In this document: piece by piece, positions 1 to 64,000 of the stretch
How positions within the stretch are numbered: the first letter of the stretch is position 1
Layout of the letters: each line of letters opens with the position of its first letter
Source of the DNA: Paracoccus shanxieyensis
GTDB lineage: Bacteria > Pseudomonadota > Alphaproteobacteria > Rhodobacterales > Rhodobacteraceae
Length of the DNA: 64,000 bases
Direction of reading: 5' to 3'
Assembly: GCF_009711265.1 (NCBI RefSeq)
Contig: NZ_WMII01000016.1
Span: 1 to 64,000, forward strand
Made by a program: the position numbers and the translations under genes
The notes under the pieces: generated by a model
Database searches by the model: none
Seen by the model: only the letters and a program-made list of their open reading frames with translations
What the model was told of the DNA's origin: nothing

Positions 1-101
1 ATGAGCCTTGAAACGCTCGCCCGTGTGACCGACAATCCAACCGTCAGGCTGCCCGCCGTGGCCACCTGAACAAGCCCTGACCTCTCCGAGGGTCGGCGCT
101 C
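1..101. other. Left-edge fragment, unassigned
   Basis: Positions 1-69 read on the plus strand as a 22-codon frame ending in TGA. The minus strand is also open here and runs off the left edge. Neither short peptide matches a family I recognise, so I cannot say which strand, if either, is coding. Confidence 0.2.
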
Positions 102-581
102 CTACACCACGCCGCGGGGCACTATCCAGCCGAGGGTCGGCTTTACGCCCATCTCGTTCGCAATAGGCGCCCAAAGAAGCACCGCCAATTCATCTTGCTG
201 ATTAGGAAACTCGGCAGCCCAACCGATGCGCTTTCCGGCGGCACGGTTCATTGAGGACAGATGCCTGATGGGTTTGAACTGTCCCACAAAGCCGGCCTCC
301 TTTACCGCGCTGCTCTGAAAGCGCACGCCGTCAGGGATCGCGACTGTCAGCATGCTTGCCCCAGTGAAAACCGTCGACGCGATGTGTCTTGCGCGATCTA
401 TGCTCTGCAGAAATCTGGCTGGCCCAAGAACGTGACGGTCCCCAAGTTCGAACCGCAGGGCAAGCTAGCAGCTGTAAAACAATGTTTTGGGAATTTCCGT
501 CCAGCCAAATGGCTCAAGTATATCATCCAAGTGTTCATCCAAGTGTTCATCCAAGTGTTCATCCAAGCTTGAACGGTCCAT
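102..581 (-). pseudogene. DUF3885-like gene broken by an in-frame amber stop
   Basis: Read on the minus strand from ATG at 581, the frame stays open to the TAG at 102-104 except for one internal TAG at 465-467 (codon 39). The protein starts with four LDEH-type repeats. It then has LFYSC, the stop, and LALRFELGD, followed by RFLQSIDRARHIAS. The LFY-x6-RFELG arrangement resembles the DUF3885 domain, a family of unknown function; this is from memory and moderate at best. Codons are more AT-rich than in the neighbours, which suggests acquired DNA. There is no clear Shine-Dalgarno before ATG 581. An internal ATG at 353 could yield only an 83-residue tail. I read it as a recently inactivated gene, although amber read-through is not excluded. 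Confidence 0.5.
522..567. repeat. 12-bp tandem repeat, about 3.8 copies
   Basis: The unit TTCATCCAAGTG is repeated without interruption, with a slightly altered first copy and a partial last copy. On the minus strand, in the frame of the DUF3885-like gene, it encodes repeated Leu-Asp-Glu-His. The unit is a multiple of three, so copy number can change without a frameshift. Confidence 0.9.
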
Positions 582-637
582 GCGGCGTCTCAAGGATGAC
601 AGCCAAGGTCCGCTCTGTCAGCAAGTCGCGCCGCAAA

Positions 638-668
638 ACAAAAAAAGCGGCCCGCCCCGGACCGCTTC
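638..668 (-). terminator. Intrinsic terminator downstream of pckA
   Basis: On the minus strand AGCGGTCC pairs with GGGCCGCT (one G-U pair) across a five-base loop, and a run of seven T follows. It lies about 70 bases beyond the pckA stop codon. Confidence 0.75.
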
Positions 669-670
669 AT

Positions 671-718
671 CTTCTTCGTTCCCGAAATACTCCGGGGGTG
701 CGGGGGCAGAGCCCCCGC
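671..718 (-). repeat. 3'-end element copy 1 (GGAGTATTT...AACGAAGAAG) with GC hairpin
   Basis: Just after the pckA stop, the minus strand carries a perfect hairpin (GCGGGGGC, TCT, GCCCCCGC at 700-718). It is followed by GGAGTATTT, a short spacer and GAACGAAGAAG. The same block recurs after recF, mutM and mmsA in this window. Confidence 0.7.
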
Positions 719-735
719 GTCGCGGGACGCAAGCC

Positions 736-2334
736 TCAGCCGATGGCCGCGGCGCGCACGTCGTCGTCGATCTTGTCGGCATATTGCGCGAAGTTGTCGC
801 TGAACATGCCGACCAGCTTGGCCGCCTGCGCGTCATAGGCCGAAGCGTCGGCCCAGGTCTGGCGCGGGTCCAGCAGCTTCTCGTCGACGCCGGGCACCGA
901 GACCGGAACCTCGAAGCCGAAATTCGGATCCTTGCGGAACTGCGCATCGTTCAGCGAACCGTCCAGCGCGGCGGTCAGCAGCGCGCGCGTCGCCTTGATC
1001 GGCATGCGCTTGCCGGTGCCGAAGGCGCCGCCGGTCCAGCCGGTATTCACCAGCCAGCAATTCGCGCCGGTCGCCTTGATCTTTTCCTGCAGCAGCTTGC
1101 CATAGACTTCCGGGCGGCGCGGCATGAAGGGCGCGCCGAAGCAGGTCGAGAAGGTCGGGGTCGGCTCGACCACGCCCACTTCCGTCCCCGGCGTCTTCGA
1201 GGTGAAGCCCGACAGGAAGTGATACATCGCCTGCGCCGGGGTCAGCCGCGCGATGGGCGGCAGCACGCCATAGGCATCGCAGGTCAGCATGATGACATTC
1301 TTGGGCATCCCGCCAAGGCTGTCGACCGATGCGTTCGAGATCTGGTCCAACGGATAGGCGCAGCGCATGTTGTCGGTGATCGAGTTGTCCTCGAAATCCA
1401 GCACCAGCGTTTCGGGATCATAGACCATGTTCTCGATCACGGTGCCGAACTTGCTGCAGGTCGCAAAGATTTCCGGCTCTGCCTCGGCCGACAGGTTGAT
1501 CGTCTTGGCGTAGCAGCCGCCTTCAAAGTTGAAGATGCCGTGATCCGACCAGCCATGTTCGTCATCGCCGATCAGCACGCGCGACGGATCCGCCGACAGC
1601 GTGGTCTTGCCGGTGCCCGACAGGCCGAAGAAGATCGCGCTGTCATCGGGGTTGCCGATGGCGTGGTTGGCCGAGCAATGCATCGGCATCACGCCTTTTT
1701 CCGGCAGGATGTAGTTCAGCAGCGTGAACACGGATTTCTTGTTTTCGCCCGCATAGGCGGTGCCGCCGATCAGGATCAGCTTGCGATCGAAGTTCAGCGC
1801 GATCACGGTTTCGCTGCGGCAGCCGTGCTTGACGGGATCCGCCTTGAAGCTGGGGCAGTTGATGATGGTGAATTCCGGGGCGAAGCTTGCCAGCTCGGAC
1901 GCCTCGGGGCGGCGCAGCAGGTGGCGGATGAACAGGTTGTGCCATGCCAGCTCGGTCACGACGCGCACGTCAAGACGCAGCGCCGGGTCGGCACCGCCAA
2001 ACAGGTCCTGCACGAAATAATCCTTGCCCTTCATATGGGCCAGCATGTCGGCATAAAGCGCGTCGAATGCCTCGGGGGCCATGGGCTTGTTGTTGTCCCA
2101 CCAGATCGACTCCTCGACCGAGGCGGTGCGCACCACATGCTTGTCCTTGGGCGAGCGGCCGGTATGCGCGCCGGTCGAGACAAGGAACGTGCCGCCAAGG
2201 CCCAGCTTGCCTTCGCCGCGCTGAAGAGCGGCTTCGATCAGCGCAGGTTCCAGCAGGTTGTAATAGACATTGCCAAGACCGGTGATCCCTTGATCTTCGA
2301 GACGGCAATTGGGGTTGACGCGCGGTTCGGACAT
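736..2334 (-). CDS. pckA: Phosphoenolpyruvate carboxykinase (ATP)
   Basis: Converts oxaloacetate and ATP to phosphoenolpyruvate, CO2 and ADP, the entry to gluconeogenesis; cytosolic. The 532-residue length is normal for the ATP-dependent family. The P-loop GLSGTGKT lies at about residues 237-244, followed by the metal-binding segment [10 protein letters not shown], and [13 protein letters not shown] near residues 53-65 is typical. The start at 2334 (MSEPRVNP) fits related proteins. It is divergent from hprK. In many alphaproteobacteria the ChvI/ChvG two-component genes sit between pckA and hprK; they are absent here. A terminator and a repeated 3' element follow the gene. Identification is secure. 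Confidence 0.97.
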
Positions 2335-2549
2335 GTCCTGCTCAGCTCCTGATGATCGTCGGGTGTTGGCTGCCCGACATTTCGACTGTGCTATAGCATG
2401 GCAAGTCTATGACGAAAGCGGACATATGGATAGGTTTAGCGCAACCATGCATTGTTCGCGCAAACAAACGGCGATTTGTAAAAATTGGTTAAGGCGCCAA
2501 GGCGATATTCCTGTGTTTCTTCATCAAATCCGCGAAGCTGTTTCTGCCC

Positions 2550-2990
2550 ATGGAAGATAAAGACCCTGTCCTGCTGCATGGCTCATGCGTGTCATGGATG
2601 AATCGCGGGCTACTGATTCTCGGCGCGTCCGGTTCGGGGAAATCGACTCTGGCCTTGCAACTCATGGCCTATGGCGCGCGGCTTGTCGGCGATGACCGCA
2701 TCTGGGTCGCCCGCCGCGGCGACCTGCTGATTGCGACATGCCCGCCGTCGATTTGCGGCAGGATCGAGGCGCGGGGCGTGGGCATTCTGGCCGCCGAGGC
2801 GCTGCCCGAGGCGCCGCTGGCGCTGGCCGTCGATCTGGACCGCTCCGAGCCTGACCGTCTGCCCGATCACCGAAAACTTGATCTTCTTGGCATTGGGCTG
2901 CCCCTTGTGCTGGGGCAGGGACGTGGCCATCTTGCACCAGTGCTGTTGCAATATCTGACTGCCGGACGCGCGGACGGGGCCGGGGCTTGA
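2550..2990 (+). CDS. hprK: HPr kinase/phosphorylase, short alphaproteobacterial form
   Basis: Phosphorylates and dephosphorylates HPr on its regulatory serine. At 146 residues it has only the C-terminal catalytic domain; the N-terminal domain of the longer Gram-positive enzyme is missing, as is usual in alphaproteobacteria. The P-loop GASGSGKS lies at about residues 25-32 and follows the LLHGSC segment. It heads a plus-strand group with rapZ, a PTS EIIA and HPr, its likely substrate. The Shine-Dalgarno before ATG 2550 is weak. The 215-base region shared with divergent pckA presumably holds both promoters. Confidence 0.9.
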   Translation: MEDKDPVLLHGSCVSWMNRGLLILGASGSGKSTLALQLMAYGARLVGDDRIWVARRGDLLIATCPPSICGRIEARGVGILAAEALPEAPLALAVDLDRSEPDRLPDHRKLDLLGIGLPLVLGQGRGHLAPVLLQYLTAGRADGAGA

Positions 2991-3050
2991 CCCGACTGCC
3001 GTGTCGCCGCCTTAAAAGGTCATCTGCCAACCCTGATCCAGCCCGTCGCC

Positions 3051-3995
3051 ATGACACAAGACGCCAAACCCGACGACCAGACGCAAAGACTTGTCCTGAT
3101 CACCGGCCCCTCGGGTGCCGGACGCTCGACTGCGATCAACGTCTTGGAAGATCTGGGATATGAGGCGATCGACAACCTGCCGTTGTCGCTGGTGCCGCGC
3201 CTTCTGGACGGGCCCGCGCGGCCCGTGCCGCTGGCCTTGGGGCTGGATGTGCGCAACCGCGACTTTTCGGCGGCCAATGTCATCGAACTGATCGACCGCC
3301 TGACGCGGTTGCCGGATTATGAACCCGAGGTGCTGTTTCTGGACTGCGCCACCGAACAGTTGCTGCGCCGCTTTAACGAAACCCGCCGCCGCCATCCGCT
3401 GCGGGCCGAGGGCGCGCCGCTGGACGCGATCCTTGCCGAACGCGACATGCTGGCGCCGATCAAGGCGCGGGCCGATGTGCTGGTCGATACGTCCGAACTG
3501 TCGCCGCATGATCTGAAGGCGGAACTGGCGCGCTGGTTCGATACCGATCAGGGGCGGCGGCTGACCGTCTCGGTCCAGTCGTTTTCCTATAAGCGGGGCG
3601 TGCCGCGCGGTGTCGATACGATGTTCGACTGCCGGTTTCTGGCGAACCCGCACTGGGAACCGGCGCTGCGGCCCTTGGACGGGCGCGATGCGGCGGTTCA
3701 GGATTATGTGGCGGCCGATTCGCGATTCGCCGAATTCTTCCAGCGGATCCTTGATCTGCTGCTTTTCGTCCTTCCGGCACATCTGGAAGAGGGCAAGGCC
3801 CATCTGGTGATCGGCTTCGGCTGCACCGGCGGGCAACATCGTTCGGTCACAATGGCCGAAAAAATGGCAGATGCGCTTGCGAAAGCAGGCTGGCAAGTGT
3901 CAACTAGACATCGGGAACTTGAACGCCGTCAAAAGGCGCCGGCACCTGCGGATGATGGCCAGTCCTCTGGCCCCCGCGTGGCGTCGGTCGGTTAG
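3051..3995 (+). CDS. rapZ: RapZ-family nucleotide-binding protein
   Basis: RapZ is an ATP/GTP-binding protein. In E. coli it delivers the sRNA GlmZ to RNase E and so controls glucosamine-6-phosphate synthase; its alphaproteobacterial role is less clear. The 314-residue protein has an N-terminal P-loop-like GPSGAGRS at about residues 19-26, where Arg stands in the usual Lys position, and the family signature [10 protein letters not shown] near the C terminus. The last 30 or so residues are a polar, probably disordered tail. It lies 60 bases after hprK and before the PTS EIIA gene, a conserved alphaproteobacterial order. It ends in TAG. Confidence 0.92.
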
Positions 3996-4022
3996 CGGCA
4001 TGACCATGCGTGGTGGGGAAAT

Positions 4023-4448
4023 TTGATCGGAATTGTCATCGTGGCACATGGTGGACTTGCCCGGGAATATCTCTCGGCGGTCGAACATGTCGTCGGGCCA
4101 CAGGCGGGCATCCGCGCCGTGACGATAGAGGAAAATCATGACAGGAGTGCGAAGCAGGCCGAGATCTGCGACGCAGCCGATTCGGTGGATACCGGGGACG
4201 GGGTCGTGGTGGTCACGGATCTGTTCGGCGGATCGCCATCCAATCTGTCGCTGATGGCCTGTCATGCGCGCAATCGCTCGATCCTTTACGGGGCCAATCT
4301 GCCGATGCTGGTGAAGCTGGCCAAATCGCGCAAATTGCCTGTCGCCGACGCGGTTTCGCTGGCCAAGGACGCGGGACGGAAATACATCAACAGCTATGAT
4401 GTGCTTCCTGCCGATATCATCCCCGTCCCAAGCCGCGCTGCCTCATGA
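4023..4448 (+). CDS. PTS EIIA component, mannose family
   Basis: A 141-residue EIIA-Man-type phosphocarrier. The phosphorylated histidine is probably His9 in IVAHGG, and the family motif DLFGGSPSN is clear. No EIIB, EIIC or EIID transport gene is adjacent, so a regulatory rather than sugar-transport PTS is inferred. The start is a TTG at 4023 with a purine-rich GGTGGGGAAA just upstream. The stop codon overlaps the HPr start codon (ATGA at 4445-4448), so the two are translationally coupled. It probably receives phosphate from HPr; enzyme I is not in this window. Confidence 0.88.
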   Translation: MIGIVIVAHGGLAREYLSAVEHVVGPQAGIRAVTIEENHDRSAKQAEICDAADSVDTGDGVVVVTDLFGGSPSNLSLMACHARNRSILYGANLPMLVKLAKSRKLPVADAVSLAKDAGRKYINSYDVLPADIIPVPSRAAS

Positions 4449-4735
4449 ATGACATAAGCCCTGCGCCGATCACGCGCGAATTGAAGATCATCAACGAAAA
4501 GGGCCTGCACGCGCGGGCCAGTGCCAAATTCGTTGAAACCGTCGAACGCTTCGACGCCCGCGCCACCGTCGAAAAGGACGGGATGAGCGTGTCTGGCGAT
4601 TCGATCATGGGGCTGTTGATGCTGACCGCCCCGCGCGGCAGCACCATTTCCGTCACGACCAAGGGCGCGCAGGCCAGCGAACTGGCCGAGGCGCTGACCG
4701 CGCTTGTCGGCGACTATTTCGGCGAAGGCATGTAA
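4445..4735 (+). CDS. ptsH: Phosphocarrier protein HPr
   Basis: A 96-residue HPr. The catalytic histidine is His22 in GLHARASAKF, and the regulatory serine that HprK modifies is Ser53 in SGDSIMGLL. Both sites are intact, so phosphorylation by enzyme I and by HprK should be possible. The start codon overlaps the EIIA stop. It closes the hprK-rapZ-EIIA-HPr group, and a TetR gene follows 11 bases later. It could equally be named the nitrogen-PTS HPr (NPr), because nothing nearby points to sugar uptake. Confidence 0.92.
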   Translation: MNDISPAPITRELKIINEKGLHARASAKFVETVERFDARATVEKDGMSVSGDSIMGLLMLTAPRGSTISVTTKGAQASELAEALTALVGDYFGEGM

Positions 4736-4746
4736 GGGCCGCTCAC

Positions 4747-5358
4747 ATGGCCCGCGAAAGCTATCACCACGGCAATCTGCGGCAGGCGCTTGTTCAGGCG
4801 ACCGTGCATCTGATCGAGGAAAAGGGCCCGCAGGCCTTTACTCTGGCCGAGGCCGCGCGTCAGGCGGGTGTCAGCGCCGCCGCCCCCTATCGCCATTTCG
4901 CTGGTCGTGACGAGTTGCTGGAAGAAGTCGCGCGGCATGGCTTTGAAGAGTTCTCGCAGCGGCTTGAAACCGCCTTTTCTGGTGGCAAGCCTACACCGCT
5001 TTCGGCGCTGTTTCACATGGGCAAAGCCTATCTGGCCTTTGCGGCGGAACGGCGCGGCTATTACATCGCGATGTTTGAATCCGGCATCTCGATCACCTCG
5101 AATTCCGCGCTGACACAGGCAGCGGACCGGGCGCGCGGCGTTCTGGTGACGGCGGCCGAGGAGTTGTTTCGCACCGCACCCGGCGACCAGCGCCCGCCTG
5201 CATGGATGGTGGCCGATCATATCTGGGCGCTCAGCCATGGCGTGGTCGAGCTGTTCAGCCGCGGCAAACCCGGTGGACGTTCGCCGATCTCGCCCGAGGA
5301 TATGCTGGAAAGCGGAACGCTGATCTATCTGCGCGGCCTTGGCGTGATTTCCGCATAA
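4747..5358 (+). CDS. TetR/AcrR-family transcriptional regulator
   Basis: A 203-residue one-component regulator. The N-terminal helix-turn-helix covers about residues 10-60 (HHGNLRQALVQAT ... TLAEAARQAGVSAAAPYRHF), and the rest is an all-helical ligand and dimer domain resembling the WHG-type TetR C-terminal family. It begins 11 bases after HPr and may be partly cotranscribed with it. Immediately downstream lies a strong palindrome in front of the DUF2852 gene, which makes that gene a likely target. The ligand is unknown. Confidence 0.88.
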   Translation: MARESYHHGNLRQALVQATVHLIEEKGPQAFTLAEAARQAGVSAAAPYRHFAGRDELLEEVARHGFEEFSQRLETAFSGGKPTPLSALFHMGKAYLAFAAERRGYYIAMFESGISITSNSALTQAADRARGVLVTAAEELFRTAPGDQRPPAWMVADHIWALSHGVVELFSRGKPGGRSPISPEDMLESGTLIYLRGLGVISA

Positions 5359-5403
5359 ATTTTGCCTGTGACCCATTGAAGGACGGGGCGGGATCTCCAT
5401 TTA

Positions 5404-5426
5404 TGTAAATGTGATTAACATTCACA
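5404..5426. promoter_or_regulatory. Operator-like palindrome between TetR gene and DUF2852 gene
   Basis: Arms TGTAAATGT (5404-5412) and ACATTCACA (5418-5426) are inverted repeats with one mismatch, around a 5-base centre GATTA. Size and symmetry suit a TetR dimer. The site lies 16 bases before the DUF2852 start codon, where binding would block expression. Confidence 0.5.
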
Positions 5427-5442
5427 TCAGAAAGGGAGCCAC

Positions 5443-5853
5443 ATGAACACTTACCCCGCCGCACGACCTTCGGTCATGGACCGGATCGGATCGGCTCTGA
5501 TCGCGGTCCGCGACTGGCTGGATGAACGCGGCAAGGGCGCGTGGATCATCGCGATGATCGCCGCCTTCGTTATCGTCTGGCCGGTCGGCCTTGCCATCCT
5601 TGGATATATGATCTGGAGCAAACGCATGTTTTCCTGCCGTCCCCGCACCGACCGCCGCAGCCGCAACGCGGACCGCTTTCAGTCCAGCGGAAATTCGGCC
5701 TTTGACGCCTATCGCAGCGAAACGCTGAAGCGGCTTGAGGACGAGCACAACGAATTCGTGGACTTCCTGCAGAAGCTGCGCGAGGCCAAGGACAAGGCCG
5801 AATTCGACCAGTTCATGCAGAACCGCAAGGAACCGCGCGACGTTCAGGCGTGA
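5443..5853 (+). CDS. DUF2852 membrane protein
   Basis: A 136-residue protein with one clear membrane segment at about residues 31-56 (AWIIAMIAAFVIVWPVGLAI...). An arginine-rich stretch follows, then a charged, probably helical C-terminal part (LKRLEDEHNEFVDFLQKLREAKDKAEF). This matches the DUF2852 family, common in Rhodobacteraceae and of unknown function. An AGAAAGGGAG ribosome site precedes ATG 5443. It has its own AT-rich promoter region with a TetR-type palindrome and its own terminator, so it is a separate unit. Confidence 0.85.
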   Translation: MNTYPAARPSVMDRIGSALIAVRDWLDERGKGAWIIAMIAAFVIVWPVGLAILGYMIWSKRMFSCRPRTDRRSRNADRFQSSGNSAFDAYRSETLKRLEDEHNEFVDFLQKLREAKDKAEFDQFMQNRKEPRDVQA

Positions 5854-5860
5854 CGCAAAA

Positions 5861-5890
5861 GGGCCGGGGGTTTCCCCGGCCCTTCGTTTT
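5861..5890. terminator. Intrinsic terminator, probably bidirectional
   Basis: A perfect nine-base stem (GGGCCGGGG and CCCCGGCCC) with a GTTT loop is followed by TTCGTTTT and preceded by CAAAA. It can serve the DUF2852 gene and the convergent gshA. Confidence 0.8.
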
Positions 5891-5935
5891 GCAGCCATTC
5901 GTCTTGGGGCGCTTCGCTTTGCAGACTGGCGGATC

Positions 5936-7315
5936 TCAGTAGGAATATTCGCCATAGATGCGGGACAGATCGCCCGCCCATTCGCCCTTGTATTTCGCCA
6001 GCAACTCATCAGCGGGAACCTTGCCGGTATCGACGCTTTCGCGCAGCGCGTTCAGGAAATGCGTTTCATCGGGAACCAGACCGCCCTGACCGGGGCGGGC
6101 GCGGTTCTTCAGGCCATGTTCGGCGATTTCCAGCACGTCGCGGGCGATGTCATGCAGGTGCAGCCCGTCATATTCCCCCGCAAGCCCGTCACGCGCCGCA
6201 GCCACCCGCAGACCGTTGCGCTGTTCGGCGCTCCAGCCGCGGCACAGATCCCATGCCGCATCCAGCGCCGACTGGTCATAGATCAACCCGACCCACAGCG
6301 CGGGCAGGGCGCAAAGCCTGCGCCACGGCCCGCCATCGGCGCCGCGCATCTCGATGAATTTCTTGACGCGGGCCTCGGGGAAGACGGTGGTCAGGTGGTC
6401 GGCCCAGTCCGACAGGGTCGGGATCTCACCGGGCAGGGCGGGCAGCCGGCCCTTCATGAAATCGCGGAAGCTCTGGCCCAAGGCGTTGATATATTTGCCG
6501 TCGCGATAGACGAAATACATCGGCACGTCCAAGACGTAATCCACCCAGCGTTCATAGCCCATGCCGTCTTCAAAGGCGAAGGGCAGCAGGCCCGTGCGGG
6601 CATCGTCAAGGTTTTGCCAGATATGCGCGCGCCAGCTTTTCATGCCATTGGGCTTGCCGTCCAGAAACGGCGAATTGGCGAACAGCGCCGTGGCGACGGG
6701 TTGCAGGGCCAGCGCCACACGCAGCTTCTGCACCATGTCGGCCTCGGATCCGAAATCCAGATTAACCTGCACCGTGCAGGTGCGATACATCATCTGCGTG
6801 CCCAACTCGCCGACGCGACCCATATAGTCGGTCATCAGGCGATAGCGGCCCTTGGGCATCATCGGCATCTGATCCTGCGACCAGATCGGCGCCGCGCCAA
6901 GGCCGATGAAACCTGCATCCATCTCATCGGCGACGGATTTCACCTCGGCCAGATGCTGGTTCACCTCATCGCAGGTCTGGTGAATGGTTTCGACCGGCGC
7001 GCCGGACAGTTCAAGCTGCCCGCCGGGTTCAAGGCTGATATTCGCGCCGTCGCGTTCAAGGCCGATGATATGCTCGCCCTCGCGGACGGGGGACCAGCCA
7101 TAGCGCGCGCCGATGCCGTCCAGCATGGCCTTGATGCTGGCCTGACCTTCGGGCGCGTCATAGGGCAGAGGCGCAAGATCGGCGTGACGATAGCCGAACT
7201 TTTCGTGCTCGGTCCCGATGCGCCAGCGGTCGCGGGGCTTTTCGCCCGAAGCGATATATTCCGCCAGTTGTTCGGGACGTTCGATCGGGCCGCCGCCCTG
7301 TTGAGGAATGGACAT
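5936..7315 (-). CDS. gshA: Glutamate--cysteine ligase
   Basis: First step of glutathione synthesis: ATP-dependent joining of glutamate and cysteine in the cytosol. The 459-residue protein resembles the plant/alphaproteobacterial class, with RIGTEHEKFGY, GLERDGANISLEPGGQLELSG and VNLDFGSEADM. I place the start at ATG 7315 (MSIPQQGG) because AGAAAGG lies seven bases upstream; the frame could extend 13 codons further. It is the last gene of a minus-strand group behind dapE, a GNAT and a small membrane protein. Confidence 0.93.
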   Translation of the reverse strand: MSIPQQGGGPIERPEQLAEYIASGEKPRDRWRIGTEHEKFGYRHADLAPLPYDAPEGQASIKAMLDGIGARYGWSPVREGEHIIGLERDGANISLEPGGQLELSGAPVETIHQTCDEVNQHLAEVKSVADEMDAGFIGLGAAPIWSQDQMPMMPKGRYRLMTDYMGRVGELGTQMMYRTCTVQVNLDFGSEADMVQKLRVALALQPVATALFANSPFLDGKPNGMKSWRAHIWQNLDDARTGLLPFAFEDGMGYERWVDYVLDVPMYFVYRDGKYINALGQSFRDFMKGRLPALPGEIPTLSDWADHLTTVFPEARVKKFIEMRGADGGPWRRLCALPALWVGLIYDQSALDAAWDLCRGWSAEQRNGLRVAAARDGLAGEYDGLHLHDIARDVLEIAEHGLKNRARPGQGGLVPDETHFLNALRESVDTGKVPADELLAKYKGEWAGDLSRIYGEYSY

Positions 7316-7364
7316 CGGTGGCCTTTCTGTGCCTTCATCCGCCACAGGTGGCAATCTGCGGCGC

Positions 7365-7868
7365 TCAAGTCAAGCGCGCGCGGTCGGTCCTGGTCCAAAC
7401 GGTCTGGATCGCGGGGCCGTCACCGGACAGCGCATGGGCGATGCGGCCCATATCGACGCCGGGCAGGGCGGCAAAGGCATCGGCCAGCCCTTCGGCCCCC
7501 CTGGCATCGACCGGGATCAGCAGCGCCTGCCGATCCAGACTTTTCAGCCGCCAATGCCTGCGCCCGTCCAGTCGCATCAGCCGGATTTCCGACAGATCGC
7601 GCAGCGGGATCTCGCCCCCCAGCACGCGGTCGGGCGACAGATAGCGGATCGCGCCTTCGTCCAGTTCCACCACGCCGGGGGCCGAGGCATTGCTGCGAAA
7701 CCGCATCCGCCGCCGCGCATCCAGCGCCCATGCGCCCGAGGCGGCAGCAATCAGCGCGCCCACCGGCCACAGGATCCAGCCGCCCAGCGAAAACACCCAG
7801 ATGCCAAAACCCGTCGCGGCCAAGGCGGCAACGGTTTCAGCCCATGGACGCAGTTCGGGGCGGATCAA
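7365..7868 (-). CDS. Small membrane protein, unknown function
   Basis: A 167-residue protein that I do not recognise. The first 45 residues contain two closely spaced hydrophobic segments (about 10-28 and 30-48). A soluble part of mixed beta-type composition follows and includes a basic RRRMRF segment. The layout resembles PH-like membrane proteins, but no diagnostic motif is visible. The start lies directly after the GNAT stop codon, and gshA begins 49 bases downstream, so it is very probably cotranscribed with both. Confidence 0.75.
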   Translation of the reverse strand: MIRPELRPWAETVAALAATGFGIWVFSLGGWILWPVGALIAAASGAWALDARRRMRFRSNASAPGVVELDEGAIRYLSPDRVLGGEIPLRDLSEIRLMRLDGRRHWRLKSLDRQALLIPVDARGAEGLADAFAALPGVDMGRIAHALSGDGPAIQTVWTRTDRARLT

Positions 7869-8285
7869 TCACAGCTCCTGTGTCATGTCGCGATGCGCAA
7901 TGCCCGCGTCCAGATATTCGGGACCATAGGCGGAAAAGCCCAGCTTTTCGTAAAACCCGATGGCATGGGTCTGCGCGCCCAGCTTGGCGCGAGTAATGCC
8001 CTGAATGCCCGCCAGTTCCTGCAACGAGGCGCGGATCAGCGCCGCGCCGGTCCCGCTGCCACGCGCGGCTTTCAGCACGGCCACGCGACCGATCTTGCCG
8101 GTCGCGCCCTCCAGCAGCAGCCGCGCCGTGCCGATGGGCGCGCCGCTGTCGTCGCGGGCGATCAGGTGGATCGCCTCGCCGTCGCGCCCGTCCCATTCCT
8201 CGGCTTCCGGGACGTGCTGTTCGATCACGAAGACCTCGTGGCGGATGGCGCGGCAGGCGGCGATGTCGTCGGTCTTTTCGATCAT
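7869..8285 (-). CDS. GNAT-family N-acetyltransferase (ElaA-like)
   Basis: A 138-residue single-domain acyltransferase. [22 protein letters not shown] at the N terminus is typical of the ElaA-like branch. The acetyl-CoA binding motif is [13 protein letters not shown] at about residues 73-85, and the C-terminal segment [22 protein letters not shown] matches motif B. The substrate is unknown. Its start overlaps the end of dapE by four bases (8282-8285), which suggests translational coupling. Confidence 0.88.
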
Positions 8286-9430
8286 GCGAAATAACGGTCC
8301 AGAATGGTGCGATAGATGGCCGAAAGCTGGCGCACCTGATCTGCGGGCACGCGTTCATCGACCTGATGCATGAAATGACCGACAAGGCCGAATTCAAGCA
8401 CCGGGCAGTGATCCTTGACGAAACGCGCATCCGAGGTGCCGCCCGAGGTGGACAGGACCGGATCCAGCCCCGTCGCCTGACGCACCACATCGGCCACCAG
8501 ATCGACGAAGGGGCCGGGCTGGGTCAGGAAGCTTTCGCCCGAAACCTGCGTCTGGATGTCGAAGCCGACCCCGGTTTCGGCCGCGATCGCCGCCGCCTTG
8601 TCGCGGATCATCGCATCCAGACCCTCCGAGCGGTGCGCGTCGTTGAAGCGGATGTTCACCGTCGCGCGGGCCTTGGCCGGGATGACATTGCTGGCCGGAT
8701 TGCCGCAGTCGATGGTCGTGACCTGCAACCCCGAGGGGTCGAAATGCGCGGTTCCCGGATCCAGCGGCTGATCGGTCAGCTGATGCAGCAGCCGCAGCAG
8801 CGCATGAAGCGGGTTCTTGGCGCGGTGCGGATAGGCGGCGTGGCCCTGAACGCCCTGCGCCTCGATCTCCAGCGTCATCGAGCCGCGCCGCCCGATCTTG
8901 ATCATCTCGCCCATGCGGTCGGGGTTGCTGGGCTCTCCGACGATGCAGACATCCATCCGCTCGCCGGTCTGGTCCATCCAGTCCAGCAGCGCGCGGGTGC
9001 CGTCGCGGGACGGGCCTTCCTCATCCCCGGTGATCGCCAGCAGGATTGCGCCGTCGGGCGGGGCCTCGGTCACGCGGGCGATGGCGGCGGCGACGAAGGC
9101 GGCCACGCCGGATTTCATGTCGGTCGCGCCGCGCCCCCAGATCCAGCCATCGGCCTGATGCCCCGAAAACGGCGGATGCGTCCACGCCGCAATATCGCCC
9201 GGAGGCACGACATCGGTATGGCCGTTGAAGCCGAAGCTGCGCGCCGCGCCCTTGGCCCCCCAGCGCGCAAACAGGTTCGGCGTGCCGTTGCGGTCGACGC
9301 GGGTGCAGCTAAAGCCCGCCGCCGTCAGCACATCCGCCAGAAGCAGCAGCGCGCCGCCTTCTTCCGGCGTGACCGAGGGACAGCGGATCAGTTGCGCCGT
9401 CAATTCGGCAGGGTCTGGGGATCGGGTCAT
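8282..9430 (-). CDS. dapE: Succinyl-diaminopimelate desuccinylase
   Basis: Hydrolyses N-succinyl-LL-diaminopimelate in the succinylase branch of lysine and peptidoglycan precursor synthesis. The 382-residue M20 metallopeptidase-like enzyme has HTD at about 71-73 (in [13 protein letters not shown]), ATDMKSG with the bridging aspartate near 104, GDEEG with the catalytic glutamate pair near 137-138, and a late GHFMHQVDE that supplies the last metal histidine. The start follows an AGGAGG-type site. It sits 24 bases after the exporter gene and overlaps the GNAT gene. Confidence 0.95.
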
Positions 9431-9454
9431 GGGGCCTCCTGTCTTGGCAGGGGT

Positions 9455-10228
9455 TTACACCGGCAGGCCGCCAAGCTCCAGCGCCCGGCGGATCAGGTTC
9501 AGCCCGGTCAGCGTCAGCAGGATCAGCGTCCAGCGGCGGAACTGCACGATGTCCAGCCGGTCATGCGCCAGATAGCCAAGCGCCATGCCGATGACCGCCG
9601 GGATCACAAGAATGGCCGAAAAGGGCAGGCTGTCGGCATTCAGCACGCCGGTCTGCAGATGCGCGACGGTCAGGATCGCGGCGCCCAGAAAGAACACCAC
9701 GCCCTGCACGCGCATCTGTTCTTCCTTTGGCGCGTTGATCGACAGCAGCAGCACGATCAGCGGCGGCCCCCAGATGCCCGCGATGCCGCCGTAAAGCCCG
9801 CCGATGATGCCGCTGCCGATCTCGACCCCGCGGCGATGGCGGACGGGGATGACCATGCTGCGCCCGGCCAGTTGCCACAGCGCATAGGCGGTGATCGGCA
9901 GGCCCAACAGCCCATACATCAGCCATTGCGGCACCACGGTCGCCAGCCCCGCGCTCAGCGGGATGACGACCAGAAGCGCGCCGATATGCCAGCGATAATC
10001 CAGCACCGCCTGCCATGCCGGACGCCAGCCCCGCCGCAGCGCCTGATGGATATTGGTGATCAGCACCGGCAGGATCACCGCGGCCAGCGCCTGCTGCGCC
10101 GTCAGGAACGACCCAAGGACCGAGACCATGATGATCGGCATGGCAAAGCCGATTGCGCCTTTCACAAAGCCGGCGGCGACGGTGACAGCGATAGCCGTCC
10201 AGAAATGGAAAGGATCAAGGCCGAACAT
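9455..10228 (-). CDS. TauE/SafE-family membrane transporter
   Basis: A 257-residue polytopic membrane protein with about seven or eight hydrophobic segments. The family's paired motifs are visible: AAGFVKGAIGFAMPIIMV near the N terminus and GIIGGLYGGIAGIWGPPLIVL in the middle. TauE/SafE proteins export sulfite, sulfoacetate or other small anions; the substrate here cannot be told. I chose ATG 10228 (MFGLDPF) because AGGA lies upstream; the frame could extend 12 codons. It heads the group leading into dapE. Confidence 0.85.
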   Translation of the reverse strand: MFGLDPFHFWTAIAVTVAAGFVKGAIGFAMPIIMVSVLGSFLTAQQALAAVILPVLITNIHQALRRGWRPAWQAVLDYRWHIGALLVVIPLSAGLATVVPQWLMYGLLGLPITAYALWQLAGRSMVIPVRHRRGVEIGSGIIGGLYGGIAGIWGPPLIVLLLSINAPKEEQMRVQGVVFFLGAAILTVAHLQTGVLNADSLPFSAILVIPAVIGMALGYLAHDRLDIVQFRRWTLILLTLTGLNLIRRALELGGLPV

Positions 10229-10377
10229 GACCGCCAGTCCTAACCTTTGCCGACGCGGGCGCAAGACGCATATTGCTTGGTTATTTTAGTTCGATATGGT
10301 GGTCATATGCGCATGATAGTTGCTTTGACATCTGCGATTGGCTAGAAATGCTGCAATGCCGCATAAGGGACATGCCG

Positions 10378-12030
10378 ATGAAGGACACGCCTGCCATGGC
10401 CGATCAGCCAACCGCTTTGCTTCAGGCCGTGAAGGCCGCCGACCCGGCGCTTCAGACGCTGCTGACTGAGGCGACCCAGGCCCTGCGCCACCGTGTCGCG
10501 CCCGATGGCAAGCCCGATGCGGCCCTGCTGGACGAACATCAGCACGCCGTGCACGCGCTTTCGTGGCTTGCGACCTATATCGAGGCGCTGCGCCAGCTTG
10601 CGGGCTGGGCCGACCGTCTGGCCGCCGAGGACGCGCTTGGCCGGACCGAGGCGCTGATCCTGCAGATCGGCTTCGGCGAATACCTGACCCAGATCGCGGG
10701 CGGCATCCCGATGAGCCAGACCGAATTCGCCCGTCTGTCCGATCTGGGGCTGGACTGGCAGCCTGATGACGACCTGCGCCGCCTGATGGCGGGCAATAGC
10801 CCGGCAGCCCGTGCCGAGCTGGTGCGGCTGATGCAGGACAACAACCGCCGTGCGACCTTCGGCGCCTCGGGTCTGGACGATGAGCTGGAGATGATCCGCG
10901 ACCAGTTCCGCCGCTATGCCGATGAACGGGTGATCCCCAATGCGCATGGCTGGCACCTGAAGGACGAGTTGATCCCCCTTGAGATCATCAACGAACTGGC
11001 CGAGCTGGGCGTCTTCGGCCTGACCATCCCCGAGGAATATGGCGGGCTGGGGCTGTCGAAAGCCTCGATGGCGGTGGTGACCGAGGAATTGTCGCGCGGC
11101 TATATCGGCGTGGGCAGCCTTGGCACGCGCAGCGAAATCGCCGCCGAACTAATCCTGTGCGGCGGAACCGAGGCGCAAAAGGCGGAGTGGCTGCCGGGGC
11201 TGGCCTCGGGTCAGATCCTGTCCACGGCGGTCTTTACCGAGCCCAATACCGGCAGCGACCTTGGCAGCCTGCGCACCCGTGCGGTGCGCGACGGCGATGA
11301 CTGGCTGGTCACGGGAAACAAGACATGGATCACCCATGCGCAGCGCAGCCATGTCATGACGCTTTTGGCCCGCACTGATCCCGACAGCAGCGACTGGCGC
11401 GGCTTGTCGATGTTTCTGGCCCGCAAGACCCCCGGCACCGATGATGACCCGTTCCCGACCCCCGGCATGACCGGAGGCGAGATCGAGGTTCTGGGCTATC
11501 GCGGCATGAAGGAATACGAGCTGGGCTTTGACGGCTTCCGCATCCGGGGCGAGGATCTTTTGGGCGCCGAACCCGGACGTGGCTTCAAGCAGTTGATGGA
11601 AACCTTTGAATCTGCGCGGATTCAGACCGCCGCCCGTGCCGTCGGGGTGGCGCAGTCCGCCTGCGAGATCGGCTTGCAATACGCTTTGGACCGCAAGCAG
11701 TTCGGGCGTGCGCTGGTGGCGTTCCCGCGCGTTGCCGACAAGCTGGCGATGATGGCGGTCGAGATCATGATCGCGCGGCAGTTGACCTATTTCAGCGCGT
11801 GGGAAAAGGACCATGGCCGCCGCTGCGACCTTGAGGCAGGCATGGCCAAGCTTCTGGGCGCGCGGGTGGCGTGGTCGGCGGCCGACAATGCCTTGCAGAT
11901 CCATGGCGGCAACGGCTTTGCGCTGGAATATACCATCAGCCGGGTTCTGTGCGACGCGCGCATCCTCAACATCTTCGAGGGGGCGGCGGAAATTCAGGCT
12001 CAGGTTATTGCACGCAGGTTACTGGGCTGA
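10378..12030 (+). CDS. mcd: Acyl-CoA dehydrogenase, probable (2S)-methylsuccinyl-CoA dehydrogenase
   Basis: An FAD-dependent acyl-CoA dehydrogenase with an extra N-terminal helical region of about 150 residues, 550 residues in all. This size and layout, with the junction around ATFGASGLDDELEMIRDQF, match Mcd of the ethylmalonyl-CoA pathway, which oxidises (2S)-methylsuccinyl-CoA to mesaconyl-CoA during acetate or C1 assimilation. Core motifs include FGLTIPEEYGGLGLS, FTEPNTGSDLGSL, and LQIHGGNGFALEY near the C terminus. The start at ATG 10378 has AAGGGA seven bases upstream. A possible promoter is TTGCTT (10273) and TATGGT (10295). A generic acyl-CoA dehydrogenase is the alternative. Confidence 0.8.
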   Translation: MKDTPAMADQPTALLQAVKAADPALQTLLTEATQALRHRVAPDGKPDAALLDEHQHAVHALSWLATYIEALRQLAGWADRLAAEDALGRTEALILQIGFGEYLTQIAGGIPMSQTEFARLSDLGLDWQPDDDLRRLMAGNSPAARAELVRLMQDNNRRATFGASGLDDELEMIRDQFRRYADERVIPNAHGWHLKDELIPLEIINELAELGVFGLTIPEEYGGLGLSKASMAVVTEELSRGYIGVGSLGTRSEIAAELILCGGTEAQKAEWLPGLASGQILSTAVFTEPNTGSDLGSLRTRAVRDGDDWLVTGNKTWITHAQRSHVMTLLARTDPDSSDWRGLSMFLARKTPGTDDDPFPTPGMTGGEIEVLGYRGMKEYELGFDGFRIRGEDLLGAEPGRGFKQLMETFESARIQTAARAVGVAQSACEIGLQYALDRKQFGRALVAFPRVADKLAMMAVEIMIARQLTYFSAWEKDHGRRCDLEAGMAKLLGARVAWSAADNALQIHGGNGFALEYTISRVLCDARILNIFEGAAEIQAQVIARRLLG

Positions 12031-12108
12031 CGCGAAATTCCCTGCGCGGCTGGACAGTCGGGGGCGTTCGGGCATTATGGCCCCAACATGACAGAACAGA
12101 GGCCCAAC

Positions 12109-12531
12109 ATGACCCGTATCCTGACCCTTTCTGCCGCGCTTGCCGCCGTGACCGCGCTTGCCGCCTGTGAACCCGCAGCGCCTTCGGATCCGGCCCATAA
12201 CATCCCGACGGGGCAATATGTGCTGGTCGGCATCGGCTCTGACACCGTGCCGCAGCGCAATGTCGGGCTGACGATCAATGCCGATGGCTCGATCTCGGGT
12301 CAGGCGCCTTGCAACCATTACACCGCCACCCAGACCGCCGAGCCGCCGGCCTTCGCGCTGAGCCCGGTGACGAATACCCGCATGGCCTGTTCCGGCCGCG
12401 CCGCCGAGCTTGAGAATCGCTATTTCGCCGCGCTGGCACAGGCGAACGGCATCAAATACGAAGGCGGCGTGCTGGCCATCACCGGCCCGACCTATCTGAC
12501 CTTCGAGCCGGGCTACCGCAAGGACCAGTAA
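12109..12531 (+). CDS. META-domain lipoprotein
   Basis: A 140-residue probable lipoprotein. The signal sequence ends in TALAAC with the lipid-carrying Cys at about residue 20. The remainder resembles the META/HslJ domain: ISGQAPCNHYTA followed by FALSPVTNTRMACSGRAAELE and a C-terminal LAITGPTYLTFEP. HslJ-type proteins sit in the envelope and have been linked to stress tolerance; the role here is unknown. I prefer ATG 12109, after AGAGG, over the ATG seven codons upstream. The stop abuts the stop of convergent recO. Confidence 0.82.
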   Translation: MTRILTLSAALAAVTALAACEPAAPSDPAHNIPTGQYVLVGIGSDTVPQRNVGLTINADGSISGQAPCNHYTATQTAEPPAFALSPVTNTRMACSGRAAELENRYFAALAQANGIKYEGGVLAITGPTYLTFEPGYRKDQ

Positions 12532-13248
12532 TCACGCCTCGCGCGCCAGCAGGCGCGCGACCAGACGACCCCGCGCGGGCGGCAAGGGCTTGCCCGCGTG
12601 GAATTCGGCCAGACGGGTTTCCAGAAAATACCCGGTCAGGGCCAGCGCATCCGCAACACCGCCATTGCCGCGACCGCCCAGCAGCGCGGGCAGGGGCAGC
12701 AGGCGCGGCGCCCAGTCGCCCGCCGCCTGCGCGCTGACCGCCCGGCCCGAACGCGGGCTGACATAGGCCAGCCCGTCACGGCTGCCCGTGACGGCGCAAC
12801 TGCCCAGATCCAGCCCGAACCCCAGATCGTCCAGAAGCCGCATCTCCCAGCGCAGATAGGCCTCGGCCCAGGGATCATCCGCATCCATCTGGTCCAGCAA
12901 CGCCTCGGTCGCGTCGGTCAGGCGCGGGTGCGGATCGCGTTCCGGCAGCGCATAGCTCAACAGCGCCGTCACCGCATTGACCCCGGCCAGCGCATCGGCA
13001 TTGGCCAGAAGGCCGGGACGGGCGCGGGCCGGCTCGGCGGTGAACGTGCCCAGTTGGTCCTCCAGCCGGGCCCGCCAGCGCAGGCTGACCCGCCCGCCTG
13101 GCTGCAACATCGCGGCGCGCTTGGCGCTGGCCCCGCCCGGCACCAGCCCCGAAATCAGCCCGGCATCGCGGGCCAGCACCGTCAGGATCACGGCGTTTTC
13201 GCCATGCCTGCGGGTCTGCACCACGCTGGCCTCTCCGTGCCATTCCAT
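12532..13248 (-). CDS. recO: DNA repair protein RecO
   Basis: RecO helps RecR load RecA onto SSB-coated single-stranded DNA in gap repair. The 238-residue protein starts MEWHGEASVVQTRRHGENAVILTVL, the usual N-terminal OB-fold sequence, and continues with the helical C-terminal domain (LRWEMRLLDDLGFGLDLGSCAVTG). The start at 13248 is 64 bases from the divergent ade start. Identification rests on the N-terminal pattern and length. Confidence 0.92.
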   Translation of the reverse strand: MEWHGEASVVQTRRHGENAVILTVLARDAGLISGLVPGGASAKRAAMLQPGGRVSLRWRARLEDQLGTFTAEPARARPGLLANADALAGVNAVTALLSYALPERDPHPRLTDATEALLDQMDADDPWAEAYLRWEMRLLDDLGFGLDLGSCAVTGSRDGLAYVSPRSGRAVSAQAAGDWAPRLLPLPALLGGRGNGGVADALALTGYFLETRLAEFHAGKPLPPARGRLVARLLAREA

Positions 13249-13312
13249 GTAAAGCGCCTTTCCTTTGCCGCCACCATGCCGCAGCTTGGTGGCAACCCAC
13301 AAGGAGCGCGCC

Positions 13313-15109
13313 ATGCTGAAACCCTGGATCCAATCACAAGCAAGACTGGTCGAAATCGCGGCGGGCCGCGCCTTCGCCGATCTGGTGATCCGGGGCGGGC
13401 AATGGGTGAACGTCCACACGCGCGAGGTGATCCCCGCCACCGACATCGCCGTGGCCGATGGCCGCATCGCCTATGTCGGCCCCGACGCCGCACCCTGCAT
13501 CGGCCCTGACACGCAGGTGATCGACGCGGGTGGCCGCTTCATGCTGCCCGGTCTGATCGACGCGCATATGCATGTGGAATCTGGGATGCTGACCCCCGCA
13601 GGCTTCGCCGCCGCCGTCATCCCGCATGGCACCACGACGATCTTTCACGACCCGCATGAAATCGCGAATGTCATGGGCCTTGAAGGCGTGAGGCTGATGC
13701 GCGACGAATCGCTGTTGCAACCGATCAGCATGTTCACCCAGATGCCCAGCTGCGCGCCCTCGGCCCCCGGTCTGGAAACGACCGGCCAGCCGATCACCGA
13801 AGGCGAGGTGGCGCAGGCCATGGGCTGGGACGGCATCATCGGTCTGGGCGAGATGATGAACTTTCCCGGTGTCGCCGCCGGAGATCCGCAGATGCTGGCC
13901 GAAATCGCCGCGACCCGCGCGGTGGGCAAGACGGTCGGCGGCCATTACGCCAGCCCGGATCTGGGCCGGCCCTTTCACGCCTATGTGGCGGGCGGTGCGG
14001 CGGACGATCATGAAACCACCTCGGAAGCGCAGGGCATCGCGCGGGTGCGTCAGGGCATGGGCTGCATGATGCGGCTGGGCTCGGCCTGGTATGATGTGGA
14101 AAGCCAGATCACCGCGATCACCGAAAAGGGCCTCGATCCGCGCTTTTTCATCCTGTGCACCGATGACAGCCATTCCGGCACGCTGGTCCATGACGGGCAT
14201 ATGAACCGCGTGCTGCGCCATGCCATCGACTGCGGCTGCGATCCGCTGGTGGCGATCCAGATGGCCACGATCAACCCGGCCAGCCATTTCGGGCTGGAAC
14301 GTGAACTGGGCAGCATCACCCCCGGACGGCGGGCGGATATCATCCTGACCTCGGACCTGCACGCGCTTCCGGTCCAGACCGTCATCGCGCAGGGGCAGGT
14401 GGTGGCGCAGGACGGGGCTTTGCTGGCCGATTGCCCACGGATCGACTGGCCGGATCAGGCGCGCAATTCCGTCCATCTGGGCCGGATGCTCGACGCGCCC
14501 GATTTCGCGGTCGCAGCCACCGATACGGCCTCGACCACCGCCCGCGTCCGGGTGATCGGCGTGGTCGAAAATCAGGCGCCGACCCGCGCGCTCAGTGCCG
14601 ATCTGCCGGTGCGGGACAGCATGGTGGCGGCGCAGGGCGACATCTGCCATATCGCGCTGGTCGAACGTCATCGCGGCACGGGGGGCGTGGTCAACGGGTT
14701 CGTGTCGGGCTTCGGCTATCAGGGGCGCATGGCGATCGCCTCGACCGTGGCGCATGACAGCCACCACATGATCGTCGTCGGCACCTGCCGCGACAGCATG
14801 GCGGCGGCGGCAAACCATCTGGGCCAGATCGGCGGCGGCATCACCGTCTTCCGCGACGGCAAGGAACTTGCGACCGTGGCCCTGCCCATCGCGGGCCTGA
14901 TGTCCGACCGCCCGGCGGATGAGGTCGCCCAATCCGCGCAGGGCATCGTCCGGGCCATGCAGGATTGCGGCTGTCAGTTGAACAACGCCGTGATGCAGCA
15001 TGTCCTGCTGGCGCTGGTGGTCATCCCGGAACTGCGCATCTCGGATCTGGGCATCGTCGATGTCACGCAGTTCAAGCTGGTGGACCTGCACGTGCCGAAC
15101 GAAACCTGA
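13313..15109 (+). CDS. ade: Adenine deaminase
   Basis: Deaminates adenine to hypoxanthine in purine salvage. The 598-residue amidohydrolase has an N-terminal beta domain (LVIRGGQWVNVHTREVI), the metal motif DAHMHVESGM, HGTTTIFHDPHEIANVMG and a later CTDDSHS, all typical of the Ade family. Near the C terminus, FVSGFGYQGRMAIASTVAHDSHH is the conserved adenine deaminase C-terminal segment. AAGGAG six bases before ATG 13313 fixes the start. It is divergent from recO and convergent with recF, with one copy of the repeated 3' element between. Confidence 0.93.
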   Translation: MLKPWIQSQARLVEIAAGRAFADLVIRGGQWVNVHTREVIPATDIAVADGRIAYVGPDAAPCIGPDTQVIDAGGRFMLPGLIDAHMHVESGMLTPAGFAAAVIPHGTTTIFHDPHEIANVMGLEGVRLMRDESLLQPISMFTQMPSCAPSAPGLETTGQPITEGEVAQAMGWDGIIGLGEMMNFPGVAAGDPQMLAEIAATRAVGKTVGGHYASPDLGRPFHAYVAGGAADDHETTSEAQGIARVRQGMGCMMRLGSAWYDVESQITAITEKGLDPRFFILCTDDSHSGTLVHDGHMNRVLRHAIDCGCDPLVAIQMATINPASHFGLERELGSITPGRRADIILTSDLHALPVQTVIAQGQVVAQDGALLADCPRIDWPDQARNSVHLGRMLDAPDFAVAATDTASTTARVRVIGVVENQAPTRALSADLPVRDSMVAAQGDICHIALVERHRGTGGVVNGFVSGFGYQGRMAIASTVAHDSHHMIVVGTCRDSMAAAANHLGQIGGGITVFRDGKELATVALPIAGLMSDRPADEVAQSAQGIVRAMQDCGCQLNNAVMQHVLLALVVIPELRISDLGIVDVTQFKLVDLHVPNET

Positions 15110-15127
15110 GGCGCGGCGCTCAGGCGG

Positions 15128-15149
15128 CTTCTTCGTTCTTCAAATACTC
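15128..15149 (-). repeat. 3'-end element copy 2, overlapping the recF stop
   Basis: On the minus strand the recF TGA stop forms the start of the element: GAGTATTTG, a short spacer, then GAACGAAGAAG. There is no GC hairpin at this copy. Confidence 0.65.
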
Positions 15150-16218
15150 ATGCCAGGGCCGATGTCTCGCCCGACCGCTGCACGGCCAGGAACAGCGCCC
15201 GATCCCGCAGCGCCTCGAACAGCTCGGCCCCGGTGCCGGTCAGGAAACTCTGCGCCGACAGCGCGCAGATCTCATCGTAAAGTGCGGCGCGGCGGTCGGC
15301 ATCCAGATGCGCCGCGACCTCATCCAGCAGCAGGATCGGCGCCTCATCCGCCAAGGCGCGGGCATTGGCCAGAATCAGTGACAGCAGCAGCGCCTTCTGC
15401 TCTCCGGTCGAGGACAGCGCCGCAGGCATGTCCTGCGGCCCCCAGCTTGCGCCCAGATCGGCGCGGTGCGGCCCGCTCAGCGTGCGCCCGGCGGCCATGT
15501 CGCGCGGGCGCATCTGGGCAAACCGCTCGGCCATCGTCAACGGATCGGGATCGTCGGCAAAGCCATCGCCCGCCAGAAGCTGCAACCGTGCTGCGGGAAA
15601 GGCGGTCCGGGCCCCGTCCTGCGCCGCCATGATCCGGGCCAGCGCATCCAGCCGGTTGCGGGTGATCGCCGCGCCCATATCCGCCATCTGCACCTCAAGC
15701 GCGCGATACCAGCCCGCGTCCCGAACCTCGTCACGCAGCAGCCGGTTGCGTTCGCGCATCGCCTTGTCATAGCCAAGCGCGTCCTCGGCATGGCCGGGGA
15801 CAAAGCTCAGCGTCACCCGGTCAAGAAAGCGGCGGCGCGCCTCGGGGGCGTCGGTCCACAGCCGGTCCATGGCAGGCACCAGCCAGATCACCCGCGCCAG
15901 CCGACCCAGCGCGACCTGCGGGCTGGCCTTGTCATCGACCAGAACCTCGCGCGGCTGGCCGGGCAGGGCGCGGGTCTGGATCTGATGCTCTGCAATGGTC
16001 GCGCGGATCTGCCAGCCGACATCCGGCCCCTTGCGGGCCTGATCGCCGGGGGCCGCGCCGCGCATCCCGCGACCGGGCGCCAGCATCGAAATCGCTTCCA
16101 GAATATTCGTCTTGCCTGCACCATTCGGGCCGTGAATGGCCACCGGGCGGGGATCAAGGGCAATGTCCAGACGGGCCCAGCTGCGAAACTGGGCCAGATG
16201 CAGGTGGCTCAGCGTCAC
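15148..16218 (-). CDS. recF: DNA replication and repair protein RecF
   Basis: An SMC-like ATPase that acts with RecO and RecR at stalled forks. At 356 residues it has the Walker A GPNGAGKT at about 30-37, the ABC-type signature LSSTGEQKALLLSLILA near residue 275, and the Walker B segment PILLLDEVAAHLD. The N terminus MTLSHLHLAQFRSWARLDI is the normal RecF start. Its first four bases overlap the end of dnaN, so dnaN and recF form an operon behind dnaA. Confidence 0.96.
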   Translation of the reverse strand: MTLSHLHLAQFRSWARLDIALDPRPVAIHGPNGAGKTNILEAISMLAPGRGMRGAAPGDQARKGPDVGWQIRATIAEHQIQTRALPGQPREVLVDDKASPQVALGRLARVIWLVPAMDRLWTDAPEARRRFLDRVTLSFVPGHAEDALGYDKAMRERNRLLRDEVRDAGWYRALEVQMADMGAAITRNRLDALARIMAAQDGARTAFPAARLQLLAGDGFADDPDPLTMAERFAQMRPRDMAAGRTLSGPHRADLGASWGPQDMPAALSSTGEQKALLLSLILANARALADEAPILLLDEVAAHLDADRRAALYDEICALSAQSFLTGTGAELFEALRDRALFLAVQRSGETSALA

Positions 16219-17333
16219 ACGCGCATCGGCATGACGACATAGACGGCCGAGGTGTCGCCGCCTTCGCGGATCAGCGCCGCATCGCCCGAGCCATTGAACA
16301 GAAAGACCGCATTTTCCCGGTCGATCTGGCCCGCGATCTCGTGCAGGTATTTGGCGTTGAAGCCGATCTCCAGCGGCTCATCGGCATAGGCCACGGGCAG
16401 CTCCTCATCCGCCGCGCCGCTGTCGGGGGCGTTGACGGACAGCACCAGCCGGTCCTCATCCAAGGCCAGTTTGACGGCGCGCGACCGTTCGCTGCTGACG
16501 GTGGCCACGCGATCCACGGCCTTGGCGAAATCGCCCGCATCCACCTCAAGCTTGCGCGTATTGCCCGAGGGGATGACGCGGCTGTAATCCGGGAAGGTGC
16601 CGTCAATGACTTTCGAGGTCAGGGTGATCGTGGGCGTGGCGAAGCGGACCTTGGTTTCACTGACCGACACGGCGATTTCGGTATCATCGTCATCCAGCAG
16701 CTTGCGCAGCTCCGTGACCGTCTTGCGCGGCACGATGACGCCGGGCATGTCGGCGGCACCCTCGGGCAGGCCCGCATCGATCCGGGCCAGACGGTGACCA
16801 TCGGTCGCCACGCAGCGCAGCGCCGGGCCGTCTTCGCCCTGCGCCACATGCATATAGACGCCATTCAGGTAATAGCGCGTCTCTTCGTTCGAGATCGCGA
16901 ATTTCGACTTGTCGAACAGCCGCCGCAGAGTGGCCGAGGGCGCGGCGAAATTCGCCGAATATTCCGACGAGGACATGACCGGGAAATCTTCGCGCGGCAG
17001 CGTCGCCAGGCTGAAATTTGACCGGCCCGCCTGCACCGTCAGGCGCTGCGATGCGCCGTCCAGCGTCAGTTGCACCAGCGCCCCATCGGGCAGCTTGCGC
17101 GAGATGTCGTTGAGCATGCTGGCCGATACGGTCGTGGCACCCGGCGTCTGGATTTGCGCCGTGGTGCGATAGACGATTTCGGTGTCCAGATCGGTGGCGC
17201 GGAAGCTGACGCCATCCGCCGTGGCCTCGATCAGCACATTGGCAAGGATCGGGATCGTGTTGCGCCGCTCGACAACGGATTGCGCCTGAGAAACGGCTTT
17301 CACCAGATCGGCACGTTCGATCGCGAATTTCAT
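16215..17333 (-). CDS. dnaN: DNA polymerase III beta sliding clamp
   Basis: The 372-residue processivity clamp that dimerises around DNA and tethers the polymerase. It begins MKFAIERADLVKAVSQAQSV and ends with the conserved VYVVMPMRV. The segment DGTFPDYSRVIP is a clamp hallmark. It lies 92 bases after dnaA and overlaps recF by four bases. Confidence 0.98.
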   Translation of the reverse strand: MKFAIERADLVKAVSQAQSVVERRNTIPILANVLIEATADGVSFRATDLDTEIVYRTTAQIQTPGATTVSASMLNDISRKLPDGALVQLTLDGASQRLTVQAGRSNFSLATLPREDFPVMSSSEYSANFAAPSATLRRLFDKSKFAISNEETRYYLNGVYMHVAQGEDGPALRCVATDGHRLARIDAGLPEGAADMPGVIVPRKTVTELRKLLDDDDTEIAVSVSETKVRFATPTITLTSKVIDGTFPDYSRVIPSGNTRKLEVDAGDFAKAVDRVATVSSERSRAVKLALDEDRLVLSVNAPDSGAADEELPVAYADEPLEIGFNAKYLHEIAGQIDRENAVFLFNGSGDAALIREGGDTSAVYVVMPMRV

Positions 17334-17425
17334 GGTCGGTCCTTACATCCTGGGCGCGGCGGGCCAGATTATCGCCCGGGTGGTCGACCGGCAATGTGGC
17401 AGATTTGCCCGCCGGGTCAAGCGGA

Positions 17426-18781
17426 TCAGGCTTCCAGCAGACGCCGCAGAAGGTCGATATCCTCGGCAAGGCTGCGATCGGCGCTGCGCAATTCCTCGAT
17501 CTTGCGGACGCCGTGCATGATGGTGGTGTGATCGCGCCCGCCGAAGCGCCGCCCGATCTCGGGCAGGCTGCGCGAGGTCATCTGCTTGGACAGATACATC
17601 GCGATCTGGCGCGGACGGGCCACGGTGCGCACGCGCTTGGGACCGATCAGATCGGCCAGCCGCACATTGTAATGTTCCGCGACCTTGCGCTGGATTTCCT
17701 CGATCGAGACTTTGCGGTCATTGGCGCGCAGGATATCGGCCAGACATTCCTGCGTCATGTCCAGGGTGATCTCGCGCCCCATCAGGCTGGCGAATGCGAA
17801 CAGCCGCTGCAGCGCGCCTTCCAGCACGCGCACGTTCGAGGTGATGCGATGCGCCAGAAACTCCAGCACGCCCGGCGCCAGTTGCAGGCCCGGATACTGC
17901 ACGCGGAAGGCATCGGTCTTGGATTGCAGGATGCCCAGCCGCAATTCGTAATCGGTCGGGTGCAGATCGACGACAAGGCCGCATTGCAGGCGCGACTTGA
18001 TGCGCTCTTCCATGTCCTTGATCTCGCCCGGCGCGCGGTCGGCGGAAATCACGATCTGCTTGCCCTGATCGACCAGTGTGTTGAAGGTATGGAAGAATTC
18101 TTCTTGCGTGCTGTCCTTGCCGGCGATGAACTGCACGTCATCGACCATCAGCACGGACACGGTGCGGAACAGTTCCTTGAAATCCATCACGGTGCGGTCG
18201 CGCAGCGCCTGAACAAAGCGATACATGAACTGCTCGGCCGACAGATACAGCACGCGGGCATCGGGCTGGCGCAACTGGGTTTCGCGGGCAATGGCGTGCA
18301 TCAGGTGGGTCTTGCCCAGCCCGACGCCGCCGTAAAGAAACAGCGGGTTGAAGGTCACCGGACCGCCTTCGGCGACGCGGCGGGCGGCGGCATGGGCCAG
18401 CTCGTTGGGCTTGCCCACGACGAAATTGTCAAAGGTGAAACGCTGGTCCAGCGGCGCGGTCAGCTCTTCCTCGGCATGCACGCGCGAGGGGCGCTTGGGG
18501 GCCTCGGCTGCGGCCTGCACCTGACGGCTGGTCTGGCTGCGGGTCTCGAAGGTCAGCCGCGACACCGGCGCGCCCAGACGGTCCAGCACCTGCAGGATGT
18601 CGTCGCTGTAATGGCGCGATACCCAGTCGGACAAGAAGCGCGTCGGGCAGGCGATGATCGCATTGCCTTGCTCGACCTCGGTCAGCTTCAGCGGCTCGAT
18701 CCAGGTCGCGAAGCTGTCGGCCCCGACGATTTTCTGAAGTTCCTCACGCGCCTGCCCCCAAATCTTGTCCATTTCGCCCAT
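17426..18781 (-). CDS. dnaA: Chromosomal replication initiator DnaA
   Basis: Binds DnaA boxes at oriC and unwinds the origin in an ATP-dependent way. The 451-residue protein has domain I (MDKIWGQAREELQKIV), a linker rich in Gln and Ala, the AAA+ core with Walker A GGVGLGKT at about 151-158 and Walker B VSVLMVDDVQF, and the DNA-binding domain with the signature GGRDHTTIMHGVRKI. The start may be ATG 18781 or the ATG three codons later. No cluster of DnaA boxes is visible in the upstream or downstream gaps, so oriC is probably elsewhere. Confidence 0.98.
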   Translation of the reverse strand: MGEMDKIWGQAREELQKIVGADSFATWIEPLKLTEVEQGNAIIACPTRFLSDWVSRHYSDDILQVLDRLGAPVSRLTFETRSQTSRQVQAAAEAPKRPSRVHAEEELTAPLDQRFTFDNFVVGKPNELAHAAARRVAEGGPVTFNPLFLYGGVGLGKTHLMHAIARETQLRQPDARVLYLSAEQFMYRFVQALRDRTVMDFKELFRTVSVLMVDDVQFIAGKDSTQEEFFHTFNTLVDQGKQIVISADRAPGEIKDMEERIKSRLQCGLVVDLHPTDYELRLGILQSKTDAFRVQYPGLQLAPGVLEFLAHRITSNVRVLEGALQRLFAFASLMGREITLDMTQECLADILRANDRKVSIEEIQRKVAEHYNVRLADLIGPKRVRTVARPRQIAMYLSKQMTSRSLPEIGRRFGGRDHTTIMHGVRKIEELRSADRSLAEDIDLLRRLLEA

Positions 18782-19215
18782 ATCCGTTCCGTTGCCCTTG
18801 TCCCGCCGGTGTTCACCCGGCGTGCTTGATTCGGCATTCGGCGCCCGGATGGACAGGTCGAAAGGAAACAGAAGGCCTACGCCGCGAAGTGCAGCGCAAT
18901 AGCCATCCTGCGGCCCAACGTCCAGACATGAATGACAGGCCCGGTGGCAGCCGGTCCTGCTTCTTCATCGGTAGCTGATCGTCCCCCGATCATGCTGCCT
19001 TGCCCACGGTCCGGCGGCAGAGCCGGTTCGGCGGGCATGTCCCCCAGGTGCGAAGTGAATCGCAGGACCGAAGCTAGCAAGAAGCGCGCTCTGCCGACAA
19101 CAGATCTTCGCGCTTGACACTCACTTTGCCAAATCGAATCTCATTTGCCCGATTTCGCACCGCATAGGGCGAAAAATCAGGAATTTCAGTGAATTACGGC
19201 CTGTTGCCGTCCGTC
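18782..19215. other. dnaA upstream region, no gene seen
   Basis: About 430 bases between dnaA and the rpsT terminator. Short open frames here have no RBS or recognisable product. The dnaA promoter must lie here; a weak candidate on the minus strand is TTGTCG with CTAGCT 17 bases on. No TTATCCACA-type boxes and no long AT-rich stretch were found. Confidence 0.5.
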
Positions 19216-19256
19216 GCAAAAAGGCGAAGGGCACACCCTTTTGCGGGTGCGCCCTT
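19216..19256 (-). terminator. Intrinsic terminator of rpsT
   Basis: On the minus strand AAGGGCGCACCC pairs with GGGTGTGCCCTT (one G-U pair) over a GCAAAA loop. CGCCTTTTTG follows, about 40 bases after the rpsT stop. Confidence 0.8.
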
Positions 19257-19296
19257 AACCTTTACCAACTGTCAGTTGCGTAAATGTCTCAGCCGA

Positions 19297-19566
19297 TCAG
19301 GCCGAGGCAAGTGCCTTCACCCGCGATGCCAGGCGCGAGATCTTGCGCGAGGCGGTGTTCTTGTGGACGACGCCCTTGGTCACGCCGCGCATCAGTTCAG
19401 GCTGTGCGCTTTTCAGCGCTTCGGCAGCAACCGCAGCATCGCCCGAGGCGATGGCTTCTTCGACCTTGCGCAGGTAGGTGCGGATGCGCGAACGACGGGC
19501 CTTGTTGACGGCGGTGACGCGCTCGATCTGGCGGGCGCGCTTCTTGGACTGGGGCGAATTTGCCAT
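19297..19566 (-). CDS. rpsT: 30S ribosomal protein S20
   Basis: An 89-residue basic protein that binds 16S rRNA in the small subunit. It begins [31 protein letters not shown] and carries the usual [16 protein letters not shown] near its end. It has its own promoter, a leader hairpin and a terminator. It lies between an enoyl-CoA hydratase gene and dnaA, the standard Rhodobacteraceae order. Confidence 0.98.
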
Positions 19567-19617
19567 GGGTGCGTTATCTCTTTATTTGTTCATCTTGATC
19601 ACGCAAAAGCCCCGGCA

Positions 19618-19636
19618 CCGTTCCTTGCCGGAACGG
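19618..19636 (-). promoter_or_regulatory. Hairpin in the rpsT 5' leader
   Basis: A perfect seven-base stem, CCGTTCC and GGAACGG, closes a five-base loop in the predicted rpsT leader, about 50 bases before the start codon. S20 represses its own synthesis in E. coli, so a role in autoregulation is possible; this is inference. Confidence 0.4.
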
Positions 19637-19682
19637 TTACGATTCTTGCCTTTAAGCGGGCCCACGCGCATGTAAGGCAGGG

Positions 19683-19711
19683 CCTATACAGCCACCCGTG
19701 CCAAAAGCCAA
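19683..19711 (-). promoter_or_regulatory. Sigma70-type promoter for rpsT
   Basis: On the minus strand the -35 box TTGGCT (19706-19711) and the -10 box TATAGG (19683-19688) are 17 bases apart. The predicted leader is about 110 bases and includes the hairpin at 19618-19636. Confidence 0.55.
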
Positions 19712-19718
19712 GCGAAAA

Positions 19719-20495
19719 TCAACGGTCGCGGAACTGCGCCTCGCGTTTTTCCAGAAAGGCGTTCATGCCTTCCTTCTGATCCTCGGTCGCGAACAGGGCC
19801 TGAAAGCTGCGGCGCTCGAACAGGATGCCTTCGGCCAGCGTGGTTTCATAGGCGCGGTTGACGGCTTCCTTGGCGGCGGCGGTGGCGATCAGCGATTTTT
19901 CGGCGATCTTGCGGGCAATTGCCATGGTTTCGGAAATCAGCTTGGCCGCAGGCACCACACGGCTGGCCAGCCCCGAGCGTTCGGCCTCGGCCGCATCCAT
20001 GAAACGGCCGGTCAGATGCATGTCCATCGACTTCGACTTGCCGACAAAACGCGTCAGACGCTGCGTGCCGCCGATCCCGGCGATGACGCCCAGATTGATC
20101 TCGGGCTGGCCGAATTTCGCGGTATCGGCGCAGATGATGAAATCGCAGGCCATGGCCAGTTCGCAGCCGCCCCCCAACGCATAGCCCGATACGGCGGCGA
20201 TGATGGGCTTGCGGACCGAGGTGATGCGGTCGATCTCGGCGCTGAAGATATTCTCGGTCGTGACCTGCACAAAGGATTTTTCGGACATTTCCTTGATGTC
20301 CGCCCCGGCGGCAAAAGCCTTTTCGCTGCCGGTCAGCACGATGCAGCGCACCTTTTCGTTGCGGTCGGCATCGGCGGTGGCCTCGGCCAACTCGCCCATC
20401 AGTTGCGAGTTCAGCGCATTCAATGCCTCGGGCCGGTTCAGCCGGATCAGTGCGACATAGTCCTCGATCTCGACGGTAAGGGTCTGGTAAGCCAT
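19719..20495 (-). CDS. Enoyl-CoA hydratase (crotonase family)
   Basis: Hydrates trans-2-enoyl-CoA in fatty acid or amino acid degradation. The 258-residue protein has the oxyanion-hole segment [11 protein letters not shown], the [13 protein letters not shown] motif, and both catalytic glutamates in GCELAMACD and [20 protein letters not shown]. It starts [12 protein letters not shown] at 20495. Related genes sit at the same place upstream of rpsT in other Rhodobacteraceae. The physiological substrate is uncertain. Confidence 0.93.
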
Positions 20496-20565
20496 CAATC
20501 CTAGCCTTCTGCACATCTGCTTGGCCAAACTCCTAGCAAATGCTGGACCCTTAGACCAGCGCCGG

Positions 20566-20587
20566 CCTCTCTGTTCTCCAAATACTC
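20566..20587 (-). repeat. 3'-end element copy 3, degenerate
   Basis: Fourteen bases beyond the mutM stop the minus strand reads GAGTATTTGGAGAAC followed by AGAGAGG. The first half matches the other copies; the second half has diverged. Confidence 0.5.
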
Positions 20588-20600
20588 ACGTCGCGACCTG

Positions 20601-21446
20601 TCAGCTCTGACAGAGCTCGCAGAAAAAGCTCGACCGCCCCGACTGGACGATGCGGCGGATCTGACCGGGGCAGCCGGGCGTGGGGCAGGGCGCGCCTTCG
20701 CGGCCATAGACCCGGAAGGCGTGCTGGAAATAGCCCAGCTCTCCACTGGCCTGCCGGTGATCGCGCAGCGAGGATCCGCCCGCCGCAATCGCCTCGGTCA
20801 GCACGTCGCGGATATGGCCGACCAGCGGCGGCAGTTCGGCGGCGGCGATCTGGCCGGTCAGGCGGCGCGGGTCGATGCCCGCGCGGTGCAGCGCCTCCGA
20901 GACATAGATATTGCCCAGACCCGCGACGATGCGCTGATCCAGCAGCGCGGCCTTGACGGGCGTGCGGCGACCGGCAAAGGCGCGGGCCAGCACTTCGGGG
21001 GTGAAATCCCCGGACAAGGGTTCGGGCCCCAGATGCGCCAGCAGCGGATGGCTGGCACCGGGCGCGATCAGGTCGACCATGCCGAATCGCCGCGCGTCGT
21101 TGAAGGTGATCTGCGTGGCCTGATCGGTCCAGAACACCACATGGTCGTGGCGGGGCAGGATCGCGGGGTCGCGCAGGAATTCGCCCATCACCGCGCCCTC
21201 GATCACCATGCGGCCCGACATGCCCAGATGCAAAAGGATGCTGCCGCGGTTTTCCAGATCCATCAGGATGTATTTCGACCGCCGCCGCAGCCCCGTCACC
21301 CGCGCGCCCGTCGCCACCTGCACCAGATCGGGCGGCAGCGGCCAGCGCAGATCCGGGCGGCGCGCCTCGGCCCGCGTGATGACCCGGCCCTCCAGATGGG
21401 GGGCAAGTCCGCGACGGACGGTTTCGACCTCGGGCAGTTCTGGCAT
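20601..21446 (-). CDS. mutM: Formamidopyrimidine-DNA glycosylase
   Basis: Removes 8-oxoguanine and formamidopyrimidines and nicks the abasic site. The 281-residue protein starts [14 protein letters not shown], where Pro2 (the catalytic amine after Met removal) and Glu3 are intact. [22 protein letters not shown] is the helix-two-turn-helix region. The C terminus holds a zinc finger (CPTPGCPG ... FFCELC) with all four cysteines. The start at 21446 is fixed by the invariant MPELPE. It is divergent from ubiE. Confidence 0.97.
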
Positions 21447-21522
21447 TTCTTTTCCATTCGTCGCATGGTGCGCCGCGCGTATCCGGTCTATCTGGGCGCG
21501 AATGACAGAATGGACAAGCAAG

Positions 21523-22275
21523 ATGACCCAGGATCCGCGCAAAGAGACCCATTTCGGCTTCCGCACCGTCGCCGAGGAAGACAAGGCCGGTCTGGTCCAT
21601 GGCGTCTTTTCGCGCGTGGCATCGCGCTATGACGTGATGAATGATCTGATGAGCGTGGGCATCCACCGCATCTGGAAAACCGCGATGATGGACTGGCTGG
21701 CCCCGCGCGACGGCCAGCACCTGCTGGATGTGGCGGGCGGCACGGGCGACATCGCCTTTCGCTTTCTCGAGCGCGCCTCGGGTGCGCGCGTCACCGTCTG
21801 CGACATGACCGAATCCATGCTGGTCGAGGGCCGCAAGCGCGCCGAGGCCGAACGCTTGTCGGACCGTCTGGCATGGGTGACGGGCGATGCGATGAAGCTG
21901 CCCTTCGCCGATGAAAGCTTCGACCGCTATACGATCAGCTTCGGCATCCGCAACGTCACCCGTATCCCCGACGCGCTGGCCGAGGCGCGGCGCGTCCTGA
22001 AGCCCGGCGGTCGCCTGATGGTGCTGGAATTCAGCCAGATGCCGGTGCCGATGCTGCAATGGCTGTATGACCGCTACAGCTTCAACGTCATCCCGGCGAT
22101 GGGGCAGGTGGTGGCGAATGACCGCGACAGCTATCAGTATCTGGTGGAATCGATCCGCAAATTCCCCGACCAGAAGACCTTTGCAGACATGATCCGCCAT
22201 GCCGGGTTCGGGCGTGTGCAGTATCGCAACATGTCCATGGGCATTGCCGCGCTGCATTCCGGCTGGAAGGTCTGA
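21523..22275 (+). CDS. ubiE: Ubiquinone biosynthesis C-methyltransferase UbiE
   Basis: An S-adenosylmethionine-dependent methyltransferase that adds a ring methyl group in ubiquinone synthesis. The 250-residue protein has THFGFRTV at the start, the SAM-binding motif [17 protein letters not shown], and the UbiE/COQ5 signatures [17 protein letters not shown] and [13 protein letters not shown]. The start is uncertain: ATG 21523 gives the usual N terminus, ATG 21502 would add seven residues, and neither has a strong RBS. The stop overlaps the ubiB start by one base (TGATG). Confidence 0.95.
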
Positions 22276-23810
22276 TGCGGGGGCCGCACAATATCTGGCG
22301 TCTGATCCGCACGGGCGCGACATTCCAGCGCACCGGCGCCATGGGCGTCGCGCTGGATGCGGTGGATGCGCCCGCCCGGCTGCGGCTGGCGGCGCGCGTG
22401 CTGGGCTGGCCCTTCGCATGGCTGGGCTATCAGGGCGATCCGGACCTGCCGCCGGTCACGCGGGCGATCACCGCATTGGGGCCTGCCTATATCAAGTTCG
22501 GCCAGATCCTGTCGACGCGGCCCGATGTCGTGGGCCCGGAACTGGCACAGCAGCTGTCGATGCTGCAGGACCGTCTGCCGCCGTTTTCGCAAGACGATGC
22601 CCGCCGGATCATCGCCGAGGATCTGGGCCAGCCGGTCGAGGCGATGTTCTCCGAATTCTCGCAGCCCATCGCCGCGGCGTCGATCGCGCAGGTGCACCGC
22701 GCGCGCCGCGCCGACAATGGGCGCGAGGTTGCGGTCAAGGTGCTGCGCCCTTCGGTCGAGGCGGGCTTTCGCCGTGATATCGACGCCTTCCACTTCGCGG
22801 CGGGGGCCATCGAGCTTGTCTCGCCGTCGACGCGGCGTCTGCGGCCGCGCGATGTGGTCAGCCATTTCGAATCTGTCGTCACCGGCGAGCTGGACCTGCG
22901 GCGCGAGGCGGCGAATGCCTCGGAATTCGCGGAAAACACCGAACATGACGCCGATATGCGCGTGCCGCGCCCGCATTGGCATCTCAGCGCGCGGCGCGTG
23001 CTGACCAGCGACTGGGCCGAGGGCCTGCCCATGGGCGATGTCGCGGCCTTGCAAGCGGCGGGGCATGACATGCCCAAGCTTGCGGCGCGGGTGCTGCAAC
23101 TGTTCCTGCAGCACGCGCTGCGCGACGGCTTCTTTCACGCCGACATGCATCAGGGCAATCTGAAGGTCGCGGCGGATGGCGATATCGTCATCTATGATTT
23201 CGGCATCATGGGCGAGATCGACGAATATACCCGCCGCGTCTATGCCGAGATCCTGATGGGCTTCATCCGCCGCGACTACATGCGCGTGGCGTTGGTGCAT
23301 TTCGAGGCGGGCTATGTCCCGCGCGACCGCGACATGGCCGAATTCGCGCGGGCGCTGCGCGGCGTGGGTGAGCCGATCTTCGGCGCCGATGCCAGCCGCA
23401 TCAGCATGGCGAACCTGCTGGCCTATCTGTTCGAAGTGACCGAACGTTTCGGCATGGCCACACGCACCGAACTGATCCTGTTGCAGCGCACCATGGTCGT
23501 GGTCGAAGGCGTGGCGCGGTCCATCGACCCGCAGATCAACATGTGGGAAGTCGCCCGGCCCGTGGTGGAAAGCTATATCCGCGACAATCTGGGCCCCAAG
23601 GCCGCCGCGCGCGATCTGGGCCGCTCGGCGCAGGTGCTGGCGCGCTTCGCGCCGCTTCTGCCCGAATTCCTTGAACGCCGGATGCCCGAATTGCTGCGTG
23701 AGACTCCGCCCGCGCCCGTGCCGTCGCGGCGTCGCGGTCTGGTGACGGGGCTGCTGCTGGGAGCGGGGATCAGCCTTCTGGGCATGGCCGTGGGTGCCTG
23801 GCTGGGCTAG
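22275..23810 (+). CDS. ubiB: Ubiquinone biosynthesis kinase-like protein UbiB
   Basis: A membrane-attached atypical kinase/ATPase of the ABC1/COQ8 family needed for ubiquinone synthesis. The 511-residue protein has the KxGQ motif (YIKFGQILSTRPD), the invariant-lysine segment REVAVKVLRP, FHADMHQGNL for the catalytic loop and VIYDFGIMGEI for the metal loop. A hydrophobic C-terminal tail (GLLLGAGISLLGMAVGAWLG) probably anchors it in the membrane. It is translationally coupled to ubiE and ends in TAG. Confidence 0.95.
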   Translation: MRGPHNIWRLIRTGATFQRTGAMGVALDAVDAPARLRLAARVLGWPFAWLGYQGDPDLPPVTRAITALGPAYIKFGQILSTRPDVVGPELAQQLSMLQDRLPPFSQDDARRIIAEDLGQPVEAMFSEFSQPIAAASIAQVHRARRADNGREVAVKVLRPSVEAGFRRDIDAFHFAAGAIELVSPSTRRLRPRDVVSHFESVVTGELDLRREAANASEFAENTEHDADMRVPRPHWHLSARRVLTSDWAEGLPMGDVAALQAAGHDMPKLAARVLQLFLQHALRDGFFHADMHQGNLKVAADGDIVIYDFGIMGEIDEYTRRVYAEILMGFIRRDYMRVALVHFEAGYVPRDRDMAEFARALRGVGEPIFGADASRISMANLLAYLFEVTERFGMATRTELILLQRTMVVVEGVARSIDPQINMWEVARPVVESYIRDNLGPKAAARDLGRSAQVLARFAPLLPEFLERRMPELLRETPPAPVPSRRRGLVTGLLLGAGISLLGMAVGAWLG

Positions 23811-23861
23811 CCCGGCTTAAAACGCTTGAGCGCGTCATGGCTTTGTCATAACGCTGGCCTC

Positions 23862-24680
23862 ATGCGGATCTTATATCTTGGCGATGTGATGGGCCGCGCC
23901 GGACGGCGCGCGATCACGGATGGGCTTTCACCGTTGAAACAGCGGCTGGGGGCGGATTTCACCGTGGTGAATGGCGAAAACGCCTCGGGCGGGATGGGGC
24001 TGACGGCGGGTCACGCCAAGCTGCTGCTGGAGGCCGGGGCCGATTGCATCACGCTGGGCGACCATGCCTTCGATCAAAAGGACATGCTGTCCTATATCGA
24101 CAGCGAACCCCGCATCATCCGGCCGCTGAACTATTCCAAGGCCGCGCCCGGTCGCGGCGCGCGCGTCTTCGAGGCCACGCGCGGGCGCAAGGTGCTGGTC
24201 GCGCAGATCCTGGGTCAGGTCTTCATGAAACGCCCCTTCGACGATCCGTTCTCGGCCATCGAGGCGGTGCTGAAGGCGCATCCGCTGGGCGGGCTGGTGC
24301 AGGCCGCCGTGGTCGATATCCATGCCGAGGCGACCAGCGAAAAGATGGCCATCGGGCATTGGTGCGACGGGCGCGCCAGCCTTGTCGTGGGCACGCATAC
24401 CCATGTGCCGACCGCCGACACCATGATCCTGCCGCGCGGCACGGGCTATCAGTCGGACGCGGGGATGTGCGGCGATTACGACAGCGTGATCGGCATGGAC
24501 AAGGCCGAGCCGCTGCGGCGATTCCTGACCGGCATGTCCAGCGAACGCTTCACCCCCGCCGAGGGCGAGGCGACGCTTGCCGGTGTTCTGGTCACCACTG
24601 ACGACCGCACGGGCAAGGCCACCGCAATCGAGGCGGTGCGCGCCGGAGGCAAGCTGCAACAGACGCATCTTTCCGCATGA
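23862..24680 (+). CDS. YmdB-like metallophosphoesterase (TIGR00282 family)
   Basis: A 272-residue calcineurin-like phosphoesterase. The metal-binding residues sit in LGDVMGRAGR, VVNGENASGG, TLGDHAFDQ, VDIHAEATSEK and VGTHTHVPTAD. The family includes B. subtilis YmdB, which hydrolyses cyclic nucleotides and affects biofilm and mRNA levels; the role in alphaproteobacteria is not settled. ATG 23862 gives the expected start MRILYLGDV. It follows ubiB by 51 bases. Confidence 0.88.
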   Translation: MRILYLGDVMGRAGRRAITDGLSPLKQRLGADFTVVNGENASGGMGLTAGHAKLLLEAGADCITLGDHAFDQKDMLSYIDSEPRIIRPLNYSKAAPGRGARVFEATRGRKVLVAQILGQVFMKRPFDDPFSAIEAVLKAHPLGGLVQAAVVDIHAEATSEKMAIGHWCDGRASLVVGTHTHVPTADTMILPRGTGYQSDAGMCGDYDSVIGMDKAEPLRRFLTGMSSERFTPAEGEATLAGVLVTTDDRTGKATAIEAVRAGGKLQQTHLSA

Positions 24681-24779
24681 TCGCGGTTGCAGATCTGCTT
24701 TTGCTTGCGGCGCTGTAGAAAATAATTCTATCTCCCATCAAGTGAGCCGTGATTTAGCGGCGTCTCGGGACAGGACTTC

Positions 24780-26558
24780 ATGCTTGGATTCGAACTGACC
24801 GGAAATAACGCGGCGCTCGCGATGCTTGTCGTCGTGACCATTACCTTCATCCAGTTCATTCGCGAAAAGCACCCGCCCGAGGTCGTGGCGATCGGCTCGG
24901 CGGCGACGATGATGCTGCTGGGGCTTTTGCCGGTGAAGGATGCGGGCAGCGTGCTGTCGAATGCCGCGCCATGGACCATCGCCTTCATGTTCCTGATCAT
25001 GGGCGGGCTGCTGCGCACCGGCGCGCTGGAACTGATGTCGCGCGTGGTGACGGCGCGGGCGGACACGAACCCGCTGTTCACCATCTGCGCGCTGTTCGGC
25101 TTTGTCATCGTCGCCTCGGCGGTGATGAACAACACGCCGGTCGTCGCCGTGATGATCCCGATCTTTATCCAGCTTGCGCTGCGCCTGAACATCGCGCCAT
25201 CCAAGCTGCTGATGCCGCTGAGTTATTTTACCATTCTGGGCGGGATGATGACGCTGATCGGCACGTCGACCAACCTGCTGGTCGATGGCGTGGCGCGCGA
25301 GCAGGGCATGGCGCCCTTTACCATCTTTGAAATCGCGCCGGTCGGCATCGCCATCACGCTGGCGGGCATTGTCTATTTCGCGCTGCTGGGCAAGCACCTG
25401 CTGCCCGACCGCACCTCGCTGGCGGGGTTTCTGGGCACCAAGCGCGAGATGAAATATTTCACCGAGATCGCCATTCCCGAAGACAGCGGCCTTGTCGGCC
25501 AGAACGTCACCGACATCGCCATGTTCAAGCGCGAGGCCGTGCGGCTGATCGACGTGCTGCGCGGCGATGCCTCGTTGCGGCGCAACCTGTCCGAGGTGGT
25601 GCTGGAGCCGGGCGACCGTGTGGTGCTGCGCTCGGAAATGGCGGATCTGCTGGAGATGCAGGGCAACAAGAACCTGCAGATGGTCGACAAGCTGAGTTCC
25701 GTCGCCACCGAGACGGTCGAGGTGCTGATCTCGCCCGGGGCGCGTCTGGTCGGGCGGCGTCTGGGCGATATGCGGCTGCGTCGGCGATATGGCGTCTATG
25801 TGCTGGCCGCCCATCGCCGCAGCCAGAATATCGGGCGTCAGCTTGACGATCTGGTCGTGCGCGTCGGCGACACGCTGCTGCTGGAAGGCGCGCCCGAGGA
25901 TATTGCGCGGCTTGCCTCGGATATGGAACTGGTCGACGTGTCGCGCCCGGCGGCGCGGGCCTATCGCCGCAGCAAGGCCCCCATCGCGATCATCTGCCTG
26001 TTGTCGGTGGTGACGCTGGCGGCGCTGGATGTGGCGCCGATTCAGGCGCTGGCCTTCATCGCGGCGGCGGTCATCCTGATCACGCGCTGCGTCGATGCCG
26101 AAGAGGCGTTCTCATTCGTCGATGGCCGCTTGCTGGCGATGATCTTTGCCATGCTGGCCGTGGGTGAGGCGCTGGAACATACCGGCACGGTCAATCTGAT
26201 CGTGGATTTCGTCTCGCCCTATCTGCAGGGAATGCCGCCCTTCTTCACGCTGATCGCGATCTATTTTCTGGGTCTGATCATGACCGAGGTGCTGTCGAAC
26301 AACGCCGTCGCCGTGCTGCTGACCCCCATCGCCATCGCGCTGGCCAAGTCGCTGGGCCACGATCCGCGCGCCTATGTCGTGGCGGTGATGTTTTCGGCCA
26401 CCGTCGCCTTCGCGACGCCCATCGGCTATCAGACGCATATGATGGTCTATGGTCCGGGCGGCTACAAATTCTCGGATTTCGTGCGGGTGGGTGTGCCGCT
26501 GGACATCATCTGCGGCATCGTGGCCTGCCTGACGATCCCGCTGTTCTGGCCGCTGTGA
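24780..26558 (+). CDS. SLC13-type permease with RCK_C/TrkA_C domains
   Basis: A 592-residue inner-membrane transporter. Two blocks of about five or six membrane segments (residues 1-210 and 405-592) flank a soluble middle part that contains two RCK_C/TrkA_C-like repeats (EDSGLVGQNVTDIAMFKREAV... and ISPGARLVGRRLGDMRLRRRYGV). Motifs MNNTPVVAVMIPI and LSNNAVAVLLTPI are the paired substrate and sodium sites of this family. Members carry sulfate, citrate or dicarboxylates; the substrate is unknown. A possible promoter is TTGCTT (24701) with TAATTC (24723). Confidence 0.87.
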   Translation: MLGFELTGNNAALAMLVVVTITFIQFIREKHPPEVVAIGSAATMMLLGLLPVKDAGSVLSNAAPWTIAFMFLIMGGLLRTGALELMSRVVTARADTNPLFTICALFGFVIVASAVMNNTPVVAVMIPIFIQLALRLNIAPSKLLMPLSYFTILGGMMTLIGTSTNLLVDGVAREQGMAPFTIFEIAPVGIAITLAGIVYFALLGKHLLPDRTSLAGFLGTKREMKYFTEIAIPEDSGLVGQNVTDIAMFKREAVRLIDVLRGDASLRRNLSEVVLEPGDRVVLRSEMADLLEMQGNKNLQMVDKLSSVATETVEVLISPGARLVGRRLGDMRLRRRYGVYVLAAHRRSQNIGRQLDDLVVRVGDTLLLEGAPEDIARLASDMELVDVSRPAARAYRRSKAPIAIICLLSVVTLAALDVAPIQALAFIAAAVILITRCVDAEEAFSFVDGRLLAMIFAMLAVGEALEHTGTVNLIVDFVSPYLQGMPPFFTLIAIYFLGLIMTEVLSNNAVAVLLTPIAIALAKSLGHDPRAYVVAVMFSATVAFATPIGYQTHMMVYGPGGYKFSDFVRVGVPLDIICGIVACLTIPLFWPL

Positions 26559-26574
26559 TCTGGTCGAACCCCGT

Positions 26575-27429
26575 CTAGTCGAACCCGGCGCGCACGGCAG
26601 CTTCGGCCTTGGCTGAAAGCGTCTTGCGCGTCTGGCCCGCGACGGGGATGGGCGGGTGCAGATGCACCGTGACGCGGCCCTGACGCGGGCGGGCCAGCAC
26701 AGCCAGCAGATGCGGCCCCAGCGCCATGTCGCCCCACCAGCCATAAAAGCGCGGATCCGCGCCGGGCGGCGCCTGATAGACCGCCGTCATCGGCTGGATC
26801 GCCAAGGCGTCGGGCAAGGCAGGGTCCAGAAAGCCCTGAAACAGCGTCGGCTTGAAGGGCAGCACGCGGCGGCCATCGGTGCTGGTGCCTTCGGGAAAGA
26901 ACAGCAGGCGATGCCCGGCACGGGTGCGGGCGGCAAACTCCAACGCCTGCGCGCGGGCAAGCTTGGGGTCGCGGGTCACGAAATGCGTGTCGGTGACGCG
27001 GGTCAGGATGTTGATGCCCGGCCAGCCCGCCACTTCGGATTTCGACACGAAAAACACCGGCATCGCCGCGTTCAGCACGAAGATGTCCAGCCAGCTTGAG
27101 TGATTGGCCACCACCGCGCCCGGCCCCCGGATCGGCTGGCCCACACGGTCGCAGCGCAGCCCCATGATCCACAGGCAGATGCGGCAGACGCCCTGTACCC
27201 ATGGCCCGGTCAGCGGGCGGCGCGGGCCGGTGAACAGACGCTCGGACCAGCGCAGCGGCAGGATCAGGATCACGCCGATCAGCAGAACCGAGATGATGCC
27301 GAAGCCGCGCGTGGCGACCAGACACCAGCCCAGCAGGCCGGGACGCGGGATCGCGGGGGGCGGGCCGTCGCCATGCCACGCGCCGCGAAAGCCGGACCCG
27401 GCGGCGGCCTCGGCCGGTTGATCGGTCAT
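26575..27429 (-). CDS. olsA: Lyso-ornithine lipid O-acyltransferase (OlsA-like)
   Basis: A 284-residue membrane-associated PlsC-family acyltransferase. The catalytic NHSSWLD (the HX4D motif), FFVSKSEVAGWPGI and FPEGTSTDGRRVLPFKP motifs are all present, with hydrophobic segments at about residues 35-60. On its own it could be a 1-acylglycerol-3-phosphate acyltransferase. Because its start overlaps the olsB-like gene by four bases (27426-27429), the second step of ornithine-lipid synthesis is the better call. It ends in TAG. Confidence 0.8.
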   Translation of the reverse strand: MTDQPAEAAAGSGFRGAWHGDGPPPAIPRPGLLGWCLVATRGFGIISVLLIGVILILPLRWSERLFTGPRRPLTGPWVQGVCRICLWIMGLRCDRVGQPIRGPGAVVANHSSWLDIFVLNAAMPVFFVSKSEVAGWPGINILTRVTDTHFVTRDPKLARAQALEFAARTRAGHRLLFFPEGTSTDGRRVLPFKPTLFQGFLDPALPDALAIQPMTAVYQAPPGADPRFYGWWGDMALGPHLLAVLARPRQGRVTVHLHPPIPVAGQTRKTLSAKAEAAVRAGFD

Positions 27430-28208
27430 TCCGGCAGCCAGCGGGTTTCGTAGAACTTGCGATGCTTGGCCGACATCGTGGCGGTGTCCATCATCAGGAA
27501 CACATCGGTGGTGTTGAATTCGCGGTCCAGATAGGCGCCTTCGCCGATGAAGCCGCCGATGCGCAGATAGGCTTTGATCAACGGCGGCATCGCGGCCATG
27601 GCGACGCGCCGGTCCAGATCCTCGGGCGCGATCAGGTCCATGCGCTGAAAGCCCTGAGGCAGGGCGCGGCAGCGCAGTCCTTGGGGCGCAAGATGGTGAT
27701 GGTGCAGCCAACTGAGTTGCTGGGCCAGCGGCGCGGGATCGGTGCCATGGAACGAGGCGACGCCGAACAAAAGCTCGATCCCCTGGCTCAGCACATATTC
27801 CGCCAGACCGTTCCACAGCAAAAACATCCCCGAGCCGCCGCGGAAATCGGCATCCATGCAGGACCGGCCCAGTTCCAGCAAGCGCCGTCCCGACTGGCGC
27901 AGCGGCGTCAGGTCATATTCCGCATCGCAATAGAAGCGACCGAATGTCGCGGCCCGTTCGCCCGGCAACAGGCGATAGACGCCCACCACATGATCCAGCG
28001 TGCTGGCGCAGCGGCGGTTGTCCACCAGCACCAGATGATCGACCACCGGGTCGAATTCGTCGCATTCCAGCCGCGCCTCGTGGTCGACCAGCGGGCCGTC
28101 TCCGCCCAATTCCTCAACGAAAACGCGATACCGCAGGCGTTGTGCCGCCAGCAGGTCCGCCTTGTCCGTGGCAAGCCGCGTTTCAAAATACGAGCTTTCG
28201 GGAGTCAT
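27426..28208 (-). CDS. olsB: L-ornithine N-alpha-acyltransferase (OlsB-like)
   Basis: Transfers a 3-hydroxyacyl group from acyl carrier protein to ornithine, the first step to phosphate-free ornithine lipids. The 260-residue GNAT-like protein has RLRYRVFVEELG, VVGVYRLLPGERA, LELGRSCMDADFRGGSGMFLLW and LFGVASFHGTDP, as in the 'hemolysin-like' OlsB family. The start is ATG 28208. I see no clear Pho box upstream, although ornithine lipids are often phosphate-regulated. Confidence 0.85.
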   Translation of the reverse strand: MTPESSYFETRLATDKADLLAAQRLRYRVFVEELGGDGPLVDHEARLECDEFDPVVDHLVLVDNRRCASTLDHVVGVYRLLPGERAATFGRFYCDAEYDLTPLRQSGRRLLELGRSCMDADFRGGSGMFLLWNGLAEYVLSQGIELLFGVASFHGTDPAPLAQQLSWLHHHHLAPQGLRCRALPQGFQRMDLIAPEDLDRRVAMAAMPPLIKAYLRIGGFIGEGAYLDREFNTTDVFLMMDTATMSAKHRKFYETRWLPE

Positions 28209-28349
28209 CTGAAGGCGCAGACCCTGTGCAAAGTGGCGGTTCCGACCCGGTTTAGGCGTGCAGCCCGCACATTGCAACATGCGGCACGAGTGGCACTGCC
28301 GTAAGACATTGACACAATTAAAAGTTGAAATAAGCTTGAATTGTCTGCA

Positions 28350-28526
28350 TCAGGAGTGACCCGTGACAAGTTCCAGCCGCACATGGCGGCCATCGACCAC
28401 CTGTTTGCCCGCATTGGCGAAGTTCACCGTGATCTTGTCCCCGATGCGCGACTGCACCTGACCCGTGCCCCAATCCGGGGCTCCGGGGTGGCGGACGATC
28501 ATACCCGGTTCAAGTATTTCATTCAT
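28350..28526 (-). CDS. DUF3553 small protein
   Basis: A 58-residue protein, MNEILEPGMIVRHPGAPDWG... ending LVTGHS. It matches the DUF3553 family of short beta-rich proteins with HPGAPDWGTGQVQS. The function is unknown; the fold may resemble small UvrD/PcrA C-terminal Tudor-like domains. AAAGG lies eight bases before ATG 28526. It is divergent from chpT, 41 bases away. Confidence 0.88.
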   Translation of the reverse strand: MNEILEPGMIVRHPGAPDWGTGQVQSRIGDKITVNFANAGKQVVDGRHVRLELVTGHS

Positions 28527-28567
28527 CTTCGCGACCTTTCACAGCGCGCAATCAAGGCAAGGCTTTC

Positions 28568-29242
28568 ATGGACGATCTAGGTCTTTACCGCAACTCATCC
28601 TCCGGACAGGACCAACAGGCAAACCGGGCGCTGCCGCCGGAACGGCTGGCGGCGCTGGTGGGGGCGCGGCTGTGTCATGATCTGGTCTCGCCCCTTGGGG
28701 CCATTGGCAACGGGCTTGAGCTGCTGCAGATGTCGGGCGAATTTCCCGGCATCGCCAAAAGCCCCGAACTGATGCTGATTTCCGAAAGCGTCGAGGCGGC
28801 GCGGGCGCGCATCCGCTGCTTCCGCGTGGCCTTTGGCGCGGCCTCGGCCGATCAGCGCATGGGGCAGAACGATCTGGGCAGCCTGTTGGGCGATGTCGAA
28901 AAGGGCGGGCGCATCCGCGTGCGGCTGGACGCGCAGGGCGATCTGCCCCGGACCGAGGCGCGGATGATCCTGCTGGCGCTGATGTGTCTGGAAACCGCCT
29001 TGCCATGGGGCGGCAGCGTGCTGGTCTGTCGCGGCGCGTCGGGCTGGCGTCTGGTGGCCGAAACCACGCGCAGCAAGGCCGATCCGGCGCTGTGGTCATG
29101 GCTGGACCGCGACCCGTCGCGCGACCGTCCCGATCCCGCCCCCGGCGAGGTGCATTTCGCCCTGCTGGCCGCATTCGCCGCGCAGGAGGGCCGTCCGCTG
29201 GCATGGGAACTGGACGACAGCGGCGGCGAGATCTCGTTCTAA
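28568..29242 (+). CDS. chpT: Histidine phosphotransferase ChpT
   Basis: Relays phosphate from the hybrid kinase CckA to CtrA (and CpdR) in the alphaproteobacterial cell-cycle and motility phosphorelay. The 224-residue protein has the phosphorylated histidine at about His37 in LCHDLVSPLGAIGNGLELL. The C-terminal half is a degenerate HATPase-like fold without nucleotide-binding boxes, as expected. Its last four bases overlap the end of the convergent gene at 29239. Confidence 0.9.
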   Translation: MDDLGLYRNSSSGQDQQANRALPPERLAALVGARLCHDLVSPLGAIGNGLELLQMSGEFPGIAKSPELMLISESVEAARARIRCFRVAFGAASADQRMGQNDLGSLLGDVEKGGRIRVRLDAQGDLPRTEARMILLALMCLETALPWGGSVLVCRGASGWRLVAETTRSKADPALWSWLDRDPSRDRPDPAPGEVHFALLAAFAAQEGRPLAWELDDSGGEISF

Positions 29243-30183
29243 TCCGGCACCTCGGCCAATGCCCGCCCGATGCGCCGCGCCCAGCCGGGCGGCGGGTCGG
29301 GCACGTCTTCCAGCAGCTTGCTGAGCGCCGCCGTGCCCGTGGCCGGGTCCAGCGGCAGCAGCGTCAAACAGGCCTCGAGCCGTTGCTGCGGCGGGGCGGT
29401 CCGGGCGATCTGCGCCAGCATCGCCAGCGCCCGGTCAGGATGGCGGGGCAGGGCGGCATGGGCAAGGCTCAGCCGATAGCGGACCGAGCCGCGCCGCGCG
29501 TCCCGGTGCAGGCTGCGGATGCGCGCGGCGTTCAACTGTCCCCGGATCAGCATGGTTGAGATCGCGCCGATGCCGTTCGCGTCCCCGATGACGCCTGTGG
29601 CGGGATGGCCGCCATGCGGCAAAGCGATCAGCCGCAGATGCGGGAAGGCCGCGCCGATCCGCGCCGCATGTGCGCGATCTTCCGGGATGGCGGGGTCATA
29701 CAGCAGCACGCCGCCAAGGCCCGTATCCCCCTGCGATTCCGGCAACGGCATGGAGCGGCCGATGCGGGCGAATTTCGCGTGACGGCCGGGATCATAGGGC
29801 GCGACCTGCGGGTCGATGCAATATTGCGGCGACACGACAAGCGCGCGGCACACATGCGCGGCCTTGGAATACAGCAGCGCGCCATATCCGCCCATGGAAA
29901 AGCCGGTGGCCGTCACCTCGTCATATCCGGCGGTCGCTTGCGTCAACGCGCGCGCCAGCGCTGCGCTGCGCCCCGAGACGAACCAGTCGCGCCGCGCCGT
30001 CTGCACCGTCAGCGCATCGATCCCCTGCCGTTCGGCAAAGCGCGGGCAGGATGTCGGCTCGAACCCCTGCATCCGGTCGCGGCCCGGCTCAAAGCAGACC
30101 ACGGCGCGGCGGCTGCCTTCGGGCGCGCGAAACAGCGTCACCCGGTGGCGCGCGTCCTGATGCAGACATTCGGCCTGTCGCAA
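29239..30183 (-). CDS. Alpha/beta-hydrolase-like protein, unknown function
   Basis: A 314-residue protein whose N-terminal two-thirds looks like an alpha/beta hydrolase: VTLFRAPEGSRRAVVCFEP, then the nucleophile elbow GFSMGGYGALL with Ser at about residue 94, and LIALPHGGHPATG, where a catalytic histidine would sit. The last 100 residues are helical and arginine-rich (ALPRHPDRALAMLAQIARTAPPQQRLEACLTLL), perhaps a TPR-like tail. It ends four bases from proA's partner start and is likely cotranscribed with proA. The substrate is unknown. Confidence 0.7.
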   Translation of the reverse strand: MRQAECLHQDARHRVTLFRAPEGSRRAVVCFEPGRDRMQGFEPTSCPRFAERQGIDALTVQTARRDWFVSGRSAALARALTQATAGYDEVTATGFSMGGYGALLYSKAAHVCRALVVSPQYCIDPQVAPYDPGRHAKFARIGRSMPLPESQGDTGLGGVLLYDPAIPEDRAHAARIGAAFPHLRLIALPHGGHPATGVIGDANGIGAISTMLIRGQLNAARIRSLHRDARRGSVRYRLSLAHAALPRHPDRALAMLAQIARTAPPQQRLEACLTLLPLDPATGTAALSKLLEDVPDPPPGWARRIGRALAEVPD

Positions 30184-30186
30184 GGC

Positions 30187-31458
30187 TCAGCCGCGGATCG
30201 TGCCGTCGCCGGTCACCAGATATTTGAAGCTGGTCAACTGCTCGGCCCCCACCGGGCCGCGCGCATGCATCTTGCCGGTGGCGATGCCGATTTCTGCGCC
30301 CATGCCGAATTCGCCGCCATCGGCAAACTGGGTCGAGGCATTGCGCATCAGGATCGCGCTGTCCAGACTGCGGAAGAAGCGGTTCGCGGTCGCATCGTTT
30401 TCGGTCAAAATCGCCTCGGTATGGTTCGAGCCATAGCGGCGGATATGCGCAATCGCGCCCTCGACGCCATCGACCAGCCGCACGGCGATGATCTTGTCCA
30501 GAAACTCTTGCCCGAAATCATCCGGCTGCGCCGGGATGGTGCCTGCGACCTGCGCCAGATCGCCCTCGGCGCGGACTTCGACCCCGGCCTCCAGCAGGTC
30601 CTGCACCAGAACCGGGCCGTGCTTGGCCAGAAAATCGCGGTCGATCAGCAGACATTCCGCCGCGCCGCAGATCCCCGTGCGCCGGGTCTTGGCGTTCAGC
30701 ACCACGCGGCGCGCCTTGTCCAGATCGGCATCGCCATCGGCATAGACGTGGCAGATGCCCTCAAGATGGGCAAAGACCGGGACGCGGGCCTCGGACTGCA
30801 CCAGCCCGACCAGCCCCTTGCCGCCGCGCGGCACGATCACGTCGATCAGCCCCTGCGCGCGCAGCATGGCGCCCACCGCCTCACGCGCGCGGGTGGGGAC
30901 CATCTGGACGGCGGCGGCGGGCAGACCCGCCTGCGTCACGCCCTGCACCAGCGCCGCATGGATCGCCTCGGCCGAGTGCAGGCTTTCCGAGCCGCCGCGC
31001 AAGATCACCGCATTGCCGGATTTCAGCGCCAGCGCCGCCGCATCCGCGGTGACGTTCGGGCGGCTTTCATAGATCACGCCGATCACACCCAGAGGCGTCG
31101 CTACGCGCTGGATGTGCAGACCGTTCGGGCGGTCCCATTCGGCCAGCACCTGACCCACGGGATCGGGCTGGGCCGCGACCGAGCGCAACCCGTCCGCCAT
31201 CGCCGCCACGCGCGCGGGATCCAGCATCAGCCGGTCCAGCATGGCTGGCGACAGACCCTTGTCCCGTGCCTGCGCCATGTCCAGCGCATTGGCGTCCAGA
31301 ATGGCGGCTTCGGCGGCATGGATGGCATCGGCGGCAGCGTTCAGCGCGGCCTGCTTGCGCTCGGCCGTTGCTTCGGCCAGCACGCTTGCGGCGTCGCGCG
31401 CATCGCGGCCCATCCGGGCGATCAGCGCATCGGCATCTTGCTGGGTCAGGTCTTTCAT
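30187..31458 (-). CDS. proA: Gamma-glutamyl phosphate reductase
   Basis: Reduces gamma-glutamyl phosphate with NADPH to glutamate semialdehyde, the second step of proline synthesis. The 423-residue aldehyde dehydrogenase-fold enzyme has [40 protein letters not shown] and [17 protein letters not shown], with the catalytic Cys in TGICGAAE. The partner proB is not next to it; instead the ssrA gene lies upstream. Confidence 0.96.
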
Positions 31459-31539
31459 CGTGGCATTCCCTTGAACGTGCCGCAGAGATAGGGGCGCGCG
31501 TGCTGAAAAACCAGCGATAAAGGGCCAGCGAGAAAGGGA

Positions 31540-31856
31540 AAATGCAGGATTCTGTTGCCAGGTTCCTGCCGACCCCGCCTGCCGCGGCTAAGCGACAGGA
31601 CTTAAGTTTCGGTTACCCGAGCTGCTTACGCAGCCAGAGCGACCGGAGCACGGTTGTCGTTGGCAACTGTACAATTTGCACCGATATCGGTGGTAGCTCA
31701 CCGAGACAAAGCTAACATCTTTAGACGTTCGTCGATCCTGTTTCGACCCCATTTGCCCCCAACGAGGGTGGTTTGGTGGAGTCGCCGGGTACCGCCCCCG
31801 GGTCCGATCCGCTTATTCCATGCGCGTTTATGTCCATAGCCCGGGCGAACCCGAAC
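31540..31856 (-). ncRNA. ssrA: Circularly permuted two-piece tmRNA
   Basis: Rescues stalled ribosomes by adding a degradation tag. On the minus strand the acceptor piece comes first and ends GGCGACTCCACCA at 31774, with a T-arm-like CCGGG/CCCGG stem. A 23-base spacer follows, then the coding piece beginning GGGGTCGAAACAGGATCGACG at 31750. GGGGTCG pairs with CGACTCC to form the acceptor stem. The tag frame at 31626-31664 encodes ANDNRAPVALAA and ends in TAA. A hairpin (GCAGGA/TCCTGC, 31544-31569) followed by ATTTT marks the likely 3' end. The exact 5' and 3' ends are estimates. Confidence 0.88.
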
Positions 31857-31862
31857 AGGGCG

Positions 31863-31891
31863 AATATAGGGGGGCGGTGACAGGGACGCAA
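31863..31891 (-). promoter_or_regulatory. Sigma70-type promoter for ssrA
   Basis: The minus-strand -35 box TTGCGT (31886-31891) and -10 box TATATT (31863-31868) are separated by 17 bases. The predicted start is near 31856, just before the acceptor piece of tmRNA. Confidence 0.65.
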
Positions 31892-31983
31892 GGCGGGCAA
31901 ACATTTGTTGCAGATGTTGCCTTGGCGTTCATGGTTTGGCCTGATCGTTTCAGTTAAGCAACCATAAGGCGAAGAAAGAGAAC

Positions 31984-32014
31984 AAAAAAGGGGAGCGCTG
32001 CGCGCGTTCCCCTT
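31984..32014 (-). terminator. Intrinsic terminator after the PotD-like gene
   Basis: On the minus strand AAGGGGAACGC pairs with GCGCTCCCCTT (one G-U pair) and runs into TTTTTTG. Two further GC hairpins lie between it and the gene's stop codon, at about 32033-32049 and 32063-32082. Confidence 0.8.
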
Positions 32015-32095
32015 GCGTTTGCTGGTCGGGCTGGCGGGAACATCCCGCCCTGGCCTCAGACCCTGCGGCGGGACCGGCCCGCCGCTGTGATCCGA

Positions 32096-33145
32096 TCAGA
32101 AGCCGGCCTTGATCTTTTCGAACTCTTGCAACTGACGTTCGCGCTGTTGCGGGTCGTTCGGGGTCTGGGACAGGATCGGGGCATCGACATCGGCAAGGCC
32201 CTCTTTCACCGCCGGTTCGTCCTTGATCGTCTCCATCGCCACGGTCGAGGTATGGCCGTAACCGATGGTGTCCAGCAGCGCCTTGGCCGCGGGCGGGGCA
32301 AGCCATGCGTTGATGAAGTCATAGGCCTTTTCTTCCTTGCCCGGCCCGTTCTTCAGGTTGATGAAGCCGCAGAAGAACATCGAGCTGCCCTCGGTCGGGG
32401 CGCGCTGGAAGCCGACCGGGAAGCCGTCATTTTCCAAAAGCACCACGCCGTCATTCCACGACCACGCGATATCCACCGCGCCCGAAGCCATCAGCTGCGC
32501 CTGTTCGGACGGATCGGCCCAATAGGCGGCGACGTTCTGATGCGCCTGCCGCAGCCAGTCGGCGGCGGCCTTGAACTGCTCGTCCGTGACCTTTGTCCAG
32601 TCGGTCGTGCCGGTGGCCAGATAGGCCAGCGCCCAGACATCATCCGCCGAATCGGGCAGGCTGGTGCGGCCCTGATATTTCGGGTTGATGAAGACGTTCA
32701 GGCTGGCCACGTCCTCGGCCGGAACCACCTCTTTGTTATAGGCGATGGCGGTCGCGCCCCAGTCGGTCGGGATATACCAGACGCCTTGGTCATCCTTGAA
32801 GATCTCGCTGTCCAGAAAGCGCGGCGCGATGGTGTCGAAAGCCGGGATCTTGCTGGTGTCCCAAGGCTCGATCAGACCGGCATCGCGGTATTTCGACACC
32901 ATTTGCGAACAGGGATGCGCCACATCGGCTTTGAAGCCCGAGGCGAGTTTCTGATACGCCTCATCGTCATCGCCATAGAAGGCATAGGTCGGGCTGTCGC
33001 CGTATTTGTCGACATAGCCCTGAAAGATCGAAGGTTCCTCGAACCCGGCCCAGTCAAAGACCGTCAGTTCGGGATCGGCGGCGAAGCTGGGCGCGGCGAC
33101 AGAGCCAATGACCAGCGCAATGGCAGAGGAGCGCAGAAGTTTCAT
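32096..33145 (-). CDS. Extracellular solute-binding protein, spermidine/putrescine (PotD) type
   Basis: A 349-residue periplasmic binding protein with a clear signal peptide (MKLLRSSAIALVIGSVAAPSFA, cleaved before ADPELTVFDWAGFE). WAGFE, YGDDDEAYQKL, and WSWNDGVVLLENDGFPVGF fit the PotD/PotF-like family 1 polyamine binders. No ATPase or permease gene lies nearby, so it must pair with a transporter elsewhere or act as a sensor. It is transcribed alone, with its own terminator. Confidence 0.83.
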   Translation of the reverse strand: MKLLRSSAIALVIGSVAAPSFAADPELTVFDWAGFEEPSIFQGYVDKYGDSPTYAFYGDDDEAYQKLASGFKADVAHPCSQMVSKYRDAGLIEPWDTSKIPAFDTIAPRFLDSEIFKDDQGVWYIPTDWGATAIAYNKEVVPAEDVASLNVFINPKYQGRTSLPDSADDVWALAYLATGTTDWTKVTDEQFKAAADWLRQAHQNVAAYWADPSEQAQLMASGAVDIAWSWNDGVVLLENDGFPVGFQRAPTEGSSMFFCGFINLKNGPGKEEKAYDFINAWLAPPAAKALLDTIGYGHTSTVAMETIKDEPAVKEGLADVDAPILSQTPNDPQQRERQLQEFEKIKAGF

Positions 33146-33272
33146 CTGTGACCTTATCTGGTGAAGTGTGGCAGCATAGGTTTGACGCTAGCGACAGCGA
33201 CGCAGCCCCGCAAGCATTCGCGACGCCCCGGCCTGCACGTTCTCTTGGCACTGCCTGACAAAAGGGCAGGGG

Positions 33273-34172
33273 TTACCAGCGCCCCGATGCGCCGCCGCCG
33301 CGCGATGATCCACCGCCGAAACCGCCGCCCGGACCCCGCTGGCCCGGCGCGCCGCGATAGTCGTTGTTGCGTTGCTGGCGCAGAAGCTCTCCGGTGGCCC
33401 CATACCACATCATCTGCGGGTTGGGCGACAGGCGGGTCTGATGCCAGCCGCAATGCGGGCAGCGCCGAATGATTTCCTGTTGCGCCACAAGATAGCCGCC
33501 GTCGGGCTGGGCTTCGCGATGCGGCTGGCGCGTGGTGGTGACGCCGCTGCGGCTGCATTCGGGGCAGCGCCGCCGCGTCCATGCCTTGCGCGCGATGGCG
33601 GCGAAGATCGCGCCGAACGCGCCGAAGATCACCAGACCGACCCAGCCATCCGAGCGTTCGCGGGCCAGCGGCGCGCCCGCGGCCACCGGGCGGACGATCA
33701 GGCGGATGATATCCTCGGTCGTCTGGCGGATGCCTTGGGACGGCGCATCGCCGCGCATGGCGGGCAGCAGCGTGCCGCGCATGATGTCCTGCGCCAGAAT
33801 GTCGGCCTCGGGCGAATAGCCCCGGCCCAGTTCGATCCGCGCCTCGCGGTCGTCGCGCAGCACCAGCAGCATGAAGCCGTCATTGCGCTGCGCATCGCCC
33901 ACGCCCCAGTGATTGAAAAGCCGCGTGGCAAAGGGCTCAAGCCCATCCGCGCCGCCATAGCGCGCCCGATCAGACAGGGTGACCACCGTGCCCTGCACGC
34001 CGGTCGACCGGCTGAGCTCGGCCAGCGCGCGGTCGATGGCCGTGGCATCGGCCGGGCTCAGCAGGCCCGCGAGGTCATTGACCGTGGTCGATTGCCACTC
34101 GGGCAGGTTCTGCGCCGCAGCCCCTGCCGCAAGGCCAAGCATCACCAGCAGCGCGGCCAGCAGGTGGCGCAT
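33273..34172 (-). CDS. TPM-domain membrane protein (YgcG family)
   Basis: A 299-residue protein with a signal peptide, a TPM domain (VNDLAGLLSPADATAIDRALAEL ... GDAQRNDGFMLLVLRDDREARIELGRGY), one membrane segment near residue 180 (GWVGLVIFGAFGAIFAAIA), a four-cysteine zinc-ribbon-like part (CPECSRSG ... CPHCGWH) and a Gly-rich tail. TPM proteins are associated with photosystem II repair in plants; the bacterial role is unclear. The start follows the ppk2 stop by three bases, so it belongs to the ATPase-metA-ppk2 group. Confidence 0.85.
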   Translation of the reverse strand: MRHLLAALLVMLGLAAGAAAQNLPEWQSTTVNDLAGLLSPADATAIDRALAELSRSTGVQGTVVTLSDRARYGGADGLEPFATRLFNHWGVGDAQRNDGFMLLVLRDDREARIELGRGYSPEADILAQDIMRGTLLPAMRGDAPSQGIRQTTEDIIRLIVRPVAAGAPLARERSDGWVGLVIFGAFGAIFAAIARKAWTRRRCPECSRSGVTTTRQPHREAQPDGGYLVAQQEIIRRCPHCGWHQTRLSPNPQMMWYGATGELLRQQRNNDYRGAPGQRGPGGGFGGGSSRGGGASGRW

Positions 34173-34175
34173 GGC

Positions 34176-35078
34176 TCAGCCCGCCAGCATCTCGGGGCCG
34201 CCGACGATCTTGGGGTCGGGCATGCCGATCAGCGCATCGTCGCGCCCGGCGAAATCCACCGCGCGCAGGATGGTCTGGATCGCCGCGATCCGCGCCCGCC
34301 GCTTGTCGTCCGAGCGGATGACCGTCCACGGCGCGATGCCCGAATGGCTGCGTGCCAGCGTGTCGCGGATGGCATCGGTATAGTCGTCCCATTTCGCCAG
34401 ACCGTCCACGTCGATCGAGCTCAGCTTCCACTGCTTCAGCGGGTCGGCCTCGCGGTCAAGGAACCGCAGCAGCTGTTCGGCGCGACCCACGTTCAGCCAC
34501 AGCTTGACCAGCACGATGCCGTCATCGACCAGCATGTTTTCGTAATGCGGCAATTGGCGGAAGAACGTCTCGCGCTGCGTATCGGTGGAAAAGCCAAAGA
34601 CCTTTTCGACCACGCCGCGGTTATACCAGCTGCGGTCGAACAGCGCGATTTCCCCCGCGCCGGGCAGCCAGTCGGTATAGCGCTGGAAATACCACTGGCC
34701 CGCCTCACGCTCGCTGGGTTTGGGCAGCGCGACGATATAGGCGGAACGCGGGTTCAGGTTTTCGCGCACCCGTTCGATGGTGCCGCCCTTGCCTGCGGCG
34801 TCGCGGCCCTCGAACAGCACGATGATGCGCTTGCCGGTATGGATCACGTCGCGCATCAGATGGACAAGCTGCAATTGCAGCGCCTCGAGATGGGCGTCGT
34901 AATCCTTGCCCTTCATCTCGGCGTCATAGGGATAATCGGGGTTCAGGATCTTCTTGCCATCGGCGGATTTGACGGCGCGGCGGATGTCGTCCGGGGCGCC
35001 ATCTTCCAGAAAGCGGGTGATCGCGCCGACATAGGGCAGGTCGGGATGATGCTGCGTCAGTGCCTTTTCCTTGCCCAT
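34176..35078 (-). CDS. ppk2: Polyphosphate kinase 2
   Basis: Transfers phosphate between polyphosphate and nucleoside diphosphates. The 300-residue single-domain PPK2 has Walker [17 protein letters not shown], the lid region [24 protein letters not shown], and Walker [16 protein letters not shown]. The size and the ADP/GDP-type motifs suggest class I. GGGAG upstream supports ATG 35078. It lies one base after metA and before the TPM gene. Confidence 0.93.
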
Positions 35079-35079
35079 G

Positions 35080-36006
35080 TCACTCGCTCCCGATTTTGGC
35101 CATGTCGTAATGCGTGGTCTGATAGATCTCGTTGATCCAGTTACCGTAAAGCAGATGCGCATGGCTGCGCCAGCGATTGCTGGGCGGCTGGCCGGGGTCG
35201 TCATCGGGATAATAGTTCACCGGCACGTTGATCGGCTTTCCTGCGGCCACGTCGCGGTCGTATTCATCCTTCAGCGTCGTGCTGTCATATTCGAAATGGT
35301 TGAACACATACAGCGCGCGCCGCCCGGCATCCTCCAGCAAGCACGGCCCCGCCTGATCCGAGGCGATCAGCGTGCGCAGCGCCGGGATGGCATCGACCTG
35401 ATCCTGCCGCACCTCGGTCCAGCGGCTGACCGGCACCAGCACATCATCCGAAAATCCCCGCAGATAGGGGCTGGCGGGGGCCATGTTGCGATGCCGGAAG
35501 CAGCCGAAGGCCTTGCGGTCCAGCGCGTGCTTTTCCAGCCCGTTGAAATGCCATGCCATCGCCATGCCGCCCCAGCAGACGCCAAAGGTCGAATGCACAT
35601 GCGTCTGGGTCCAGTCGAAGACCTGCTGCAATTCGTCCCAATAGGTCACCTGATCGAAGGGCAGATGTTCGATCGGCGCGCCGGTGATGATCAGCCCGTC
35701 GAATTTCTCGCCCGTCGCCTGCACCTCGCGGAAGGTGCGATAGAAGCTTTGCAGATGGTCGGCGGCGGTGTTGCGGCTTTCGTGATCGGACATGCGGATC
35801 AGCTGGAAGTCGATCTGCAGCGGGGTCGCGCCGATGACGCGGGCGAACTGGTTTTCGGTCTGGATCTTCTTGGGCATCAGGTTCAGAAGCCCGATGCGCA
35901 AGGGCCGGATATCCTGCATCGCCGCGCGACCCGGCGACATGACCATGACGCCTTCATTCGACAGAATATCGAAGGCGGGCAGGTCATTGGGCAGGGTAAT
36001 CGGCAT
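35080..36006 (-). CDS. metA: Homoserine O-acyltransferase (MetA/MetAS)
   Basis: Activates homoserine for methionine synthesis by acetylation or succinylation; the acyl donor cannot be told from sequence alone. The 308-residue protein has [19 protein letters not shown], the nucleophile elbow FGVCWGGMA with the catalytic Cys near residue 142, and [19 protein letters not shown] with the catalytic His and Glu. Its ATG overlaps the stop of the upstream ATPase gene by one base. Confidence 0.94.
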
Positions 36007-36869
36007 TACGCGTCCTTTCTTGCGATGGCCGTGGCAATCAGCTGGTTCAGATCCTCGGGCGTTTTCACCTCGGCCACTTCCTCGGCCAGAAGGGTGACGC
36101 CGCGCCGGGCCATCGCCTGATAGCGCGGCTGGCGATGGGCCAGCGCGCGGGCATAGGTCCAGCGGATGAAGTCGTCGGGATTGACCTCATCTTCGTTCAG
36201 GCCCTTTTCCACGCGGTAGCTGGTCCAGGCGCGGTCCAGAAATTCGGGCTGGTAATACATCGGTTTCGGCGCGCGGTCGAAGCGGCGCACCAGTTCGGCG
36301 GTATGGGCGTCGCTGCCCTTGATCCAGATCATCAGCATGTCGCGTTCCAGCGCGTCCAGCACCGGATCGGTCGGCGCGAACGGGTCCACCACCTCGCAGA
36401 TCGAGCCGCCCGAGTCGCAGACGAAATGCGGGATGCCATAGATGTCCTGCCCGCGCCGGATGAAATGGCCGCTGTCCAGCAGGGCCGAAATCTCGGACAT
36501 GCGGTGCTGGTCCTGACGGCGCATGTATTCGTCAAAGCGCAGCCCGCCGCGCGTCTCGCTGCCGGGCTTGCCCAGATAGGTCGACAGTGGCGCCAGATTC
36601 TCAAAGGTGATGTTGCTGGCGATATAGACCGAATCCGACAGCAGCAATTCGCGCAGGAACGGCACTTTCATCGCCTCGCGCTTGAAGTTGTCGGCGATCA
36701 GCTCGCCCATGTAACGCGTGCCGATGCGGTAATCGACCGAGTAGTGAAACCAGTCGCCCGCCCCGCGCAGCATGGTGGCAAGGAAGGTCTTGCCCAGCCC
36801 GGACATGCCAAAGAACAGCACCCGCTTGCGCGGAGCCGCCAGCCATTCGCTTGCCGTTGAGTAAAGCAT
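36006..36869 (-). CDS. P-loop ATPase, unknown function
   Basis: A 287-residue protein that I do not recognise. A P-loop is clear near the N terminus ([16 protein letters not shown], about residues 29-44). [21 protein letters not shown] and [21 protein letters not shown] may hold further nucleotide-site elements. The C-terminal third is helical. It has no membrane segments or signal. AAGGAA upstream fixes ATG 36869. It heads a tightly spaced group with metA, ppk2 and the TPM gene (one-base overlap, then gaps of one and three bases). A kinase-like or regulatory ATPase role is a guess. Confidence 0.7.
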
Positions 36870-36967
36870 CGCCGTTCCTTCGTCAGGGCAGGCGATAGTT
36901 AGTGCCATGCGCGCCCCATGAAAAGGGGCAGCGCGGGCGGCGATGCACATGATCGGGCGCGAAGGGC

Positions 36968-36995
36968 TTGCAATCGGTTTGGCAGTTCCTATGTG
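36968..36995 (+). promoter_or_regulatory. Possible promoter for terC
   Basis: TTGCAA (36968-36973) and TATGTG (36990-36995) are 16 bases apart. The predicted start falls just before the long-range helix of the leader. Confidence 0.35.
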
Positions 36996-37006
36996 GCTTG
37001 GTGCGG

Positions 37007-37078
37007 ACCGGGCCCCTCTGACGGCGATTGTCGTGATGTCGGACCGCATCGAGCCTGCTCGGTGCCAGCCCGGTTTTC
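37007..37078 (+). promoter_or_regulatory. Structured 5' leader of terC, possible cis-regulatory RNA
   Basis: ACCGGGC (37007-37013) pairs perfectly with GCCCGGT (37068-37074), enclosing 54 bases that contain smaller hairpins such as CGAG-CCTG-CTCG. TTTTCCC follows the helix. Manganese riboswitches (yybP-ykoY) precede many terC/alx genes, but their conserved GGGGAGUAG is not visible here. Confidence 0.35.
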
Positions 37079-37124
37079 CCTTCCAGGTCATGCACCCGGC
37101 ATCCTTCATCATGTGGAGCCTGAC

Positions 37125-38117
37125 GTGGAACCTTTTTATCTGACACTTTTCATGGGCACGCCGATCTGGCTGTGGCTGCTGTTTCTGGGGCTGGTCGGCG
37201 TGTTGCTGGCCTTTGACCTTGGCGTCCTGAACCGCAAGGAACACGAGATCGGCGTGGCCGAAAGCCTGAAGCTCTCGGCGTTCTACATCACGCTGGGCGT
37301 GCTTTTCGGCGGCTTTGTCTGGTATCAGATGGGCAGTCAGGCGGCTGCCGAATACATGACCGCCTTCGTGGTCGAAAAGACGCTGGCCATGGACAACGTC
37401 TTCGTCATCGCGCTGATCTTTGCCACGCTGTCGATCCCGCGCCGCTATCAGCACCGCGTGCTGTTCTGGGGCATTCTGGGCGTGATCCTGCTGCGCGGCC
37501 TGATGATCGGTCTGGGCGCCACGCTGGTCGCGGAATATGGCTGGATCCTGTATATCTTTGCGGGCTTCCTGATCCTGACCGGCATCAAGATGCTGTTTGT
37601 CGGCGACAAAGAACATGACATGGCCGACAACCCGATCCTGAAGTTCCTGCGCCGCCGCATGCCGCTGACCGACGAACTGCACGGCCATTCCTTCATCGTC
37701 AAGCAGCCCGATCCCAAGACCGGCCGCATCCGCCGCTTTGCCACGCCGCTATTGCTGGCGCTGGTGATGATCGAGATTGCCGACGTGATCTTTGCCGTCG
37801 ATTCGGTGCCCGCGGTCTTTGCCATCACGACGAACCCCTATATCGTCTATACCTCGAACATCTTCGCCATTCTGGGTCTGCGCGCGCTGTTCTTTGCGCT
37901 GGCGGCGATCATTCACCGCTTTGAATATCTGAAACAGGCTCTGGCGGTGCTGCTGATCTTCATCGGCTCGAAGGTGTTCCTTGCCGATCTGATGGGGATG
38001 GAGAAGTTCCCGCCCGCGATTTCGCTTGGCATCACCTTCGCCATTCTGGGTGCGGGCGTCGCCTATTCGCTGTGGCGCACCAAAGGTCAGGACGCCAAGG
38101 AACTGACCGGGAAATAA
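37125..38117 (+). CDS. TerC/Alx-family integral membrane protein
   Basis: A 330-residue polytopic membrane protein with about eight or nine segments. Acidic membrane residues typical of the family are in FDLGVLNRKEHEI, VVEKTLAMDNVFVIALIF and MIEIADVIFAVDSVPAVFAIT. TerC/Alx proteins export manganese or help metalate exported enzymes. The start is probably GTG 37125, with GGAG six bases upstream; no ATG fits as well. A strong terminator follows. The long leader suggests post-transcriptional control. Confidence 0.9.
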   Translation: MEPFYLTLFMGTPIWLWLLFLGLVGVLLAFDLGVLNRKEHEIGVAESLKLSAFYITLGVLFGGFVWYQMGSQAAAEYMTAFVVEKTLAMDNVFVIALIFATLSIPRRYQHRVLFWGILGVILLRGLMIGLGATLVAEYGWILYIFAGFLILTGIKMLFVGDKEHDMADNPILKFLRRRMPLTDELHGHSFIVKQPDPKTGRIRRFATPLLLALVMIEIADVIFAVDSVPAVFAITTNPYIVYTSNIFAILGLRALFFALAAIIHRFEYLKQALAVLLIFIGSKVFLADLMGMEKFPPAISLGITFAILGAGVAYSLWRTKGQDAKELTGK

Positions 38118-38150
38118 CGACAAACCAGCCCCGGCCCCTGGGTCGATGCG

Positions 38151-38199
38151 CGCGCCCCGCACCCGGCTTTGCCGGCCCTGCGGGGCGCGTTTGCGTTTT
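38151..38199 (+). terminator. Intrinsic terminator of terC
   Basis: CGCGCCCCGCA (38151-38161) pairs with TGCGGGGCGCG (38179-38189) around a smaller CCGGC hairpin, followed by TTTGCGTTTT. Confidence 0.85.
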
Positions 38200-38333
38200 G
38201 GCAAGCTTTGGCGGCGCATCCAGCAATCCCCTGTAGCGCGAGCGCCACATCCGCGCTATAGTCGCCCCCAGACCCGGAGAACCGGGCAGCCCGCAAGCGG
38301 GCATTTGGCAGAGGCAGTGACGGCGGTTTTTCC

Positions 38334-39500
38334 ATGACCGAGATGGTCTTTGGCACCACGCCCGTTCGGGCTGGTGATCCTATTCTTCCACGCTGGTGGC
38401 GCACGGTGGACCGCTGGTCCCTTGCCTGTGTGCTGGCGCTTTTCGCGATCGGCTTGCTTCTTGGTCTGGCGGCATCGGTGCCGCTGGCGGAAAAGAACAA
38501 CCTGACGCCGTTCTATTACGTCACGCGGCAGGCGATCTTTGGCGGTGCGGCAATGGTGGCGATGCTGGTCATCTCGACCTTTTCGCCCAAGCAGGTGCGC
38601 CGGATCGGCGTGCTGGGCTTTCTGGTGACCTTTGCCGTCGTGCTGGCGCTGCCCTTTGTCGGGACGGATTTCGGCAAGGGCGCGGTGCGCTGGCTGCGTC
38701 TGCCCGGCGGCATGTCCGTGCAGCCCTCCGAATTCCTGAAGCCCTGTTTCGTGGCCATCTGCGCATGGTTCATGGCGGCAGGCCAGTCCGTGGGCGGGCC
38801 GCCCGGTCGCGCCTATTCCGCAGGCGTCGCGGGGGCGGTGGTGATCCTTCTGGCGCTGCAGCCCGATTTCGGACAGGCCTCGCTGGTGCTGTTTTCGTGG
38901 TGCGTGATGTATTTCATCGCGGGCGCGCCGCTGATGCTGCTGTTTTCGGTGCTGGGCACGGCGGTCGCGGGCGGCTTTTTCGCCTATAACGCCTCGGAAC
39001 ACTTCGCCCGCCGGATCAACGGTTTTCTGGCCGCCGAGGTCGATCCGCGCACCCAGATCGGCTATGCCACCAATGCCATTCAGGAAGGCGGCTTCTTCGG
39101 CGTCGGCGTGGGCGAGGGCTCGGTCAAATGGTCGCTGCCCGATGCGCATACCGACTTCATCATCGCGGTCGCGGCCGAGGAATACGGCCTGATCATGGTG
39201 CTGGCCATCATCGCGCTGTACATGACGGTCGTCGTGCGCTCACTGATGCGGCTGCGCGACGAACGCGACCCGTTCGCCCGCATCGCCGGGACCGGCCTTG
39301 CCTGCGCCTTCGGCGTGCAGGCGCTGATCAATATGGGCGTTGCCGTGCGCCTGCTGCCCGCCAAGGGCATGACGCTGCCTTTCGTCAGCTATGGCGGCTC
39401 ATCGGTGATCGCCTCGGGGATCGCGGTGGGGATGCTGCTGGCGCTGACCCGCGCCCTTCCGCAGGGCCGGATGGGCGATCTGCTGGGGCGCCGGGGATGA
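38334..39500 (+). CDS. ftsW: Peptidoglycan polymerase FtsW
   Basis: A SEDS-family lipid II polymerase of the divisome, 388 residues with about ten membrane segments. Family motifs are [20 protein letters not shown], the [16 protein letters not shown] region and [12 protein letters not shown]. It is the first gene of the division cluster here; murD, mraY and ftsI are not upstream, where terC ends instead. The last four bases overlap murG. The RBS for ATG 38334 is weak. Confidence 0.95.
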
Positions 39501-40585
39501 GCGACGGACCCCTGTGCCTGATCGCCGCCGGGGGCACCGGCGGCCATATGTTCCCCGCGCAGTCCCTGGCCGAGGTGCTGCTGGCGCATGGCTGGCGCGT
39601 CAAGCTGTCCACCGACGACCGCGGCGCGCGCTATGCGGGCGGCTTTCCCGATGCCGTCACGCGCGAGGTGGTCAGCTCGGCCACGACCGCGCGCGGCGGC
39701 AAGCTGGACAAGCTGATCGTGCCCGCGCGCATCGGCGCGGGGATCGTCGCGGCCATCGCCGCCATGCGCGCCGACCGGCCCGCCGTGGTGGTGGGCTTTG
39801 GCGGCTATCCGACCATTCCGGCGATGTCGGCGGCTTTTGCCCTGCGCATTCCGCGGATGATCCACGAACAGAACGGCATCATGGGTCGGGTGAATTCCGC
39901 CTTTGCCCGCCGCGTCCACAAGGTCGCCTGCGGCACATGGCCCACGGCGCTGCCGCCCGGCGTCACGGGCATCCATACGGGTAACCCAGTCCGCAAGGCG
40001 GTGCTGGATCAGGCGGGCGCGCCTTATGCCGCGCCCGCCGACGATCTGCTGAACCTGCTGGTGATCGGCGGCAGTCAGGGCGCGCGCGTCCTGTCCGATG
40101 TGGTGCCTTTGGCCATCGCGGCCTTGCCCGATGCCCTGCGCCCGCGCCTGCGCGTCAGCCATCAGGCCCGGGCCGAGGATGCCGCGCGTGTGACCGAGGC
40201 CTATGCGCAGGCGGGCATCCGGGCCACCGTGCAGCCGTTCTTCGACGACGTGCCCCAGCGCATCGCGCAGGCGCAGCTGGTCATCAGCCGGGCCGGGGCT
40301 TCGTCCTTGGCCGACATCACCGTGATCGGACGCCCGGCGATCCTGATCCCCTTTGCCGCCGCCACCGGCGATCACCAGACCGCAAATGCGCAGGCCCTGT
40401 CCGACAGCGGCGCGGCGTTGGTGCTGCCCGAATCCATGCTTGACGCCGAAAGCCTGCGGCGCGACATGCAAGAGATCCTTTCCGACGGCGCGCTGGCCAG
40501 CCGCATGGCCGCGACGGCCCTGTCCCTTGGGCGACCCGATGCGGCCGCCCGTCTTGCAGAACTTGTAACGGAACTTCACCAATGA
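39497..40585 (+). CDS. murG: Undecaprenyl-PP-MurNAc-pentapeptide GlcNAc transferase MurG
   Basis: Converts lipid I to lipid II on the inner face of the membrane. The 362-residue GT-B enzyme has the N-terminal [12 protein letters not shown], the [11 protein letters not shown] and [11 protein letters not shown] motifs, [12 protein letters not shown], and [24 protein letters not shown] for the UDP-GlcNAc site. ATG 39497 overlaps the ftsW stop, and the gene's own stop overlaps murC. Confidence 0.97.
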
Positions 40586-41994
40586 ACGCAGCGACCAAAC
40601 TTCCGGGCGAGCTTGGCCCCATCCACTTCATTGGCATCGGCGGCATCGGCATGTCGGGCATTGCCGAAGTTCTGATGACGCTGGGCTATTCGGTGCAGGG
40701 CTCGGACGCCAAGCGGTCCAAGATCACCGACCGGCTGGAAAAGCTGGGGGCGGCGGTCTTTGAAGGCCAGCGCGCCGAAAACATCGGCGATGCGGGCGTC
40801 GTGGTGATCTCGACCGCGATCAAGAAGGGCAACCCGGAACTTGAGGAAGCGCGCCGCCGTGGCCTGCCCGTGGTCCGCCGCGCCGAGATGCTGGCCGAAC
40901 TGATGCGCATGCGCTCGAACGTGGCGATTGCCGGGACGCATGGCAAGACGACGACGACGACCATGGTGGCGACGCTTCTGGATGCGGGCGGGCTGGATCC
41001 GACCGTCATCAATGGCGGCGTCATCCATGCCTATGGCAGCAATGCCCGCGCCGGGGCCGGCGAATGGATGGTGGTCGAGGCCGACGAATCCGATGGCAGC
41101 TTCAACCGCCTGCCCGCGACCATCGCCATCGTCACCAATATCGACCCCGAGCATATGGAGCACTGGGGCAGCTTCGACGCGCTGCGCAAGGGGTTCCACG
41201 ATTTCGTTTCGAACATCCCGTTCTATGGCCTTGCCGTCTGCTGCACCGACCACCCCGAGGTGCAGGCGCTGGTGGGCAAGCTGACCGACCGTCGCGTCGT
41301 GACCTTCGGCTTCAACGCACAGGCCGATGTCCGCGCGATTAATCTGCGCTATGAAAACGGCATCGCCCATTTCGACGTGGCCCTGCAGGGCGAAGAGGGC
41401 AGCCCGGTGATCGAGGGCTGCACCCTGCCGATGCCCGGCGATCACAACGTCTCGAACGCGCTGGCCGCTGTCGCCGTCGCCCGCCATCTGGGCATGAAGC
41501 GCGCGCAGATCCGCGATGCGCTGGCCAAGTTCGGCGGCGTCGGTCGCCGCTTCACCCGCGTGGGCGAGGTGAATGGCGTCACCATCATCGACGATTACGG
41601 CCACCACCCGGTGGAAATCGCCGCCGTGCTGAAGGCCGCGCGTCAGGCCACCAAGGGCCGCGTCATCGCTGTGCATCAGCCGCATCGCTATTCGCGGCTG
41701 TCGAACCTTTTCGACGATTTCTGCACCTGCTTCAACGAGGCCGATGTCGTGGCCATCGCCGAGGTCTATTCCGCAGGCGAAGACCCGATCCCCGGCGCGT
41801 CGCGCGACGATCTGGTCGCCGGGCTGATCGCCCATGGCCACCGCCACGCCCGCGCCGTTCTGGGCGAGGATGACCTTGCCCGTCTGGTTCGCGAACAGGC
41901 CCGCCCCGGCGATATGGTGGTCTGCCTTGGCGCAGGCACCATCTCGACCTGGGCCAATGGCCTGCCGGACAGACTGTCGGAGAAAGCCGCGTGA
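40582..41994 (+). CDS. murC: UDP-N-acetylmuramate--L-alanine ligase
   Basis: Adds the first amino acid of the peptidoglycan stem. The 470-residue Mur ligase has [16 protein letters not shown] at the N terminus, the ATP site [22 protein letters not shown], and [14 protein letters not shown] in the C-terminal domain. It overlaps murG and the DUF2484 gene by four bases each. Confidence 0.97.
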
Positions 41995-42251
41995 GCGAAC
42001 TGGCCAACCATCCCGGCGCCGCCGCCCTGATTGCGGTGCTTTGGGCCGTGCTGGCCTGCCTGCTGCCGCTGGTCCGCCCCGCGCGCCAGCACGCGGCGAT
42101 CTGGGGGCTGATCGTGATCGGCGTGCCGGTGCTGGGCTGGCTGACCTATCTGTGCGGACCGGGTTTCGGCGTGCTGTTTCTGGCGCTGGGAATCTCTATC
42201 CTCGTCTGGCCCCCCGCCGGGGCGATGCGCCGGAAACGGGGTGAGGCCTAA
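41991..42251 (+). CDS. DUF2484 membrane protein
   Basis: An 86-residue protein with two or three membrane segments ([18 protein letters not shown] and [18 protein letters not shown], then [15 protein letters not shown]). It matches the DUF2484 family found between murC and murB in Rhodobacteraceae, of unknown function. It overlaps murC by four bases. The normal continuation into murB is interrupted by an unrelated 484-residue gene 66 bases downstream. Confidence 0.88.
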
Positions 42252-42317
42252 GGGATAAGGCTTTGCGGTTGTAAAGCTTTCGTCGCATGGTCGGGCGACG
42301 AGGCAAGCAGGGTCCCC

Positions 42318-43772
42318 ATGGTACAGCACAATGAGAATTTTGAACGCTTCCCTCGTGAATATGCACAGCTGACATCAGACCAAAAAGCTGCGCTCGCGTG
42401 GCGCAGCATCATAAGGATGCTGCCCCAGGGCCTTCGCAGGCTACACGCAAATAACAGTATCCGTGTTTTGCGGCAGGCGCTCGTCGCGCAACTTTTCATG
42501 GCTGGCCGCGCAGAGATCACCACGCTGGAGCGCGCGGCGAACGCGACCCGACCGAGCTTTGATGGCTATTGGAGCACGTCAAGCGACCGGCCAGCTGTTG
42601 ACCGTGCTGCAAACGATATGTGCAAGTGTTTAGTCGGTAACGACGGTGCAGGCTTTGGTCCGCCAAGTATGGTCATTGCCTCCACGGGAATTTCTAATTT
42701 GGTCCCAGAGAGTCATTTCATTCTGGATGACATACGGCAAATCAGGGCAAGCGCGGCTGATGCTTGGCAAAAAGCACCGACGGAACTGCCCGAGATACTG
42801 CCCCTTACACCCGAGCACACTTCAGGTCTCGTGCCGGAACAAGAAGGCCGGCATCTGCACCCGTTCTGGAACAAGTGGTATCAAAGCGTGATCGCCGGCA
42901 CGGCGCCAAATTGGAGTTTAATTAACCGCATCGCCCAGATAGACGATGCCGCGTGGGAAGAGGGCGCCGCGACGCTCGACAAAGCGATAGACGACGCGGT
43001 CGATGATCTCTCGATTGCTATGACCGAAAACGGCGAAACTGTCGAGATCAACCCGGAAACCGGCAAGCTGCGCCTGGTCCCGACCGCTGATCTTCCTGAA
43101 GAAATGGGCATCTATGTCCGACGCAAGATGCTCAAGGCCATCGCCGTATTCGAGCAACCGCTGCCGCAATCCTATCGTGCGCTTACCCCCGATCTTGCGA
43201 TGCTGCAGTGTGCGGTCGAGGATGCGCAGAACCTGCCAGTCGAACTCTACGACGCGTGTTCGTCCGCGTTGCTTCGGCTTGCGCTGCGCGCCGAGCAGGG
43301 CGAATGCCCGCCCGTCGACGGCGACCCCCTGCTGGCGGACTATCGCAATCGCCTGCGCGATGCTGGCGCCGATATTCTGGGCTCAAATGCTGAGGCCCGC
43401 CGGGTGCTTGAACGCCGCCAAGCCATCACCGACAATGACGAGCTAATCAAAGGCTGTGACACCATCAACGAAGTAGTCGCAACGGTAGCGCCGCTGCTTG
43501 AGGGGCGTTTGGCCGAGACGCTGCCTCAGGATGCTGCCATCGCGACCGACCCGAATAGCGATCCGGCAGAACGACGCAGTGCGTCGTTTCGCCTATCCGG
43601 TCGCCTGCTTCGCATCCTACGGTTCACTGCTGCAATCGCCATAGGGGCTGGTTTGACCTTCCGCGCCCTGACCAAAGGCGCGGAGTTGCTGGAGGCCATG
43701 CAGTTTCTCGCCGGCAATCCGATTGTCAAAGATGCCCAACGCATCATCTATGAGATGTTAAATCTCCGCTAG
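42318..43772 (+). CDS. Unrecognised 484-residue protein inserted in the division cluster
   Basis: I do not recognise this protein. The N-terminal part is helical and basic (WRSIIRMLPQGLRRLHANNSIRVL). A middle segment, HPFWNKWYQSVIAGTAPNWS followed by RIAQIDDAAWEEG, recalls a W-x2-WY ... IDD-x2-WE-x-G block seen in other uncharacterised alphaproteobacterial proteins (recollection only). The C terminus has one probable membrane segment (LRFTAAIAIGAGLTFRAL) and a short tail. Codon choice in the first half (for example TTT, TTA, AAA, GGT) is unlike the neighbouring GC-rich genes, which suggests transfer. It has its own 66-base leader with hairpins, ends in TAG, and a 172-base gap separates it from murB. 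Confidence 0.75.
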   Translation: MVQHNENFERFPREYAQLTSDQKAALAWRSIIRMLPQGLRRLHANNSIRVLRQALVAQLFMAGRAEITTLERAANATRPSFDGYWSTSSDRPAVDRAANDMCKCLVGNDGAGFGPPSMVIASTGISNLVPESHFILDDIRQIRASAADAWQKAPTELPEILPLTPEHTSGLVPEQEGRHLHPFWNKWYQSVIAGTAPNWSLINRIAQIDDAAWEEGAATLDKAIDDAVDDLSIAMTENGETVEINPETGKLRLVPTADLPEEMGIYVRRKMLKAIAVFEQPLPQSYRALTPDLAMLQCAVEDAQNLPVELYDACSSALLRLALRAEQGECPPVDGDPLLADYRNRLRDAGADILGSNAEARRVLERRQAITDNDELIKGCDTINEVVATVAPLLEGRLAETLPQDAAIATDPNSDPAERRSASFRLSGRLLRILRFTAAIAIGAGLTFRALTKGAELLEAMQFLAGNPIVKDAQRIIYEMLNLR

Positions 43773-43944
43773 CGTCCCCTCACCACCCGCATCCCATGCG
43801 GCAACTGTGGGTACTCAGTGCGCGCATGTCGCGGCCAAAACCGAAACATTTGCTGAAGATCCGCAACTTGATGCCTCTTTGCCGTTCCTCCGGCAACGCG
43901 TGCCCGATTGACGCCCCGCGTAACGGCGATTAACCAACCCACCC

Positions 43945-44865
43945 ATGACCCAGACCCTTCCCACGCCCCGTGGCGCGTTGACGCCGAACCGCCCTTTGGC
44001 CGATCTGACATGGCTGCGTGTCGGAGGGCCTGCCGATTATCTGTTCCAGCCCGCCGATGCGGATGATCTGGCGCAGTTTCTGGCGGATCTGGATCCGGGG
44101 ATGGCGGTGTTTGCCATGGGTGTGGGGTCAAACCTGATCGTGCGCGACGGGGGGATCCGGGGGGTGGTGATCCGGCTGGGCCGGGGCTTCAACACCATTC
44201 AGATCGACGGCGACACCGTGACCGCAGGCGCGGCCGCGCTGGATGCGCATGTCGCCCGCAAGGCCGCCGAGGCGGGACGCGATCTGACCTTTCTGCGCAC
44301 CATCCCCGGCAGCATCGGCGGCGCGGTGCGCATGAATGCGGGCTGCTATGGCACCTATGTGGCCGATCACCTGATCTCGGTCCGGGCGGTGACGCGCGGG
44401 GGGCAGGCGGTCGAGATCCCGGCCGCCGATCTGCGCCTGAGCTATCGCCATGCCGAGATCCCCGAGGGCTGGGTCATCACTGAGGCGCGTTTCCGCGCCG
44501 AGGCGGGCGATCCCGCCGATCTGGCCGCGAAAATGGACGACCAGCTTCAGCGCCGCGATGCTAGCCAACCGACGCGGGACCGCACGGCGGGCTCGACCTT
44601 CCGCAATCCGGCGGGCTTTTCCTCGACCGGGCGGGCGGATGATGTGCATGATCTGAAGGCATGGTCGCTGATCGATGCGGCGGGCCTGCGCGGACACCGG
44701 CTGGGCGGCGCGCAAATGTCTGAAAAACATCCGAATTTCCTGACAAACGCCGATGGCGCGACCGCAGCCGAGCTGGAAGCCCTGGGCGAGTTGGTGCGCG
44801 ACCGGGTGCGCGAAACCTCGGGCCATGACCTGCAATGGGAGGTCATCCGGGTGGGCGAGGCCTAA
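43945..44865 (+). CDS. murB: UDP-N-acetylenolpyruvoylglucosamine reductase
   Basis: An FAD enzyme that makes UDP-MurNAc with NADPH. The 306-residue type I protein has [27 protein letters not shown], the FAD-binding [17 protein letters not shown], and a C-terminal AGSTFRNP with the catalytic Ser, then [23 protein letters not shown]. It begins 172 bases after the inserted gene and ends 123 bases before ddl. Confidence 0.96.
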
Positions 44866-44885
44866 GCCCGCCCGTTGCCTAGCGA

Positions 44886-44908
44886 ATTTTCGCCCGGAAC
44901 GCGAAAAT
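44886..44908 (+). terminator. AT-rich hairpin between murB and ddl
   Basis: A perfect eight-base stem (ATTTTCGC and GCGAAAAT) with a seven-base loop is followed by CCCCTTTT. It could be a weak terminator or attenuator, or an operator for the ddl segment. Confidence 0.4.
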
Positions 44909-44988
44909 CCCCTTTTGCGATGACCATTCAGCGGCTATCCTTCTCTGCATAGAAATACCCGGATCAACCGGGGCGAAGAGGCAGTAAA

Positions 44989-45912
44989 TTGGCGGGCAGG
45001 GCGAGCAGTTCGGCCCCGAAAGTCGCAGTCCTGATGGGCGGACCCTCGGCTGAGCGCGAGGTGTCGCTGTCATCGGGCCACGAATGCGCGGTTGCGCTGC
45101 GGCAGGCGGGCTATGAGGTCACGGAAATCGACGCGGGCAGGGATTTGCCCGCACAACTGGCTGCTGCTGCGCCGGATATGGTCTTCAATGCGCTGCATGG
45201 CCGCTGGGGCGAAGACGGCTGCGTGCAGGGGCTGATGGACTGGCTGGGCTTTCGCTATACCCATTCGGGTGTGCTGGCCTCGGCACTGGCCATGGACAAG
45301 ACCCGCGCCAAACATGCCTTCCGCGAAGCCGGGTTGCCGGTGATGGAAAGCCTGATCGCCGATGCCGCCGAGGTGCGCCAGCGCCATGTCATGCCGCCGC
45401 CCTATGTGGTCAAGCCGAATGACGAAGGCTCGTCCGTGGGCGTCTATATCGTGCATGACGGGGCCAATGCACCGCCGCAGCTGTCCGACAAGATGCCCGC
45501 CCGCGTGATGGTCGAAACCTATGCGCCGGGGCGCGAGCTGACGACCGCCGTGCTGGGCGACCGGGCGCTTGGCGTGACCGAGATCGTCACCTCGGGCTGG
45601 TATGACTATGATGCGAAATACAAGCCCGGCGGCTCGCGCCATGTGATCCCCGCCGAGATCCCCGCCGAAATCGACGCCGCCTGCCGCGACTATGCCGTGC
45701 GCGCCCATGCCGCCTTGGGATGCAGCGGCTTGTCGCGCACCGATTTTCGCTGGGATGACAGCCGCGGGCTGGACGGGCTGATCCTGCTGGAAGTGAATAC
45801 CCAGCCGGGCATGACGCCGACTTCGCTTGCGCCCGAACAGGCGGCGCATGTCGGCATGGATTTCCCGGCGCTGTGCGACTGGATCGTGAAGGAGGCGCTA
45901 TGCAGGGCCTGA
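44989..45912 (+). CDS. ddl: D-alanine--D-alanine ligase
   Basis: An ATP-grasp ligase that makes the D-Ala-D-Ala end of the stem peptide. The 307-residue protein has [46 protein letters not shown] and [20 protein letters not shown]. The start is TTG 44989, with GAAGAGGCAG upstream and no better ATG. It overlaps the start of ftsQ by 13 bases. Confidence 0.95.
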
Positions 45913-46934
45913 ACCCCTTCGGTCGCAGCGCCGATGCCGGGCGTCCCGCGCCGGTGCGCCACGCGCCGATGCGCCCCGCGCCGCAGCCCAAGACCGCGAC
46001 GCCGCGCCGCGATCCGGCGCCATCGCGTCTGGCCTATCGGCTGAACCGCATGATGCTGCGCCCGCTGATCCGCCGTCTGGTGCGGATCGGCATTCCCGCC
46101 TTTCTGGCGGCGATGGTGGTGGGGATCTGGCTGTCGGACGACACGCGCCGCGCCAATCTGTCCAGCAGCATCGACGGGCTGGTCGACCGTATCCAGCACC
46201 GTGAGGCCTTCATGGTGCACAGCATGGAAATCCACGGCGCCTCGGCTGTCGTGGACAAGGGGCTGCGGGCGATGCTGCCAGTGGACCTGCCGGCGTCGAG
46301 CTTTGAAATTGACTTGGAAAAACTGCGGGAAAGGGTGCTGAAGCTAGACGCGGTCGAGGCGGTGGATCTGCGCATCCTGCCCGGCGGTGTGCTGTCGGCA
46401 ACCGTGACCGAGCGTGTGCCTGCCGTGTTGTGGCGTCATGCCCGTGGGATCGAACTGCTGGACAAGACCGGGCACCGCGTCGCCTCGGCCACATCGCGCG
46501 ATGTGCGGGGCGATCTGCCGATCATCGCGGGCGAGGGGGCTGACCGTGCCGCCGCCGAGGCGATGGCGTTGATCGACGCCGCTGGCCCGATCCTGCCCCG
46601 CCTGCGCGGGCTGGAGCGGATGGGCGAACGGCGCTGGGACGTGGTGCTGGATCGCGGCCAGCGCATCAAGCTGCCCGCCGAAGGTGCCTTGCGCGCGCTG
46701 GAACATGTCATCGCGATGGACAAGGCCCAGCACATGCTGGACCGCGACATCGCCGTGGTGGACCTGCGCGAAGAGGGCCGCCCGGTCGTGCAGATCGGAC
46801 TGGACGCCCAGAACGCCATCCGCCGCGCCCGTGGTCAGGACCAGATCGGCCCGGACGGCAAGCCGATCGAGCCGGGGACGGATGCCGCCGGGAAAAGCAC
46901 GACAAAGACTGCAAGCCGCGTGAAGAAGACCTGA
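45900..46934 (+). CDS. ftsQ: Cell division protein FtsQ
   Basis: A bitopic divisome protein that links FtsB/FtsL to the septum. The 344-residue protein has a long basic, Pro-rich cytoplasmic tail (about residues 1-60), one membrane segment ([16 protein letters not shown]), a POTRA domain, and the FtsQ beta domain with [35 protein letters not shown] before ATG 45900 fixes the start inside ddl. The C-terminal 30 residues are Lys-rich. Confidence 0.93.
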
Positions 46935-46958
46935 CAGGTCATTGATGGAGCTGGATAA

Positions 46959-48293
46959 ATGAGGGATCTGTACCAAGGCCAGCGGGCGATGCGCAACATG
47001 CGCCGGCAAGCGATGCAGCGCGGCGTCATTGCGGTGCTGGACATTGGCACCTCGAAGATCGGCTGCCTTGTGCTGCAATTCGACGGTCCCGGCCAGTTCC
47101 GCGAAACCGATGGCGTGGGCCCCATGGCCGGTCAGTCCAACTTCCGCGTCATCGGCACGGCGCATACCCGGTCGCGTGGCATGCGCTTCGGCGAGATCGA
47201 CAATATGGCCGAGACCGAGCGCGCGATCCGCACAGTGATCCAGTCGGCGCAGAAAGTCGCCGGGGTGCGGGTCGATCACGTCATCGCCTGCGTTTCCGGC
47301 GCGCGGCCGCAATCCTATGGGCTGGCCGGAGAGATCCGGCTGGATGCGGGCAAGGTCGCCGAAGATGACATCGCCCGCGTTCTGGGCGCCTGCGACGTGC
47401 CGGATTTCGGGCGCGGGCGCGAGGTTCTGCACGCCCAGCCGGTGAACTTCGCCGTGGATGGCCGTTCGGGTCTGAACGATCCGCGCGAACATACCGGCGA
47501 CAGGCTGGCCGTGGACATGCATGTGCTGACCATCGACGGCGATGCGGCGGGCAATCTGGTGCATTGCATCCGGCGCTGCGACATGGAACTGGCGGGCGTG
47601 GCCTCGGCCTCCTATGCCTCGGGGCTGGCGGCGCTGGTCGAGGACGAACAGGAACTGGGCGCGGCTTGTGTCGATCTGGGCGGCGGGACGACGGGCGTGT
47701 CGGTCTTTATCAAGAAGCACATGATCTTTGCCGATGCCGTGCGCTTCGGCGGCGATCTGATCACCATGGACATCGCCAAGGGACTGCGCGTCAGCCATGC
47801 CGTGGCCGAGCGGCTGAAGACCCTGCATGGCGGCGTCGAGGCGACGGGCCGCGACGACCGCGAGATGATCGAACTGGGCGGCGAGACCGGCGATTGGGAA
47901 ACCGACCGCCGCAGCATCAGCCGCGCCGATCTGATCGGCATCATGCGCCCCCGCGTCGAGGAGATCCTGGAAAAGGTCGCCGAGCTGCTGGATGCGGCGG
48001 GCTTTGAATTCATGCCCTCGCGCCAGATCGTGCTGACGGGCGGCGGCAGCCAGATCCCCGGTCTGGACGTGCTGGCGGCGCGGATGCTGGGCCAGAACGT
48101 GCGCATCGGGCGTCCGCTGCGGATCCAGGGGCTCCCGCATAACGCGACTGCGCCCAGTTTCTCATCGGCGATCGGGCTGGCGCTGCTGACGGCGCATCCG
48201 CAAGACGAATGGTGGGATTTCGCAATGCCCGCAGAGGCTTATCCCGCACGCAGCCTGAAGCGCGCCTACCGCTGGTTCAAAAGCAACTGGTAG
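46959..48293 (+). CDS. ftsA: Cell division protein FtsA
   Basis: An actin-like membrane tether for FtsZ. The 444-residue protein has phosphate-1 AVLDIGTSKIGCLV, the SHS2 domain insert (VDHVIACVSGARPQ), ACVDLGGGTTGVSVFIK, and the adenosine motif IVLTGGGSQIPGLDVLA. The C-terminal RSLKRAYRWFKSNW is an amphipathic membrane-targeting helix. It begins 24 bases after ftsQ and ends in TAG. Confidence 0.96.
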   Translation: MRDLYQGQRAMRNMRRQAMQRGVIAVLDIGTSKIGCLVLQFDGPGQFRETDGVGPMAGQSNFRVIGTAHTRSRGMRFGEIDNMAETERAIRTVIQSAQKVAGVRVDHVIACVSGARPQSYGLAGEIRLDAGKVAEDDIARVLGACDVPDFGRGREVLHAQPVNFAVDGRSGLNDPREHTGDRLAVDMHVLTIDGDAAGNLVHCIRRCDMELAGVASASYASGLAALVEDEQELGAACVDLGGGTTGVSVFIKKHMIFADAVRFGGDLITMDIAKGLRVSHAVAERLKTLHGGVEATGRDDREMIELGGETGDWETDRRSISRADLIGIMRPRVEEILEKVAELLDAAGFEFMPSRQIVLTGGGSQIPGLDVLAARMLGQNVRIGRPLRIQGLPHNATAPSFSSAIGLALLTAHPQDEWWDFAMPAEAYPARSLKRAYRWFKSNW

Positions 48294-48508
48294 TTGCATC
48301 CGCTCTGTATCAGGTGGCGGCGGCTTTCTGCCCCACCAGATGCAGTCGCGTGGGCAAGATACCGCCGAAACACCCTTAACAGACCGCCATATTTTGTGGC
48401 GTGACTGTGTTTTTCGGGTGACGTTCAAGCGGAATCTGGCTAGGCTTGGACATATCACGGGGATTCGACCGGACGCCATGTCCGGCGCAAAAACAAGGCA
48501 GGCGAGAC

Positions 48509-50152
48509 ATGGAACGGCAGATCCACCTGATGCTGAACGACGAACAAGAACTGAAGCCGCGCATCACCGTCTTCGGCGTCGGAGGCGCAGGCGGCAATGC
48601 GGTCAACAACATGATCGACAAGCAGCTTGAGGGCGTCGAATTCGTCGTGGCGAATACCGATGCGCAGGCGCTGCAATCCTCGAAAGCGGAGGCCCGCATC
48701 CAGATCGGCCCGAAAGTGACCGAAGGTCTGGGCGCTGGTGCCAAGCCCTCGATCGGCGCGAAAGCCGCCGAGGAAACCATCGAGGATATCGTCGATCACC
48801 TGATGGGCGCGCATATGTGCTTCATCACCGCCGGCATGGGCGGCGGCACCGGCACGGGCGCGGCCCCGATCATCGCGCAGGCCGCCCGCGAGATGGGCAT
48901 CCTGACCGTCGGCGTCGTCACGAAGCCCTTCCAGTTCGAAGGCACCAAGCGGATGCGTCAGGCCGCCGAGGGCGTCGAGGCGCTGCAGAAGGTCGTCGAC
49001 ACGCTGATCATCATTCCCAACCAGAACCTGTTCCGGCTGGCCAACGAAAAGACCACCTTCACCGAAGCCTTCGCCATGGCCGATGACGTGCTGTATCAGG
49101 GCGTCAAGGGCGTGACCGACCTGATGGTGCGTCCGGGCCTGATCAACCTCGACTTCGCCGACGTGCGCGCGGTGATGGATGAGATGGGCAAGGCGATGAT
49201 GGGCACGGGCGAAGCCTCGGGCGAGAACCGCGCCGTGCAGGCCGCCGAAAAGGCCATTGCCAACCCGCTTCTGGACGAAATCAGCCTGAACGGCGCGCGT
49301 GGCGTGCTGATCAACATCACCGGCGGTTACGACCTGACCCTGTTCGAAATGGACGAGGCGGCCGAGAAGATCCGCGAGAAGGTCGATCCCGAGGCGAATA
49401 TCATCGTCGGCTCGACGCTGGATCCGTCGATGGAAGGCTCGATCCGCGTGTCGGTCGTCGCGACCGGCATCGACGCTTCGGCGGCCGAACTGCCCGCACC
49501 GCGCCGTGGCATGAAGGATCCGCTGACCCAGACGCCGTCCATCGCGCAAAAGGACGACGAGCCGCAGATCCCGCCGCGCCGCGTGGTGACCGCAGCCGAT
49601 CAGGCCGAAGCGCCCACCGCCCGGATGCAGCCCGCGCGCAATGACGACGAAGACATGCCGCGCCCGGCCTATCAGCCCGCCGAGGCCCGCCCGGCGGCCC
49701 CCTCGCAGGCGGACGCGCTGCAAGGCGACAGCGCCGGTTTCATGGCGCCGCGACGTGCCGCCGCCCCCGGTCAGCCGACCGATGCAGTGATGCAGCGTCT
49801 GGCGCAAGCCGTGCAGCGCGCGCCCGGTCAGCAGGCCGCACCCGCCACGCCGCCGCGTCAGCAGGCTCCGGCCGCGCAAGCGCCCGAGCAGCAGCCCGCC
49901 TCGGATGTGGCCAGCCGCGTGCAAAGCCGCATGGGTGGCCTCAGCCGGATGCTGGAGCGGATCTCGGGCCATGGCGAACAGGCGCAACCGGCGCAAAAGC
50001 CCGCCGCCTCAACCCTCGCCGAACGCGTGAATGAGCGGGTGGCCGCGCGCAAGAATACCGGCTTCGACGCGGGTTTCGACGATCTGGCCAGCCCGGACCG
50101 CACCGATGAGAATGTCGAAATCCCGGCCTTCCTGCGCCGTCAGGCCAACTGA
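48509..50152 (+). CDS. ftsZ: Cell division protein FtsZ
   Basis: A tubulin-like GTPase that forms the Z ring. It is long at 547 residues. The core GTPase (about 1-320) has the tubulin signature GGGTGTG at about 111-117, and NTDAQAL. An extended Pro/Gln/Ala-rich linker (about 330-500) follows, and the C-terminal peptide [12 protein letters not shown] binds FtsA and other partners. Alphaproteobacteria often have such long linkers. ATG 48509 follows AGGCGAG. The 215-base leader should contain its own promoter; GTGACG with TAGGCT 17 bases on (about 48419-48447) is possible. Confidence 0.97.
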
Positions 50153-50183
50153 TCCGATCACAAGTTTTGCACGATGTTTCAGG

Positions 50184-50210
50184 AAAGGACCGCTTCGGCG
50201 GTCCTTTTTT
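50184..50210 (+). terminator. Intrinsic terminator of ftsZ
   Basis: AAAGGACCGC and GCGGTCCTTT form a perfect stem with a TTCG loop, followed by more T. It closes the ftsZ unit before lpxC. Confidence 0.9.
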
Positions 50211-50388
50211 ACTGGCGATTTCAGGGGTTTGCTGCGGTGCGGCGGATCTGCGCCTGTTGGCGGGCGGCATTGTTTCATGCGGTTACAATTCGTTAATTGA
50301 GTGAAGGCCGCCCTGCACCTACCTCATGACCATAGCGCAAAAGGGTTGTTCCCACGCGCATGACGATTCGATGAAGGCAGGCAAGACG

Positions 50389-51318
50389 ATGCAGACCACC
50401 ATTGCTACGAAAGCTCAGTTCCGCGGTGTCGGGCTGCACTCGGGTGCAGCGGTTCGGCTTGCGATCCTGCCTGCGCCGGTCGATCATGGCATCGTGTTCA
50501 GCCGCAGCGACCTTGGCGGCGTCCGCATCCCGGCGCGCTGGGATCAGGTGACGCCCTCGCAGCTGTGCACGCTGATGGACAATGGCGACGGTGTGACGTT
50601 GTCGACCGTCGAACATGTCATGGCGGCGCTGGCCGGGACCGGCATCAACAATGCGCTGGTCGAGGTGAACGGACCGGAAGTGCCGATCCTTGACGGCTCG
50701 TCCGCGCCCTTCGTGCTGGGCATCATGGAGGCGGGGATCCGCCATCAGGACGCGCCGCTGCGCGCCATCCGCGTGCTGCGCCCGGTCGAGGTCCAGCAGG
50801 GCGAGGCCTTCGCCCGCCTGTCGCCCGCCGATCATCTGCAGATCCATTTCGACATCGACTTTACCGATGCCGCGATCGGTCATCAGGAAAAGCGGCTGGA
50901 TATGGCCAATGGCAGCTTCGTGCACGAGCTGATGGACAGCCGCACATTCTGCCGTCAGGCCGATGTCGTGCAGATGCAGAAAAACGGTCTGGCGCTTGGC
51001 GGCACCTATCTGAACGCCGTCGTGGTCGATGGCGACAAGGTTCTGTCGCCCGGCGGCCTGCGCCACAAGGATGAGGCCGTGCGCCACAAGATGCTGGACG
51101 CCATGGGCGATCTGGCGCTGGCCGGTGCGCCGCTGCTGGCGCGCTATACCGGCCACCGTGCGGGCCACGCGATGACCAACAAGCTGCTGCGGGCGCTTTT
51201 CGCCGCCCCGGACGCTTGGGAATGGGTCACCGTGACGCCGGAAATGCAGCAGCATCTGCCGGGTGCTGGCGTGGTGCCTGCCGACATGCGGGCCATGCAT
51301 CAGCTTGCCGTCGCCTGA
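50389..51318 (+). CDS. lpxC: UDP-3-O-acyl-N-acetylglucosamine deacetylase
   Basis: A zinc enzyme for the first committed step of lipid A synthesis. The 309-residue protein begins QTTIATKAQFRGVGLHSG. The zinc histidine His76 lies in TLSTVEHVMAAL, the second zinc pair in EAVRHKMLDAMGDL, and the catalytic His in YTGHRAGHAM. The start is probably ATG 50389, although the frame extends 21 codons upstream. It has its own AT-rich upstream region after the ftsZ terminator. Confidence 0.96.
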   Translation: MQTTIATKAQFRGVGLHSGAAVRLAILPAPVDHGIVFSRSDLGGVRIPARWDQVTPSQLCTLMDNGDGVTLSTVEHVMAALAGTGINNALVEVNGPEVPILDGSSAPFVLGIMEAGIRHQDAPLRAIRVLRPVEVQQGEAFARLSPADHLQIHFDIDFTDAAIGHQEKRLDMANGSFVHELMDSRTFCRQADVVQMQKNGLALGGTYLNAVVVDGDKVLSPGGLRHKDEAVRHKMLDAMGDLALAGAPLLARYTGHRAGHAMTNKLLRALFAAPDAWEWVTVTPEMQQHLPGAGVVPADMRAMHQLAVA

Positions 51319-51470
51319 ACCGGGCGGCGGTCCTTCGGCTTCGTGACCATTCCCCTCGAAAATTCCGCGTTTTGGCATTTTGCGCCGCCAGAATTTCTGT
51401 GCTAGGACGTGCGGGCTGCGCGGAAAATCAGCCGCGGGGCGGAAAAAATATTTCGGACGGGCAGGTAGAT

Positions 51471-52313
51471 ATGGCGGGCATCAGATCGGGTTCCTTGGTC
51501 GCGGCGGTGCTGTCCATTGGTCTGCTGGCCGGCTGCGGCGGGGCGGGCAGCCGGGCCCCCGAATCGCTGGAGAGCTTCACCGCCGAAGAAATCTACAAGC
51601 GCGGCGAATATGAGCTGGAAAACAGCCGCAAGCCCGCCGATGCCGTCCGCTATTTCTCCGAGGTCGAGCGGCTTTACCCCTATTCGGAATGGGCCAAGCG
51701 CGCGCTGATCATGCAGGCCTATTCCTATCACCGTGCCAAGGATTACGAAGAGGCCCGTAGCGCGGCGCAGCGCTTCATCGACACCTATCCGGGCGATGAG
51801 GACGCGGCCTATGCCAAATATCTGCTGGCGCTCAGCTATTACGATCAGATCGACGATGTGGGCCGCGATCAGGGGCTGACCTTCCAGGCGCTGCAATCGC
51901 TGCGCGAGGTGATCGAAGAATATCCCGACACCGAATATGCCCGCAGCTCGATCCTGAAATTCGATCTGGCCTTCGACCATCTGGCCGCGAAGGAAATGGA
52001 GATCGGGCGCTATTACCTCAAGCGCGGGCATTACACCGCAGCCATCAACCGCTTCCGCGTCGTGGTCGAGGATTACCAGACCACCACCCACACGCCCGAG
52101 GCGCTGATGCGACTGGTCGAGGCTTATCTGGCGCTGGGGCTGAACGATCAGGCCCAGACGGCGGGCGCAATCCTTGGCCATAACTTCCAGTCCTCGCCCT
52201 TCTATCAGGATGCCTTCCGGCAGCTTCGCGGTCGCGGTCTGGAACCCGAGGCGCGGGGCGACAGCTGGCTGACGAATGTCTATCGTCAGGTCATTCAGGG
52301 CAAGTGGCTGTAA
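51471..52313 (+). CDS. bamD: Outer membrane assembly lipoprotein BamD
   Basis: A lipoprotein of the BAM complex that inserts outer-membrane beta-barrels. The 280-residue precursor has the lipobox LLAGC with the modified Cys at about residue 22, and then TPR repeats (FTAEEIYKRGEYEL, YFSEVERLYPYSEWAKRALIMQAYSYHRAKDYEEA). It lies between lpxC and recN, a common alphaproteobacterial order, with recN starting six bases later. Confidence 0.95.
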   Translation: MAGIRSGSLVAAVLSIGLLAGCGGAGSRAPESLESFTAEEIYKRGEYELENSRKPADAVRYFSEVERLYPYSEWAKRALIMQAYSYHRAKDYEEARSAAQRFIDTYPGDEDAAYAKYLLALSYYDQIDDVGRDQGLTFQALQSLREVIEEYPDTEYARSSILKFDLAFDHLAAKEMEIGRYYLKRGHYTAAINRFRVVVEDYQTTTHTPEALMRLVEAYLALGLNDQAQTAGAILGHNFQSSPFYQDAFRQLRGRGLEPEARGDSWLTNVYRQVIQGKWL

Positions 52314-52319
52314 CGGCCG

Positions 52320-53963
52320 ATGCTGCGGCATCTGGACATCCGCGACATGCTGCTGATCGACCGGCTGGAGCTTGAGTTCCAGCCGGGCCTGAACGTCCTG
52401 ACCGGCGAAACCGGGGCGGGCAAGTCCATCCTGCTGGATTGTCTGGGTTTCGTGCTGGGCTGGCGCGGGCGCGCAGATCTGGTGCGTCAGGGTGCCACGC
52501 AGGGCGAAGTCACCGCCGTTTTCGATCTGCCCGCCGCTCATCCGGCCCGCGCCTTGCTGGCCGATGCGGGCTTTCCGGTATCGAATGAATTGATCCTGCG
52601 CCGGGTGAATGCCGGGGACGGGCGCAAGACCGGCTGGATCAATGACCGCCGCGCCTCGGGCGAAGTGTTGCGGGCGCTGTCGGAAACGCTGGTGGAACTG
52701 CACGGCCAGCACGATGATCGCGGGCTGCTGAACCCGCGCGGCCATCGGTTGCTGCTGGATGCCTTTGCCGGCGTCGATCTGTCGGCGGTGCGCGGCGCAT
52801 GGTCTGCCCGCCGCGAGGCGCGCGCCGCGCTGACCGCGGCCGAGACCGCGCTGGCCGCCGCACGCGGCGAAGAGGAATTCCTGCGCCACGCGGTTGCCGA
52901 ACTGGACAAGCTGGACCCGCAACCCGGCGAGGAAGCCGCGCTGGATACCGCCCGCCGTGCCATGCAAGGTGCCGAACGCATCCGCGAGGATGTCGCCCGT
53001 GCCGCGCAGGCCTTGGGGCCGGACGGGGCCGAAGGCGCGATGCTGGACGCCGTGCGCTGGTTGGACAATGCCGCCGACCGCGCCGAGGGGCGGCTGGAAG
53101 CGCCAAGCGCCGCGCTGCAACGCGCGCTGATCGAGCTGGGCGATGCCGCAGCCGGTGTCGAGGCCGCGCTGGACGCCATGGAATTCGACCCCCGCGATCT
53201 GGAGACCACCGAAGAGCGGCTGTTTGCCCTGCGCGCGCTGGCCCGCAAGCATGACGTGCTGGCCGATGATCTGGCGGGGCTGGCCGATGATCTGCGCGGG
53301 CGTCTGGGGCGCCTTGATGCCGGTGCGGGTGATCTGGCGCGGCTGACCGACGCCGTTGCTGCGGCCGACGCGGCGTATGACAGGGACGCCGCCACCTTGA
53401 CCGACCGGCGCGCCACGGCGGCCAAGCGGCTGGATGCCGCGATGGCCGCCGAGCTTGCGCCGCTGAAGATGGAGCGCGCGGTCTTTACCACCGAACTGAC
53501 CGCCGCCGAGCCCGGCCCGGACGGGCGCGATGCCGTGGCCTTTACCGTCGCCACCAATCCGGGCGCGCCCGCCGGGGCGCTGGACCGCATCGCCTCGGGC
53601 GGGGAGCTCAGCCGGTTCCTGCTGGCGCTGAAGGTCTGTCTGGCGCAGGGCAATGACGCGCTGGTGATGATCTTCGACGAAATCGACCGGGGCGTCGGCG
53701 GCGCGACCGCAGATGCCGTGGGCCGTCGTCTGGCGCGGCTGGCAGAAGGCGCGCAGGTGCTGGTCGTGACCCACAGCCCGCAGGTGGCGGCGCTGGGGGC
53801 CAATCATTTCCGCGTGGCGAAATCCGTGGCCAAGGGCATGACCACATCCAATGTGGCGGCGCTGGATGCCGGTCAGCGGGTAGATGAAATCGCCCGCATG
53901 ATCTCGGGCGAGGCCATCACCCCGGCCGCGCGCGATGCCGCTCGTGCGCTGCTGGACGGTTAA
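52320..53963 (+). CDS. recN: DNA repair protein RecN
   Basis: An SMC-like ATPase in double-strand break repair. The 547-residue protein has Walker A LTGETGAGKSILLDCLG at about 28-44, a long helical Ala/Arg-rich coiled coil in the middle, the signature ASGGELSRFLLALKVCL, and Walker B ALVMIFDEIDRGVGGATA. It overlaps the convergent broken gene by four bases at 53960-53963. Confidence 0.96.
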   Translation: MLRHLDIRDMLLIDRLELEFQPGLNVLTGETGAGKSILLDCLGFVLGWRGRADLVRQGATQGEVTAVFDLPAAHPARALLADAGFPVSNELILRRVNAGDGRKTGWINDRRASGEVLRALSETLVELHGQHDDRGLLNPRGHRLLLDAFAGVDLSAVRGAWSARREARAALTAAETALAAARGEEEFLRHAVAELDKLDPQPGEEAALDTARRAMQGAERIREDVARAAQALGPDGAEGAMLDAVRWLDNAADRAEGRLEAPSAALQRALIELGDAAAGVEAALDAMEFDPRDLETTEERLFALRALARKHDVLADDLAGLADDLRGRLGRLDAGAGDLARLTDAVAAADAAYDRDAATLTDRRATAAKRLDAAMAAELAPLKMERAVFTTELTAAEPGPDGRDAVAFTVATNPGAPAGALDRIASGGELSRFLLALKVCLAQGNDALVMIFDEIDRGVGGATADAVGRRLARLAEGAQVLVVTHSPQVAALGANHFRVAKSVAKGMTTSNVAALDAGQRVDEIARMISGEAITPAARDAARALLDG

Positions 53964-54334
53964 TCCAGGATCTGGTCCACCTCGCGGATGACGGACTGCA
54001 CCCGCAGCGTGTCGGGATCGTAACGGATCAGCCGCCCCTCAAGAATGCCGTAATTGCTGCTGCCGTCGACCGAGGTGCCCACGCCGTAAAGGCCGGGGCG
54101 CTTGATACGGTGCAGCGCGTCCGGGTCGATGCGCTGGCCGACCTGCGGCAGCCCGTCCAGCTTCGCGATGCCCAGCCGCTGATCGGGTGTGGGCGCCGCC
54201 AGCGGTTCCGGATCCATATTCGCCTGCCGGACGGGCGGCGCCTAGGCCTGAGGCAAAAGTGCCTGCTGGGCAATGGCCGCGGTGGCGGCGGCGATGGCGA
54301 TTGTGGCGATGGTGATGCGAAGCTGCTGTGACAT
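53960..54334 (-). pseudogene. Exported small protein gene split by an amber codon
   Basis: From ATG 54334 on the minus strand the frame encodes a good signal peptide (MSQQLRITIATIAIAAATAA, then IAQQALLPQA). It hits TAG at 54242-54244, then continues open in the same frame as APPVRQANMDPEP to a conserved-looking C-terminal domain (RPGLYGVGTSVDGSSNYGIL and RLIRYDPDTLRVQSVIREV). CAG to TAG would restore a 124-residue secreted protein. Translation could restart at ATG 54217, giving 85 residues without a signal. No Shine-Dalgarno precedes ATG 54334. I read it as a nonsense-inactivated gene of unknown function. Confidence 0.55.
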
Positions 54335-54476
54335 GGCGGGGGCTGGGGCTGGTCTTGCGGGGCTGAAGGTTGTCTTGCGGTGAGGTTGGTTCGCAAAGAT
54401 AACGATAAGCTCCAAGGCCGGGATCCCTCGTCACGGGCTTTTGTTCGCCGCCTGCGCGAAGCGTGACCTTCCGGCA

Positions 54477-55352
54477 TCATGTGATGGTGGGGTGCGACGC
54501 AAGCCAGGGCAGAACCGCCGAGAAATCGTGCCCGCTGCCGCCATCCTCTTCGACAAAGCGCGCGTAAAGCTCGGCCGCCTTGCGGCCCATCGGCGTCGTG
54601 GCGCCCACGGTCATGGCGGCCTGCTGGCTCAGCCGCAGATCCTTCAGCATCAGATCGGCGGCAAAGCCCGGTCGATAATCGTGATCCGCCGGCGATTGCG
54701 GCCCGACGCCCGGTGCGGGGCAATAGCTGTTCATCGACCAGCTTTGCCCGGATGAGGTCGACACCACATCGAACATCTTGCCCCGGTCCAGCCCCAGCGC
54801 ATCGGCCAGCGCAAAGGCCTCGCAACTGGCCAGCATGGTGACGCCAAGGATCATGTTGTTGCAGATCTTCGCCGCCTGTCCGGCCCCTGCGGCCCCGCAA
54901 TGCACCGCGCGCGACCCCATGATCTGAAACAGCGGCGCGACCGTGGCGAAATCGGCATCCGCGCCGCCCACCATGAAGGTCAGCGTGCCCGCAGCCGCGC
55001 CGCCGATCCCGCCCGAGACCGGCGCATCCAGCGACCCCAGCCCGGCGGCCTGCGCCTGCCGGGCCACCGCGCGGGCGCTGTCGATATCGACGGTCGAACA
55101 GTCGCACAGCACCGCCCCCGCCGACATGGCGGGGATCACCTGCGCCGCGACCGCGCGCAGGATGTCGCCATTCGGCAGCATGGTGATGACGATCTGCGCC
55201 CCCGCCACGGCGGCAGCGGCATCGGGGGCCGCGCGCACAGCGGCGGGCAGGGCCGCCGCCGGGTCGAACCCCGTCACCTCATGGCCCGCCTGCGCCAGAT
55301 TTGCGGCCATCGGCCCGCCCATATTGCCCATTCCGATAAACGCGATCCTCAC
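54477..55352 (-). CDS. mmsB: 3-hydroxyisobutyrate dehydrogenase
   Basis: Oxidises 3-hydroxyisobutyrate to methylmalonate semialdehyde with NAD in valine degradation. The 291-residue protein has the NAD site FIGMGNMGGPMAANL, the substrate motif DAPVSGGIGGAAAGTL, and the catalytic Lys in GAGQAAKICNNM. The start is a GTG at 55352, preceded by GGAGGAGA and overlapping the stop of the hydrolase gene (GTGA); an ATG five codons upstream is less well placed. Confidence 0.93.
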   Translation of the reverse strand: MRIAFIGMGNMGGPMAANLAQAGHEVTGFDPAAALPAAVRAAPDAAAAVAGAQIVITMLPNGDILRAVAAQVIPAMSAGAVLCDCSTVDIDSARAVARQAQAAGLGSLDAPVSGGIGGAAAGTLTFMVGGADADFATVAPLFQIMGSRAVHCGAAGAGQAAKICNNMILGVTMLASCEAFALADALGLDRGKMFDVVSTSSGQSWSMNSYCPAPGVGPQSPADHDYRPGFAADLMLKDLRLSQQAAMTVGATTPMGRKAAELYARFVEEDGGSGHDFSAVLPWLASHPTIT

Positions 55353-56356
55353 CGGCTCTCCTCCCATTTCAGATCATCGTCGCCTAAAGGCGCCAGCATC
55401 GCCCGCACATGCGCGTCCGAGGCATCGGCCTGCCAATCCGGCTTGCGGTCCTTGTCGATCAGTTGCGCCCGCACGCCCTCCAGAAAATCGCTTTCCGCGG
55501 TGGCGCGATAGGTAAAGCGGTATTCCCGCGCCAGACTGTCACGCAGGCTTTGATCGCCGCGCGCCGCCCGCACCAGCGCCAGCGTCGCGGCCATCGACAG
55601 GCCCGAGTTGCGCCGCAGCACCTTCAATGTGGCCTCATCGCCCGCAGCCTCCAGCGCCGCCATGATGTCGCCGACGGTGCGCCCGCCAAAGGCTTGCAGG
55701 TCTGCGCCCTCCAGCGGCGCATCGGGGCGCGGCTTGCCCTTGATTCGGCCCGGATCGCCGGTTTCGGCAAGCTGGTCGATCAGATCGGGCCATGCGGCTT
55801 CCGGCAGATAGGTATCGGCGAACCCGGCAAAGATCGCATCGCCCGGTCCCATTCGTCCGCCGGTCAGCCCCAGATATTCGCCCAACCGGCCCGGAGCATG
55901 GCCCAAGAGCCAGCTTCCGCCGACATCGGGGATCAGGCCGATGCCGGTTTCGGGCATGGCGACCTGCGTGCTGTCTCCGACGATCCGGTGGCTGGCATGG
56001 CCACCCACGCCGACGCCGCCCCCCATGACGAAACCCTGCATGAAGGCCACGACCGGCTTGGGGTAATCCGCGATGCGGGCATTCATCCGGTATTCGTCGC
56101 GGAAAAAATCGCGCCCGACCTGATGGTCCCCGGCCAGCCCGGCACGATAGACCGCCGCGATATCGCCTCCGGCGCAAAAGGCGCGATCGCCTTCCGCATC
56201 GATGATGACCAGCGCCACCGCATCGTCGTCGCGCCAGTCGGCCAAAGCGGCATGGATGGCCAGCGCCATGTCATGATCCAGCGCGTTCAGCGCCTGCGGG
56301 CGGGTGAAGGTGATGCGACCGGCCTTGCGGTCCCTGCGGGTCATCAGATCGGCCAT
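55349..56356 (-). CDS. 3-hydroxyisobutyryl-CoA hydrolase
   Basis: A crotonase-fold thioesterase that releases 3-hydroxyisobutyrate from its CoA ester, the step before MmsB. The 335-residue length and the motifs FCAGGDIAAVYRAG, FVMGGGVGVGGHASHRIV and AMPETGIGLIPDVGGSWLL distinguish it from ordinary enoyl-CoA hydratases of about 260 residues. The start at 56356 gives MADLMTRRDRKAGR. It is coupled to mmsB by a GTGA overlap and divergent from the NCS1 permease gene. Confidence 0.88.
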   Translation of the reverse strand: MADLMTRRDRKAGRITFTRPQALNALDHDMALAIHAALADWRDDDAVALVIIDAEGDRAFCAGGDIAAVYRAGLAGDHQVGRDFFRDEYRMNARIADYPKPVVAFMQGFVMGGGVGVGGHASHRIVGDSTQVAMPETGIGLIPDVGGSWLLGHAPGRLGEYLGLTGGRMGPGDAIFAGFADTYLPEAAWPDLIDQLAETGDPGRIKGKPRPDAPLEGADLQAFGGRTVGDIMAALEAAGDEATLKVLRRNSGLSMAATLALVRAARGDQSLRDSLAREYRFTYRATAESDFLEGVRAQLIDKDRKPDWQADASDAHVRAMLAPLGDDDLKWEESR

Positions 56357-56579
56357 CGGGTCTTTTGTCCTTCCCTGTCGCTGCACGTCGGGATCAACCC
56401 GTTGCACGGCCTGCGGTTTCTTGCCGAATGGCACAGGCATCCTGCAAGTGTTGCGCGGAATTTGCATCACATGCGACATCGCGATGACGATTTCGCGAAT
56501 TTCCTTCGCCGGTTTCCGGGGCGGGCGTAGCATTTCCGCACCGCCAGCAAGCGCGGGGTGTCATGAACGCGGAGTCGTC

Positions 56580-58034
56580 ATGCAAGTCAACAATCCCTCT
56601 CCCAAGCTTTACAACGAAGATCTGGCCCCGGCTCAGGATCGCAAATGGGGTGCGTTTTCCATCTTCAACGTCTGGACCTCGGACGTGCACAGCCTCTGGG
56701 GCTATTATCTGGCCGCCAGCCTGTTCCTGCTCTGCGGCAGTCTGGTGAATTTCGTGCTGGCCATCGGGCTGGGCTCGCTGGTGATCTATGCGCTGATGCA
56801 GATGGTCGGGCTTGCGGGCGTGCGCACGGGCGTGCCGTTTCCGGTGCTGGCACGCGCCAGCTTCGGCACCTTCGGCGCCAATGTGCCGGCGTTGATCCGG
56901 GCCGTGGTGGCCTGCTTCTGGTATGGCGCGCAAAGCGCCGCCGCCTCGGGCGCGATCGTCGCCTTGCTCTTGCGCAACCCCGCCATGCTGGAATTTCACC
57001 AGACCAGCCAGATGCTGGGCCATTCCACGCTTGAGGTGATCTGCTATCTGGCGGTCTGGGTGGCGCAACTGCTGATCATCCAGAACGGCATGGAGACGGT
57101 GCGCAAGTTTCAGGACTGGGCCGGGCCTGCGGTCTGGATCATGATGCTGATCCTTGCCATCTATCTGGTCGTCAAATCCGGCACCTTCAGCTTTGGCGAT
57201 GAAATCCCGCAAGAGGTGCTGCTGGAGGCCACGCGCGAAGCGGGCGTGCCGGGCCTGCCGGGCAGCTTCTGGACGCTGATGGCGGTGGCCGCGACCTGGA
57301 TCACCTATTTCGCGGCGCTGTACCTGAACTTCTGCGACTTCTCGCGCTATTGCAAAAGCGAACGCGACCTGCGGATCGGCAACGCCTGGGGCCTGCCGGT
57401 GAACCTGCTGGCCTTCTGCCTTGTGGCGGGCGTCACCACCACCGCCGCCTTCCACGTCTATGGCGAGGTGCTGCTGCATCCCGACGCGATCAGCGCGAAA
57501 TTCGATAGCTGGTTTTTGGCCCTGCTGGCGGCGGCGACATTCGCGGTGGCGACGCTGGGCATCAACGTGGTGGCGAATTTCGTCTCGGCCGCCTTCGACT
57601 TCTCGAATACCATGCCCAAACATATCAGCTTCAAACGCGGCGGCTTCATCGCGGCGATGATCGCGCTGATCCTGTATCCATGGGCGCCTTGGGAAACCAA
57701 TGCCACGCATTTCGTGAACTTCATCGGCTCGACCATGGGACCGATCTTCGGCATCATCATGGTCGATTACTACCTGATCCGCAAAGGCGTGGTGAACGTC
57801 GCCGCACTCTATGACGAACACGGAGAGTTCCGCTTCCAGAACGGCTGGCACAAGAAGGCCTTCGTCGCTCTGGTGATCGGCATGATCTTTTCGTCGATCC
57901 TGCCGACCTTCACCAGTATCCTGCCGTCGTGGTGGGGGATTTACGGCTGGTTCTTCGGTGTGCTGATCGGCGGCGGCTGCTATTATATCCTGCGCGCCGG
58001 AGACCGCCGGGCGGGCACGGCTTCTTCGTTCTGA
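56580..58034 (+). CDS. NCS1-family nucleobase:cation symporter
   Basis: A 484-residue inner-membrane permease with about twelve hydrophobic segments. NEDLAPAQDRKWGAFSIFNVWTSDVHSLWGYY and GVPFPVLARASFGTFGANVPALIRA are typical of NCS1 carriers of allantoin, hydantoin, uracil or cytosine. The substrate is not clear; no purine or pyrimidine catabolic genes adjoin it. GGAG five bases before ATG 56580 supports the start. Its last codons (ASSF, stop) lie inside a copy of the repeated 3' element shared with convergent mmsA. Confidence 0.9.
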   Translation: MQVNNPSPKLYNEDLAPAQDRKWGAFSIFNVWTSDVHSLWGYYLAASLFLLCGSLVNFVLAIGLGSLVIYALMQMVGLAGVRTGVPFPVLARASFGTFGANVPALIRAVVACFWYGAQSAAASGAIVALLLRNPAMLEFHQTSQMLGHSTLEVICYLAVWVAQLLIIQNGMETVRKFQDWAGPAVWIMMLILAIYLVVKSGTFSFGDEIPQEVLLEATREAGVPGLPGSFWTLMAVAATWITYFAALYLNFCDFSRYCKSERDLRIGNAWGLPVNLLAFCLVAGVTTTAAFHVYGEVLLHPDAISAKFDSWFLALLAAATFAVATLGINVVANFVSAAFDFSNTMPKHISFKRGGFIAAMIALILYPWAPWETNATHFVNFIGSTMGPIFGIIMVDYYLIRKGVVNVAALYDEHGEFRFQNGWHKKAFVALVIGMIFSSILPTFTSILPSWWGIYGWFFGVLIGGGCYYILRAGDRRAGTASSF

Positions 58035-58071
58035 AAATACTCCGGGGGGTCTTGGGGGGCAGCGCCCCCCA
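58021..58071 (-). repeat. 3'-end element copy 4 with GC hairpin
   Basis: After the mmsA stop the minus strand has a perfect hairpin (TGGGGGGC, GCT, GCCCCCCA at 58053-58071). CCCCCCGGAGTATTTTCAGAACGAAGAAG then follows, split here as CCGGAGTATTT and GAACGAAGAAG. It overlaps the end of the convergent permease gene. Confidence 0.7.
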
Positions 58072-58081
58072 GCCTTTCGGG

Positions 58082-59581
58082 TCAGTCCATCGCCTTGAAG
58101 TTCAGCGCCGCCCCGTCCTTGATCCCCGAGAACCAGCGCGCCGTCACGGTCTTGGTCTTTGTATAGAAACGGAAGGCATCGGGACCATACTGGTTCAGAT
58201 CGCCGAAGGCCGATTTCTTCCAGCCGCCGAAACTGTAATAGGACAGCGGCACCGGGATCGGGAAGTTGATGCCTACCATGCCGACATTCACCCGGCTGGC
58301 GAAATCGCGCGCCGTGTCGCCATCGGCGGTATAGATCGCGGTGCCATTGCCGTAATCGTTGTCCATGACCAGCTTCAGCGCCTCGTCATAGCTGCCCGAA
58401 CGCACCGTGGTCAGCACCGGGCCGAAGATCTCTTCCTTGTAGATCTCCATGTCGGGCGTCACGCGGTCAAACAGCGACGGGCCGCAGAAAAACCCGTTCT
58501 CATAGCCCTGGATCTTCAGATCGCGACCATCGACCACCAGATCGGCGCCCTGATCCAGACCCGAGGCGATCAGCCGGTTGATCCGCTCTTGCGAGGCCTT
58601 GGTGATGACCGGACCGAAATCCACGTCATCGCCGCCGGTATAGGGGCCGACCTTCAGCTTTTCGATGCGCGGCACCAGCCGCTCGATCAGCGCATCGGCC
58701 GTGGCCTCGCCCACCGGCACCGCGACGGAAATCGCCATGCAGCGTTCGCCCGCCGCGCCATAGCCCGCGCCGATCAGCGCATCCGCCGCCTTGTCCAGAT
58801 CGGCATCGGGCATGATGATCATGTGGTTCTTGGCGCCGCCGAAGCATTGCGCGCGTTTGCCGTTCGTCGCCGCGCGGCCATAGATATATTGCGCGATCGG
58901 GGTCGATCCGACAAAGCCCACGGCCTGCACCACCTCATGATCCAGAATGGCATCGACGATTTCCTTGTCGCCATTCACCACCTGCAACACGCCATCGGGC
59001 AGCCCGGCCTGCTGCGCCAGCTTCGCCAGCATGATCGAGGTCGAGGGCACGCGCTCGGACGGCTTCAGGATCATCGCATTGCCCGAAACCAGTGCCGGGC
59101 CCATCTTCCACAGCGGGATCATGGCCGGGAAGTTGAACGGCGTGATGCCCGCAACGACCCCCAGCGGCTGACGCATGGAATAAAGGTCGATGCCGGGGCC
59201 GCCATTATCGGTGAATTCGCCCTTCAGCATCGCAGGCGCGCCCATGCAGACCTCGATCACCTCAAGGCCGCGCTGCACATCGCCCTTGGCGTCGGGCAGC
59301 GTCTTGCCATGCTCGCGCGAGACCAGTTCGGCCAGCTCGTCCATATGTTCGTTGATCAGCTGGCCCAGCTTCATCATGACGCGGGCGCGGCGCTGCGGGT
59401 TGGTGGCGGCCCAATCGACCTGCGCGCGGGCGGCGCTGGCGATGGCGGCGTCCAGCTCGGCCGGGGTGGCCAGCGGCACGCGGGCGATCACCTCGCCGGT
59501 GGCGGGGTTATAGACATCGCTGAAGCGGCCGGACGTGCCTTTGACTTCCTTGCCGTCGATCCAGTGCGAAAGCTCTTCCAT
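58082..59581 (-). CDS. mmsA: Methylmalonate-semialdehyde dehydrogenase (CoA-acylating)
   Basis: Converts methylmalonate semialdehyde to propionyl-CoA in valine and thymine degradation. The 499-residue aldehyde dehydrogenase has the MmsA-type QPLGVVAGITPFNFPAMIPLWKM, CFGGAKNHMIIMPDADLD and the catalytic Cys281 in GAAGERCMAIS. It lacks the usual active-site Glu that classical ALDHs use, as expected for CoA-acylating members. CAGGAGG precedes ATG 59581. It is divergent from a LysR regulator and separated from mmsB and the hydrolase by the permease gene. Confidence 0.94.
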   Translation of the reverse strand: MEELSHWIDGKEVKGTSGRFSDVYNPATGEVIARVPLATPAELDAAIASAARAQVDWAATNPQRRARVMMKLGQLINEHMDELAELVSREHGKTLPDAKGDVQRGLEVIEVCMGAPAMLKGEFTDNGGPGIDLYSMRQPLGVVAGITPFNFPAMIPLWKMGPALVSGNAMILKPSERVPSTSIMLAKLAQQAGLPDGVLQVVNGDKEIVDAILDHEVVQAVGFVGSTPIAQYIYGRAATNGKRAQCFGGAKNHMIIMPDADLDKAADALIGAGYGAAGERCMAISVAVPVGEATADALIERLVPRIEKLKVGPYTGGDDVDFGPVITKASQERINRLIASGLDQGADLVVDGRDLKIQGYENGFFCGPSLFDRVTPDMEIYKEEIFGPVLTTVRSGSYDEALKLVMDNDYGNGTAIYTADGDTARDFASRVNVGMVGINFPIPVPLSYYSFGGWKKSAFGDLNQYGPDAFRFYTKTKTVTARWFSGIKDGAALNFKAMD

Positions 59582-59662
59582 GACAACCTCCTGAAGCATT
59601 GCGTTGCCGTGACCATAGCGTTGCATCCTTGCCGAAAAAAGGGGAAGTCTGGCAAAGGCGTT

Positions 59663-59676
59663 TTGCATTTTTGCAA
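59663..59676. promoter_or_regulatory. Inverted repeat between mmsA and LysR gene
   Basis: TTGCA, TTTT, TGCAA forms a perfect inverted repeat in the 118-base divergent region, with further TTGC/GCAA half-sites nearby (59678-59690). It suits LysR binding and control of both genes. Confidence 0.4.
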
Positions 59677-59699
59677 GGATTGCCTCGCAAGGACCAAGG

Positions 59700-60620
59700 A
59701 TGGACTGGGACGATCTGCGCATCTTTCTGGCCGTGGCGCGCGCCGACAGCCTGTCGGGGGCGGGCAGGCGGCTGGGCATCGACGCCTCGACCGTGGGGCG
59801 GCGGATCGCGCGGCTGGAACAGGTGCTGGGGGCCAAGCTGTTCGTGAAAACCCCGCAGGGCTATGCGCTGGCCCCCGAGGGCGAACGGCTTCTGCCCCAT
59901 GCGGAGGCCGCCGAACAGGCGCTGAGCACCGCGGCCGAGGCGGTGTCGGGGCCGGGTGATCTGTCCGGGCAGTTGCGCATCGGCGCGCCGGATGGCTGCG
60001 CCAATTACCTGCTGCCGCAGGTCTGTGCCCGGCTATGCGCCGCCCATCCCGGTCTGGAATTGCAGATCGTCGCCCTGCCGCGCATGTTCAGCCTGTCGCG
60101 GCGCGAGGCGGATATCGCCATCGCCGTGTCGCAGCCGCAGGCCGGTCGGCTGGTCGTGCAGCGGCTGACGGATTACCGCCTGCACCTTGCCGGGCATGAG
60201 GATTATCTGGCCAGCCACCCGCCCATCCACCGGATCGAGGATCTGCAGCATCACCGCCTGATCGGCTATATTCCCGACATGATCTTTGACCGCGAACTGG
60301 ACTATCTGACGGAAACCGGGGCGCATCACGCGCAACTGACCTCGAACTCGGTTTCGGTGCAGATGCAGGCGATCCGGGCCGGGGCGGGGCTGGGGATCGT
60401 GCATGATTTTGCGGTGCCGTTTCATCCCGGTGTGCGGCGGCTGCTGACCGGGGCGATCTCGCTGCGGCGCAGTTTCTGGCTGCTGCGCCATGCCGACGAC
60501 CGCCGCTCGCAGCGCATGAACCGGCTGGCCGATGCGCTCGGGCAGGGCATCCGGGCCGAGGTCGCGCGGCTGGAGACACAGCTTGCCACGCAGGAAGGAT
60601 CGGCGGAACGGCGCACTTGA
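59700..60620 (+). CDS. LysR-family transcriptional regulator
   Basis: A 306-residue regulator with an N-terminal winged helix-turn-helix (MDWDDLRIFLAVARADSLSGAGRRLGIDASTVGRRIARLE) and a C-terminal effector domain (LSGQLRIGAPDGCANYLLPQV...). Divergent orientation from mmsA with shared inverted repeats suggests it regulates valine or methylmalonate semialdehyde metabolism and itself. The effector is unknown. Confidence 0.92.
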   Translation: MDWDDLRIFLAVARADSLSGAGRRLGIDASTVGRRIARLEQVLGAKLFVKTPQGYALAPEGERLLPHAEAAEQALSTAAEAVSGPGDLSGQLRIGAPDGCANYLLPQVCARLCAAHPGLELQIVALPRMFSLSRREADIAIAVSQPQAGRLVVQRLTDYRLHLAGHEDYLASHPPIHRIEDLQHHRLIGYIPDMIFDRELDYLTETGAHHAQLTSNSVSVQMQAIRAGAGLGIVHDFAVPFHPGVRRLLTGAISLRRSFWLLRHADDRRSQRMNRLADALGQGIRAEVARLETQLATQEGSAERRT

Positions 60621-60693
60621 CGCAAGCGGGGAACAAGGCAACGCTAAGCCATGGGCAGCCCATGATTGCCACCTGAGGAGGAGGAGACCGCAG

Positions 60694-61131
60694 ATGCTCG
60701 TGAACCAGATCCTGTCGATGAAGGCCAGCGGCGACATCTATACCGTCGCGCCGGACGTGACCGTGGCGGATGCCGCGAAGCTGCTGTCCGATAAGCGCAT
60801 CGGGGCGATCGTGGTCTCGGATGACGGCAAGGTGCCGCTGGGCATCCTGTCGGAACGCGACATCGTGCGCGAATTGGGCCGGCGCGGCGCTGCGGTGCTG
60901 GACCAGCCGATCAGCGATCTGATGACGCGCAAGCTGATGACCTGTTCCACCGGCGAGGACGCGCTGGAGATCCTGAACCGCATGACGCAGGGCCGCTTCC
61001 GCCACCTGCCGGTCGTGGACGAACAGGGGCATATGCTGGGCATCGTGTCGATCGGCGATGCGGTTTCCGCGCGGCTGAAGGAACTGGCCGCCGAAAAGGA
61101 AGCCCTGACCGGGATGATCATGGGGAACTGA
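60694..61131 (+). CDS. CBS-domain pair protein
   Basis: A 145-residue protein made of two CBS motifs (about residues 8-65, DIYTVAPDVTVADAAKLLSDKRIGAIVV; and about 75-130, LMTCSTGEDALEILNRMTQGRFRHLPVVDE) that together form one adenosine-ligand-binding module. Such stand-alone pairs sense AMP, ATP or NAD and act on partner proteins; no partner is evident. GAGGAGGAGGAG, a very strong ribosome site, lies eight bases before ATG 60694. A short gap separates it from coaD. Confidence 0.9.
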   Translation: MLVNQILSMKASGDIYTVAPDVTVADAAKLLSDKRIGAIVVSDDGKVPLGILSERDIVRELGRRGAAVLDQPISDLMTRKLMTCSTGEDALEILNRMTQGRFRHLPVVDEQGHMLGIVSIGDAVSARLKELAAEKEALTGMIMGN

Positions 61132-61227
61132 CCCACCGTCGCGGCCGCGACCCAAGCCTTACCCCCTTGCAATTGCGGGGCAAAACCTGTTTCGCTGCGC
61201 GAGCCGCTGAGGGAAGGGGGAACCGCC

Positions 61228-61722
61228 ATGCGCATCGGACTTTATCCCGGAACATTCGATCCGATCACGCTGGGCCATCTGGACATCATCCAGCGCGCCA
61301 TGGCGCTGGTGGACCGGCTGGTGATCGGCGTCGCGATCAATCGGGACAAGGGGCCGCTGTTTTCGCTGGATGAACGGGTCGAGATGGTGCGCAGCGAATG
61401 CGCCGCCATCGCGGATCGCGTCGGCGGCGAAATTCTGGTGCATCCCTTTGAAAACCTGCTGATCGACTGCGCGCGCGACGTGGGCGCCTCGGTCATCGTG
61501 CGCGGCCTGCGCGCGGTGGCGGATTTCGAATATGAATTCCAGATGGTCGGCATGAACCGCGCGCTGGATGCCAATATCGAAACGGTGTTCTTCATGGCGG
61601 ATGCGCGGCGGCAGGCCATCGCATCGAAGCTTGTCAAGGAAATCGCCCGGCTGGGCGGCGATGTCAGCAAATTCGTGACGCCTGCGGTGAATGACGCGCT
61701 GATCGCGCGCTATTCGGCCTGA
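61228..61722 (+). CDS. coaD: Phosphopantetheine adenylyltransferase
   Basis: Makes dephospho-CoA from 4'-phosphopantetheine and ATP. The 164-residue protein has the nucleotidyltransferase motif YPGTFDPITLGHLDII with catalytic His17, VRGLRAVADFEYEFQMVGMNR and a C-terminal SSK-like ASKLVKEIARLGGDVSKFV. GGGAAGGGGG upstream supports ATG 61228. A terminator follows directly. Confidence 0.96.
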   Translation: MRIGLYPGTFDPITLGHLDIIQRAMALVDRLVIGVAINRDKGPLFSLDERVEMVRSECAAIADRVGGEILVHPFENLLIDCARDVGASVIVRGLRAVADFEYEFQMVGMNRALDANIETVFFMADARRQAIASKLVKEIARLGGDVSKFVTPAVNDALIARYSA

Positions 61723-61738
61723 CAGCCGCCAGACATGC

Positions 61739-61766
61739 AAAAGGCGGCCACCGGGGCCGCCTTTCA
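61739..61766. terminator. Intrinsic terminator shared by coaD and the bactofilin gene
   Basis: AAAGGCGGCC (61740-61749) pairs with GGCCGCCTTT (61755-61764). On the minus strand TTTTGCAT follows the stem, so it can work in both directions between the convergent genes. Confidence 0.8.
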
Positions 61767-61787
61767 TTGTCGTATGGGTGCGCGGGC

Positions 61788-62297
61788 TTATTCCTCGGAC
61801 GCGGCGGGTTTCGCGGCAGCGGGGGGCGCAAGCTTCGGCGTCACGCCATTGGCCAGCGGGTCTTCCTGACGCTGGACCGAGCCTTCAAAATGCGCGCCGG
61901 ATTCGATGGCAATGGTCTTGTGGATGATGTCGCCCTCGACCCGCGCGGTGGCGGTCAGGCGCACCTTCAGGCCACGCACGCGACCGACGACGCGGCCATT
62001 GACGACGACCTCTTCGGCCACGATCTCACCGCGGATGGTGGCGCTTTCGCCGACGATCAGTTGATGGGCGCGGATGTCGCCTTCGATGGTGCCTTCGACC
62101 TGAATATCGCCTTGCGTCTTGATATTGCCGCTGACGGTCAGATCCGCCGCCAGAACCGAGGGCGCGGTGCGCGCACGCGGCGCGGTTGCGGACGCGGCGG
62201 GGGCGTCAAAGCCCGCATCGAAGCTGCGCGGAGCCTCGGGCTCGGCTGCCGGTTGGGTCCGGGGTCCGGGTTCGGTCACGCGGGTCTTAGAAAACAT
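61788..62297 (-). CDS. Bactofilin
   Basis: A 169-residue polymer-forming cytoskeletal protein. A disordered Pro/Ala-rich N terminus (about 1-48) and C-terminal tail flank the right-handed beta-helix DUF583 core with its regular G-D-I/V repeats (VSGNIKTQGDIQVEGTIEGDIRA ... GRVVGRVRGLKVRLTATARVEGDII). Bactofilins self-assemble without nucleotide and position cell-wall enzymes. Its start overlaps the upstream M23 peptidase by 11 bases; bactofilin and M23 (LmdC-type) pairs are known in Alphaproteobacteria. Confidence 0.92.
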   Translation of the reverse strand: MFSKTRVTEPGPRTQPAAEPEAPRSFDAGFDAPAASATAPRARTAPSVLAADLTVSGNIKTQGDIQVEGTIEGDIRAHQLIVGESATIRGEIVAEEVVVNGRVVGRVRGLKVRLTATARVEGDIIHKTIAIESGAHFEGSVQRQEDPLANGVTPKLAPPAAAKPAASEE

Positions 62298-63579
62298 TTT
62301 GGGCCGCCTTGATGAAGGTCATGGGGTTCACGGCGTTACCATTCACGCGGACTTCATAGTGAAGATGCGGGCCGGTCGATCTGCCTGTGTTGCCCATAGC
62401 ACCGATAAGACTGCCGCGCGATACCTTTTGGCCGACCTTCACCTTGATTTTGGACAGATGCCCATAACGTGTTTCGGTGCCCAGCTCATGCTTGATCTTG
62501 ATCAGGTTGCCATAGCCGCTTTGCCAGCCCGCAAAGATCACCTCGCCATCGCCGGTGGCAAAGATTTCGGTTCCCACGGGCGCGGCCATGTCGATCCCGG
62601 CATGCATCCGTCCCCAGCGGCGGCCAAAGGGCGAGGTATAGCGGAAGGCCGACTGCACCGGCATCGCCAGCGGCATCTTTTCGACCGCGATGCGATAGGA
62701 ATTCATCTTGTCCAGCGTGATCAGGATCTCATTGGCCTTGGCCTCGCCCTGCGTGATGTCGGCATCGCCGCTGGAGGAATAGCTGATCGGGCTGAGCGGT
62801 CCGCCCTCGCCGGAATAGCCCTTGCGGATGGTGCTCAGCACCTCGTCGGGGTTCATGCCGACGCCGCGGAACATCTGGTCCAGCGGCTTGACCGAGATCG
62901 ACACGGCGTCTTCCACCTGCGTCAGGATTTCATCGTTGCGGGCGATGATCTGGTCACGTTCGATGGTAACGGCCTGCGCGGCGCGCGTCGCCTCGGCGGC
63001 GGTGGCCACGGCATCGGCGCGGTCCTTGGCCGATTTGCTGAGTTCGTTCGACACGATATCCAGCGCCGCCTGCAGTTCTGCGGTGCGCGCGGCAGGGGTT
63101 TCCTGACCTGCGGCAGCCATCTGCTGGTTCGCCAGATTGCGTTCCTTGATCGCCGATTGCAGGCTGGATTGCACCACGCCCATGCCGGTTTCCAGCTCGC
63201 GCCGACGCGCCTCGCTGTCCAGCAATTGCGATTGCATCGACGACACCTGATTCAGCGCCGTCGCGAAGCGGGCCTGTGCGGCCACGGCTTCGGCGGCGCG
63301 GCTGTCGCGTTCGGCGGAAAGATCGGTCAGCCGCTGTTCAAACGCATCTTGCGAACGGCGGCTTTGATCGCGCGTCCCATGCGCGGTGACGGCATCAATG
63401 GCCAGGATCGAACTTGCAATGATCGCCCATCCGAACACCACCGCCGTTCCGCCAAGCGCCACCAATTGGGTCGAGGGGCTGAGCCGCACGAACCGGGTCG
63501 TATCGTCCGATTTCAGGAACAGGCGCTGTTCGGGCAGCCAGCGCTCGAGCACTGAATTCAGGCTATGAGTGATGCGCAA
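62287..63579 (-). CDS. M23-family peptidoglycan endopeptidase, membrane-anchored
   Basis: A 430-residue protein with an N-terminal cytoplasmic stretch (LERWLPEQRLFLKSDD), one membrane segment at about residues 38-60, a long periplasmic coiled coil (about 75-230), and a C-terminal LytM/M23 domain. The zinc and catalytic residues HAGIDMAAP and GPHLHYEV are all intact, so it should be an active hydrolase rather than a degenerate activator. The start is probably TTG 63579 (MRITHSLNSV); no ATG fits and the RBS is poorly placed. It is translated just ahead of and overlapping bactofilin. Confidence 0.9.
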   Translation of the reverse strand: MRITHSLNSVLERWLPEQRLFLKSDDTTRFVRLSPSTQLVALGGTAVVFGWAIIASSILAIDAVTAHGTRDQSRRSQDAFEQRLTDLSAERDSRAAEAVAAQARFATALNQVSSMQSQLLDSEARRRELETGMGVVQSSLQSAIKERNLANQQMAAAGQETPAARTAELQAALDIVSNELSKSAKDRADAVATAAEATRAAQAVTIERDQIIARNDEILTQVEDAVSISVKPLDQMFRGVGMNPDEVLSTIRKGYSGEGGPLSPISYSSSGDADITQGEAKANEILITLDKMNSYRIAVEKMPLAMPVQSAFRYTSPFGRRWGRMHAGIDMAAPVGTEIFATGDGEVIFAGWQSGYGNLIKIKHELGTETRYGHLSKIKVKVGQKVSRGSLIGAMGNTGRSTGPHLHYEVRVNGNAVNPMTFIKAAQNVF

Positions 63580-64000
63580 TGTCCCTGGTCCATTTTGTTT
63601 GCGACGCGTCCGCCGGGCGAAAGGCAGGCGCGGCTGATGCCTGATAAATCCGAGCTGTGACGAAAGCGCAACATTGCTGAAATATAAGCATGGGTTCTGG
63701 GCGGATTGACGCCGATCCCCGGCTTTCCCGCAGGAGGATTGCCGCCTGATTTCCCGTATAAGGCGAGTTGCCGGGACAGGTCGAAAGTCGAGGAAACCTT
63801 GGACAACCCATGATGGAATAGGCGAAAATCGGCCGGTCGGGGCGGATTTCTTCGCTGGCTGGGTTGTAGAAAACGACATTCGGATATTTGCTCGATCATT
63901 GGGCAAATGTATCAGGTCTAGCGACAGATTCGCCCGACCTTCCGGGAACCGCCTGCGGGGCTTTGCGTTCACGCGGCCTCAGGCCAGTTCATAGGGCAGG
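63580..64000. other. Right-edge intergenic region with possible gene end
   Basis: About 400 bases with no gene I can support. It must carry the promoter of the M23/bactofilin pair. At 63979-64000 the minus strand reads as the last codons of a frame ending LPYELA and TGA, which may be the 3' end of a gene entering from the right; this is too short to identify. Confidence 0.3.

Follow-up and report, generated by a model that had tools for sequence, protein, structure and literature searches.

A modular, fast-evolving gene family beside murC and lepA in Rhodobacterales, with a possible role in biological conflict

The stretch of DNA analysed here (the window, 64,000 nucleotides of a Paracoccus shanxieyensis contig) carries, between DUF2484 and murB, a gene whose product P0001 belongs to a family that is not random cargo: in the Rhodobacterales its members are found mainly at two fixed sites, namely beside murC and beside lepA. 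As judged from Pfam, NCBIfam, PHROGs, and PADLOC, which hold no family model for it, the family appears to be undescribed. A hypervariable family that mixes its modules at two fixed sites hints at a role in an arms race, and a role in conflict or defence, as first guessed in the preliminary description of this DNA, is a fair guess. The reading that we favor, with a probability of little more than one in three (about 0.36), is that P0001 represents, at the murC slot, an alphaproteobacterial family of lone proteins that are modular, evolve fast, and would act as conflict sensor-effectors. Most of the probability beyond this reading is shared by a cell-wall accessory factor, an orphan immunity protein, and passive cargo.

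The gene at the murC–murB junction

All features of the junction lie on the forward strand. The upstream flank of the slot is formed by murC (40582..41994), which is matched in 124 of the 125 Paracoccus genomes, and a gene for an 86-residue DUF2484 protein (41991..42251; Pfam PF10658, E 2.5e-23) overlaps the murC stop by 4 nt. After a leader of 66 nt (42252..42317), the family gene runs from 42318 to 43772, followed by a trailer of 172 nt (43773..43944) and by murB (43945..44865), the downstream flank. The preliminary description had proposed an unrecognised 484-residue reading frame between DUF2484 and murB, and both parts of the proposal hold: the frame is real, and an HMM search of P0001 against Pfam, NCBIfam, PHROGs, and PADLOC gave no match at E ≤ 10. 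Over residues 181-484, P0001 shares 52% amino-acid identity with its closest homologue, which comes from the same genus, and the first, second, and third codon positions are identical at 64, 70, and 41%. This pattern points to purifying selection on the protein and not to a chance reading frame. DUF2484 and the family gene share a reading frame, and the frame of the latter is open from the DUF2484 stop onward.

The protein starts with a hypervariable N-half (residues 1-180, 42318..42857), which has no close relative (best E 0.03), continues with a conserved FWxxWY ... W(E)xG block (residues 183-228, 42864..43001), and ends with a C-terminal module of type 0 (residues 229-484, 43002..43769), for which a mostly confident AlphaFold2 model predicts a beta hairpin (240-255) together with helices. 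The W-x2-W(Y) ... WE-x-G block had already been picked out from the letters of the window; among 52 members it proves to be the best conserved part of the protein, W213 being invariant and F183, W184, W187, G194, I208, and G216 nearly so. The C-terminal membrane segment suggested at the same time is borderline, with a best 19-residue hydropathy of 1.59 in P0001; a hydropathy of 1.6 is reached in the last 30% of the sequence by 11 of the 52 members.

The leader and the trailer had been credited with hairpins. The inverted repeats themselves are present (TCGTCGC/GCGACGA in the leader and two short ones in the trailer, which are not above chance), and they fold no better than dinucleotide shuffles, with z values of -0.73, -1.12, and -0.69 for the three repeat stretches. 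Taken as a whole, the 138-nt trailer reaches a z of -1.63, with 14 of 200 shuffles folding at least as well. Given folding at the level of shuffles and no Rfam match for leader or trailer, RNA elements in these two stretches are unsupported; a sigma-70-like promoter was not found for the gene, nor any promoter match in the leader.

The AlphaFold2 model of P0001 (8 sequences) has a mean pLDDT of 65.8. By tens of residues, the values are 75-94 for residues 201-440 and 461-484, 52-62 for 441-460, and below 50 for 32-178. The model of a relative of 458 residues (L142) has a mean pLDDT of 82.3 and a pTM of 0.78, and both models show a helical architecture in which a beta hairpin follows the FWxxWY block. 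Foldseek returned no match at E ≤ 0.001 for either of them, which is not proof of a new fold. The best rows of VIA-align (Z 10-11 over 90-100 residues) are unrelated helical bundles that lie below the tool's caution level for such folds, and the best sequence matches in the PDB (E 0.057 and 0.15) are unrelated proteins. Profile hits of the 52 members are likewise weak and scattered, with no family hit by more than three members and best E values of 0.004 in Pfam, 0.0084 in NCBIfam, and 0.015 in PHROGs. The curated defence profiles of PADLOC-DB 2.0.0 gave 0 hits for P0001 and, for the 52 members, six families with one member each (best E 0.0042). In the titles and abstract beginnings of the best matches of a literature search, no such gene is named at murC–murB or at lepA, and DUF2484 is unmentioned in the literature searched.

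Shared layout, exchangeable modules, and two sites

Members of the family have in common a start motif like WL..(R)P....A.RAALR.LP and the FWxxWY ... W.xG block, often with an Ala-rich stretch between them, and the block is followed by one of at least five different C-terminal modules. We counted 74 distinct members, 52 of which entered alignment A1, with the start codons of the relatives picked by rule and by eye; the 22 omitted members are fragments, contig-end or broken copies, or have unsettled starts. P0001 is one of the rows of A1; it matches the profile built from them at E 7.4e-90 (positions 10-476) and has all that defines the family, namely the N-half, the FWxxWY block, and the C-module, at the murC slot. 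Clustering of the 52 members yields five C-types. Type 0 comprises 25 members (16 at the dcw slot beside murC, 8 at lepA, and 1 other), type 1 comprises 18 (5 dcw, 12 lepA, and 1 other), type 2 has 6 members, all at lepA, and types 3 and 4 have 2 and 1, respectively. The type-1 module carries an Asn-Pro-Pro-rich motif (e.g., GHNNPPE or GDNGGPP), and type-1 members have no strong PHROG or Pfam match. In lepA-slot members such as L100, L110, and L121 and in the dcw-slot member L007, this module looks like a separately exchanged domain.

Searched with P0001 alone, relatives are found in 65 of 390 genomes of the order (39 of 139 genera); with the family profile, the figures are 70 of 215 genomes and 43 of 91 genera. 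The P0001 matches in the whole genus and the order sample amount to 73 genome-contig entries, among which members unlike P0001 are under-represented. In 26 entries, spread over 17 genera, the gene lies beside murC and/or murB; in 40 it stands head-to-head with lepA; the remaining 7 lie elsewhere or at contig ends. The dcw label means that murC or murB is on the locus (only murB in G331, only murC in G462). One genome with a copy in each slot on one contig (G192) was scored once, as dcw, and two entries labelled "other" (G268 and G222) are copies at contig ends, flanked by genes that match the surroundings of the lepA slot. Three loci labelled as other slot (L125, L132, and L027) were excluded from the slot counts. 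Such a distribution, adjacent to murC or murB in 17 genera and at the lepA site in 40 further entries, leaves the earlier view of a foreign cargo gene inserted at this junction without support.

The spacing at the dcw slot varies. In 7 of the 25 distinct carriers, all 7 outside Paracoccus, the murC stop and the start of the gene are 0-14 nt apart, and in the other 18 the gene starts 39-576 nt after DUF2484 or murC. In the former 7, this spacing makes co-expression likely and suggests a single transcript. A search for related loci with P0001 alone retrieved none; alignment A3 retrieved 7, of which 4 are on contigs already counted, with murC upstream in all 7 and murB downstream in 6 within the DNA examined. 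In a sample of the class, the profile matches 9 of 385 genomes, 6 of them outside Rhodobacteraceae (one of these only at E 8e-4). Their copies are apparently lone, with rpsB, a peroxiredoxin, and a UbiG-like methyltransferase as neighbours, recognised by eye from translations. The neighbours seen are housekeeping genes and not a defence island.

How the halves combine can be read from their best matches. For the N-half, the best match comes from the same slot in 40 of 41 members and has the same C-type in 13 of 41 (label-shuffle mean 14.9); after masking and correction for composition, the counts become 36 of 38 and 12 of 36 (within-slot shuffle mean 15.6), and when the query is limited to the first 75 residues, they are 46 of 48 and 13 of 46 (shuffle mean 19.7). 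The mid block finds its best match in the same slot in 40 of 45 cases and with the same C-type in 20 of 45, versus 16.3. The best hits of the C-half stay within the slot in all 46 members and thus cross between slots in 0 of 46, so that recent exchange between the slots is unsupported. Two lepA-slot members (L091 and L110) have N-halves that are 48% identical and C-types that differ. Since the N-half follows the slot but not the C-type, the slots are separate pools, within each of which N-halves and C-modules reassort, a pattern that loss of signal in the strongly diverged N-half could partly mimic.

Occurrence in the genus, composition, and tempo

The gene is patchy in Paracoccus, where relatives occur in 9 of 125 genomes; 116, including the nearest relative, have no match. 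The same 9 are found with the single protein and with the 52-member profile, which already includes several of them. In all 9 carriers the gene lies just downstream of murC-DUF2484, even in two (G014 and G115) though their murB is elsewhere, and the copies of G014 and G051 look damaged. No second family site was found in the genus by profile search of the 125 genomes. With only 9 of 125 genomes carrying it, the gene does not have the standing of a conserved dcw or cell-wall gene; it is neither present genus-wide with normal composition nor a hit to any housekeeping family. In the nearest relative, G040 (MurB 89% and MurC 96% identity), the family gene is absent from the junction, where the DNA resembles the window up to about 42232 and again from about 43939.

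That murC, DUF2484, and murB normally follow each other closely, as the preliminary description had it, is too simple: the murC–murB gap in the genus ranges from 43 to 6113 bp, with a median of 755 bp over 112 genomes, a few of the figures resting on partial hits and 13 of the 125 genomes being omitted as the two genes could not both be located, are far apart, or are on separate contigs or different strands. In four genomes (G072, G115, G014, and G114) murB is far from murC, on another contig or at 86 kb to over 1 Mb, and a few species of the genus seem to have a broken dcw cluster. The junction of G040 (L073) holds between DUF2484 and murB a small hydrophobic reading frame (363-830, minus strand) with no Pfam match, and similar ones are seen by eye in G053 and G072. 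Other junctions carry a choline sulfatase and an OpuAC-type binding protein (G045, L039) or genes for a glycosyltransferase and a UDP-galactopyranose mutase (G111, L038). The FWxxWY block is absent from the 33 junctions of the genus that have a gap of at least 926 bp and no protein-search match (L038-L070).

The composition of the gene sets it apart from its surroundings, with a GC3 of 0.641 versus 0.788-0.851 in murG, murC, DUF2484, murB, ddlB, ftsQ, and ftsA, and the AT-richer first half noted earlier is real (0.567 in codons 1-180 versus 0.684 in the remainder). Both traits extend through the family: GC3 is lower than that of the neighbour in 49 of 49 members with a measurable neighbour (mean -0.20), the window copy ranks 30th of 49 by its deficit, and in 44 of 49 the first 180 codons have a lower GC3 than those after them. 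Because low GC3 is common to the whole family, the foreign look of the window copy says nothing about a recent arrival, and recent import as the cause of its composition is rejected. No tblastn match for P0001 or a lepA-slot member was found in 50,697 phage records or in 72,556 plasmid records, and a scan of viral contigs with A3 found no copies of the family. Carriage as cargo of a mobile element is thus not borne out by these two members and A3.

Tempo differs strongly along the gene. Among 21 dcw-slot carriers, MurB has a median identity of 72%, the mid block one of 37%, and the N-half one of 23%; for the C-half it is 23% among 15 type-0 carriers. Distances correlate with those of MurB at r 0.57 for the mid block and r 0.48 for the type-0 C-half, and the control, MurB against DdlB, gives r 0.49 (15 carriers). 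The N-half, on the other hand, hardly follows MurB (r 0.19, p 0.054), and N-half and C-half distances are unrelated (r -0.04). As the mid block and the type-0 C-half track MurB about as well as DdlB does, the gene looks like a long-standing resident, with an old rear and a front that changes very fast, a contrast that saturation of the N-half may exaggerate. For the same two parts, frequent transfer of whole alleles at the scale of the order is unsupported, and long vertical residence fits better.

A possible sensor-effector and its alternatives

If the family does consist of sensor-effectors, the N-half would be a recognition domain pressed to change, the FWxxWY block an adaptor, and the C-half an output module, so that the product would serve as a one-gene sensor-effector against phages or rival bacteria. 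The gene would ride on transcription of the cell-wall operon and be expressed with murC, or divergently from lepA, and homologous recombination via the conserved flanks would swap, gain, and lose alleles or halves without a mobile element. The fixed position, the reassortment of modules, the variability of the N-half, the constraint on the sequence, and gain and loss (9 of 125 genomes, damaged copies, and the empty site of G040) argue for this reading. Against it speak the absence of a known defence, toxin, or immunity domain from P0001, the weak hits of the 52 members, the lack of phage, plasmid, and viral-contig copies, and the housekeeping neighbours; many defence genes travel on phages, plasmids, and viral elements. 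The MurB-like distances of the mid block and the type-0 C-half, the confinement of C-half best hits to their slot, and the divergence of the N-half, which could in part feign reassortment, also count against it. A bolder version, in which the family makes up a new class of one-gene bacterial immune receptors, with hypervariable recognition halves and interchangeable outputs kept without a mobile element in recombination-swapped slots in or beside essential operons (murC–murB and lepA), strikes us as rather unlikely.

Modular sensor-effector defence genes (NLR-like/Avs and abortive-infection genes) are similar in that a single gene joins a variable recognition half to an exchangeable output half, and in their patchy distribution and low GC. 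Unlike them, the family has no recognisable sensor, ATPase, or effector domain, is fixed between housekeeping genes, and gave no match on phages or plasmids. Hot spots of accessory or defence genes flanked by core genes vary in content, as this murC–murB junction does, but here a single family is maintained at the same place in different genera and has a second slot at lepA. Accessory proteins that are modular and patchy are known; what is unusual is the habit of occupying two fixed slots beside conserved genes. Should the proposed role be true, defence or recognition genes would be kept in fixed slots inside essential operons, where island-based searches miss them. Even without a role in conflict, a fast-evolving, module-swapping family that spans an order at murC and lepA plainly invites tests, and its alleles can be collected by a slot rule, that is, from the DNA between murC and murB plus that upstream of lepA.

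The alternative that survives best is a lineage-specific accessory factor of peptidoglycan synthesis or division, which would be co-transcribed with the dcw genes, work with MurC and MurB, and tune precursor supply, with the lepA-slot paralogue doing a parallel job. Such a factor would fit the repeated placement of the gene in the operon (7 of the 25 distinct carriers have it 0-14 nt from murC), the tracking of host MurB by the mid block and type-0 C-half, and purifying selection, and also envelope-regulated dcw transcription, which is described for Rhodobacter sphaeroides in two reports (PMC7240162, PMC9275681). We nonetheless consider it unlikely, considering that 116 of the 125 genomes of the genus have no match, that a second slot exists at the unrelated gene lepA, and that swapped C-modules and very high divergence would be odd for this role.

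Distinctly unlikely is an orphan immunity protein of the polymorphic-toxin type, whose Ala-rich helical N-half would bind toxins of rivals in the manner of Imm5/DUF416 and whose C-modules would be accessory. The family is patchy and fast evolving, and the layout of its N-half presumably resembles families of this type; the DUF416 structure 2q9r can be aligned to residues 3-147 of L142 (Z 4.9, rmsd 4.5, 131 aligned), a weak alignment at a score that the tool itself counts as noise for helical models. P0001, however, has no sequence match to DUF416/Imm5 and carries the FWxxWY block and a C-module in addition, DUF416 and immunity families are not among the best 25 of the 38 weak Pfam families for the 52 members, no DUF416 match was found in the genome that carries P0001, and no toxin gene was seen beside the window copy. 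A remnant of ordinary accessory cargo, without a selected role in a permissive murC–murB gap, would fit the spread of that gap (43 to 6113 bp), the unrelated genes at the G045 and G111 junctions, and the damaged-looking copies, but is improbable as the family keeps returning to its two sites across many genera and is under sequence constraint.

DUF2484 (PF10658), the neighbour of the family gene in the slot, is also weakly conserved between species; unlike the family gene, it encodes a small protein of another family. Within the genus it evolves fast, with about 40-70% identity versus 87-97% for MurC.
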